A DNA stretch of 37,351 nt from a virus. A program made the position numbers and the translations under genes. Below the pieces are notes generated by a model, which was not told the origin of the DNA, made no database searches, and saw nothing but the letters and a program-made list of their open reading frames with translations. Location: positions 1-37,351 of IMG/VR virus record IMGVR_UViG_3300048921_000575, one strand, 5' to 3'. Positions 1 to 37,351 of the stretch are shown in pieces. Positions within the stretch are counted from its first letter, which is position 1. Each line of letters opens with the position of its first letter.

Positions 1-80
1 ATGCGCTCCCCGGCCCTCACCGCCCTGCTTGCTGCGCATGAGGCGGGACAGCAGCGGGACGGATTGGCAGGCAAAAAAAA

Positions 81-104
81 GCCCCTGAGCGTGCGCTCAG
101 GGGC
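81..104 (-). terminator. Intrinsic terminator, probably of the host tRNA-Ser
   Basis: A perfect 10-bp stem (GCCCCTGAGC / GCTCAGGGGC) closes a GTGC loop. On the minus strand it is followed by eight T residues; on the plus strand by TTTTCT. It lies just after the tRNA-Ser-like 3' end at 116-130 read on the minus strand, so it most likely ends that host transcription unit. It may also work for plus-strand transcription. Confidence 0.85.
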
Positions 105-115
105 TTTTCTACAAC

Positions 116-130
116 TGGCGGAGCGGGAGG
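116..130 (-). other. Putative attachment-site core: tRNA-Ser 3' end fragment
   Basis: Read on the minus strand this is CCTCCCGCTCCGCCA, which matches the acceptor strand, discriminator G and CCA end of a bacterial tRNA-Ser. Upstream of it no TTCGAAT T-loop continues the tRNA, so only the last 15 or so bases remain. P4-type integrases commonly target tRNA 3' ends, and the integrase starts 135 bp away. I infer this is one prophage junction, with the intact tRNA at the other end beyond this window. The partner att copy is not visible, so this rests on the tRNA match and the context. Confidence 0.5.
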
Positions 131-151
131 CCGATTTGGCCGTTTCATGCC

Positions 152-260
152 GTCTCATATAATCGCAACACCCCGGCGTATCAAGCATTGCGACTCCACA
201 CCCTTACCATCTTGTCTCATACAATCGCACCCATAAGCATGGGGCAAATAATGGGGCAAA
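152..260. repeat. Direct repeats upstream of the integrase, candidate arm-type sites
   Basis: Two 16-bp copies of GTCTCATAYAATCGCA lie at 152-167 and 214-229, differing at one base. Two copies of ATGGGGCAAA lie at 239-248 and 251-260, just before the integrase start. Short direct repeats beside the core are typical binding sites for the integrase N-terminal domain or excisionase. They also overlap where the integrase promoter should be, so they could mediate autoregulation. The assignment is by position and repetition only. Confidence 0.5.
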
Positions 261-264
261 CTCG

Positions 265-1419
265 ATGGCAAGACCCACAAACCGACTGAGCGCCCGCGCC
301 GTCCAGACCACGGCCAAGCAAGGCTACCACGCCGATGGCGCCGGCCTTTATCTCCTAGTTGGCCCGACCGGTGCGAAGTCTTGGGTACTGCGGTATCAAC
401 GGGGCGGCAGGCGGCGGGAGATGGGCCTGGGCTCTGCGGCCGTGGTGACCTTGCAGGAGGCACGAGCATCTGCCCTGAGCCAGCGCAAAATCCTGGTCAC
501 CGGTGAAGATCCGATATCGGCACGCCGGGTCGCCCGATCCGCCGGCGCTTCTTTCGGAGAGGCTGCGGATGCTTATATTACCTCCCACCAGACAGCCTGG
601 AAGAACGATGCGCAGGCGGATCAGTGGGCGCAATCTCTACGCGACTACGGCCCGGCTCGGTCCACGCCCGTAGCGGAGGTGGATACTCACCTGGTGATGG
701 CATGCCTCAGGCCGATATGGGAAGCGAAAACCGTGACAGCAACACGCGTACGGGGGCGCATTGAGCGGGTGCTCGACTGGGCCAAGGTGCACGGAATGCG
801 GGAGGGCGAGAATCCGGCCCGGTGGCGCGGCCACTTGGAGAATCTGCTCCCCAAACCCAGCAAAGTCAGCAAAACTCAGCACCACGCAGCAATGCCCTAT
901 GCAGATGCCTCAGCCTTCATGGCCGTCCTATCCCAGCGAGATGCCCGATCGCGGCGAGCGCTGCGCTTCACGATCCTCACGGCGGCGCGAACTGAAGAAG
1001 TTACCGGCGCTCAGTGGGCTGAGTTTGATCTGGCGCGGAAGCTCTGGACCATTCCTGCAATGCGAATGAAGGGCGGACGGGAACACGCTGTTCCCCTAAC
1101 CGATGCGGCCATCAGCATTCTGGCTCCCCTGCCACGCACCGAACCACCGTTCGCACTTTCTGAGAACGCAATGCTTTACTTGCTGCAGAAGACGCCTCCA
1201 AAAGGGCTGGGGCTCCCGTTTACCGTTCATGGGTTCCGATCTAGCTTTCGCGACTGGGCGGCTGAGACGACCGATTTCCCTCATGAAGTTGTAGAGATGG
1301 CGCTAGCTCATGCAATTCGAAATAAAGCCGAAGCAGCGTATCGCCGCGGTCAGCTCCTCGAAAAACGCGCCCTACTAATGGACGCATGGGCCGAATATTT
1401 ACTAGGACCAAAACATTGA
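265..1419 (+). CDS. int: Tyrosine-type site-specific integrase (P4 family)
   Basis: This 384-aa recombinase would integrate and excise the prophage. Residues 1-90 are a DUF4102-like arm-binding domain (GYHADGAGLYLLV, KSWVLRYQRGGRRREMGLG). Residues 95-190 are the core-binding domain. The catalytic domain shows R242 (AARTEE), probable K269 (RMKGGREHAVPL), H322-x-x-R325 (HGFR), H349 (LAHAIRNK) and nucleophile Y359 (AAYRRG), so the active site looks complete. Length is normal for the family. The ATG at 265 follows two ATGGGGCAAA repeats and has no strong ribosome-binding site. The gene faces into the prophage, away from the tRNA-like fragment. No recombination directionality factor was recognised nearby. 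Confidence 0.95.
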   Translation: MARPTNRLSARAVQTTAKQGYHADGAGLYLLVGPTGAKSWVLRYQRGGRRREMGLGSAAVVTLQEARASALSQRKILVTGEDPISARRVARSAGASFGEAADAYITSHQTAWKNDAQADQWAQSLRDYGPARSTPVAEVDTHLVMACLRPIWEAKTVTATRVRGRIERVLDWAKVHGMREGENPARWRGHLENLLPKPSKVSKTQHHAAMPYADASAFMAVLSQRDARSRRALRFTILTAARTEEVTGAQWAEFDLARKLWTIPAMRMKGGREHAVPLTDAAISILAPLPRTEPPFALSENAMLYLLQKTPPKGLGLPFTVHGFRSSFRDWAAETTDFPHEVVEMALAHAIRNKAEAAYRRGQLLEKRALLMDAWAEYLLGPKH

Positions 1420-1964
1420 ATATCAATGCAATTGTTGCAGCACAGATCGCTGCTGAAAAAAACTCCACACTAAGCTCAACCGACGTTATCGCCATTGCGA
1501 CCGGAATAATCGCACTGCTTGCACTGATAACTTCTCTCTACTTCGGCTGGCTACAGAGACGTTCATATCATTTGAGCGCCAAGCCGATTCTTGACTTCGA
1601 ACTCGGCACGCGCGACACACTTCTATCTGTGTTAAACGAAGGAATTGGACCTGCCATCGTTCATAGCTTTGTTTGCCGCACTAAGGGAGAGACGATAGAC
1701 CTCCTCACCGACGCAGGCATGAGCAGGTGCTGCGATCTTCTTACAGAAGGTACGGAGGTGGGAGTCGGCCTGCTTCTTTACTCAATTAGCAAAGATTCGG
1801 TGATCGGCGTGGGTACAAAGTGCCTTGTCATTAAAGCTCCGACACAACCTGAGCAAGCTTGCAGAATTCGAATTCGCGAGAATTACGCCACATTCGAGCT
1901 AGAAATTCACTATTCATGCATATACGGAAACTCGTACAGCACCCTGCACTCCGGCTTCCAGTAG
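1386..1964 (+). CDS. Hypothetical single-span membrane protein, AT-rich cargo
   Basis: This 192-aa protein has no family I recognise. One hydrophobic segment at about residues 32-54 (IAIATGIIALLALITSLYFG) is followed by a basic stretch (QRRSYH), suggesting an N-terminal anchor and a soluble C-terminal domain of about 140 residues on the cytoplasmic side. The ORF overlaps the integrase end. A TTG at 1416 overlapping the integrase stop, with AGGA eight bases upstream, is a plausible alternative start. Its DNA is clearly more AT-rich than the phage backbone, which suggests separate acquisition. Genes next to prophage integrases often carry accessory traits such as superinfection exclusion, but nothing here proves one. 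Confidence 0.65.
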   Translation: MGRIFTRTKTLNINAIVAAQIAAEKNSTLSSTDVIAIATGIIALLALITSLYFGWLQRRSYHLSAKPILDFELGTRDTLLSVLNEGIGPAIVHSFVCRTKGETIDLLTDAGMSRCCDLLTEGTEVGVGLLLYSISKDSVIGVGTKCLVIKAPTQPEQACRIRIRENYATFELEIHYSCIYGNSYSTLHSGFQ

Positions 1965-2251
1965 ACGTGCGAGTGCAGCGATGAAGCCCAGTGCATTTGC
2001 AGGCCGGTGCGGTCTGTCGCGAAAGCTACATACGGCACTCGCGGATACAGGAGGGCTTGCGCACAGTCCTAAGAACTAGGGCCCTTCTGCCACCTGCCCC
2101 CCAGGCAGCGGGCCTGCTGAGCGCATCCCGTTGATTCTCTTGAACATTCCGGCGCGGCAACGACCACCAAAGACACCATTTCATGCCCATATGTATCAAT
2201 CGCTTACAGGACAATAGGGTGCAGCGGGCTGAAGCGGACAGGCCGGGCGCT
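1965..2251. other. Intergenic region without a convincing gene
   Basis: These 287 bp separate the plus-strand membrane-protein gene from a convergent minus-strand gene. A 62-codon minus-strand ORF (2026-2214) is present, but its product looks like random GC-rich translation and I do not call it. I see no tRNA, clear terminator with a T-run, or repeat array. Confidence 0.5.
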
Positions 2252-2602
2252 CTACCTCTCGCCCGGTAGTTTCAGCGCTTCGCTCAGCCGTCGCTCCTGC
2301 TGCAACTGGGTGGCCGAGCGCTTCGGCTGCGCGCGCTCTTCCGGCTTGGCCGTCAGCTGCTGCACCGCCTGTCGCAGCGGCACACCCTCCAGAATCCGGG
2401 CCGCACACCACCGCTCGGCGTAGCGCTTCCCTTGTCTCACACTGGCCGCGCTGACCCGCTTGTCCTGCCACAGCTTCCGGCAGGAGAGGACCACCGAGAT
2501 GCCATTGGCACCTGGCTGGACGTTGGCGATCTGCCGGCCGTTCCACCACAGCGCCCACGATTCACCGAACTGCACCCAGCCTTGTGGCCGAGGGGCGGTC
2601 AT
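2252..2602 (-). CDS. Hypothetical protein
   Basis: I do not recognise this 116-aa protein. It starts MTAPRPQGWVQFGESWALWW and has an aromatic N-terminal half (FGESWALWWNGRQIANVQPG) that looks like a small beta fold. A basic helical second half follows (KRYAERWCAARILEG, RQAVQQLTAKPEERAQPK). An upstream in-frame ATG at 2656 would add 18 residues; I prefer 2602 because the added residues look non-coding, although neither start has a strong ribosome-binding site. It lies 78 bp downstream of another minus-strand unknown, and the two probably form one transcript divergent from the SRAP gene. Confidence 0.6.
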   Translation of the reverse strand: MTAPRPQGWVQFGESWALWWNGRQIANVQPGANGISVVLSCRKLWQDKRVSAASVRQGKRYAERWCAARILEGVPLRQAVQQLTAKPEERAQPKRSATQLQQERRLSEALKLPGER

Positions 2603-2680
2603 GAATCCGGTATGGTCACAGGGCGGGCGCATGCTGGGCAGGATACGGCTGGGCATCTCAAATTCCGCGACTGGCGGAAA

Positions 2681-3073
2681 TCACCCTGCCAGGAGATTGA
2701 TGCACGGCCCCGCCGGTCGCTCGTTCGGCTGGACCACGTTCCGCGAGGCATCACCTTGGGGACGGAGGGTGCAGCGGCTCGGTAAAGACCATAGGCCGTC
2801 CGCGTTGCGGTCCGAGTTCCAGTCGGAGCCGGACAGCGTTCCATCCAGTAGATGCGGGCGCCGGGACGCGCGGTAGATCGCATCCGCAACAGCCTCCATC
2901 TCTTCGGCAAACCACCGGTAGCCGTTGACGCAGATCGCAACTGGCTGATCATCGGGATGTGGATAGTGGGGCAGCACCTCCTGCAGCTTCACAGCTGCCT
3001 CCCGAACGGTGAGATCTCGGAAGCCGGGCGTTGCTGCCCAGTGGTCAAGAATTCGCACGGCACCCGGCGTCAT
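2681..3073 (-). CDS. Hypothetical protein beside the SRAP gene
   Basis: This 130-aa protein is not recognised. The first 75 residues look like a genuine soluble domain (VREAAVKLQEVLPHYPHPDDQ, ICVNGYRWFAEEMEAVADAI). The last 50 residues are richer in Arg, Pro and Ser and may be disordered. Its start codon lies 17 bp from a perfect-armed 17-bp palindrome in the divergent promoter region it shares with the SRAP gene, so the two may be co-regulated. Functional linkage to DNA repair is inference from position only. Confidence 0.55.
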   Translation of the reverse strand: MTPGAVRILDHWAATPGFRDLTVREAAVKLQEVLPHYPHPDDQPVAICVNGYRWFAEEMEAVADAIYRASRRPHLLDGTLSGSDWNSDRNADGLWSLPSRCTLRPQGDASRNVVQPNERPAGPCINLLAG

Positions 3074-3089
3074 GGCGGCATTCCTTCAC

Positions 3090-3106
3090 TATCTGGGCAC
3101 CAGATA
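3090..3106. promoter_or_regulatory. 17-bp palindrome, candidate operator in a divergent promoter
   Basis: TATCTGG-GCA-CCAGATA has perfect 7-bp arms around three bases. It lies between the divergent genes starting at 3073 (minus) and 3170 (plus), immediately upstream of the former. Its size and symmetry suit a dimeric repressor or activator. It does not resemble the phage TTTAGC-N5-GCTAAA operators or a LexA box that I know, so the binding protein is unknown. Confidence 0.5.
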
Positions 3107-3169
3107 CTCACGCCAACGGCGTAAAAGTGACGCGAATGCTCCCACCCTTAATGCGCCCGAGGTCACAGT

Positions 3170-3838
3170 ATGTGCGGCCGATTCGTCCAAACCCCGATCC
3201 GAGATGCCGCCAGCCTGGGCTTCCCCCGGCTGGTGGGCGACCTACTGTCCATGCCGGCCAGCTACAACCTGGCGCCCACCCAGCGCGCTGCCGTGGTCCT
3301 GGACCGTGGCGAAGGCCTCCAGCTGCAGCGGCTGGCCTGGGGGCTCCTGCCCTTCTGGGCGAAGGCGAAGAAGCTGCAGGGGGCGACCATCAATGCCCGC
3401 ATCGAGACGGTGGCCACCAAACCTGCGTTCCGTTCGGCGTTCAAGAAGCACCGGTGCCTGATCCCTATGGCCGGGTACTACGAATGGTCGGTCAATGCCG
3501 AGGACGGGAAGAAGGATCCGTGGTTCATCCACGCGGCCGGGCCACTCTGGGCGGCCGGCCTGTGGGAAGACACCAACCCCCTACTCGACCCGGACAACCT
3601 GGGCACCTTCACCGTGATCACCGGCGACAGCAGCGGCGTGTCGGCCGACATCCACGACCGCATGCCGGTGTGGCTGGAACCGGGCCAGGCTGAAGAATGG
3701 ATTGCCGCATCGCCCGACGATGCCATGGCGATGCTGCTGGCCAGTGGCCCACCGGCGATGGAGGCTTATCGCGTCAGCCGTGCAGTCAACAGCCCGAGAT
3801 CAAACCACGAGAGCCTGCTACAGCCCGTGCCGCATTGA
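3170..3838 (+). CDS. yedK: SOS response-associated peptidase family protein (SRAP, YedK/HMCES)
   Basis: SRAP proteins form a covalent thiazolidine link with abasic sites in single-stranded DNA and protect them. All key residues are in the expected places in this 222-aa protein: Cys2 directly after the initiator Met (MCGRF), Asn75 (INARIET), Glu105 (AGYYEW) and His162 (DIHDRMPV). The YNLAPTQ motif near residue 32 is also typical. A GAGG eight bases before the ATG supports the start. It is divergent from 2681-3073, with a palindrome between them. SRAP genes are normally chromosomal SOS genes; as phage cargo it could protect replicating DNA or help overcome DNA-damaging host defences, which is inference. 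Confidence 0.95.
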   Translation: MCGRFVQTPIRDAASLGFPRLVGDLLSMPASYNLAPTQRAAVVLDRGEGLQLQRLAWGLLPFWAKAKKLQGATINARIETVATKPAFRSAFKKHRCLIPMAGYYEWSVNAEDGKKDPWFIHAAGPLWAAGLWEDTNPLLDPDNLGTFTVITGDSSGVSADIHDRMPVWLEPGQAEEWIAASPDDAMAMLLASGPPAMEAYRVSRAVNSPRSNHESLLQPVPH

Positions 3839-3848
3839 TCTTAGCCCA

Positions 3849-4526
3849 CTACTTCTTCAAGGAAGTTGCGAATGAGTCCGGATGATAGGGAACCTCAAAC
3901 TGCACGGGACTCATGCCCTTTCCCTGTTCAATTAGCGCATCCGCTTTCGCAGGAACTTCAGCAAGCATATCTAGATACGCCTTGTGCTTCTTTGTACCCA
4001 TCTCAAGGTCCGGCTCATCGCTTTCCAGCTGTTGTTTAATGTGCCAGTCCAGCATCCAACATTGCCCATAGCAGGCCTTGAGCAACCACTCGTAGTCCCT
4101 AATCAGCTTGGCGAGGCGATCGGATTTTCCGAACTCAGTGAACTCTGCACGGACAGCATCATTACCCTGATCCTTCTTCAAAACAAACTCATTTAGTTTC
4201 GCAACGTGCCCGTGGATCAACTGGTATAGAACCCGCTTCGAACTCGGCAGATGCAAAACAGCGTCTTTGTAGTGCGCTTGATAGATTGGATTCGAAACGG
4301 GAATGGTGGAAGACGGCTCGATTACATTAGCGCCAAAGGCCTGAAGCGCTCTCTGAAGACCGAAGAAGATCCGATGAACTTGCTTGTGAAGGTCTACCAA
4401 CTCCTCCACCAATAGCTTCTTGGTTCTTCGTGCTCTGAGTCTCCAAAGGACGTATGAGGTGAACTGGGCAAGGAACCAGCCCGCCACCAAACCGTAGAGA
4501 ACCTTTTGCCATTCAACACCGGTCAT
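3849..4526 (-). CDS. Hypothetical membrane-anchored helical protein, AT-rich cargo
   Basis: This 225-aa protein is not recognised. A hydrophobic N-terminus (about residues 9-28, LYGLVAGWFLAQFTSYVLW) is followed by a positive cluster (RLRARRTKK), giving an anchor with a cytoplasmic domain of about 190 residues. That domain is predicted largely helical (VDLHKQVHRIFFGLQRALQ, KLIRDYEWLLKACYGQCW). The gene is noticeably more AT-rich than the tail genes before it and lies 40 bp downstream of the last of them, the usual place for a moron at the end of a late operon. It may be late-transcribed or have its own promoter. Superinfection exclusion or host modification is possible but unproven. Confidence 0.7.
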   Translation of the reverse strand: MTGVEWQKVLYGLVAGWFLAQFTSYVLWRLRARRTKKLLVEELVDLHKQVHRIFFGLQRALQAFGANVIEPSSTIPVSNPIYQAHYKDAVLHLPSSKRVLYQLIHGHVAKLNEFVLKKDQGNDAVRAEFTEFGKSDRLAKLIRDYEWLLKACYGQCWMLDWHIKQQLESDEPDLEMGTKKHKAYLDMLAEVPAKADALIEQGKGMSPVQFEVPYHPDSFATSLKK

Positions 4527-4565
4527 AGAACCTATCCAATTCGGGGCAACAACCGTTAGCTCACC

Positions 4566-4799
4566 TCAAATCTGCAGTTCCAGCAAGGGGAGATTCGGCG
4601 CTATCTCTAAAACTCTTCCAGCCCGCACCCACACGTTATATGGAATATTGCCCCCCAGCACGCCAATGGCCCGCATCTGCGCCCCATCGTAGGTGGTCAG
4701 GCTGCTCGTGCCGTCCGCGTTATGGGCGGTGACCGTCGCCAGCAGCCGAGGGCTGGCGCTGACCAGCCCGGCGAATTCGTCCCACAGTTCAGTCCGCAT
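4566..4799 (-). CDS. Small protein at the end of the tail operon
   Basis: This 77-aa protein starts MRTELWDEFAGLVSASPRLL and contains alternating polar and hydrophobic stretches suggestive of a small beta domain (ATVTAHNADGTSSLTTYDG, VWVRAGRVLEIAPNLPLLE). The start overlaps the upstream tail-hub gene by 11 bp, so the two are probably coupled and the product is likely a virion or tail-assembly component. I do not recognise a named family. Confidence 0.65.
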   Translation of the reverse strand: MRTELWDEFAGLVSASPRLLATVTAHNADGTSSLTTYDGAQMRAIGVLGGNIPYNVWVRAGRVLEIAPNLPLLELQI

Positions 4800-6609
4800 C
4801 GGTGTAGTGCCTTTCTAGGGTGATGGTTTGCTCGATCACGGCTGCCTTGTCGCTGATCCGGGCCTCGGTCCTGACCGCGGTGCACAAGCCGTGCCAGGTG
4901 CCGGCCTCGCCCACGACCTCCACCAGGTCCAGCGGCAGGACCCGCCCGACCTCGCCCGGCCGCAGCGGGCCGGCGAACAGGGGCAGCACCAGGTCGATCG
5001 CCGCTTGCTCGCCGCGATCGGCCAGGATGTTCCGGCCGCGCTCGGCCGCCACGGCGCTGGTGTTGATCAGCGGGCTGCTCACCTGCTGAGCGAACAGTTG
5101 GCCCGCCTCGCCGGCGCGGCGCACCTTGCAGGTCACGCCCTTCCCTGCCAGCTCACCGGTGACCACCACGGCGTCATATAGGGGCGCGCTGCGCACCTGC
5201 AGGCTTTCGTTGGACACGATGTCCTCTTGCACCACGTGGTCAGGGGTCCGGTCGCGCCAATCCCATGGGCTGTGCGGATACCTCGCTCGCACGCGCAGGC
5301 TGGCGTCGGCGGGGTGGGACTGCACCACGCCCCCGCTCGCCTCGGCAAGCCGGCTGATGGCGTCCAGCGCCGGCGTGGCGTCGTAGAACCATGCGCCTGC
5401 TGGCACCAGCCAATCCACGGTGTCGTAGCTGGAGGAGAACCCGGTATCGGCCAGCTCCTCTGCCACCAGCTGCGCCGCGCTGCGCTCCTCGGTGGTGGTC
5501 TTCACCCTGCCCGGAGCATACGGGGCGGCCAGCAACGCAGTGCGCGATCGCCCGGTCAACGTGACGCCGGCACGGCTCCACTCTCGGCGCTGGCCGTAGC
5601 CTTCCACGATAGCCGTCCACACGTACCCGTTGAGGGTGATCTCCACGAGTCGCGGCCCGGCTGCTGTCGGTTTGAGCAGGGCGAGGTGGTTCGTGTCGGC
5701 CAGTTCGAGGTCGTAGCTGCTGCCCCACGCGTCGACACTGGACGAGATCGAGACGCTTTCGATCTGGATGGGCAGCCGGTCGGGCAGCCTAACCACGGAA
5801 ATACTGTTGATCACGACATAGGTCCTTCGTTGTGGGCGCACCATGTAGCAGGCGGAAACGCCTAAGTTCAGTGGGGCCAGGCCGCTGCCCAGCATCACCG
5901 GGCAGCCAAGATTGAGGCCGACATAGTTCCCAGCCGGCCAGATGGGTTCGGGATCTGGGTCAGGGTCGGGGTTCGCGCCAGGCGGAACTACACGCCAAGG
6001 GACAGCCTTGGCCGGCCCCCACGGCAGCCTGGCGGCCCGCCGAGACAGCCCCGGGTGCAGCCACCCCCACCGCATGGAGGCGCCGGCGCGCGCCGGGCTG
6101 CCGCGCCACTGCAGGGACGCCCCGCCATCCGCCCGCGGTGCCGCGTACCAAGGCAGAGCGCCTGCGGCGCGCTGAACCCTCATGAAGCCTTGCCAGTCCA
6201 GCGAGATCGCGGACCGCTCCCTGCCCTGCATGGACCAGGGGAGAACGGCAGCAGCCAACACCTGCGGCGAGCTGGCCTGCCAACGCAATGACAGCGCACG
6301 CCCGAGCAGCTCAGAAATACCCCAGGCCACCGAGTGGCCCGCCCCGATCTTTTCAGCGACGCCCCAGTCCATCACTCCCTGGGCAGTGATCGAGTCTGCC
6401 CTTCCCCATGTCGCAGATGAGACCTTTCGGACTTTCCCGGCGGCGCCACGCCACCGCATCAAAGAGGTGGAATGAAGAGCCCTGAGGACTGGCTCAGGCC
6501 CGGGACCATCGTTCCAGTCCGTGCCAAGGTCAAGAGACAAGAAGCCGCCCAACCCGGCGTGCAGCGGCCCCAAATTGAGCTGTGCGTAACGCCCGTCAAA
6601 GTCACGCAT
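4789..6609 (-). CDS. Tail hub / baseplate protein with an N-terminal Trp-repeat region
   Basis: This 606-aa tail protein has two parts. Residues 1-255 hold an unusual repeat region: 11 Trp residues (W53, 68, 82, 96, 110, 125, 139, 154, 168, 181, 197) spaced almost exactly 14-15 apart, flanked by two related LNLG segments (about 10-30 and 231-251) and a DPDPDPEP linker. Residues 262-606 look like the gp27/gpD tail-hub fold (RLPDRLPIQIESVSISSSVD, YDLELADTNHLALL, GLCTAVRTEARISDKAA, ITLERHY). That assignment is by general pattern, not a decisive motif. Such hubs sit at the tail tip and connect tube to adsorption apparatus. The gene starts 6 bp after the previous tail gene and overlaps the next. 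Confidence 0.65.
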   Translation of the reverse strand: MRDFDGRYAQLNLGPLHAGLGGFLSLDLGTDWNDGPGPEPVLRALHSTSLMRWRGAAGKVRKVSSATWGRADSITAQGVMDWGVAEKIGAGHSVAWGISELLGRALSLRWQASSPQVLAAAVLPWSMQGRERSAISLDWQGFMRVQRAAGALPWYAAPRADGGASLQWRGSPARAGASMRWGWLHPGLSRRAARLPWGPAKAVPWRVVPPGANPDPDPDPEPIWPAGNYVGLNLGCPVMLGSGLAPLNLGVSACYMVRPQRRTYVVINSISVVRLPDRLPIQIESVSISSSVDAWGSSYDLELADTNHLALLKPTAAGPRLVEITLNGYVWTAIVEGYGQRREWSRAGVTLTGRSRTALLAAPYAPGRVKTTTEERSAAQLVAEELADTGFSSSYDTVDWLVPAGAWFYDATPALDAISRLAEASGGVVQSHPADASLRVRARYPHSPWDWRDRTPDHVVQEDIVSNESLQVRSAPLYDAVVVTGELAGKGVTCKVRRAGEAGQLFAQQVSSPLINTSAVAAERGRNILADRGEQAAIDLVLPLFAGPLRPGEVGRVLPLDLVEVVGEAGTWHGLCTAVRTEARISDKAAVIEQTITLERHYTDAD

Positions 6610-6615
6610 CTGCGG

Positions 6616-6945
6616 TTAGCCCTCGATAGCCGGCAGCACCCAGTCCTGGACGGCAGCGTTCTGCAGGCCGCGGTCATCGATGCCAAGAACCATGTACCGC
6701 ATCGAAGGGTTCAGACCTCGAACACGCCAGATACCCGCCGGCGTGGATCGAGCCATCGCCACGACAATCATGGAAGTGCGCTCCAGCACCACGATTCGGC
6801 CGACGCTAGGCTGATTGAGGATCTTGAACCGGCCATCTGGGGCGTCAGGGTCTGATCCGACAGGGGCGTCGCCTGCAAGATAGCCCTTCCCCGCCCAGCG
6901 GTACGCCATCGAGACACGGGTGAGCCCGACATTCGTGCCCTTCAT
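6616..6945 (-). CDS. Hypothetical tail-tip protein
   Basis: This 109-aa protein (MKGTNVGLTRVSMAYRWAGK) is not assigned to a named family. It is beta-rich with Gly/Asp turns (DAPDGRFKILNQPSVGRIVV, GIWRVRGLNPSMRYMVLG), suggesting a small sandwich domain. The ATG at 6945 overlaps the preceding stop as ATGA, which supports this start over an in-frame GTG at 6951. Its place inside the tail operon implies a virion role. Confidence 0.7.
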   Translation of the reverse strand: MKGTNVGLTRVSMAYRWAGKGYLAGDAPVGSDPDAPDGRFKILNQPSVGRIVVLERTSMIVVAMARSTPAGIWRVRGLNPSMRYMVLGIDDRGLQNAAVQDWVLPAIEG

Positions 6946-7955
6946 GGCCACCAGCTCCCGCCCGCCATTAACAAGACTTGGCCGAACTGCTGCTCGGTGG
7001 CGACTCCTGACCAGACCTCGGCCACGAACGTCACAGGGAGCATCATGGAATGACCCTCGATCTCGGGTGGGGGCACCTGTGCGACGCGGTCAGGGAAAGG
7101 TTTGTTGTGCCGTGGTACGAGAAGGCCAGGCAGCTCCCCGCGCGGCATGCCAACTGCCTCGTAGATGAACGTCGAGCTGTACACAAGCCCCTGTGTAATG
7201 GGATGGGGATAGGTAACGCTGTCCGCACCAGGCCCGCCCCAGGAGGCGAAGCTGGAAAACCTGTTGCCGCCGACCAGGTGCGCCAAGGCAGCGGACGTTG
7301 GACTACTCTGGGAATCCGGGAGATACACGGCTGCGCGGGCTTGGTCGATCGTCATCGCGGTGTTGGACGTTGAGAAGACGTATCCGTCCAAATCGCCGCC
7401 GCCATTGAACGAAGCCAGCCCGTTGCGACTGATGCACCAGCACTTCATGTCGCCAGGCTTGAAGGAAATGAAATCACCAAAAAAGTACGGAAGCCGACCA
7501 TTGGCCGGCGCCGCCACCCACGGATTAACGAACAAGTAGAAGAAGCGCGAATCAGCCACAATCAACCAGGATGCGGACACGCCCGACAGAGCTGAGGACT
7601 TGGAAACGGGCACGCCGGAAGCCGCTTGGGCAACTGTTGGCGCAGGGTTTGAGCCGGTGTCGAGACCCGTCAGGCTTCCGAATCCCCGGACAAGGGCTTG
7701 GCGTGCATCCCCCACCGCTCCCGTGTCATCGACTTGCAGGTAGAAACCGGAACCAGCCACAGGATCATTGCGATACGCTCGCTTGTTGCTTGCAGTAAAC
7801 GCCTTGGTCCAGCCAGCGCCTGCCTTGGCGCTGGCACCGGTACCGTAGCCGTCGACCAGAACGGCATCAAGCAGAGCGACCAGGCTGCCAACCGTTCCGC
7901 TCAGCTGCGGCGCTCCCGGATCCGAACTTGAATAAACACTCGCAAATGCACTCAT
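6942..7955 (-). CDS. Putative tail fibre or tail-tip protein
   Basis: This 337-aa protein starts MSAFASVYSSSDPGAPQLSG. The Gly/Ser/Ala-rich beta character (FYLQVDDTGAVGDARQALVRG, SRFFYLFVNPWVAAPANGRL) and the segment KCWCISRNGLASFNGGGDLD fit an exposed tail or receptor-facing protein. It starts 4 bp after the stop of the large 1199-aa tail protein and ends with an ATGA overlap. Its position downstream of the tape measure supports a tail-tip role. No catalytic motif was seen. Confidence 0.65.
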   Translation of the reverse strand: MSAFASVYSSSDPGAPQLSGTVGSLVALLDAVLVDGYGTGASAKAGAGWTKAFTASNKRAYRNDPVAGSGFYLQVDDTGAVGDARQALVRGFGSLTGLDTGSNPAPTVAQAASGVPVSKSSALSGVSASWLIVADSRFFYLFVNPWVAAPANGRLPYFFGDFISFKPGDMKCWCISRNGLASFNGGGDLDGYVFSTSNTAMTIDQARAAVYLPDSQSSPTSAALAHLVGGNRFSSFASWGGPGADSVTYPHPITQGLVYSSTFIYEAVGMPRGELPGLLVPRHNKPFPDRVAQVPPPEIEGHSMMLPVTFVAEVWSGVATEQQFGQVLLMAGGSWWP

Positions 7956-7958
7956 GAA

Positions 7959-10900
7959 TCAGGCTCCTGCAATGTTGCCGATGACTTGGAAGCGGGTCGA
8001 ATCCGTGATGCCCTGCGGCGTGCCCGGCAGTGTGGTTCGCACCATCCAGACAGGGGCCAAGCCACCAATCGTGTTGAGGCGCACAACGTTGTTCACTGAC
8101 CAACCGGTGCCCCACCCTTCGCGGCGCATGGTGAAGTACGGCTTCGCTGTGCGCGGGTTCACCGGCGCCAAATCCGCGGTGGTGTTCCCGTTGGCAATGA
8201 TGCCGACCGTTTCACCGATCACCTCAAACTGCGTCGCGCTAGTGAAGCGGATGGCCCAGCGTTCCGTAATGGCATCAGCGTTTGTCACCAGCAAGGGGTA
8301 GTCGGTGTCGTTGTAGGAGGCAGCCGCTTGGCTGCCGCTGAGCTCGTCGCTCCACACGTTGCCCCACGCGGCTTGGTCAAACAGGTTCTGGACTCGCGCC
8401 TGGAGGTCCAATGAGCCGTTGGCCTCACCAAGACGCAGGGCAGTGCTGATCAACGCCTCGCCTGCCGGGAAGTCGTGGGTAAGCCCGGTGTTCACCTCAA
8501 TCTCGCCGGTGATCTGCGGCTGCACGACCAGGCGGCGGTCTTCGACACGCTCACGAATGACGATAGGCAACGTGTAGGCCGAGAGGTTGAGGGGGTTGCT
8601 AAACGTCAGCGAGCCCGCATCCATGTCCGACGTGTACCACGCGCTGTTGACCGGCACCCCAGCGGCGTCGCGCACCTCAACGGATGCTTGGCGGCCCCGT
8701 CCAAAGGCAACGACCTGATCAGCGGCAGGCGATGCAACCGAATGGGTGGCGGTGTGGTGGATCAGCACAGTCTGACCAGGCTTGAACGCCGGCACCCGAC
8801 CATCGCTCGGCAGTCGCACTGATTCAAGCCCGATTACCACGGCGGAAAGCGGAATGGACCTGTACACGACCGCACCGATGTAGACCGAGCCAGGAAGTGC
8901 AAGCGTCGGCATCCACACCTGGCCGCCGACCACCTCGGCCGGATCGAACCAAGGCTCCCCCTCACTGCCGGCCGCCGGCACCATGCGGCCGAACTGGACC
9001 TTGGCCACACCCGAGTCCCAATCAATGGTGCCGCGAACCATAGAACCAGCAATGACGCCGTTGATGTCGGCCGCGGCAGTCAGAAGCACGCCATCCAGCG
9101 TTGTCGCTCGCAGGGTGAAGTTCCCGGGGCGAAGCGGCGAACCCGGGGTGCGGAAGAACACCGCTGCGACACCGGGATCTGCAATACGCGTCAGGAGCGA
9201 TTGAACCTGAACCGTGTTGGCGCCACCAGCAACCCACTGCGCCAGGTTCACGACGCCGCCGGCGTAGTCGATCGAACCGGCGTAGACACCGGCACCCGAG
9301 ATCGGATCGACTGAATGGTAGAGGCCGCCATTGCGATCAACGTAGGTGCGGCCCTTGAACATGAAACGCACGCTGCCAGGAACAATGCTGTCGCTGATGG
9401 TGGGGGTGAGCAGCAGCTGCACCGGAGGAAGCGGCAGGGATTCTTCGGACGTTGTCTCCGCCGATCCTGCGATCATCCAGCCCATCGAGATCATCGTCCC
9501 GGCCGAGAACTGGGCCTCGACGTCCTTTCGGTAGTACCCGGTCACCTTCCATCGCTGGTTGTTGCCAAGTTCCCGGATTGGGATGGAAACCTCGTGCACG
9601 CTGAACCGCCCAGCCTGCAGGTTGACTGCGCCGGTGCTGTAATTGATGGACCCGGCCAGAGCGCCCGACGCCAGCCCCCCGACAGACACGATCACCAGAT
9701 TGCCAGCGCCGTCATCCTTGGCGATGACCCGCATGATCTGGGGCGTCGCCGGCATGCCATCCTCGCCAGCCGATACCGAAATTGTCCAGTCAAGCTGGAG
9801 ACTTCCTGCGCGTACGGGGCCGTTGGGCACGGCGAAGGCGACGCCACCGGATCCATCCGGTACCGGCTGGACCGTGGCCGCCAGGGCCTGGCCGTACTCG
9901 TAGGCACATGCCAGCTGGCTATTGGCATCCGGCAAGGTCACCGGCCGAATCATTACCTCACCGGTGGCATAGGCGATCGAACCAAGAGTAACGCCACCGA
10001 TAAGCAGACCACCGGCCCCGTCATCCGACACGGGCACCGAGTTGCCATCGATGCGCAGCGTGAACGACGCAGTGCCAGGCACAACGCCTCCATGCCCCAG
10101 CATGAAGTGCAGCGCGGGGGGCGCAATGGCTACGTCACCCGTGCGCGCCTCAGCCAGTACAGGCGTTCCCCAGCCAATCAGCACGCTGCTGTCAAGGTCC
10201 GGCAGCGCCCCGGCGGTGAGCACCACGGAGCCGGTGGCATAGTTCACCGAGCCACTTCCCTGCCCCGGCTTGCCGATCAACTGCCCCAAGCCGTTGTCAC
10301 TGAGGCGGACCCACTTGCCGAGTGCCCGGTAGTCAACGACCACTGTACCAGCGGCCGGCAGTGGATCAATCTGGAACAGCCAGTTGTAGCCTTGGTTGTT
10401 CTGGGTCACCTTGATCTCATCGGTGAACCCCTGCTGCACGATGGCGCCGGCGGGGGTGGCGGTGATGCTCACGCTCGTGGTCCCCGCGCCATTGGCGTTG
10501 GCAAGACTCACCGATCCCGACAGGTAATCGACCGTCCCTGACCACGGCGAGGCGGTCGCAGACGCCAGCTCCCCGCTTCCGTTATCGGTCAGCTCGATGC
10601 TGCCGACCAAAAGCTTCAGCGACCCCACCGCAAACGGGTTGCCCAGGAATCGCACGACGGGCACGCCCGCGGCGAAAGCACTGGAGTACGCCAACGCCAA
10701 GGAGCCGGCCGGCCCCGAAGGCACATAGCTGATCGTCCCCAAGCCAGCCAGCACATCGCTCACCGCCGTTTCGGCGGTCGAGGTGGGCACGATGTTTACA
10801 TAAGGGGTGTCCACGATAACTGACAGGTCACCGGGCTTTCCGTCGGAGACGAGCCGCTTCACGCTGTGGTAGCTGGTCGCGTCCACCACGTTGGTTTCAT

Positions 10901-11558
10901 AGATTCGGGTGGGTGGTTTGGTGCTGGTGTAGCGAATAGCCTCCTGCCCGAAGAAGTCGTAGGCAAGCGCGTTCACCGTTTCGATCACCAGCACGTCTCG
11001 CTCGAAGGCGCCGTCCGCATCGTAGAAAGTGCGCGTGGTGCGCGAGAGGATTCCCTTGACCCGGATGTACTGCTCGTTGGGCGGATACCCCCCTCCGCTG
11101 GTAGTCAGGCAGAGGTTGTCGTTGATGTCGGGGCTGGGCGCGTCTTTCATGCAGTAGAACTGCAGCGCCATCTGACCGATGAAGTGGTTGCTGAGCAGGA
11201 TGTAGCGGGACTCTACGCCGCGAGTGATATAGCTCTCGACTCGATTCTTCGCGTCCAGCCGCACATCGCTATACGAGCCCGTGGCGAACATGGTGACGGT
11301 CACGCGCGGATCGACCGGCGGATCCAGCAGCACGCCGATGGCGTCCTTGAGCACGTCCGTGCCAGGGGTATCCACGTGCACGAACATCTTGCGCAGCGTC
11401 GCGCGACCAGTGGTGCGCTCCTCATCGCCGATGTCGGGGAACAGGTTGTTCATCTGCCCGTCCACGATCTCGGCCTGAACCATGCGGCCACCGCCGTCAG
11501 GGTTGTCGGTGAGCCGCTGGGACTGGCGCATTTTGATGTCAGTTGCGGAAATGGGCAT
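7959..11558 (-). CDS. Large tail protein with tandem beta modules
   Basis: This 1199-aa protein is the second-longest in the window. Residues 1-270 look like a conserved globular domain (TDIKMRQSQRLTDNPDGGG, VDPRVTVTMFATGSYSDVRL). Residues 310-860 hold six degenerate copies of a module of about 80-125 residues, each ending in G-[ST]-[IV]-x-[YW]-x-x-G-x-[VA]: 341-352, 436-447, 526-537, 636-647, 761-772 and 843-854. Most are preceded by a D-[DN]-G-x-G turn. Residues 860-1199 form a further region. The modules look like repeated beta sandwiches, as in tail-tip or fibre proteins. I do not recognise a lambda gpJ-type central protein here; this gene may fill that place. Confidence 0.65.
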   Translation of the reverse strand: MPISATDIKMRQSQRLTDNPDGGGRMVQAEIVDGQMNNLFPDIGDEERTTGRATLRKMFVHVDTPGTDVLKDAIGVLLDPPVDPRVTVTMFATGSYSDVRLDAKNRVESYITRGVESRYILLSNHFIGQMALQFYCMKDAPSPDINDNLCLTTSGGGYPPNEQYIRVKGILSRTTRTFYDADGAFERDVLVIETVNALAYDFFGQEAIRYTSTKPPTRIYETNVVDATSYHSVKRLVSDGKPGDLSVIVDTPYVNIVPTSTAETAVSDVLAGLGTISYVPSGPAGSLALAYSSAFAAGVPVVRFLGNPFAVGSLKLLVGSIELTDNGSGELASATASPWSGTVDYLSGSVSLANANGAGTTSVSITATPAGAIVQQGFTDEIKVTQNNQGYNWLFQIDPLPAAGTVVVDYRALGKWVRLSDNGLGQLIGKPGQGSGSVNYATGSVVLTAGALPDLDSSVLIGWGTPVLAEARTGDVAIAPPALHFMLGHGGVVPGTASFTLRIDGNSVPVSDDGAGGLLIGGVTLGSIAYATGEVMIRPVTLPDANSQLACAYEYGQALAATVQPVPDGSGGVAFAVPNGPVRAGSLQLDWTISVSAGEDGMPATPQIMRVIAKDDGAGNLVIVSVGGLASGALAGSINYSTGAVNLQAGRFSVHEVSIPIRELGNNQRWKVTGYYRKDVEAQFSAGTMISMGWMIAGSAETTSEESLPLPPVQLLLTPTISDSIVPGSVRFMFKGRTYVDRNGGLYHSVDPISGAGVYAGSIDYAGGVVNLAQWVAGGANTVQVQSLLTRIADPGVAAVFFRTPGSPLRPGNFTLRATTLDGVLLTAAADINGVIAGSMVRGTIDWDSGVAKVQFGRMVPAAGSEGEPWFDPAEVVGGQVWMPTLALPGSVYIGAVVYRSIPLSAVVIGLESVRLPSDGRVPAFKPGQTVLIHHTATHSVASPAADQVVAFGRGRQASVEVRDAAGVPVNSAWYTSDMDAGSLTFSNPLNLSAYTLPIVIRERVEDRRLVVQPQITGEIEVNTGLTHDFPAGEALISTALRLGEANGSLDLQARVQNLFDQAAWGNVWSDELSGSQAAASYNDTDYPLLVTNADAITERWAIRFTSATQFEVIGETVGIIANGNTTADLAPVNPRTAKPYFTMRREGWGTGWSVNNVVRLNTIGGLAPVWMVRTTLPGTPQGITDSTRFQVIGNIAGA

Positions 11559-11561
11559 CGG

Positions 11562-11978
11562 TTACACCGTCATCAGTCGAAGGGTGATTGAGTAGTAGTC
11601 GCCGTCCAACGCGGGAACGGCGAACCTGATAGGTTCGGCCTCGATGCCAGGTCCGTCGGTGCGGCGCCAGGCCACCGAGAGCTCACGGTCTCCGCCGTTA
11701 TGTGCGGGCAGCACCAGAGCCAGCGGCGTGGTGCGTGGCTGCTCTTCGCTGGCTTGCAGGGCGCGCAGAACATCGAGCGTCACCGCCCCCACCCACGCTG
11801 TTCCGTCTCGCTGGGTCTGCAGCGTGATCGGGCGGCCAGCCTGCAGTGAAGATTCCTGGACGATCTTGGCCCCAGTAAGACTGGTCTTAACCGTCTGCCC
11901 CACCCGCCACGCGGTGAACTCGTCGATCCACTGGAGGTCGGCAGGAAGCTCGACCCCGGCCAGCAGGATGCGGCTCAT
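11562..11978 (-). CDS. Small protein between tape measure and tail tip
   Basis: This 138-aa protein (MSRILLAGVELPADLQWIDE) is beta-rich (FTAWRVGQTVKTSLTGAKIV, RPITLQTQRDGTAWVGAVTL). It sits where distal-tail or lambda gpM-like tail-tip proteins usually lie, immediately after the tape measure gene, with which it overlaps as ATGA. I call a tail role from context and not from a motif. Confidence 0.65.
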   Translation of the reverse strand: MSRILLAGVELPADLQWIDEFTAWRVGQTVKTSLTGAKIVQESSLQAGRPITLQTQRDGTAWVGAVTLDVLRALQASEEQPRTTPLALVLPAHNGGDRELSVAWRRTDGPGIEAEPIRFAVPALDGDYYSITLRLMTV

Positions 11979-14900
11979 GCTGACCTCCCGGAACGCACTG
12001 ATACGCTTCTGCTGCGCGCGATCTTCTGCAGCACCAGTGGCGCCACGAGGTCGGACAGCCGCTCAGCCTGCTCGCGTTCGGCAGCTGACGCGCTGGCGGC
12101 AATGCTACGGCTAGGGCCGGTCCATTCAATTCGGAGTACCTCAGGCGTGCCCGCGGTGACGCCCCCGACGCGCTTGGCGTCTGCGGCCGCCTGAGCTGCA
12201 GCGGCTTCTTTCGTTGCCCTGAGACGATCATCAAGGGCCTGCTTGGCGGCCCGGTCACGTTCGGCAAGCTTCGTTTCGATCTGGTTCTCGATCTGCACCA
12301 GTTCCTCCAACTCGCTGGCACCTACTAAGTTGAAGCGAGCAGCCAGTTCCTTGCGCTTACCCGTCAGGTCGTCCATGCCTTTCAGTATTTGGGCCTGCTC
12401 TTCCTTGTAGGCCTTGAGGTCCTCACGCTGGTCGTAAAGACCGTTCCAGATGTTCGCAAACTGCTGGAGACCATTCGGCCCGCCGATCTGACTCAATAGC
12501 TCCCAGGTCTTCGCCGAGACCTCCCCCATCTGCAAAGAGAATCCTTGCGCCGCTACCGCCGCACCACCCAAGTCACCGCCAGCGCCCTTCGCTGCTCCAC
12601 CTGCAGCTTCAAGATTGTTGGCCGCCGCGGCCGCCTCGGCGGTTACACCGGCAAGCGAGGCCGTGGCTTGGTCAGCCCCTTCCTTGATGGTTCGCATGGC
12701 CGCGCCGCCCTTCTCTCCTTGACGGTCCAGTTCCTTGTTTGTAGCCAAGAGCGCGCCTTGCATCGCCAACTGCTGGTCAACCTGCTTCTGCTTCCACAGA
12801 TCACTGTCTGCTACCGCGGCGCGAGAGGTGTTGGCGTAAGCAGCGAATGCCCGGCGCACGTCCTCGATGCTAGCTCTGCCCTGGGACGCGCCACGGCGGA
12901 TCGCTTCGAATGCGTCCTTTGCGGCATCACGAGCAGCATTGAGGGATGCTTGCGACTGGATACCAAGCCGGCCGAACTCGTCGTTCAGCGGGTTCATTGC
13001 ATTGGTGATCTCGCGGATGCGCGCGTTCAACGCCGAGGCTGAGCGGGCTGCCTGATCGAACCCCAGCTTCCCCCGCTGCCCAGCCGCCTCAAGCACGCCG
13101 CCAAGCGCCCTTGCCTCATCCAAGGTGGCCACGTTGCCCAAGGCCGCCTTGAAGGCGGTCTCGATCTGCGCACTGGTCGCGAGGGCGTTCTCGGTAATCG
13201 CCCCGAACGCTGCAACGGTATCGCGACCAGCCTCAGTGAACTTCAAGCCCATCTGCTCGGCCGAAACCCCGAGCCTTTGCAGCGCTGCCTGGAGGGTTTG
13301 CTGGAGGATCGTGCTGGTGTTCAGCGCTGCGTTGGGGAGCGAATCAAAGGCGGCGGTCGCCGCAGCTTGAAAACGCCCCAGCTCCTCGCCACTGAGCTGC
13401 CGCAACGTCGCCAAGAGGCCGTCCCGCACGTTGCTATTGGCCGCGCCGCCCTGCTCAGCAATGGAGGCAAGTGCCACCCCAACGTTACCCAGGCTATCGG
13501 TGTCGGCAAAGTTCAGGCCATCGAACAGCTCGCGGATCGACTTTCCGGCCAGCTTTGAATCGCGGTCGATGCCTTGCAGCTTGTCGACCACGAGCTGCGC
13601 ACCTGATCCGATCCCGTTCTTTAGGGCGTCACCAGCTACCCTCGTGCCTTCGGCTACCGCCTCGTACCCCTGCCGGACACCCGCCAGAGCACTCTGTACA
13701 GCATCCAGCTGCTTAAGCTGCTCATCCGTCGCGATGCCCATTTCTTTCTGTCGCAGCAGGAAGCCGAACTGAGCGGCCAAGTACTGCTTCAGGCCATCCA
13801 GACCCGCGATATACGAGGTTCGCTGAGCCTCGGTCATGGCCGCCACTTCAGCCGACGTCTTGACCGACACATCGCGGTACTGGATCAGCGAGTTTGCTAC
13901 TTCCTTGCGAGCCACAGCCTCCTTGTACATCTCATCTTGAAGCCGACGGCTGAACTCACCCGCCTCCTTGCTGGCCGCACTGTTCTTTCCCAGCTCCTCG
14001 CCCAACGCCTCGCCCATCGACTGCAGCCCCTTAGCAGCCAGCTCCAGGCCAAGTAGGGCAATGGTGATAGGCACCACGCGCGGGATAGATTTGAGGATGT
14101 TCCCAAGCGTCATCGCGCTGCGGCCGGCCGCATCACTAGCCGCAGCATTGGCAAGTTGCGCCCGCGTCGAGGCAATAAGAGCGATGCGCCAGGTGTTGAG
14201 CTGGACGATTGCTTTGATGATGGTGAAGGTGGCATAGGCCTTCGCCATCGTGATGATGGCCCCGGAATGATCCATCACGAACTGGGTGGCACTCTTGGCT
14301 GCATTGGCCAAGGTCACGATCCCATCGGCGGTCTGCTTGGCCCAACGGGTGAGGGTGCCGTCCTTCGCCAGTCGGTCGACGGTGGCAAGCATGTCGGTGA
14401 GCTGGGCCTTGAAGTAGGTCAGCACACCCTGATCGGCGACCTCCTGCTTCCAGTCCTTGAACCGTTCGGTGGCGGCCTTCCACAGCCCGGCAATGGTGCC
14501 AACTTTGGCCGCCGCGGCTGCGCCGCCGTAGGACTCATTGAGCACGTCCAGGATGATGGCCTGCGCCTCTGCGACCCGGCCAGTGGCCTCCAGCTGCTTG
14601 ATGAGCTGCTTCTGGCTATCCTCCAGGGTGAAGCCCTGTTTGCTCAGCGACTCCATCGCCTTGGACGGGGTCTGCAACGCCTTGCCCACCACCTCGGCAG
14701 ACTGCTCCAGGCTCATGCCGAGCCGCTGCGCCTGGTCAATGGTGATTTGCATCGCAGCGGGGAACTGCTGCCCCACGATGTTCGTATAGGACAGCAGCCG
14801 CACTTGAGCGGCAGAGATCTGCCCATCATCGAACAATCCGCCCCGCAGTTCCTTGCGCATTTCCGCGAGCTGGGCAGCCGTAAACTCGCCCTGTCGACCG

Positions 14901-15736
14901 GTCGCGGCCAAAGCTGCTTCAATCTGGGCCAGCTCCTGCTCGGCGTCGCTGCCCTCGACTACGATGCTCTTGATGCCTTCAACGACCTTGTTGAAGCCGA
15001 TGAATCCGAGCACGGTCGCAGCGATGCCCTTCAGCTTGCCCATGATCGAGCTGGTAACTGCGGCCGCGTCCCCAAGCTCGGTCGTTTCCTGAGCCGCCTG
15101 GCCGGCACGCTCGCGGTACGCCTTCAGGGACTCGGCTGCGGCAGTGCTCGCCTTGGCCTGGGACCGGAAACCGGCATCGCTTTCCTCGATCTGCTGGTTC
15201 CGGCGCCTAGCTTCCGCCCCAGCTTCAGCCGCTTCCTTGGCTTGATCAGCGAAGGCTTGAGCTGTGCGCGCCGCTTCGTCGCGCAGACGGCGTTGACCTT
15301 CCTCCAGTTGGGCCGTGTTGACGCCCAACCCGCCCAGCGCGGCATCGGCCTTGACCACGGCCTCCCATTGCTTGCTCAGGGAGGCTTTCAGCTTGTCGCC
15401 TTCAGCGCGCAAGCTCTTCTGCGCGTTGATCAGGTCCTTGGACGGCGCCTCTGATTCCGCGATCTTCAGGCTCAGCTGATAGGCGGCGCGCTGGTTCGCG
15501 TCGAAACTCTTTTCCAGCTCCGATAGCGTGCCGAGCATTCCCTCGAACGCATCTGCCTTCTCGGCCGTCGCATTGAGGTCGGCCAGCTTATCGACGAGCT
15601 TGGCCGTATCGGCCATCGCCGATTCGGAGGCGACGCCCATTTCGGACAACGCCTGGCGCAGTTCGTCCACGCCTTCGGTACCGCTGGTCTCCAGGACCAG
15701 CCGCAACGCTTCTTCGAATGCCGTGTTGCTCGCCAT
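11975..15736 (-). CDS. Tail tape measure protein
   Basis: This 1253-aa protein sets tail length and is likely ejected with the DNA. Residues 1-220 are Ala/Glu/Lys-rich coiled coil. A hydrophobic segment follows at about 230-258 (MGKLKGIAATVLGFIGFNKV). Next comes a region typical of lambda-gpH-like tape measures (QRLGMSLEQSAEVVGKALQ, SKQGFTLEDSQKQLIKQLEA), with further hydrophobic patches near 480-560. The rest is long Ala-rich helix. By the usual 0.15 nm per residue, the tail would be roughly 190 nm, an inference. The ATG at 15736 shares its A with the upstream stop (TGATG), so I prefer it over an in-frame TTG at 15739. Confidence 0.93.
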   Translation of the reverse strand: MASNTAFEEALRLVLETSGTEGVDELRQALSEMGVASESAMADTAKLVDKLADLNATAEKADAFEGMLGTLSELEKSFDANQRAAYQLSLKIAESEAPSKDLINAQKSLRAEGDKLKASLSKQWEAVVKADAALGGLGVNTAQLEEGQRRLRDEAARTAQAFADQAKEAAEAGAEARRRNQQIEESDAGFRSQAKASTAAAESLKAYRERAGQAAQETTELGDAAAVTSSIMGKLKGIAATVLGFIGFNKVVEGIKSIVVEGSDAEQELAQIEAALAATGRQGEFTAAQLAEMRKELRGGLFDDGQISAAQVRLLSYTNIVGQQFPAAMQITIDQAQRLGMSLEQSAEVVGKALQTPSKAMESLSKQGFTLEDSQKQLIKQLEATGRVAEAQAIILDVLNESYGGAAAAAKVGTIAGLWKAATERFKDWKQEVADQGVLTYFKAQLTDMLATVDRLAKDGTLTRWAKQTADGIVTLANAAKSATQFVMDHSGAIITMAKAYATFTIIKAIVQLNTWRIALIASTRAQLANAAASDAAGRSAMTLGNILKSIPRVVPITIALLGLELAAKGLQSMGEALGEELGKNSAASKEAGEFSRRLQDEMYKEAVARKEVANSLIQYRDVSVKTSAEVAAMTEAQRTSYIAGLDGLKQYLAAQFGFLLRQKEMGIATDEQLKQLDAVQSALAGVRQGYEAVAEGTRVAGDALKNGIGSGAQLVVDKLQGIDRDSKLAGKSIRELFDGLNFADTDSLGNVGVALASIAEQGGAANSNVRDGLLATLRQLSGEELGRFQAAATAAFDSLPNAALNTSTILQQTLQAALQRLGVSAEQMGLKFTEAGRDTVAAFGAITENALATSAQIETAFKAALGNVATLDEARALGGVLEAAGQRGKLGFDQAARSASALNARIREITNAMNPLNDEFGRLGIQSQASLNAARDAAKDAFEAIRRGASQGRASIEDVRRAFAAYANTSRAAVADSDLWKQKQVDQQLAMQGALLATNKELDRQGEKGGAAMRTIKEGADQATASLAGVTAEAAAAANNLEAAGGAAKGAGGDLGGAAVAAQGFSLQMGEVSAKTWELLSQIGGPNGLQQFANIWNGLYDQREDLKAYKEEQAQILKGMDDLTGKRKELAARFNLVGASELEELVQIENQIETKLAERDRAAKQALDDRLRATKEAAAAQAAADAKRVGGVTAGTPEVLRIEWTGPSRSIAASASAAEREQAERLSDLVAPLVLQKIARSRSVSVRSGRSA

Positions 15737-16344
15737 CAACGCTTCCTCTGTCGTGCCAGTTGCAGCTGCCGGACCAGCTCGCTGCTGCGGTATTCGTTCA
15801 TTTCCCGGGCCAGCCTGGCTGCCGTTACCTCGCCCTCGCCCATCACCATTTGGTAGGCGCTTGGCCCGGTCAGCGTGCGCAGCTTCCTGCGGCCGTCGCG
15901 GCCGGAGGGGGCAGTGGCGTCCCGGGAGAACTGGCGAACCACCATGCGCAACTGCCCACCGACCTTGGCGATGAACGCCGAGGCGTAGACCTTTCGCTTA
16001 CCAATCTGGATGCCGGCGGTGGCACCCACCGTCTTTCGCCCTCCCCAACGGCCACCGAATCCGATCAACGGCAGTTTCTTCGTGGAGGCGTTCAGGGCCA
16101 GATACTCCCCTCCCGCATCCGCACCGGAGCGCACTGTGAAACGGCCACCCAGGTCGCTGGCCTTGACGTTGTAGATATCGCGAATCGCCTTCTTCGCGGC
16201 AGGCTCGAACCGCCGGCGGACCGACGCGATCGAACGGGAATCTGCCTTGGCGATGGCAGCAGCACTCACGCCATCCACCTGGGCTGCCAGGCGCGCCAGC
16301 GCCGCGGCGTTCAGTCGAGCAAACGTGTTGACGGACTTGGTCAT
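15736..16344 (-). CDS. Minor tail protein, lambda gpZ-like
   Basis: This 202-aa basic protein (MTKSVNTFARLNAAALARLA) resembles the gpZ family: an N-terminal Ala-rich helix, a phage-type RRRFEPAAKKAIRDIYNVKA region, a Gly-rich basic centre (IGFGGRWGGRKTVGATAG), then AFIAKVGGQLRMVVRQFSRD and a basic C-terminus. In lambda gpZ acts in tail-tip maturation before head joining. Here it lies between tail tube and tape measure, where the chaperone genes G and T are expected. An ATG at 16380 in the same frame lies within a strong hairpin, so the ATG at 16344 is chosen. Confidence 0.7.
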   Translation of the reverse strand: MTKSVNTFARLNAAALARLAAQVDGVSAAAIAKADSRSIASVRRRFEPAAKKAIRDIYNVKASDLGGRFTVRSGADAGGEYLALNASTKKLPLIGFGGRWGGRKTVGATAGIQIGKRKVYASAFIAKVGGQLRMVVRQFSRDATAPSGRDGRRKLRTLTGPSAYQMVMGEGEVTAARLAREMNEYRSSELVRQLQLARQRKR

Positions 16345-16367
16345 CGACCGCCGCCCGCGCACAAAGA

Positions 16368-16416
16368 GGACGGCGCCCAATCGGGCGCCGTCCGGCGCAG
16401 ACCGTTGCAGGTCTGC
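16368..16416 (-). terminator. Two tandem hairpins after the tail-tube gene
   Basis: Read on the minus strand, GCAGACC-loop-GGTCTGC (16416-16397) is followed by a perfect 11-bp stem GGACGGCGCCC / GGGCGCCGTCC with a four-base loop (16393-16368), then TCTTTGTG. They lie between the tail-tube stop and the gpZ-like start. The short U-rich tail suggests partial termination or 3'-end protection, which would give more tube protein than downstream tail-tip proteins. Confidence 0.65.
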
Positions 16417-16423
16417 GCCTGCA

Positions 16424-17227
16424 TCAGCCTGCCGTCTGCTCGTACACCGCGAAGGTGTACAGCGCGGTTTCCTCGGAGCGGAACACCACCGAGCCGGTCA
16501 GGGTCACCTGGATGGGCTCATCGCTGAACCAGTCCACGTCGCCGTCCACGGTCAGATCGACCTGCGGGATCCGCAGCAGACCGTTCTCGCCGCTGATGCG
16601 ATCCTGCACGTCGCCCAGGATCATGAAGGCCTTGTTCGGCACCGCGCCACCGTTGATGGCGGTCTGCAGGTAGCCATCGAACTCGTAGGAAAGCGTGAGT
16701 TCGTCGCCGTGTGCGATGGTGCCGCCAGCCTTGGGGATCAGCAGGCCCTGACGGTTGTCGATCACATAGTCGACGCCGGCCTGCAAGGTGGCCGCCCCCT
16801 TCTTGACTACGGGCACCGGCGTGGCGAGCACGAAGCGATGGCCGAGATCGATCGGCGTGTCCTTGCTATAGACGGTGACCACCTGGTCGGTGACCTCGCC
16901 AGCGGCGACGGTCGAGGCGACCGCGCTGCCGTAGAGCATGCGGGCGAGGATCGCCGGCGGCACTTCCAGTGCGCCCACACTGATGCCGGTGGTGCCGGGG
17001 TTGGCATCGGTGTGGATGATCTGGCCATAGCGGTCATCCCGCCGCTTGCTCTTCACCTCGGTCGTGTCGCCAGCCTCATAGCTGAACGTCAGCGAGCTCT
17101 GCTCGAGCGGCTTGTTGCCGAACTTATCGTCCGGATCCGGAATGACCGGAATGCGGTTGGCACCGGCGCCGTGCTCGTAGAAACGCAGATCACCGGCAAA
17201 CTTGCGGACCTTGGGCTGTTGGGCCAT
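16424..17227 (-). CDS. Major tail tube protein
   Basis: This 267-aa protein (MAQQPKVRKFAGDLRFYEHG) has the size and beta-rich, Thr/Val-rich character of siphophage tail-tube subunits (SLTFSYEAGDTTEVKSKRRD, PVPVVKKGAATLQAGVDYVI). The conserved-looking C-terminal stretch IQVTLTGSVVFRSEETALYT suits a tube beta sandwich. It lies between tail-terminator-like and tape-measure genes and is followed by strong tandem hairpins, as expected for an abundant protein. Confidence 0.8.
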   Translation of the reverse strand: MAQQPKVRKFAGDLRFYEHGAGANRIPVIPDPDDKFGNKPLEQSSLTFSYEAGDTTEVKSKRRDDRYGQIIHTDANPGTTGISVGALEVPPAILARMLYGSAVASTVAAGEVTDQVVTVYSKDTPIDLGHRFVLATPVPVVKKGAATLQAGVDYVIDNRQGLLIPKAGGTIAHGDELTLSYEFDGYLQTAINGGAVPNKAFMILGDVQDRISGENGLLRIPQVDLTVDGDVDWFSDEPIQVTLTGSVVFRSEETALYTFAVYEQTAG

Positions 17228-17238
17228 GGGGGGTTCTC

Positions 17239-17721
17239 CTAGGGATTGGACACGGGCTGGAAAATCTCGGTCAGACCGGCCCGCGCGGTGATCTGAGCGA
17301 CAACACTGGAATGGCCTTTGTCATCGGTGACCTCGGCCAGCTGCGAATCGATAAGTTCGAACTTGGTCAGACCCAGCGGCAGGCCGCGGGAATCAAACGT
17401 CAGTACGCGCACGAGGTCATGCCGGGCACGGTGAACAAGGCGATTGGGCCGCTGTTCGTCCTCATGACGCGGAACGCTGAATTCAATCGTTACCCCGACA
17501 TCGGAGCTGGACTGCGCACGGCTTCCCGCGCTGAAGGTGATGCGGTCACAGACGATGGCAGTGGCGGCGCCAGCGAATTCCGAGGGCGCGTCCTCGTCAT
17601 CCAGCAGAATCAAGCCGGCGCCGATATCGGTATAGAAGCCCGCAGTGCGGCTGATCAGGCGCACGCGTGCCGCCAAAAACTCAAGCAGTTCCCAGCTGGC
17701 GGGTTCGGCCAGATCAGGCAC
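17239..17721 (-). CDS. Tail terminator / gpU-like protein
   Basis: This 160-aa protein starts with GTG overlapping the upstream stop by 8 bp. It has an N-terminal helix (SWELLEFLAARVRLISRTAG) and then strands (AIVCDRITFSAGSRAQSSSD, VGVTIEFSVPRHEDEQRPNR). Size, order and pattern match lambda gpU-type tail terminator proteins, which cap the tube and fix tail length with the tape measure. It lies just before the tail tube gene. The assignment is by position and general pattern. Confidence 0.6.
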   Translation of the reverse strand: MPDLAEPASWELLEFLAARVRLISRTAGFYTDIGAGLILLDDEDAPSEFAGAATAIVCDRITFSAGSRAQSSSDVGVTIEFSVPRHEDEQRPNRLVHRARHDLVRVLTFDSRGLPLGLTKFELIDSQLAEVTDDKGHSSVVAQITARAGLTEIFQPVSNP

Positions 17722-18037
17722 GACGCACCAGCCACCGGCTCACTGAGCCGTCATCAGAGAGAGGTTCGGCGTTGATGTAGGTATCGCCATCGACAAGGAT
17801 CCGGCCCTTCTGCACCGGCCGGAAGCCAGCTCTACAGACGTAGGCGATTTCGACTCGGCCAGCCACGAACTGCTTGAGACCGCCAATCATTTCGCAGTCG
17901 CGGTCCACGTAGACCTGGCACGGCACGGCGGCGCCACCCTCCGGCGGCGTGTACGCCCCCGAGTCAGCCATGCCCGCTGCAGCGAAGCTGGCATGCAGGC
18001 TGGCGTCCAGCCCGGCAAGGAATTCCCGTTGGCTCAT
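17714..18037 (-). CDS. Head-tail completion protein, gpFII-like
   Basis: This 107-aa protein (MSQREFLAGLDASLHASFAA) has an N-terminal helix and then beta strands (VPCQVYVDRDCEMIGGLKQF, VEIAYVCRAGFRPVQKGRIL, DGDTYINAEPLSDDGSVSRW). This resembles small head-tail joining proteins such as lambda FII. Position directly before the tail terminator supports it. The ATG at 18037 shares its A with the stop of the 28-codon ORF upstream. It is separated from the other head genes by the lysis cassette. Confidence 0.6.
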   Translation of the reverse strand: MSQREFLAGLDASLHASFAAAGMADSGAYTPPEGGAAVPCQVYVDRDCEMIGGLKQFVAGRVEIAYVCRAGFRPVQKGRILVDGDTYINAEPLSDDGSVSRWLVRRA

Positions 18038-18123
18038 TACCGGCGGTCCTCCCGGCGGCTGGTGACGCACAACGCCAGGACCACGCACAGGACGACCACC
18101 GCAAAGGCCAGCAGCGTGCTCAC
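18037..18123 (-). CDS. 28-residue single-span membrane peptide in the lysis cassette
   Basis: A GTG start overlaps the o-spanin stop (GTGA) and the stop shares its A with the next ATG, so the ORF exactly bridges two genes. The product, VSTLLAFAVVVLCVVLALCV followed by a short basic and acidic tail (TSRREDRR), is almost entirely one transmembrane helix. Small hydrophobic peptides in lysis regions can act as holin modulators, but this one could also just keep ribosomes on the message. It is too short for most gene callers. Confidence 0.5.
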   Translation of the reverse strand: MSTLLAFAVVVLCVVLALCVTSRREDRR

Positions 18124-18416
18124 GGCTTCACCTCGGTTCCTTGGATAGCGCGGACCTGTTCGGCCCGACCGTTGAGACGCTCGATGACGGCGCGACGCTG
18201 CGCGGCAACGTCGAAGCACTGTGCGATGGGCCCCTCGGGGACCGCCTCTGTGCGGGTGAGCGCGGACGGAATGGCGACGTACACCCGGCGCTCAACCACA
18301 ACCGCCTGAGGGGCCACCGCGCACTGCGCAGGGCCCGCCTCCGGCTTGGTGCGACCGCATGACGCGAGCAATGCGGCAATCGCCGCGATCATCAGTAGCC
18401 GGAGAATGCTGGGCAT
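18120..18416 (-). CDS. o-spanin-like outer-membrane lipoprotein (Rz1 analogue)
   Basis: This 98-aa protein has a short signal sequence and lipobox LLASC with Cys20 (MPSILRLLMIAAIAALLASC). A mature part of about 78 residues follows, with only moderate Pro. It overlaps the i-spanin gene by 25 bp in another frame. Spanin pairs fuse inner and outer membranes in the last step of Gram-negative lysis. It is longer and less Pro-rich than lambda Rz1, so the call rests on lipobox and position. Confidence 0.7.
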   Translation of the reverse strand: MPSILRLLMIAAIAALLASCGRTKPEAGPAQCAVAPQAVVVERRVYVAIPSALTRTEAVPEGPIAQCFDVAAQRRAVIERLNGRAEQVRAIQGTEVKP

Positions 18417-18838
18417 GATGCCTCTACCTCGGTAAGGGCCAGCGCGCAGCGCGTTTCACGCGCCTGACCGGCATAGCGATTCATGAACTGCTTCAAGGTC
18501 TGGTTCGCGTCAGCCTCGCGGGCCTCGGCCGCAGCGAGGGCCGTATCGCTTTGTTGCTTGAGGGTCACTACCTGGCCCTGCGCCGCGCGCAGCTCCGCTT
18601 GAAGCACTTCAACCGTGCGGCTGTATCCGGCGTTGGCAGTGGCCAGCTCAGCCACGCGCGTGGTGGCGCCGCCCTTTTCGGCGGTGCATGCGACGGCAGC
18701 GCCTTCATACGTGGCGGCGTCGGCGGCCGCGGCTGCCCGCGTGACAAACAGGCTGACCGACAGCGCGATCACGACTACGACCAGGGCACCGATCGTCCAC
18801 AGCAGCGGCTTCACCGTGAGGGCTGAGGGGAACTTCAT
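18392..18838 (-). CDS. i-spanin-like inner-membrane protein (Rz analogue)
   Basis: This 148-aa protein has an N-terminal transmembrane helix (LLWTIGALVVVVIALSVSLF) and an extended periplasmic coiled coil (SRTVEVLQAELRAAQGQVVT, SDTALAAAEAREADANQTLK). This is the Rz architecture. It follows the endolysin with an ATGA overlap and its end overlaps the lipoprotein gene. Together they form a two-component spanin. Confidence 0.8.
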   Translation of the reverse strand: MKFPSALTVKPLLWTIGALVVVVIALSVSLFVTRAAAAADAATYEGAAVACTAEKGGATTRVAELATANAGYSRTVEVLQAELRAAQGQVVTLKQQSDTALAAAEAREADANQTLKQFMNRYAGQARETRCALALTEVEASCPAFSGY

Positions 18839-19683
18839 CGGGCACGCTCCGTCAGGCCGGCTTCGTCCTCACGCCGACCGCAGAGGCCAGCCTCCAGGTT
18901 GGTGCCGCGCCACAAGCGGCACATCTGGCGGATCTGACCGGCGACGCAGTGAACGTCGGATCTAGGCAGGCAGGTATCGCGAATGGCGCGCATCTCCGCG
19001 CGGGTCGGACCGGACATCGATGTGCCGCGGTTGTAAACCAGGGAGACGAGCGCACCTTGGGCGTCAGCGGGGAGAGCATCGAAGCGCTCAACGCCGAAGG
19101 CGCGGCGTGCGCTGGCGCGGTATCGCGGCAGCGATGCCAGCGCGAACACGTCGCTGGCCATCCCGAACGGCACAGTCACGTCGCGCAGGTCCCGCACAAG
19201 GGGCTGGGCCGCTTGGCCCGTGATCCCTGCCGTTGCCTGAAGCCGGGAGGCCGCATCGTGGGCTGACCAGTCCAGGCCGATCTGCTGCCGGGTCTGGTGA
19301 CCACCGTCATACCCGATGCCCCATGTGACGCCAGAAGCACCACCTGGCCAGATCGGCGCCTGGTAGCGGCGAGCGTATCGGGATGCGCTGCCAACCTCCC
19401 AGCGCACAATCAGCGCCACGGCGGCAGGCGAGATGGCGGACGCTGCTGGCGCGGCATTGACCGACGGCGGCGTCACGTGCTGCACGATCTCCTGCAGGGC
19501 GACAACCGCCGGCATCACTGCCGTGGCGGTGGCTTCCTGGACCGAGGTAACCACCGGGCTCGTAGCTTGGGTCACCTCAGCCCGCGCCTCGACCATTGCC
19601 GAGGGCGGCGCCGCCGACGCAGGCAGCTGCCCGCAGCCGGCCAGCGCCACGGCCAACAGGACACACAACAGACGGGCAGTCAT
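18835..19683 (-). CDS. Endolysin: lysozyme-like domain behind a lipoprotein signal peptide
   Basis: This 282-aa protein starts with a lipoprotein-type signal (MTARLLCVLLAVALAGCGQL, lipobox LAGC, Cys17). An Ala/Val/Thr-rich spacer of about 65 residues follows. From about residue 85 there is a T4-lysozyme/pesticin-like muramidase domain: candidate catalytic Glu96 (IVRWEVGS) and TWGIGYDGGHQT near 120, resembling TIGIGH of T4 lysozyme. The C-terminus has several Cys residues that suggest disulfides. The gene overlaps the holin-like gene (ATGA) and the i-spanin gene. An endolysin that is exported and possibly lipid-anchored would be held inactive by its anchor until holin action; that is inference. 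Confidence 0.8.
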   Translation of the reverse strand: MTARLLCVLLAVALAGCGQLPASAAPPSAMVEARAEVTQATSPVVTSVQEATATAVMPAVVALQEIVQHVTPPSVNAAPAASAISPAAVALIVRWEVGSASRYARRYQAPIWPGGASGVTWGIGYDGGHQTRQQIGLDWSAHDAASRLQATAGITGQAAQPLVRDLRDVTVPFGMASDVFALASLPRYRASARRAFGVERFDALPADAQGALVSLVYNRGTSMSGPTRAEMRAIRDTCLPRSDVHCVAGQIRQMCRLWRGTNLEAGLCGRREDEAGLTERAR

Positions 19684-20042
19684 CGGGCGATCCAGAAGAA
19701 TGCAACGAACAGACCGACTAGGCAGAACCACTCCGCTCGGTCGAGCAGCAACATCCGCCAGGCCGATGCGTCGCCGCCTCGGGCCGCCTCGTGGAGCCTC
19801 TGCTCCTCGGAGACGTTCAGGTCATACAGATAGGTCCGCTTGAACAGCCAGGCGCCCGCACATGCGGTTGCCAGGTACGCGGCAGTGATCGGCAGCTGCA
19901 GGAGCTGCGCCAGCACGTCGGCGCCGATGGTGCGATCAAGCGCGCCCAGCAGAATCCATCCGAGCAATGCCAGGAAGACCAGCACCGGCAGCCAGACGAC
20001 GAATTCCTGCCAGCGATTGAAGAAGGTGAGGATGCGATTCAT
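19680..20042 (-). CDS. Multi-span membrane protein, probable holin
   Basis: This 120-aa protein has about three hydrophobic segments: VVWLPVLVFLALLGWILLGA near the start, LLQLPITAAYLATACAGAWL in the middle and WFCLVGLFVAFFWIAR at the C-terminus. A loop containing SEEQRLHEAARGGDASAWR lies between the second and third. Size and three-span topology fit a class I holin. It lies directly before the endolysin, overlapping it by ATGA. Which of this gene and the one before it is the holin cannot be settled from sequence. Confidence 0.65.
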   Translation of the reverse strand: MNRILTFFNRWQEFVVWLPVLVFLALLGWILLGALDRTIGADVLAQLLQLPITAAYLATACAGAWLFKRTYLYDLNVSEEQRLHEAARGGDASAWRMLLLDRAEWFCLVGLFVAFFWIAR

Positions 20043-20335
20043 GGTGTCTTCTGCGCCTGTTCGACAGTGTTGAGACGACGCTCCAGCTCGGCGATCCGCC
20101 AGATCACCCCGTTATCCAGCTTTGCGTTGACCACCTGCACGTCGCTGGTTACCTGCTGGAGCCCTTTGCCCTGCTCTGCCTGGATGCTGCGGATGTCGTT
20201 GAGCATCCAGCTCACCACGCTGCCTGCGATGGTCAGTACGAACGGCAGCGCGTAGATGGCGACCTTGAGCGCCACCGAGGCAAACTTTCCATTCATTGCC
20301 CGATCCAGCTGGGCGTTTGCATCAGTGGTGCTCAT
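20039..20335 (-). CDS. Single-span membrane protein with C-terminal coiled coil, holin or antiholin candidate
   Basis: This 98-aa protein has an N-terminal polar segment (MSTTDANAQLDRAMNGKFAS), one transmembrane helix (ALKVAIYALPFVLTIAGSVV) and a coiled-coil tail (DVQVVNAKLDNGVIWRIAEL, ERRLNTVEQAQ). GGGGG stands a few bases before the ATG at 20335, supporting this start within a longer open frame. It is the first gene of the lysis cassette and overlaps the next by ATGA. One-span proteins with this layout occur as holins or holin partners. Confidence 0.65.
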   Translation of the reverse strand: MSTTDANAQLDRAMNGKFASVALKVAIYALPFVLTIAGSVVSWMLNDIRSIQAEQGKGLQQVTSDVQVVNAKLDNGVIWRIAELERRLNTVEQAQKTP

Positions 20336-20360
20336 CGATCCCCCTGTGTAGATAGAAGCT

Positions 20361-20403
20361 CCACCACCGCACACGCCACCCGGGCGCCTGTGTGCGGTGG
20401 TGG
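20361..20403 (-). terminator. Long hairpin between decoration gene and lysis cassette
   Basis: CCACCACCGCACAC (20361-20374) pairs perfectly with GTGTGCGGTGGTGG (20390-20403) around a 15-base loop. It starts 8 bp after the decoration gene stop on the minus strand. No T-run follows, so a processing or stabilising hairpin, or a weak terminator, is as likely as full termination. It could reduce lysis-gene expression relative to capsid genes. Confidence 0.6.
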
Positions 20404-20411
20404 GCTGACTG

Positions 20412-20768
20412 TTACGCCGCCTTGACGGCGCCGACGCCCGGCAGGAGCTTGGCGACGACGGTGGTTTCACCGGCTGCGGAAGCAGCGATGGCGATGGCGC
20501 AGTTCTCCAGGTCGCCTGCGTCGGCGCCGGTGACGATGAACTGGCCGCCCTGCACGTCCCAGTGCAGCTTTGCGCCACCAGCCACAACGGCGCTGGCAAG
20601 CTTGGGGAAGGTAAATGCGCGCTCGATCTGCACAGCGACCAAGTCACCGAGCTTGGCATCGGTCACCGGCACGGCCAGCGCCGATCCATAGACGAAGGGG
20701 ACGCCGGACTTCACGTCCGCCGGGGCGGGGATGGTGATCGTGTCACCGCTGCTGTGTGCGTTTTTCAT
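20412..20768 (-). CDS. Capsid decoration (cement) protein, DUF2190-like
   Basis: This 118-aa Ala/Gly/Val-rich protein (MKNAHSSGDTITIPAPADVK) has the DUF2190 pattern: DTITIPAPADVKSGVPFVYG, then ALAVPVTDAKLGDLVAVQIE, a short AFTFPK segment and a conserved ending (TTVVAKLLPGV). Members bind the outer capsid surface and stabilise it, as lambda gpD does. It follows the capsid fusion gene by 53 bp with a hairpin in between. Confidence 0.85.
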   Translation of the reverse strand: MKNAHSSGDTITIPAPADVKSGVPFVYGSALAVPVTDAKLGDLVAVQIERAFTFPKLASAVVAGGAKLHWDVQGGQFIVTGADAGDLENCAIAIAASAAGETTVVAKLLPGVGAVKAA

Positions 20769-20790
20769 GGCTGTGCTCCGTGATCAATGG

Positions 20791-20816
20791 AAGGCACGGA
20801 CCGAAGTCCGGGCCTT
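20791..20816 (-). terminator. UUCG-tetraloop hairpin after the capsid gene
   Basis: On the minus strand AAGGCCCGGAC-TTCG-GTCCGTGCCTT forms an 11-bp stem with one mismatch, closed by a C(UUCG)G tetraloop. That loop is exceptionally stable and common in terminators and 3'-end protecting hairpins. It stands 5 bp after the capsid fusion stop. No T-run follows, so mRNA stabilisation or partial termination is more likely than full termination. Confidence 0.65.
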
Positions 20817-20821
20817 GTGTC

Positions 20822-23059
20822 TTACTGACCGGCGTTCTTGTAGAGGCCGCGCGGGTCGATGGCCTTCGCGCCGAAGATGTGGCGGCACTTGACCTGCACG
20901 CCGTCCACTTCGAAGCCGTTCTTGGTCTCGGTGAACACGCCCTCGTGACCTTCCAGGTAGGCGTACTCGATGGTGTCGATCACGCCCGGCTCCGCTGCGC
21001 CGTACCATGCGATCTCGCTGCCGTCGTGCAAGCGGGGCTCCACGATGGGGGTCAGCGTCACGCCGGTGACATTCAGGTCAGCGCCCTTGCCAGCGATGAT
21101 CGAGGCGTTCGTAACCTTGAGGGCAACCTCTTCCAGCCCCGGCGGCACGATCAGGAACTTCGGGCGCACGGTGATGTAACGACCATCCAGACCCTTCTGC
21201 AGGGTCATCTTCTTGCGCATGTCCGACAGCGGGTTGGGCTTCTCCGGATCGAGCGCATCCGCAAGCGCAGCGGGCGTGCCCAAGTTGCCGTGTTCGGCGT
21301 GGAACAGCGCCTTGCCATCCGCCATCTTCGGATTGCCGGTCAGGATCGCGTAGACCAGGTCCGATTCCAGGTCCGCGGCGCTCGCACCGAAGGCGAACGG
21401 AATGCGGCTCAGCGCATCCAAGTCGTCGTTGACAACGGTCTCCCAGGTCAAGGCGACGATGCGGCCGAACTTCTGGACCGCGTACTTCTCGGCACCTTCG
21501 CCGATGGTGCCCTGCTCGTACTCACCACCCTCCACCACACGCTTGAGCGACGGTGCGCCGCCCAGCTGGACACGGGTGATTTCCTTGAAGTCCGGCAGGG
21601 TTGCCTGGCGGCTGAACGGGAGGAACGTGCGCTGCGTGCCTTCGTAGCCAGCGCGCAGACTGCGGCTCACGACATTGCCGAGAATCGCCGGGAAATCGCT
21701 GGTGGACTGCAGCGCCTTGACCGCAATCTCCTGCTTGGACATTCCCTTCGGGTTCTGGCCAGCGCGGGCGAGTGCGTCGCGCGCCATGTCCTGCAGGTCC
21801 ATACCACGGAAGCTGGCAGCCGGTCCTTCCAGCTTGTGCGCTGCCGGGTTGGAACGGTGCATCAGCGCGGCGATGGCGCCGTCGCGATAGTTCTTCGTTT
21901 CGTCCTGGGTGAGCTGACCCGACGGAGCACCGGCGGGCGCACCGGTCGCGGACGGCGTGGCGGTGCCGAGGAAGGCAAGCAGCTTGGTGCCGATCGCCTC
22001 GACGGTCAGGTCGGTATCGTCTTCGCAGTCGCGGAGCAGGGTCGCCAGGGCGGTCTGATTCAGATCGCCGCGGGCCTGGAACGGGGCAAACTGCGCGCGG
22101 ATGGCCTCGCGGCGAGCCGCCAGTGCCTGCTTCTGTTCGGGGGTGAGCATGGTGTTGTCTCCGGAGGGATTACCGGCATCCGCCGGCGGGGTGTTCGCGG
22201 CCGGTTCGGCCGGCGGATTCTGGGTATCGATGGGCGCTTGGGTGGTGCTGGCTGCCGGCGCAATGACCGATGCGCGCGGAGCGCGGAGGACAGCGGCGAA
22301 GGTCAGACTGCTGTAGCGGGCGGAGGCTCCACGTGCCGTCACGCGTTGGGCCAGCGCAGCGGCAAAGGCGCGCGCCTGCTCATCCGGGTCCGCTTCTTCA
22401 ACAGCGTCGGAATCGACAGCGTCGGCGAAGCCAGCAGCCACCGCTTCCTCACCGGTGTAGTAGTGGTCCTCGCCGTCCTGCAGCAGGCCGAGGATCTCCT
22501 CCTTCGACTTGCCAGACTTCTTCACATACGCGTCCGCCATGGATGCGCTGAAGGTGTCCAGCACGTCGGCGTACTGGCGCAGCTCCTTGGCGTTGCCGTA
22601 GACACCGCCCCAGGGTGCATGGATCATCAGGATCGAGGTGGGCGGCATGCTCACGGTGTCGCCGGCCATTGCAATGAGCGAAGCGCTGGACATGGCAACA
22701 CCGTCAACGGTGACCGCCTTTGCCGCCTTGTGCCGCTTCAGAGCGTTGTAGATCGCCAGGCCATCGGCCACGCTGCCGCCGTAGCTGTTGATGCGCACGT
22801 TGATCGTCGCGACCGTGCCGTCCAGGTCGTTGAGCTGCTGGGCCACCGACTGCGCGGTAACTGATTCGGTCCACCAGCTTTCACCGATATCCCCGTAGAT
22901 CAGCAACTCGTAAACGCCATCGGATTCTGCGACAGGCTGAAGCCGCATCAACGGCTCGATCTTGGGGCGCTCCGGCATGTCGCGCGGCCCGGCCTGCGGG
23001 AGGGTGGAGGACAATGCCAGGGATGCGGCGATGGCGCTGGTAAGCTGCGTGGTTTTCAT
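20822..23059 (-). CDS. ClpP-like prohead protease / major capsid protein fusion
   Basis: This 745-aa polyprotein joins three parts. Residues 45-235 are a ClpP-like S14 protease with a probable triad of Ser124 (GVAMSSAS), His147 (LMIHAPWGG) and Asp198 (DGEDHYYTG). Residues 255-303 are a Pro/Ala linker. Residues 304-375 are helical and charged, like a scaffold. From about 385 the sequence resembles Mu gpT/HK97-type capsid proteins (DFKEITRVQLGGAPSLKRVV, KADLESDLVY-like segment, KALFHAEHGN). Such fusions are known in phages, where the protease frees the capsid protein during maturation. The ATG shares its A with the portal stop (TGATG). An internal ATG at 22150 has its own ribosome-binding site. 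The first 24 residues look signal-peptide-like, which is odd. Confidence 0.93.
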   Translation of the reverse strand: MKTTQLTSAIAASLALSSTLPQAGPRDMPERPKIEPLMRLQPVAESDGVYELLIYGDIGESWWTESVTAQSVAQQLNDLDGTVATINVRINSYGGSVADGLAIYNALKRHKAAKAVTVDGVAMSSASLIAMAGDTVSMPPTSILMIHAPWGGVYGNAKELRQYADVLDTFSASMADAYVKKSGKSKEEILGLLQDGEDHYYTGEEAVAAGFADAVDSDAVEEADPDEQARAFAAALAQRVTARGASARYSSLTFAAVLRAPRASVIAPAASTTQAPIDTQNPPAEPAANTPPADAGNPSGDNTMLTPEQKQALAARREAIRAQFAPFQARGDLNQTALATLLRDCEDDTDLTVEAIGTKLLAFLGTATPSATGAPAGAPSGQLTQDETKNYRDGAIAALMHRSNPAAHKLEGPAASFRGMDLQDMARDALARAGQNPKGMSKQEIAVKALQSTSDFPAILGNVVSRSLRAGYEGTQRTFLPFSRQATLPDFKEITRVQLGGAPSLKRVVEGGEYEQGTIGEGAEKYAVQKFGRIVALTWETVVNDDLDALSRIPFAFGASAADLESDLVYAILTGNPKMADGKALFHAEHGNLGTPAALADALDPEKPNPLSDMRKKMTLQKGLDGRYITVRPKFLIVPPGLEEVALKVTNASIIAGKGADLNVTGVTLTPIVEPRLHDGSEIAWYGAAEPGVIDTIEYAYLEGHEGVFTETKNGFEVDGVQVKCRHIFGAKAIDPRGLYKNAGQ
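22148..22166 (-). promoter_or_regulatory. Internal ribosome-binding site and restart ATG within the capsid fusion
   Basis: On the minus strand CTCCGGAGACAACACCATG places GGAG eight bases before an in-frame ATG at 22150-22148 (Met304 of the fusion). It lies exactly at the end of the Pro/Ala linker. Initiation here would give a separate 442-residue scaffold-plus-capsid product without the protease, comparable to nested scaffold genes such as lambda Nu3. Confidence 0.6.
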
Positions 23060-24690
23060 CAGGGGGTGTCTCCGGTGCTGATCGGACGAGAGCGCGATGC
23101 GCGCTGCCGCTGGTTGCCGTTCTCTTCGCGGCGGCCGGTATCGTCGGCGTCCGGATAGGTCGCCTCGCCCGTTCGGGCCTGCGTGACGCCCGCGCCGCTC
23201 GTGTAGCGGGCGTCGCTGTCGAACACCAAGCCCAGCTCTTCGGCCAGTTTTCGTTCGCGCGAGATCTCTTCGAAGGTGTCCTGCACTCGCCCGCCACGTT
23301 CGGCGATGCCTTGGGTGACCGACTGCCAGCCACCACGGGCAAGTTTCATCAGCCCGTCAGCTTCACGGCCCGGGTCGATCCACGGCATCTTCGGCCCACG
23401 GAAGTTCGCCTGGGCAACGGTTTCGGGGCGGATGTGGGCTGGCACCTTCAGCTGGCCGGAAGCAATTGCCATCTGGACAAATCGCTCCCAGATCGGCTGA
23501 ACGAATCGGGAGACAAACTGCCCCGTCATCATCCGGTAGCCGTCGAAGGCCTCGACCAGCTCTTGCCGCTGCGCGCTGTAGGTGCCGTCATAGTCACCGG
23601 ACATGCTGGAGTAGCTGAGCTGGATCGCCCGCGACACCGCACGCATCATCGCCATCCGGAACCGCTCCAAGGCGGTGTTCGGACGGTTCGGGTTGATCAT
23701 CTCGATCGATTCCCCCGGCAGCGTCTCAGTGAAGATGGCGCCGGCTTCCAGCAGGAAGTCTCGCTCTTCGGGCCGCTGCGGCTGACCGTCAGCGGTCTGC
23801 AACGGGGCGAAGTCGGCCATGTCCTTGTCGCGCTTGATGTACGCAGCGATGCGCGCCGCAATCCGCGCAGCAACGCGCTCGGATTCCTCGTAGTCCTTGA
23901 TGTCGATCAAGCGGTCGATGGCACTGACGAACAAGCTAATACCGCGCAGGCCAGAAAGACGCTTGCGAACTGCGAGATGCAGAAAGCGCTGAGCAGGCAC
24001 CTCCTTCAGCGCCGCCATGCTGCTCCAACCTCCATTGCCGGGGTGGTTCTTGTAGACCATGTACGCAATGGGCTGACCCCATTCATTGCGCTGGATACCG
24101 GCGCTGATGCGCTTGTCGGCGTCGTCATACTCCAATGGCACTACGTCCGCCTCCAGCAGCTCGATGGACAGCGGCACAGCCGTGGCATGGGTGATGTACT
24201 TGGCGGTCCCCTCGACCAACTGTGTGAACTGCTCGCCGTCGCGCAACCAGCTGCGGCAGGCCAGCTCCTGGCATTGAACCCAGCTCATGGTCCGGGTTAC
24301 GTCCGGCGATACGCACCACTGGCGCCAAAGGTTCAGGAGCTGGCGCGAGAAGTCGTCATCGATGTTGTCGTAGTCGTCGCCAGCCCTACCGTCGCGCGGC
24401 GTTGGCTCAATGCTGATACCCGACGGACCGACAATGTTGCGGACCAATGTGCTGAGCGCACCATCGACCAGGTCGTAGTTTCGCTCCAAGTCACGAACCG
24501 TCGCCCGCACCGTGGCAGCGTCGCGAACCACCATCCGCTCGCTGGTGCTGTTGTCCCGGCTCTTCTTGCGACGCTTGGTCGACCGGCCACCTTCATAGGC
24601 AGCCATGACCTGGCGCGCGAACATGCGACGGGCGGCATAGCGCGGGGCGAAAACCGCGATGCCACGCTCAAGTGCGTTTGGCTTAGCCAT
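23059..24690 (-). CDS. Portal protein, lambda gpB family
   Basis: This 543-aa protein forms the dodecameric ring through which DNA is packaged. It shows the lambda-type portal signature: a basic N-terminus, RDLERNYDLVDGALSTLVRN, NIVGPSGISIEPTPRDG, a conserved WVQCQELACRSWLRDGEQF region, and YSSMSGDYDGTYSAQRQELV before the C-terminal clip and barrel segments. Length is normal. It overlaps the gpW-like gene upstream by 8 bp and the capsid fusion by one base. The C-terminal 45 residues are polar and Arg-rich. Confidence 0.94.
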   Translation of the reverse strand: MAKPNALERGIAVFAPRYAARRMFARQVMAAYEGGRSTKRRKKSRDNSTSERMVVRDAATVRATVRDLERNYDLVDGALSTLVRNIVGPSGISIEPTPRDGRAGDDYDNIDDDFSRQLLNLWRQWCVSPDVTRTMSWVQCQELACRSWLRDGEQFTQLVEGTAKYITHATAVPLSIELLEADVVPLEYDDADKRISAGIQRNEWGQPIAYMVYKNHPGNGGWSSMAALKEVPAQRFLHLAVRKRLSGLRGISLFVSAIDRLIDIKDYEESERVAARIAARIAAYIKRDKDMADFAPLQTADGQPQRPEERDFLLEAGAIFTETLPGESIEMINPNRPNTALERFRMAMMRAVSRAIQLSYSSMSGDYDGTYSAQRQELVEAFDGYRMMTGQFVSRFVQPIWERFVQMAIASGQLKVPAHIRPETVAQANFRGPKMPWIDPGREADGLMKLARGGWQSVTQGIAERGGRVQDTFEEISRERKLAEELGLVFDSDARYTSGAGVTQARTGEATYPDADDTGRREENGNQRQRASRSRPISTGDTP

Positions 24691-24904
24691 TGAACACTAC
24701 CGTCCGGTAGCGCAGGCTACCGCCGCTGCCGCCGCGCCCGCGCTCAACCGCTAGCTTGGCCTCCAGCTCGCGGATCGCTCGTCGGATCTCAGCGAGCTCA
24801 GCCTCCTGCCTCTGGCGTTGATCGAAGCGCACACTGAAGCCCGCAGTAAGGATGCGGGCTTCAGCTGCCAGGTAGGCGTCCAGTCGTTGCTGTGTGTTCG
24901 ACAT
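24683..24904 (-). CDS. Head-tail connector, gpW-like
   Basis: This 73-aa protein resembles lambda gpW in size, position before the portal and helix-hairpin-helix pattern: QQRLDAYLAAEARILTAGFS, a short strand VRFDQRQRQEAELAEIRRAI and helix RELEAKLAVERG. gpW is added to the filled head before the tail joins. No clear ribosome-binding site is seen. A strong hairpin lies 26 bp upstream. Confidence 0.75.
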   Translation of the reverse strand: MSNTQQRLDAYLAAEARILTAGFSVRFDQRQRQEAELAEIRRAIRELEAKLAVERGRGGSGGSLRYRTVVFNG

Positions 24905-24929
24905 GGATACGTAAGGTATACATGTCGGT

Positions 24930-24955
24930 GTACGCGATCATGGTAAATCGCGTAC
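24930..24955 (-). terminator. 9-bp perfect hairpin upstream of the gpW-like gene
   Basis: GTACGCGAT (24930-24938) and ATCGCGTAC (24947-24955) flank an eight-base loop. It lies between the HTH-protein gene and the gpW-like gene. A T-rich tail (TTTCTT) follows only on the plus strand, so on the coding minus strand it is more likely a processing or regulatory hairpin. It could instead block antisense transcription coming from the tail side. Confidence 0.5.
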
Positions 24956-24960
24956 TTTCT

Positions 24961-25281
24961 TCAAGCGCCACGAATCCGCTTCACGGCACGACCTGGGTGG
25001 TACTTGTAGGCAGCCGTTCGGCTCACCCCGTGCTTCCGTGTGATCTCGCCAATCGTCAGACCGGCATGCCAGTCCGCGCATATCGCCGCGCCATTCACGT
25101 CCGGACGGGACCGATAGCTCACCCGTTTTCCGGCGAACACGTCCAACTGCACGGTCACCAACATGTCGGCGATCTGGAGTGCAGCATGGGCGGGTATGCC
25201 AGGCTCAGCCGCACGAATAGAGGCTACGTAGGAATCCCGAAGTTGATCGAGCAACTCATCGGCCTTGATGTCTTCTGCCAT
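24961..25281 (-). CDS. Helix-turn-helix protein, possible Mor/C-family activator
   Basis: This 106-aa protein has an N-terminal helical part (MAEDIKADELLDQLRDSYVA, HAALQIADMLVTVQLDVFAG) and a C-terminal HTH (AGLTIGEITRKHGVSRTAAY) ending in a basic tail (GRAVKRIRGA). This order resembles Mu Mor/C late-gene activators, but the central GGxxIYIP-like motif is weak (FAGKRVSYRSRPDVNG). It begins 7 bp after the large-terminase stop. An upstream in-frame start would run 35 residues into the terminase, so the ATG at 25281 is preferred. It could regulate the late operon, or be a structural or packaging adaptor; function is uncertain. Confidence 0.65.
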   Translation of the reverse strand: MAEDIKADELLDQLRDSYVASIRAAEPGIPAHAALQIADMLVTVQLDVFAGKRVSYRSRPDVNGAAICADWHAGLTIGEITRKHGVSRTAAYKYHPGRAVKRIRGA

Positions 25282-25288
25282 CGCGACC

Positions 25289-27199
25289 TCAGTTCGACTC
25301 GGCCCAGCCGCCACGACGGCGCGCAGGCTTGGGTGTTCCACGGGAATCCGCAACGACCGGCTTAGCAAGCGCGCCCGATGTTTCACGGGAATCAGAAGGT
25401 GCTACGGTCGCGGCGAGGCGAGTCTCGAGTGCATCCCAATCCGCCTTGGTATACCGGTGCAGACGCACCTCCGAGTGGTGTGCCGCGGCATAGGCATACA
25501 CCCATGTGTCCAGCGGTTCGTTTCTCACGACGCGCTTCTCAAACCGGTTCTTGACTGGGTTGTAGACCTCCGACACCAGGCCGGGGTAGAACTCGGCCGG
25601 AAGCTCTTCGCTGAACCGGACAAGCCTTGCATCGGCTTGACGCTCGGCGTCCGCTGCCAGCCGGCTGTACAAGTAGTGCTTCGCCGCGACGGTGCCGACG
25701 TGGTTGATGATGATGCCGCGCTTGTCCGTCTTATCGTTCCAGGTCACGTCCGCCAGCTTGCCCTTGGACAGGATGGGCGCGTTGTTGGGGACGGCACCGA
25801 AGATGCACATAACGCGAGTGACTTTGCGCTGCCGCACATAGTTCTTGACGGCCTCAGTGCGATGACCGCCGGCATCAATGGCGGTGGCAACCGACCGCAG
25901 CATGACCCCGTCCTCTCGCTCGATCGGCCGATTGAGCAGGTCGGTAAGTGCAAGCCATACTGCCTCTTCCGCAGGGTCTCCCTGCAACTCGACGTAATCC
26001 AGCGTCCAAGCCGTCATTCCCCTGCCCCAGCCGATCATATGGACGGCGAGACGGCCGTCTTGGGTATCCACGCCGACAGTGATCGCAAGAACCCCGCGCG
26101 GCGCATGCCGCAGCCTGTACGGTTCGGCCCGGTCGGAGATTACGTTGTGCTTGACCGACCGCATCTTGGGGTCTTCCCAAGTCTCTGCCAGTCGGTCGTT
26201 GATGAAGGTCTTCAGCGCAGCCGGATCGTTCTGCGCGTCGAGCCACTCACGCACCAGATCAACCCAGCGCGGCCCCAGCCCGAACTGATAGTAAAGACAG
26301 TTGATGTGGTAGCCGCGGATGGGGGAGTCAGGGTTTGCGGCCACCCACCGGCCGGCGGCGATCATGTCCGATTTGTGATGCTCTTCGATGCAGGCACCGC
26401 AGTCGCTGCACGCATACCACGCATGCTTGGTGTCCGGCGACCAGTGCAGTCCGCTCCACTGCAGGTGCTGGAAGTGACCGCAGTGCGGGCAAGGCACGTG
26501 GTATCGACGCTGGTCCGACTTCTCGTACAGCCTGTCGATTCGGCTGAGCCCCGCGATGCCCGGGGTACTGATGTACAGGCGCTTGTACGTGGTCGGGAAG
26601 GACGACGTGCGACCGTCCAGCATCTTGACCGGGTCGTCGCCCGTCAGCAGCACCTGGGGCGCCTCGTCGATCTCATCCACCACCAGGTTCTTCACGGTCG
26701 TGGACTTCAGCCGCTGGGGGCTACCCATGTGCTCCACGTACAGCTGCCCGCCGGCGAAGTCCTTGAAGGTGCGCTGGTTCGAGCTGTCCCGGCTGGCGGT
26801 GCTGCTCAGTGCTTTGCGCACCGCCTGGCACACCTCGATCATCGGGTTGAGCTTCTGGTTCACCCACTTGTTCATGGATGCCTCGCCCGGCAGCGCGTAC
26901 ATGATCGGCGCAGGGGCGTAGTCCATCCAGTACGCAATCGAGTTGGTGGCCACCTGGCTCTTGCCGAACTGGATGGGGAACTTGCAGGCTTGATCGTGAA
27001 CCGGGCTCCGCGCGGACATGTTGTCCATCGGCTCGCGCAGCGGCGGGTTGCGGTCGGTCACCCACCGCCCTGGCTTGCTGCTTCCCTTGCTGGACAGGCG
27101 CATGTGCTCATCGCACCACTGGGAGACGGTCATCGGGCGGCGCGGCTGAAGCGATCGCGCCAGGACCGTGGTCAAGCGCTGGGCAACGGACCCGCTCAT
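25289..27199 (-). CDS. Terminase large subunit, lambda gpA family
   Basis: This 636-aa protein is the DNA-packaging motor and nuclease. The ATPase domain has the Walker-A-like QFGKSQ (residues 77-82), YALPGEASMNKW, and Walker B NLVVDEIDEAP (about 171-181). A zinc-finger-like segment (CPHC at 237-240, CSDC and CGAC near 264-270) is typical of gpA-type terminases. The nuclease domain begins at AITVGVDTQDGRLAVHMIGW. The ATG at 27199 overlaps the small-subunit stop as ATGA, so 29 residues of open frame upstream are excluded. gpA-type terminases usually cut at cos sites, which suits the array just upstream of the small subunit. Confidence 0.95.
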   Translation of the reverse strand: MSGSVAQRLTTVLARSLQPRRPMTVSQWCDEHMRLSSKGSSKPGRWVTDRNPPLREPMDNMSARSPVHDQACKFPIQFGKSQVATNSIAYWMDYAPAPIMYALPGEASMNKWVNQKLNPMIEVCQAVRKALSSTASRDSSNQRTFKDFAGGQLYVEHMGSPQRLKSTTVKNLVVDEIDEAPQVLLTGDDPVKMLDGRTSSFPTTYKRLYISTPGIAGLSRIDRLYEKSDQRRYHVPCPHCGHFQHLQWSGLHWSPDTKHAWYACSDCGACIEEHHKSDMIAAGRWVAANPDSPIRGYHINCLYYQFGLGPRWVDLVREWLDAQNDPAALKTFINDRLAETWEDPKMRSVKHNVISDRAEPYRLRHAPRGVLAITVGVDTQDGRLAVHMIGWGRGMTAWTLDYVELQGDPAEEAVWLALTDLLNRPIEREDGVMLRSVATAIDAGGHRTEAVKNYVRQRKVTRVMCIFGAVPNNAPILSKGKLADVTWNDKTDKRGIIINHVGTVAAKHYLYSRLAADAERQADARLVRFSEELPAEFYPGLVSEVYNPVKNRFEKRVVRNEPLDTWVYAYAAAHHSEVRLHRYTKADWDALETRLAATVAPSDSRETSGALAKPVVADSRGTPKPARRRGGWAESN

Positions 27200-27807
27200 T
27201 CGGCCACCACGACAGCCGCAGCCCTGAAGCCACGGCTCATTTCTTCCAGAGCGTGACTCACCTCGTTCCAAACCAGTTCGCGGCATCGCGCTTCGTCAAC
27301 GGTGGCCGCCAGCAGTGGGGCAAGTGTGTCCGCCATGCGCTCCAGTTCGACGCGGATCGCGGTGGCCGCCTCGGCCAGGACGTGTTCAACCTGGCCCGCA
27401 TCGAGCAGCTTGCCCATGCTGACCTCGTAGTCTCGCGCCGCGGCCTTGGCGTCGATCTCGGCCTTGTCCGCCAGCGCCTTGGCTTTGCGCTTCGAATCTG
27501 GCGTTGCCGGCGCAGCGCCGCCTTGGTCGCCATCCTCGTCACCCTCGGCGTCATCCCCTCCCTCCCCTTGCCCGCCGCCAGCCAGCCCGGCGCCTCGTGC
27601 CTGGGCGTGCCGGACAGCGACTGCGGTATAGCTGGGGTCCTTGGTCTGGCTGTACAGCGCCAAGGAGGCGTCGCGCAGATAGCCCTTGCCTTCGCTCACA
27701 GGCACCAGGCGGCCCTTCTTGTTGAGTTCCACGATGTAGGACGGCCGGCATCCGATCAATGCCGCCAGCTCCTTGCCAGAGACCTTCACATCCCCCTCAG
27801 AAGCCAT
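27196..27807 (-). CDS. Terminase small subunit, Nu1-like
   Basis: This 203-aa protein has an N-terminal winged-helix/HTH (KVSGKELAALIGCRPSYIVE, LNKKGRLVPVSEGKGYLRDA) like lambda Nu1, which binds cosB. A low-complexity acidic Gly-rich linker follows (GLAGGGQGEGGDDAEGDEDG, DQGGAAPATPDS). The C-terminal helical region (ADKAEIDAKAAARDYEVSMG, LLDAGQVEHVLAEAATAIRV) is expected to contact the large subunit. It overlaps the large-subunit gene by ATGA. The repeat array at 27874-28126 lies immediately upstream and is a natural candidate binding region. Confidence 0.85.
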   Translation of the reverse strand: MASEGDVKVSGKELAALIGCRPSYIVELNKKGRLVPVSEGKGYLRDASLALYSQTKDPSYTAVAVRHAQARGAGLAGGGQGEGGDDAEGDEDGDQGGAAPATPDSKRKAKALADKAEIDAKAAARDYEVSMGKLLDAGQVEHVLAEAATAIRVELERMADTLAPLLAATVDEARCRELVWNEVSHALEEMSRGFRAAAVVVAE

Positions 27808-28147
27808 GCAACACCCCTTCTTTCTTTTCTTTCAAACAAGCAGTGACAGAAGAAAACGCGCGCGCGAGCACTAGTGCGGGACGTGCGGCGGGACGTGCGG
27901 CAGTAGAAATGCGCCAAAACGCTGCGCCACAAGCGTTGTGCGGGATGTGCGGGATGTGCGGGACCCTATACGCGCGCAGGAGCGCAAAGGTACGAGTGCC
28001 TTGCAAGGCGTGCCGCACGCGCCCGCGCCCACGTAAAGGGGTAGAGCCGCACGTCCCGCACAAGCCTGCTGCCAGTAGGGCAATCGCCCGCACAACATCC
28101 CGCACACAGTCCCGCACGTCCCGCACAGGATTGGCCGAAGTACTCAT
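27797..28147 (-). CDS. Doubtful ORF spanning the repeat array
   Basis: A 116-codon ORF begins with an ATGA overlap at the primase stop and ends 11 bp inside the small-terminase gene. Its composition (HALQGTRTFALLRAYRVPHI, PHIPHNACGAAF) looks like translation of the repeat array and not a folded protein. The first segment (ANPVRDVRDCVRDVVRAIAL) is a direct read-through of the GTGCGGGA repeats. The coupled start and end are the only arguments for it. I think the DNA element is the functional feature. Confidence 0.2.
   Translation of the reverse strand: MSTSANPVRDVRDCVRDVVRAIALLAAGLCGTCGSTPLRGRGRVRHALQGTRTFALLRAYRVPHIPHIPHNACGAAFWRISTAARPAARPALVLARAFSSVTACLKEKKEGVLHGF
27874..28126. repeat. Inverted array of GTGCGGGAY iterons, candidate cos/packaging or replication site
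   Basis: Copies of a 9-mer GTGCGGGAY occur in forward orientation on the left (27874-27882, a variant at 27883-27894, and three perfect tandem copies at 27938-27964). They occur in inverted orientation on the right (28053-28061, 28085-28093 with a variant, 28097-28105, 28109-28117 and 28118-28126). The centre of about 90 bp is GC-rich. The array fills the 336-bp gap between the primase-helicase gene and the small terminase gene. Nu1-type proteins bind cosB repeats there in lambda, and P4 alpha-type primases bind iterons at ori and crr, so either protein could be the ligand. Confidence 0.7.
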
Positions 28148-30555
28148 GCGCGCCCCTTGTAGTCACTGAAGGAAGTCCGGAAGGCCTGCACTTCGTCGCC
28201 CAGGAACGCCTGCTCGCTGCGCCCGTCGGTTGCCTCGGTCGCCCCCAGCATCAGGAAGCCGTGCGGGCCGTGGGTTGTCTGCGCAACCACATAGCGCTTG
28301 CGCGCCCGGTCGGGATGGATGATCTGCCGCTTGCGCACGAGCGCATTGACGAACTTGGGGTTCGGCGCGGGCCGCACACCCTCCCTGCCGCACCAGACCT
28401 TGTAGAGCTCGTACCATTCTTTCGACAGCGCCGGGCGAGGTTTGACGCCCGGGATATCGTTGCCATACAACTCATCCAGAAAGCGCTGCGGGCTGTCCTG
28501 GCTCAAGCCGATCAGCTCCCGCTTAGCGTCCGTCATCGGCGGATTGGTGCCGTTGGAGAAGTCTCCCAAGTCCAGGCGCAGCAGATAATCGTGCAGCGCG
28601 GCCGTGCCGCCGTTGCGGATCTCAGCCATCACTTCCAGGTAGAAGTCCTGCGTCAACTTCTCCGGCGTCCAGATGACCGCGTGCCGGCGGTCATCTTCTT
28701 CCAGCACTACGGGCATCGCCTCGTTGGACAGGAACACCAGGTTGGCGTGGTTGTCCTCTTCGTAAGCCTGGATGTTCTTCGGATTGATGCGGATCCGGTC
28801 GCCGGTGATCAGCGCCTTGAGCTTGTTCTTGAGGTGGTAGACCTCGGTGCGTGCCACCACTTCGTCGGCCAGAAGGAACAGCTTGCGGCTGGCCCAGTCG
28901 TTGAATTTGTCTTCCAGTGCCGCCTGATCAAGCACACGGCCGTAGTCGCCGAACAGCTTCATGTACTCGTCGAAGAACATGTTCTTGCCGGTGCCCTGCG
29001 GGCCGTGAATAACGATGGTGCTTTTCATCTTGGCGCCAGGGTGCTGCAACGGGTACGCCAACCACCTGAGCACCCAGTCGTATAGCGCCTTCTGATTGGC
29101 CTCGTTACCGCACATGTGCCAAAGCAGATGCAGGAGCTTGTCGCAGTCGCCTCCCTTGGGTGTTGTAGGCCAGCCAGCGAACAGGTTGCAGGTAACCCCC
29201 TCCTTCAGGCCAGACGGGTCGAAGTCCACTTCGCGCACGCGCACTATCGATCGCGCCGGGTGCTCCATCCACGCGCGGTGCAGCTCGCGCCGGACGCAGG
29301 CATGCCCCATGTCACCCAGCGCCATGAGCATGTGTTCCTTGTGATCGAACACCGTGCCACCCTGCCCGTACACCAGCGCGAACCGCTCCAGCAGCTCATC
29401 GAGCGAGTCGATGGGCTTGAGCGGGGCCAGCCCCTCGCCCCCGGTGGTGGTGTTGGAAGGCGCGCGGGTTTCGCTACGGGGTCGCCACGAAAGCTCCGTG
29501 ATGCGGGCCTCAACCTGGCTGCGTACAACATGCAGCCCTTCCAGCACGTGCAGGTCATTGAAGTCGCTGACCTTGCGCCCATGTTCAATGAACCGCTCGC
29601 GGCGACCGGCCTCGTCTGCGAACGCAGGCAGCAGCACTGCACCACCGACATCGAGCGCCGCAGCTTCCGCGCCGAGCAACCCTGCGTTCGATGCCCCATG
29701 GGGCGTAGAGCAGGTTGGGCAAATCTCCGGGGCTTCTGCCAGCACCAGGCGCGACTTGCAGCTGCGGCACTTCTGCAGCGCGTCGTCATCGCCGCAGACC
29801 AGGACCTTGGCCGCGCGGTAGCGCTTTGCCAAGGTCGCAGTCACGGCCATCAAGTTGCCGGCGTCGAAGGCCACGGCCACCGGGTACCCGGTGGCCATGT
29901 GCAGTGTTGCCGCTGTTGCGTAGCCCTCAGCCACCAGCAGGACCCACTGCGGTGTGCCGCCGATCAGATGAAAGTGCCCCTTCTTGGCCAGGCCGGCAGG
30001 CCAGTATTCCTTGGCTGGCTTGCCGGCAGCCTGCGCCTGCTTTGCGCTACGCAGCACCTGCAGGCCATGGACCGAGCCGTTTACATCGAGCAGCGGCACC
30101 AAGGCGACGCCACTGCGGCCGTACCGAAGACCGAACGGCTGCACTGCCTTTTCAACCAGGTAGTCCGCCTCGCCCTCAGGCAGCGCCCTGCTCCACGCAG
30201 CACTCGCACGCGCGGCCGCTCGTTTGTTCTGCTCCAGCCGTGCAGCCTCGGCGCGCTTACGGTCCTCGGCCAAGCGGCGCTTGAGCGCCTCGCGCTGCTC
30301 TTGGCTGAAAGAGCTGTCGCGCTTGCGCAGCTCAACCTTCTGCGCGCCGTTGTCGTTGCCATGCCACACACCAAAGGTGCCAACAATCAGCAGATCACCG
30401 TTGCCGGTGTTGAGCTCGTGTAGGACATACCAGCCGCGGCGCTCGCGCGATCCCTCCACTTTGCAGCGAACCATGCGGCCGCTGACGTCCAGGGTGTCGA
30501 GGATCAGGCCAGCATCGTGCAACTGGCCCAGCACGTCATCGTAATTGGCGGACAT
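28144..30555 (-). CDS. Primase-helicase: TOPRIM plus SF3 (P4-alpha/DUF5906-like)
   Basis: This 803-aa protein would prime and unwind phage DNA. The TOPRIM region has Glu210 (LLVAEGYATA), Asp256-258 (VLVCGDDD) and SDFNDLH near 330-336. Directly after GDDD sits a Cys4 insert (C263, C266, C279, C282) like a zinc ribbon. The SF3 helicase has Walker A GPQGTGKN (518-525), Walker B LFLLADEV (559-566), sensor NLVFLSNE (605-612) and Arg fingers DDRRHA (621-626). The N-terminal 120 residues (GRMVRCKVEGSRERRGWYVL) lack the usual zinc-binding primase domain. It starts directly after the upstream stop (TGAATG), so it is coupled to the early operon. Confidence 0.92.
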   Translation of the reverse strand: MSANYDDVLGQLHDAGLILDTLDVSGRMVRCKVEGSRERRGWYVLHELNTGNGDLLIVGTFGVWHGNDNGAQKVELRKRDSSFSQEQREALKRRLAEDRKRAEAARLEQNKRAAARASAAWSRALPEGEADYLVEKAVQPFGLRYGRSGVALVPLLDVNGSVHGLQVLRSAKQAQAAGKPAKEYWPAGLAKKGHFHLIGGTPQWVLLVAEGYATAATLHMATGYPVAVAFDAGNLMAVTATLAKRYRAAKVLVCGDDDALQKCRSCKSRLVLAEAPEICPTCSTPHGASNAGLLGAEAAALDVGGAVLLPAFADEAGRRERFIEHGRKVSDFNDLHVLEGLHVVRSQVEARITELSWRPRSETRAPSNTTTGGEGLAPLKPIDSLDELLERFALVYGQGGTVFDHKEHMLMALGDMGHACVRRELHRAWMEHPARSIVRVREVDFDPSGLKEGVTCNLFAGWPTTPKGGDCDKLLHLLWHMCGNEANQKALYDWVLRWLAYPLQHPGAKMKSTIVIHGPQGTGKNMFFDEYMKLFGDYGRVLDQAALEDKFNDWASRKLFLLADEVVARTEVYHLKNKLKALITGDRIRINPKNIQAYEEDNHANLVFLSNEAMPVVLEEDDRRHAVIWTPEKLTQDFYLEVMAEIRNGGTAALHDYLLRLDLGDFSNGTNPPMTDAKRELIGLSQDSPQRFLDELYGNDIPGVKPRPALSKEWYELYKVWCGREGVRPAPNPKFVNALVRKRQIIHPDRARKRYVVAQTTHGPHGFLMLGATEATDGRSEQAFLGDEVQAFRTSFSDYKGRA

Positions 30556-30978
30556 TCAGTAAGTTCCAGAGCCGCTATGTACACGACCATTGCGCGTTTG
30601 GTTACCCGCGTCAGGGAGGCCTGGGGAGGACCCATCGACTGGCCGCCGTTCAGGTTCGACGTTCAGATTCAATCGTTCAGCGAAACTGAATCGCTCGCAC
30701 GGCTCTTCGATGCCACCCCGGGGGGAAGGGGCGAGGACAGGACCGGCATGACCACTGGGATTCACAAGGGGCAAGTCAGACTGTTGCCCGACCCCATTCC
30801 GGCTGGCGCTCCACAAGCGGTCGCGCTCAGCGAGGGCCTCGTCGCCCACCGGCCCATGCTCATTGCCGGACAACAGGCGCTCGATGTTCTCCATCTCCGC
30901 GCGTACTGCGGCGCTGATGATCCGACGACCGTTCATTGTCCGTGCCCGGGGCGGTCGGTAGATGGCCACGTCACTCAC
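30556..30978 (-). CDS. Hypothetical early protein
   Basis: This 140-aa protein starts with GTG overlapping the CII-like gene by 8 bp. The N-terminal third is helical (RRIISAAVRAEMENIERLLS). The rest is polar, rich in Gly, Pro, Asn and Arg, and looks disordered. Its stop is directly followed by the primase ATG. I do not recognise it. A role in replication is suggested only by the operon context. Confidence 0.6.
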   Translation of the reverse strand: MSDVAIYRPPRARTMNGRRIISAAVRAEMENIERLLSGNEHGPVGDEALAERDRLWSASRNGVGQQSDLPLVNPSGHAGPVLAPSPRGGIEEPCERFSFAERLNLNVEPERRPVDGSSPGLPDAGNQTRNGRVHSGSGTY

Positions 30979-31501
30979 GCCGCCGGCCTTTCTTCAGTGC
31001 CCTGCGCAGGTTGCGTTCCATGCGATGGCACATGGTTCGTAGCGCCTGCAATGCGTCCAGCATCTTGTCTGCTTCGGCCAAGGTCACCTGGTTGTCGGCT
31101 AGAACATCCAGTGCGACAGCAGACAACTGCCCGCAGAACTTGGACACGTGCAGGAGCTTGTCCCTTATCGCTGCGATCTCGTCGGGCCATCCACCCTCTG
31201 GTGCAGCTGGTACATGATCGACTGCCAGGTTGAACTGGGCGGCAAGCGACAGTATCCAGTCGGTAGCAACCGTGGTCCCGGCCGACTGCTCCAACATCCA
31301 CTCGGTCAGCATCTCCAGCATCTCCATCGAGATGGACTCGCCGTCGATACCGCGAAGCTTCTTCCGCAACGTCTCGCCCTTGATGCTGACGCCGCGACGT
31401 TTGGTCAAGAAGGCAGCCGCCGCATTGACGTTGCCCGGCATTTTCGACACGGCGTTGTAGGCGGCATCCCGCCAGTAGATATCCGAGCGAGCGCAGGTCA
31501 T
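30971..31501 (-). CDS. CII-like phage regulatory protein
   Basis: This 176-aa protein resembles the Phage_CII family of P2-type and related phages. It has the N-terminal pattern DAAYNAVSKMPGNVNAAAAF, then TKRRGVSIKGETLRKKLRGI (putative recognition helices), then EMLEMLTEWMLEQ. The C-terminus is helical and basic (LQALRTMCHRMERNLRRALK). These proteins favour lysogeny or control early replication genes. ATGA overlap with the small upstream gene puts it in the Cro-led early operon. Confidence 0.7.
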   Translation of the reverse strand: MTCARSDIYWRDAAYNAVSKMPGNVNAAAAFLTKRRGVSIKGETLRKKLRGIDGESISMEMLEMLTEWMLEQSAGTTVATDWILSLAAQFNLAVDHVPAAPEGGWPDEIAAIRDKLLHVSKFCGQLSAVALDVLADNQVTLAEADKMLDALQALRTMCHRMERNLRRALKKGRRRE

Positions 31502-31698
31502 GCCGTAGCCCCCTGAAATGGAGCGCGTTTCATCGTTCCGCTGACCGCACGAGCGACTGCAACATGCAAGGCATGAGCGAAATCATCCAGTTCCTGCAAC
31601 GCATGCGCTTCACTGCGCTGCGCACCTTCGATGCTCAGCGCGGCTGCGGAGGGGTCGTGGCGGTGTTCTTCACGCCTGAAGGCGGCAGGCCTATCCAT
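31498..31698 (-). CDS. Small hypothetical early protein
   Basis: This 66-aa protein (MDRPAAFRREEHRHDPSAAA) has a helical centre (EAHALQELDDFAHALHVAVA). The ATG at 31698 overlaps the upstream stop by 8 bp and the stop overlaps the CII-like start by ATGA, so I prefer it to the longer open frame from 31809, which would run 119 bp into the upstream gene. Function unknown. Confidence 0.55.
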   Translation of the reverse strand: MDRPAAFRREEHRHDPSAAALSIEGAQRSEAHALQELDDFAHALHVAVARAVSGTMKRAPFQGATA

Positions 31699-31885
31699 GG
31701 GTCGCCACCTCCCACCAATGAAGCGGTCGCCCTGCGTCTTGTCGCTGCCGACGCAGCGCCGCCCACTGGTCGGCAGAAAGCGCGATGCTGTCGGGATGCC
31801 GCGACTCAATGAGAGCTACATCCACAAGACAGCCAACTTCACCATTGGCCAGGTCGGATTCAAGGAGGATGGCCCCGAGGCTCAT
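31691..31885 (-). CDS. Small hypothetical early protein
   Basis: This 64-aa protein (MSLGAILLESDLANGEVGCL) has a short acidic N-terminal domain and a helix with aromatic residues (SADQWAALRRQRQDAGRPLH, WWEVATHG). It starts with an ATGA overlap to the Cro-like gene. The coupled start and end argue it is real despite its size. Function unknown. Confidence 0.6.
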   Translation of the reverse strand: MSLGAILLESDLANGEVGCLVDVALIESRHPDSIALSADQWAALRRQRQDAGRPLHWWEVATHG

Positions 31886-32121
31886 GCAACCTCTCCCGGG
31901 GCCCAGATATCGGGCCGCAGAGCGCAACGGGATACGCCCGCCACGCCAGTCTCGGCACCGATCTCGGCTGATGCACGCTCAATGCTCTGGGCCAGCTCAG
32001 GGCTGGTCCTTTTACCTCTCCATCCGGTCGCGCACTGCCATAGGTAGCCCTCGGACGCGCCCGTCAGCACTGCCAGGCGTCGCTTCCGCTCGGAATCTGA
32101 AATGAAGGTTAGGAGGTCCAT
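31882..32121 (-). CDS. YdaS/Cro-like transcriptional regulator
   Basis: This 79-aa protein is the first gene of the leftward early operon. The HTH lies in residues 6-50 (RRLAVLTGASEGYLWQCATG, WRGKRTSPELAQSIERAS), and the ending VSRCALRPDIWAP is typical of YdaS/Cro-like phage proteins (compare xRxxLRPDIW/F). It is divergent from the CI-like gene, with operator-like palindromes between them. A promoter of TTGACA-N17-GCTAAA ends 9 bp before its ATG, so its transcript may be nearly leaderless. No ribosome-binding site is visible. Confidence 0.8.
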   Translation of the reverse strand: MDLLTFISDSERKRRLAVLTGASEGYLWQCATGWRGKRTSPELAQSIERASAEIGAETGVAGVSRCALRPDIWAPGEVA

Positions 32122-32130
32122 GTGGACGTA

Positions 32131-32159
32131 TTTAGCCCTGAGCTAAACACTCCTGTCAA
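32131..32159 (-). promoter_or_regulatory. Early leftward promoter with operator
   Basis: On the minus strand, TTGACA (32159-32154) and GCTAAA (32136-32131) are separated by 17 bp. The -10 half lies within the 17-bp palindrome TTTAGC-CCTGA-GCTAAA (32131-32147), whose arms are perfect. A repressor bound there would block the -10 region. The -10 ends 9 bp before the Cro-like ATG, so transcription would start at or very near that codon. Confidence 0.75.
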
Positions 32160-32180
32160 GCTGGCAGCGAAACATGGGCG

Positions 32181-32197
32181 TTTAGCCGCTAGCTACG
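32181..32197. promoter_or_regulatory. Second operator of the switch region, next to cI
   Basis: TTTAGC-CGCTA-GCTACG matches the palindrome at 32131-32147 with two changes in the right arm. It lies 8 bp before the CI-like ATG at 32206 and 50 bp from the first operator, about five helical turns. It likely lies over the cI promoter, for autoregulation. Confidence 0.65.
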
Positions 32198-32205
32198 CTT
32201 GCACC

Positions 32206-32757
32206 ATGGACGTGACCAGCACCCGACAGCGCAATCTCCGCACCCTCGTTGAAGGGCTATCGTCCAACCTGGGCACCCAGAAGGCGGTCGCCATCCACCT
32301 GGACATGGCGCCCTCCTATCTAAATCAGCTGCTGGGCGGCAAGAAGATGGGGGACGACGTAGCCCGCAAAGTGGAGCGCCAAGCCGGCCTCACCCACGGC
32401 TGGATGGACGTCGCACATGAAGCGCCCGAGGTTCCTTCAACCGAAAACAGCGCATCTCACTCCCTGCGAATCGACCCTGAGATCATCGCCTCCGCACTCA
32501 GGTTGTTGCGGCTGACCTTTGCCAACCTCGACATCGATGACTTCGATAACGAACAGGACGGCACCCCGCTGGCGTATGCCTACGAGTACCTACTCAAACG
32601 CGGAGAGCTGACGGTCACGCCAGACAACCTGATCGATTTCAGCAAGGCACTCGCCGATCGACTCAGGGGGAAGAATGGAAACGAAGAAGAAGGCGCCCGA
32701 GCCCGGGACTATGGAAGCACTGGCAGCAGTCATCGCACAGCGCGTCGGAAAGCATAA
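32206..32757 (+). CDS. cI: CI-like phage repressor, lacking an S24 peptidase domain
   Basis: This 183-aa protein has an N-terminal HTH (TQKAVAIHLDMAPSYLNQLL, GGKKMGDDVARKVERQAG) followed by HGWMD, which is typical of CI/Cro family repressors. The C-terminal part (DPEIIASALRLLRLTFANLD, FDNEQDGTPLAYAYEYLLKR) is helical. It lacks the Ser-Lys LexA-type autopeptidase motifs. The ATG at 32206 has no ribosome-binding site and begins 8 bp after an operator. I prefer it over an in-frame start at 32122, which would run through both operators. The last 27 codons overlap the next gene. It is likely the lysogeny repressor acting on the four TTTAGC-N5-GCTAAA sites. Confidence 0.8.
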   Translation: MDVTSTRQRNLRTLVEGLSSNLGTQKAVAIHLDMAPSYLNQLLGGKKMGDDVARKVERQAGLTHGWMDVAHEAPEVPSTENSASHSLRIDPEIIASALRLLRLTFANLDIDDFDNEQDGTPLAYAYEYLLKRGELTVTPDNLIDFSKALADRLRGKNGNEEEGARARDYGSTGSSHRTARRKA

Positions 32758-33037
32758 GCAACCGCCCAAGCTTCGAGCAATCAAGACACCCAAGCCGACC
32801 GTCATTGATTCCATCACGAGAGACAGCATTCTGCGGCGCATTCGCTGGCTTAGGGATCAGTACAACCTTGGCTGCCTTATCGAGCAGGCAACCTTCAATA
32901 CGCCTGGGATTGACTGCTTGGAAGACGCTGAACTGATAGCGTTGCACCGCGAGATGGAGGACGCACGGGAGTGCTGCGTCGAGGGCGTCTCGATCGAAGA
33001 AGCTGGCTTCATCCGGAACATCGCGATCCAAGATTGA
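32675..33037 (+). CDS. Hypothetical protein co-transcribed with the repressor
   Basis: This 120-aa protein starts within cI in another frame, with an 83-bp overlap. Strong AGGGGGA a few bases before the ATG supports initiation. It has a basic start (METKKKAPEPGTMEALAAVI), RDSILRRIRWLRDQYNLGCL and an acidic helical end (LEDAELIALHREMEDARECC, VEGVSIEEAGFIRNIAIQD). The last part resembles a short motif I associate with phage regulatory-region proteins, but I cannot name a family. It could be expressed in the lysogen together with the repressor. Confidence 0.7.
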   Translation: METKKKAPEPGTMEALAAVIAQRVGKHKQPPKLRAIKTPKPTVIDSITRDSILRRIRWLRDQYNLGCLIEQATFNTPGIDCLEDAELIALHREMEDARECCVEGVSIEEAGFIRNIAIQD

Positions 33038-33042
33038 CGTTT

Positions 33043-33067
33043 GGCCGGCGCCTCGCACGCGCCGGCC
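33043..33067. terminator. Hairpin between convergent genes
   Basis: GGCCGGCGC (33043-33051) and GCGCCGGCC (33059-33067) form a perfect 9-bp stem around CTCGCAC. It lies between the stops of convergent genes ending at 33037 (plus) and 33074 (minus). T-runs on both sides are weak, but position and stability favour a bidirectional terminator. Confidence 0.65.
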
Positions 33068-33073
33068 CTATCG

Positions 33074-33619
33074 TCATCGAGTCTCTGGTTGATACTTCTT
33101 TTCGATTGCGGCCTGACGCTCCCGGCGTTCATCAGCACACCGCTGCCGCTCCCTGCTCATGCTGGCATCCGCAGCCTGGCGCTCCGAGACCATCGTTTGT
33201 TGAAGGCCCGCGTACTGCGACCGAATTCCCGCTTGATACGTAGCGCCTGCAAGATTGTTCTTGGCCAGCGCTGCGTCAGCGTTCAGTTGTGCCATCTGGC
33301 GCTGATATTCGGAGAGCCTCGCATCCAACTGTGGATAGATGCTCGACCTTGCCGACACCAAGCAGTTCCTTTCCGCTATTGCAGCATCTGAGAGATCAGT
33401 TGAGCGAAACACCGCATTGCGGTTTTCCACCTCACCCGCCGTGGCACTCGCTGCCTTGCTGGGGCGAACATTCATCGCTTCTGCCTTCGGGCTACACGGC
33501 TGCTGCGCATAAACCGTCTCCCCGCTTGGTCCTTTGCACTTGTAGACCTGAGCCACCGCAGCTTGGCTTAATGCCAGGCCGGCCAAACCCAAGCCGAGTT
33601 GCATCGCGATCCTCAGCAT
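33074..33619 (-). CDS. Exported DUF4124-like protein, probable lysogenic cargo
   Basis: This 181-aa protein has a signal peptide (MLRIAMQLGLGLAGLALSQA, cleavage near AVAQ-VYKC). A DUF4124-like motif follows (VYKCKGPSGETVYAQQPCSP). The rest is helical, Ala/Gln/Arg-rich (QLDARLSEYQRQMAQLNADA) and ends in a basic coiled coil. A GGAGG six bases before the ATG at 33619 fixes the start; an ATG at 33625 directly abuts the GGAGG and is less likely. The gene is opposite to cI and the early rightward genes, as expected for a gene expressed in the lysogen. The product is probably periplasmic; function unknown. Confidence 0.75.
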   Translation of the reverse strand: MLRIAMQLGLGLAGLALSQAAVAQVYKCKGPSGETVYAQQPCSPKAEAMNVRPSKAASATAGEVENRNAVFRSTDLSDAAIAERNCLVSARSSIYPQLDARLSEYQRQMAQLNADAALAKNNLAGATYQAGIRSQYAGLQQTMVSERQAADASMSRERQRCADERRERQAAIEKKYQPETR

Positions 33620-33693
33620 CACCATCCTCCTTGTGGCCTTCACGGGGCCATTATCGGGCATAGCCCACCCCCGAATCGACAGATAGCCAATAA

Positions 33694-33737
33694 TTTAGCT
33701 GGCAGCTATTGCACTTGTGATTTAGCTGTGGGATAAA
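33694..33737 (+). promoter_or_regulatory. Early rightward promoter overlapped by two operators
   Basis: TTGCAC (33709-33714) and GATAAA (33732-33737) are separated by 17 bp, a good sigma-70 promoter pointing to the genes from 33870. Operator-like TTTAGC-TGGCA-GCTATT (33694-33710) ends over the first bases of the -35. TTTAGC-TGTGG-GATAAA (33721-33737) covers the spacer and -10. The left arms match the switch-region operators exactly, so the CI-like repressor likely silences this promoter. The rest of the 132-bp leader to 33870 is GC-rich with possible stem-loops. Confidence 0.75.
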
Positions 33738-33869
33738 TGCCGCGTCGGCAGCCAGCCGACGGGCGACCGGCGGGTCGCCAGTGCGGCCCAGCCCCTCCCC
33801 TGCTGAGCCGTAGCTGCCACTCCCCAGGCACTAGGCCCGCCGGCGCCCTCCTTTTCAACGGAGAGCGCC

Positions 33870-34100
33870 ATGTCCTACCGAACCGCTGCCGACTCCCAGC
33901 CAACGGCCCCGCTGCCGCTGCGAGCCGCCACCTGCCTGCTGGCGCAGGCCGCCCGCGACCACACCCGGGCAAATGTCCTGCGCATTCGCAGCACCGGCGA
34001 GCACAGTCGCAACCAGCTGCGCCGCTCGCGTCGCATGGGCGTGCAGAGCCGGCGCGTTGAGGCCGAGTCCCGGGATATGGCAGCTGAGGTGCGGGCATGA
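33870..34100 (+). CDS. Small basic hypothetical protein
   Basis: This 76-aa protein is the first of the rightward early operon. CGGAGAG lies eight or so bases before the ATG. It is Arg/Ala-rich, with a helical second half (RSTGEHSRNQLRRSRRMGVQ, SRRVEAESRDMAAEVRA). It may bind nucleic acid, but no fold is recognised. Its stop overlaps the next start by ATGA. Confidence 0.65.
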   Translation: MSYRTAADSQPTAPLPLRAATCLLAQAARDHTRANVLRIRSTGEHSRNQLRRSRRMGVQSRRVEAESRDMAAEVRA

Positions 34101-34246
34101 GCGGCCGACACCGGGCAGCCTGGGCTGCCATTGCTTTAGTCGCCGCCATCGTCGTGCCGCTGCGCCTGGTTGAGATCAGCCAGGCGCATGCAGACCGCGA
34201 TACGGCCAAGGCGCGCTTCGCCGCGTCATCCACGGTTCGGGGCTGA
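34097..34246 (+). CDS. 49-residue membrane protein
   Basis: This short ORF starts at an ATGA overlap. The product has one hydrophobic segment (AAWAAIALVAAIVVPLRLVE) and a polar helical tail (SQAHADRDTAKARFAASS). It is too short for many gene callers, but its coupled start and normal codon use argue that it is expressed. Function unknown. Confidence 0.5.
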   Translation: MSGRHRAAWAAIALVAAIVVPLRLVEISQAHADRDTAKARFAASSTVRG

Positions 34247-34250
34247 CGCC

Positions 34251-34547
34251 ATGCAGACCGCCCGCCCTGCCCCCGCCTCCATTCCGCTATGCCGTCCTGG
34301 GCATCGACCGCAAATCGTGACCACGACTGGCGCACCTACCGGTCATCAGCTCGGCGCCCCGTGCCCGGCATTGGTGCACTTCGAGTGCCACCTCTGCCAG
34401 AAGGCGACCGTTCCAAGCACGTCCCTCGCGATCGCCGAGCTGCGCTGGACCGACCCCGGCTTGGCGGCGCTGCTGATCCCGATTTCTCACCTCGCCCGCG
34501 CCCGCGGCGCCGTGCTGGCTCGCCTGCCGGCCCAGCACGCCGCCTGA
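34251..34547 (+). CDS. Hypothetical protein with a single CxxC motif
   Basis: This 98-aa protein starts 4 bp after the preceding stop (MQTARPAPASIPLCRPGHRP). Its centre holds FECHLCQKATVP, half a zinc-knuckle-like motif with no clear second pair, followed by a hydrophobic helical segment (LRWTDPGLAALLIPISHLAR). Many early-phage small proteins have one CxxC, but I cannot name its role. Confidence 0.6.
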   Translation: MQTARPAPASIPLCRPGHRPQIVTTTGAPTGHQLGAPCPALVHFECHLCQKATVPSTSLAIAELRWTDPGLAALLIPISHLARARGAVLARLPAQHAA

Positions 34548-34560
34548 ACTGGAGAACGCA

Positions 34561-34833
34561 ATGGCTGCACCACTCAAACCACTGGAGCGCGCCGCGCTCG
34601 TTACTGCCTTCGCTGCGGCCGGCCATGTGCTGAAGCGCACCCGTGGCGGCTTCTGCTCGACCAGGCAGCCCGCCAAGGTCTTTACGCGGCGGGTCACCAA
34701 CTGGCTGTACGAACGCGCGTTGATCGACTACGACGACCCGAGTTTTCCGACGCAGGCCACGCTGACCAAATCGGGCATGGCGCAGGCCACGGCGCTGGTT
34801 GAACAAGCACGCCTCAGCGCGGGGGCGCCATGA
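34561..34833 (+). CDS. Small hypothetical protein, winged-helix-like
   Basis: This 90-aa basic protein has a well-spaced GGAG before its ATG. It begins with a helix (PLERAALVTAFAAAGHVLKR) and continues TRGGFCSTRQPAKVFTRRVT and NWLYERALIDYDDP, resembling a small winged-helix arrangement in which TLTKSGMAQATALVEQARL is a final helix. This is fold-level impression only. Stop overlaps the next start by ATGA. Confidence 0.65.
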   Translation: MAAPLKPLERAALVTAFAAAGHVLKRTRGGFCSTRQPAKVFTRRVTNWLYERALIDYDDPSFPTQATLTKSGMAQATALVEQARLSAGAP

Positions 34834-35021
34834 CCCGCGAGTACTTCCTCAAGGTTGCCGCAGCCAAGGCGGCATACGCCGCGGCGCTGCGCATGGAGGC
34901 CGATGCCGAGTCCATGGTCGGCCATGAAGAGCAGGCCGAGGAGTTTCGGCGCTTTGCGTCGCAGTGGGATGCCCTGGCCACTTCCTATCGCGCGTCCGCT
35001 GAGCAGGCGGACGCGGCATGA
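34830..35021 (+). CDS. Small helical hypothetical protein
   Basis: This 63-aa protein is Ala/Glu-rich and fully helical in appearance (YFLKVAAAKAAYAAALRMEA, EEQAEEFRRFASQWDALATS). ATGA overlaps link it to both neighbours. Function unknown. Confidence 0.6.
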   Translation: MTREYFLKVAAAKAAYAAALRMEADAESMVGHEEQAEEFRRFASQWDALATSYRASAEQADAA

Positions 35022-35314
35022 AAGCGTCAACCCTCCCCGTTGAGCATTCGTTCCCCACCGGCACCCATGGCACCACCCTGGTGCTGATGGTCTGCGCTGG
35101 CTGGCTGTGGGCCGGGCTGTATGCCAGCCCCCACAGCGCCACCCCGACAGAGGTGTCAGCTGCCACGGGGCGCACCGCGACCGTGCGTGGCCGTCAGTTG
35201 CGGATCGGCGCAGGCCACTACTCCCTTTCTCAGAAGTCGCTGCAGGCGGCCCGTCGTTGGCTTGATCGCCAGGGTGTGACCGTACGCGGCCAGACCCCCA
35301 AGGAAACCGCATGA
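35018..35314 (+). CDS. Small membrane or exported protein
   Basis: This 98-aa protein has one hydrophobic segment (TTLVLMVCAGWLWAGLYASP) after a polar start. A basic soluble part follows (AATGRTATVRGRQLRIGAGH, SLSQKSLQAARRWLDRQGVT). Topology could be an N-in anchor. Coupled to both neighbours by ATGA. Not recognised. Confidence 0.6.
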   Translation: MKASTLPVEHSFPTGTHGTTLVLMVCAGWLWAGLYASPHSATPTEVSAATGRTATVRGRQLRIGAGHYSLSQKSLQAARRWLDRQGVTVRGQTPKETA

Positions 35315-35814
35315 CCGCCAAGATTCAACGTCACGGCCGCGCTGCAGCGATCCGAGCGCTCCTGCTCGATCGCCCGGCTGGCGCGACCGCCGAGCAGCTT
35401 ATCGCCACAGGCATCGACTGCACGCTCAAGCAGCTGAACAACTCGCTCGGAGCGATGTTCGACGCGGACCAGGTGCGCGCGAGCACCACCACCGGCAACA
35501 AGGTGTGGTTCCTCACCACCGCGATGCGGAAGCTGATGCGCGGCGTTGACGACCAAGCGGCACCGCCGGTAGCCGCCACAGCTCGCCTGGAGCGCTCAAC
35601 GCCCACCGGCAGCAACAACAGCACCACCGTGCTGCACAAGGACCAGGAACGCCAGGAGCTCGCGCAGTTGCTCGCGGACTTCCGCAAGCGCGGTGGAGCG
35701 ATCGAGATCCTCGGAACCACTGCCATCCGCCCGAGCCTGACCCGCCGCCAGATCAACGAAGCGACCGCCGAAGCCCGCAACAAGCGCAGCGAAGCCAACG
35801 GAGCAGCCGCATGA
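35311..35814 (+). CDS. Winged-helix-like hypothetical protein
   Basis: This 167-aa protein begins with a likely winged helix (RAAAIRALLLDRPAGATAEQ, LIATGIDCTLKQLNNSLGAM, DQVRASTTTGNKVWFLTT). A polar linker follows, then a charged helical C-terminus (KDQERQELAQLLADFRKRGG, LTRRQINEATAEARNKR). A DNA-binding regulatory role is plausible. ATGA overlaps link it to both neighbours. Confidence 0.65.
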   Translation: MTAKIQRHGRAAAIRALLLDRPAGATAEQLIATGIDCTLKQLNNSLGAMFDADQVRASTTTGNKVWFLTTAMRKLMRGVDDQAAPPVAATARLERSTPTGSNNSTTVLHKDQERQELAQLLADFRKRGGAIEILGTTAIRPSLTRRQINEATAEARNKRSEANGAAA

Positions 35815-36986
35815 ACAGCCAATCCAGCGTAACCCCGAACGCCGTCATGTACTGGGATGGGGGCGAACGCGCGATCACGCCGCGCGAGAAAGCCACCATC
35901 GAAGAGCACAGCCCCAGCAGTTTCACCATCCCGCTGGCGCCCCCTGTCGACGTGGACAACCTCCTGGCCGACTGTGTTCCCGGCGGCAGCATCACGGACC
36001 CGCAGGTGGTGGCTGACAACATCCGGGCATGGTTCGCCAAGCCCGCAGAGCAGGCCGAGCAGCAGGTTGGAGAGGCCCACCCGGATGACGTGGCCGTGGA
36101 TGCGTTCGCCGCCAAGATGAAGGCGAAGATGGCAGACGCGCGTGCCAAGGGTCGTGGTGGCTGGGAAGACCGCGAGCAATGCAGCGCTGAAGACCTGTCG
36201 CGGATGCTGCGGGAGCATGTGGAGAAAGGCGATCCGCGCGACGTGGCGAACTTCTGCATGATGCTTCACCAGCGCGGCGAAGCAATCGCTGCGCAGGTTG
36301 GCGAGGTGCAGGGAGATGCGCTGATTGACGCCGCTCTGGGCTACCTGAGCACGGCGCTGGATGACCTCGACAGCTGCCCCGACCGCCGACCTGGGATTAT
36401 GGTCACCGAGGCCATGCACGCCTTGCGCGAAGCCATCGCCGCCCGCCAGCCGAGGGCACAGGAAGAGGTTACCGACGCCGATGTGGAAAAGGCATGGAAC
36501 CGCTTCGAAGCGGCTCTGCAAGCTCCTGACGGCGACACCCCGGAAGATCGCGTTCTGAGCCAGACCATCGACCAGCGCGACCGGTATCACGAAGTTGCCG
36601 ATGAGCTGGCCGACCACCTCGCGCGCATCACCGACGTGGAAATCGGCGAACACAGCAGCGTCAACTGCCCTTGGCAGAACGCCATCGACGCCGCCGAAAG
36701 CTACACGCCAGCGCAGGGCATCGACTTGGAGCGGGGGCGCCGCGAAGGACACGATTCTGCGATTCGATACGTGCTCGGTTACCTGTGCGGGATGGGCGAT
36801 TGGGGTAGCACTCAGTACGTGGAAATTCTCGACGCCTGCGGTCGTGAAAGCATCATTCGCTCTGCAGTCGCGGACGGCGAACTGGAGTTCACTGGGCTGG
36901 GACGATGGGTGGCAGAACGCGGGACTGACGAAGACCGCACCTTGATCGACGGCCAGCGCGATGCAGCGCCGGGGGTGGACTCGTGA
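35811..36986 (+). CDS. Ea22-like multi-domain early protein
   Basis: This 391-aa protein contains a module at about residues 100-155 (GRGGWEDREQCSAEDLSRML, REHVEKGDPRDVANFCMMLH, QRGE) that recurs in lambdoid Ea22/Ead and dATP/dGTP diphosphohydrolase-type phage proteins. No HD or NTPase catalytic motif is seen. Other parts are acidic and helical (GYLSTALDDLDSCPDRRPGI, EKAWNRFEAALQAPDGDTPE). The C-terminus holds AIRYVLGYLCGMGDWGSTQY. The start overlaps the previous stop by ATGA. Role is unknown; Ea22-region genes are usually dispensable. Confidence 0.7.
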   Translation: MNSQSSVTPNAVMYWDGGERAITPREKATIEEHSPSSFTIPLAPPVDVDNLLADCVPGGSITDPQVVADNIRAWFAKPAEQAEQQVGEAHPDDVAVDAFAAKMKAKMADARAKGRGGWEDREQCSAEDLSRMLREHVEKGDPRDVANFCMMLHQRGEAIAAQVGEVQGDALIDAALGYLSTALDDLDSCPDRRPGIMVTEAMHALREAIAARQPRAQEEVTDADVEKAWNRFEAALQAPDGDTPEDRVLSQTIDQRDRYHEVADELADHLARITDVEIGEHSSVNCPWQNAIDAAESYTPAQGIDLERGRREGHDSAIRYVLGYLCGMGDWGSTQYVEILDACGRESIIRSAVADGELEFTGLGRWVAERGTDEDRTLIDGQRDAAPGVDS

Positions 36987-37351
36987 ACTGGCTCCGAAGG
37001 AAGCGCAAGCCAATACCAGTGCTGCTGAGCGATACCGTGCTGGCCGCACGGCGAGCCGTGCACGCCCACATGGGGGCGTGTCCAGTGGAGGCTATTCAAC
37101 ACGTCATGACGTGGCAGACGCAGAACGGTGGCTTCAACCGGCGTCCAGACACAGTCGGGCATCACAAAGTAAGCAAATGGCTCGCACGGCTGGAAGAGCT
37201 CAATGCAGAGCGAGACACCGTGGAGCGTGCATTCCGGCTGAAGGTGAGCATGTGCCAAGCATTGGGCATCGACCCCAACAGCACGTCCGATGCTGAGGCG
37301 CTCGCAGCGGTGCGTGTCATCCGCAGCGAAGAGGAGCCGACCAATGGCTGA
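36983..37351 (+). CDS. Hypothetical early protein
   Basis: This 122-aa protein starts with GTG, overlapping the previous stop as GTGA. It has a basic start (NWLRRKRKPIPVLLSDTVLA), AARRAVHAHMGACPVEAIQH and a helical acidic end (KWLARLEELNAERDTVERAF, STSDAEALAAVRVIRSEEEP). The ORF ends exactly at the window edge. Not recognised. Confidence 0.6.
   Translation: MNWLRRKRKPIPVLLSDTVLAARRAVHAHMGACPVEAIQHVMTWQTQNGGFNRRPDTVGHHKVSKWLARLEELNAERDTVERAFRLKVSMCQALGIDPNSTSDAEALAAVRVIRSEEEPTNG
37344..37351 (+). CDS. Start of the next gene, truncated by the window
   Basis: ATGGCTGA places an ATG 5 bp before the stop of the previous gene. GAGGAG seven bases upstream is a good ribosome-binding site. This repeats the overlap style of the whole early operon, so the rightward train most likely continues. 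Confidence 0.5.

What the first reader, a model, noticed from the sequence alone, without database searches (positions are those of the whole stretch)
5992..6456. Trp repeat with 14-15 residue period in a tail-hub protein
In the 606-aa hub protein, Trp occurs at residues 53, 68, 82, 96, 110, 125, 139, 154, 168, 181 and 197, with spacings 15, 14, 14, 14, 15, 14, 15, 14, 13 and 16. Each Trp ends a small hydrophobic pattern such as SLRW, ALPW, SLDW or SLQW. Outside Trp the copies are very divergent, so selection holds the spacing and not the sequence. This looks like an 11-rung solenoid or stacked beta hairpins, possibly a receptor-binding or tube-lining element. I know no named repeat of this form in phage hubs.
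Basis: seen in the sequence. Interest (0 to 1): 0.8.

Follow-up and report, generated by a model that had tools for sequence, protein, structure and literature searches.

The report
Trp-studded hypervariable arm on phage hub
The tail-tip hub protein of this temperate phage carries, in front of its ordinary hub fold, a stretch of eleven short strands that keep a tryptophan every 14-15 residues while nearly everything else has changed beyond recognition between close relatives; this looks like a rigid scaffold whose surface is free to vary, probably part of the module that meets the host cell.

Summary
The window protein (4789-6609, minus strand, 606 aa) has 11 Trp in register at residues 53, 68, 82, 96, 110, 125, 139, 154, 168, 183 (not 181) and 197, spaced 15,14,14,14,15,14,15,14,15,14, then Trp205. 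Some 60 homologues keep 11 positions with the same spacing. Trp columns have 0.13 bits of entropy, the other columns 2.6, the hub 0.87.

The C-terminal 340 residues are a gp27/Mu gp44-type hub. The array is an N-terminal addition not seen in the solved relatives. Repeats show strict beta-strand alternation ending at Trp. 15-residue units occur almost only at odd steps, which suggests two-strand hairpins of 28-29 residues rather than 11 solenoid rungs. AlphaFold2 is below 50 pLDDT there, so the fold is not established.

The array is hypervariable: a relative with 98% identical hub shares 33% of non-Trp array residues. It is replaced together with two upstream tail genes, between conserved flanks. 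Best reading: a Trp-anchored beta scaffold with a variable surface inside the host-contact module (inferred). Copy number is fixed at 11 in the close clade and differs in distant groups. No Pfam family covers it; PHROG 6079 does, as "tail protein".

The parts
4789..6609 (-). Tail hub gene, 606 aa (PHROG 6079 'tail protein')
   Evidence: E 5e-143 to phrog_6079; downstream of tape measure and 1199-aa tail genes
5995..6453 (-). Trp array, residues 53-205: 11 Trp in 14/15-residue register plus Trp205
6523..6579 (-). First pair of LNLG motifs (residues 11-14 and 26-29, 15 apart) before the array; related in pattern to YTPPxGDxVxF repeats in distant homologues
5932..5982 (-). Pro-Asp rich linker (residues 210-226) between array and second LNLG pair
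5860..5916 (-). Second pair of LNLG motifs (residues 232-235 and 247-250), followed by the hub core; invariant Cys236 lies here and Cys254 just after
4792..5823 (-). gp27/Mu gp44-like hub core, residues 263-606
   Evidence: pLDDT about 90; E to 1e-17, 3d37; Z 18-23
6616..6951 (-). Variable 111-aa ORF between g337 and hub; replaced together with the array
6942..7955 (-). Variable 337-aa tail protein (phrog_9600): conserved first 40 residues, variable remainder; probable adhesin
7959..11558 (-). Conserved 1199-aa tail protein (phrog_6128), upstream border of the variable module
4566..4799 (-). 77-aa ORF after the hub; a small ORF sits there in relatives too

Best explanation
The first 256 residues are a beta-rich arm added in front of a standard gp27-type tail hub. 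Shown: it has 11 repeats, each with a beta-type alternation of about nine residues that ends in Trp, followed by a turn of 5-6 residues; the repeats pair into 28-29-residue units; the array is exchanged or diversified as a whole between close relatives, together with the two upstream tail genes, while Trp register and copy number stay fixed. Inferred: the repeats form an antiparallel hairpin stack or meander with Trp and the -2 hydrophobic on one buried face, probably packed between the three hub subunits or against partner tail proteins. The other face and the loops are solvent-exposed and free to vary. The arm sits at the cell-facing tip and helps carry or form the host-contact surface with the 337-aa protein.
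For: Trp columns 0.13 bits against 2.62 for other columns of the array and 0.87 for the hub. Hub 98% identical but array 33% (L012), and about 25-31% at 85-93% hub identity. DNA identity falls from about 0.92 in the hub to about 0.43 in the array for L012. In close pairs dN/dS is mostly 0.2-0.5 in the array and 0.01-0.1 in the hub. Neighbours g337 (32-47% identical) and g111 (40-60%) vary with it, while g1199 (72-85% within the close clade) and the hub core do not. Beta alternation +2.14 against a shuffle mean of 0, sd 0.10; moment maximal at 180 degrees; 15-residue units 96 at odd and 3 at even steps in 37 diverse alleles. AlphaFold2 strands end at or near each Trp with a 28-29-residue period. 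The 28-residue W...Y/F units of L091 repeat the same pairing. g337 has a conserved N-terminus and variable remainder, as adhesins do.
Against: AlphaFold2 confidence in the array is below 50 in both runs, so no fold is established, and the two runs agree only on the 28-29 period. dN/dS below 1 gives no sign of positive selection on single residues; relaxed constraint plus recombination would also explain the divergence. No receptor, oligomeric state or position in the virion has been shown. Co-variation with g337 and g111 may be only linkage. The 37 alleles share ancestry, so the odd/even count is not a set of independent events.
Confidence: 0.5

Rival explanations
1. A trimeric fibre of the triple beta-spiral kind, in which each 14-15-residue repeat of three hub chains adds one turn to a shaft, Trp filling the core around the three-fold axis.
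For: Unit length near the 15 residues known for adenovirus-type shafts (established knowledge); the hub fold is normally a trimer; flanking LNLG motifs are 15 apart with Gly/Pro at the turn; alternating hydrophobics.
Against: No Pfam match for any of 30 alleles; odd/even asymmetry of unit length suggests a two-strand unit instead; AlphaFold2 gives no such fold, though it was run on monomers only.
Confidence: 0.2
2. Loosely constrained spacer: the array is a tolerant, fast-drifting linker that only needs Trp and a hydrophobic neighbour to fold, with no binding role.
For: dN/dS mostly 0.2-0.5, not above 1; low AlphaFold2 confidence; pairwise identity no higher than column composition predicts.
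Against: Fixed copy number and turn lengths; array DNA unalignable next to a hub with about 92% DNA identity needs replacement, not drift; the replacement takes in the adjacent tail genes.
Confidence: 0.2
3. The Trp are docking points: the array lies extended along another tail protein with matching sites, such as the tape measure or the 1199-aa protein.
For: Only Trp is kept, as in linear docking motifs; the array is strongly basic in this clade (+9 to +20 in 36 of 37 alleles) while g1199 (-30) and tape measure (-17) are acidic.
Against: The strand alternation over nine residues indicates folded strands; positive charge is lost in several distant groups (-5 to +10); no 11-fold repeat was seen in g1199 by eye.
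Confidence: 0.07
4. Membrane-inserting beta barrel with aromatic girdles that helps DNA across the outer membrane.
For: Nine-residue alternating strands with Trp at strand ends resemble outer-membrane barrel strands.
Against: The middle of the hydrophobic face is not lipid-like: position -6 is Arg in 26% and charged in 31% of units.
Confidence: 0.03

Closest known systems
gp27 / Mu gp44-type tail hub (3d37, 1wru, 9ki1, 8fqc)
   Same: Residues 263-606 have this fold (Z 18-23) and the gene lies after the tape measure gene as hubs do
   Different: Most solved relatives start the hub fold within their first 30 residues; this one has about 260 residues in front
PHROG 6079 'tail protein' (Stenotrophomonas phage S1 gp21 is the nearest named member)
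   Same: Covers the protein including the array (E 5e-143; array alone E 6e-10). S1 gp21 has the same 11-Trp chain
   Different: Nothing is recorded about the repeat; function is only 'tail protein'
JBD30 baseplate hub gp53 (PMC11445458)
   Same: Siphophage hub trimer; [quoted passage not shown]
   Different: No sequence match to any solved chain
Triple beta-spiral shafts (adenovirus fibre type)
   Same: Repeats of about 15 residues with alternating hydrophobics and Gly/Pro turns (from general knowledge)
   Different: No profile match; Trp anchor; two-step length pattern; not tested as a trimer
DGR-diversified receptor-binding proteins (e.g. tentaclins, PMC10743442)
   Same: Variable surface on a kept scaffold at the tail
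   Different: No reverse transcriptase in this record; the whole array differs, not selected codons

Membership tests
gp27/Mu gp44-type tail hub | Hub fold | tested here: met
   pLDDT about 90, Foldseek E to 1e-17, Z 18-23
gp27/Mu gp44-type tail hub | Position in tail gene order after tape measure | tested here: met
   major tail protein, tape measure, g138, g1199, g337, g111, hub
gp27/Mu gp44-type tail hub | Forms a trimer under the tail tube | not testable with these tools
   Only monomer prediction available
PHROG 6079 | Profile match over most of the protein | tested here: met
   residues 29-602, profile 48-604 of 605
Triple beta-spiral shaft | 15-residue repeat profile (Pfam fibre-shaft type) | tested here: inconclusive
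   no Pfam fibre match, but the repeat is too divergent for a profile to exclude the fold
Triple beta-spiral shaft | Three chains wrapped around one axis | not testable with these tools
   No multimer prediction
Beta-solenoid (one rung per repeat) | Parallel stacked strands, one coil per 14-15 residues | tested here: inconclusive
   Low-confidence models; the nine-residue strand plus 5-6-residue turn and the 28-29 period argue against it
Outer-membrane beta barrel | Lipid-facing residues hydrophobic through the strand | tested here: not met
   Arg 26%, charged 31% at -6
DGR variable region | Reverse transcriptase in the same genome | tested here: not met
   no PF00078 match in the record (controls rang); the record may be a fragment
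Receptor-binding module | Sequence replaced between close relatives next to conserved tail genes | tested here: met
Receptor-binding module | Binds a host receptor | not testable with these tools
   Needs an experiment

The most novel reading that the evidence does not exclude
The array is a dedicated variable-surface scaffold, in the way that leucine-rich repeats serve lamprey antigen receptors: a Trp lattice of fixed length holds a hairpin stack whose exposed residues are replaced wholesale, giving a hub protein its own host-range surface. That role is normally played by separate fibres or spikes.
Probability: 0.25. Interest if true: 0.8.

Novelty: new variant of a known kind. Interest (0 to 1): 0.6.

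Why it matters
A conserved tail hub with a hypervariable, Trp-anchored N-terminal arm would make the hub itself part of host recognition. The repeat appears to be a so far undescribed beta-repeat, spread over phages and prophages of several proteobacterial hosts, and it separates what the fold needs (Trp, one hydrophobic, turn length) from what may change. It would also explain why PHROG 6079 hubs align poorly at their N-termini.

Tried and rejected
Solved structures: no sequence relative of the hub or of the array (only hits with E near 1). Pfam: nothing for the array. AlphaFold2 on the full protein (65 rows) and on the array of L015 (38 rows): array below pLDDT 50 both times. The fold libraries matched only the hub, so the array is effectively untested there and its absence is no evidence of a new fold. 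DGR: no reverse transcriptase. Exchange of single hairpins between alleles: no pair below 40% identity has a 24-residue stretch at 75% or more, so arrays behave as whole units. Alpha-helix: the mean spacing is near four helical turns, but the hydrophobic moment is at 180 degrees, not 100, and Pro is common at -1 and +4. One hit outside hubs (L118) was a short weak match on a 106-aa frame with a long ORF on the other strand, taken as chance. Papers: nothing found on a Trp repeat in phage tails, in an open-access library only.

Full report
What was checked. The minus-strand ORF 4789-6609 encodes 606 residues. Homologues correct one detail: the conserved tenth Trp is 183, not 181. The spacing then reads 15,14,14,14,15,14,15,14,15,14, and Trp205 follows at +8.

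Homologues. Scans of viral and genome contigs and phage records gave about 100 distinct hub ORFs. In the clade that aligns end to end, essentially all complete members keep 11 positions with unit lengths of 14 or 15; a few have one Trp replaced. Stenotrophomonas phage S1 gp21 belongs here. Distant groups keep the 14/15 spacing with other copy numbers: Pseudomonas phages 6-8 (unit of the form WxxxPxKD), L106 nine, L090 about ten (WQEA type), L091 with alternating Trp and Tyr/Phe in 28-residue units, and Pseudoalteromonas phage HS6. Of eight bacterial-genome matches to the array profile, seven were next to a hub domain; in L122 array and hub are in two overlapping frames. The eighth, L118, was judged chance.

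What the protein is. AlphaFold2 folds residues 265-605 with high confidence. Foldseek and VIA-align place them with gp27/Mu gp44-type hubs. Most solved relatives begin this fold within their first 30 residues, so the roughly 260-residue N-terminal part is an addition. [quoted passage not shown] by inference the arm leaves near the cell-facing tip.

Anatomy of the arm. Two LNLG motifs 15 apart, 11 Trp units, Trp205, a Pro-Asp linker, two more LNLG motifs 15 apart, then the hub. LNLG motifs correspond in pattern to YTPPxGDxVxF repeats of distant homologues. Within a unit, positions -8, -4, -2 and 0 are the hydrophobic ones and odd positions are polar; the alternation score is 2.14 against a shuffle mean of 0 with sd 0.10, and the moment peaks at 180 degrees. 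This is a strand of about nine residues ending at Trp and a turn of 5-6. In 15-residue units the first hydrophobic moves from +6 to +7 after the previous Trp, so the extra residue is in the turn. 15-residue units sit at odd steps in 96 cases and at even steps in 3 (37 diverse alleles; shared descent means these are not independent events). Two alternating turns point to antiparallel strands with a 28-29-residue unit. AlphaFold2 shows the same period, but at pLDDT below 50, so the fold remains a hypothesis.

Evolution. Column entropy is 0.13 bits at Trp, 2.62 elsewhere in the array, 0.87 in the hub. L012 has a hub 98% identical to the window's but an array 33% identical outside Trp; at 85-93% hub identity the array is at 25-31%. 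At DNA level L012 falls from about 0.92 in the hub to about 0.43 in the array, which means replacement rather than drift. Where arrays are alignable, dN/dS is mostly 0.2-0.5 against 0.01-0.1 in the hub: weak constraint, no sign of positive selection. The variable segment also takes in g111 and g337, while g1199 and the hub core are conserved. Array and g337 can part: L074 has a different g337 with a similar array. g337 has a conserved N-terminus and variable remainder, typical of adhesins. In this clade the array is strongly basic (+9 to +20 in 36 of 37 alleles, +15 here), but not in several distant groups.

Judgement. The array is a Trp-anchored beta-repeat scaffold with a variable surface, within an exchangeable host-contact module at the tail tip. 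Shown: repeat, register, strand pattern, pairing, hypervariability, co-replacement. Inferred: antiparallel hairpin stack, burial of Trp, location at the tip, role in host contact. No curated Pfam domain matches; PHROG 6079 already groups these proteins without describing the repeat.

Noticed in passing
6942-7955 (-): 337-aa tail protein with a conserved first 40 residues and variable remainder across relatives; candidate adhesin of this phage group.
   Followed up: partly
6616-6951 (-): 111-aa ORF (weak match to phrog_27013) between g337 and hub; its replacement tracks that of the array most closely (Spearman 0.86 among pairs with hub identity above 0.9).
   Followed up: partly
7959-11558 (-): The 1199-aa tail protein has several repeats of the form DDGxGxL...GSxxYxTGxVxL (about six by eye).
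   Followed up: no
L091, L095, L096 N-termini: Hub proteins with an ITGLRG-type repeat in front of a Trp...Tyr/Phe repeat (28-residue units in L091); another N-terminal repeat class on the same hub.
   Followed up: no
L117 1339 onwards (+): Hub with YTPPPADAVVF repeats both before and between Trp units, suggesting that LNLG, YTPP and Trp units are variants of one 14-15-residue repeat.
   Followed up: no
3170-3838 (+) and 265-1419 (+): A SRAP (SOS-associated peptidase) gene and a tyrosine integrase near the tail genes; S1 also has a SRAP gene beside its tail genes.
   Followed up: no
residues 236 and 254 of the hub (window 5848-5904): Two Cys invariant in all 65 aligned homologues, flanking the last LNLG motif; a possible disulfide or metal site.
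   Followed up: no
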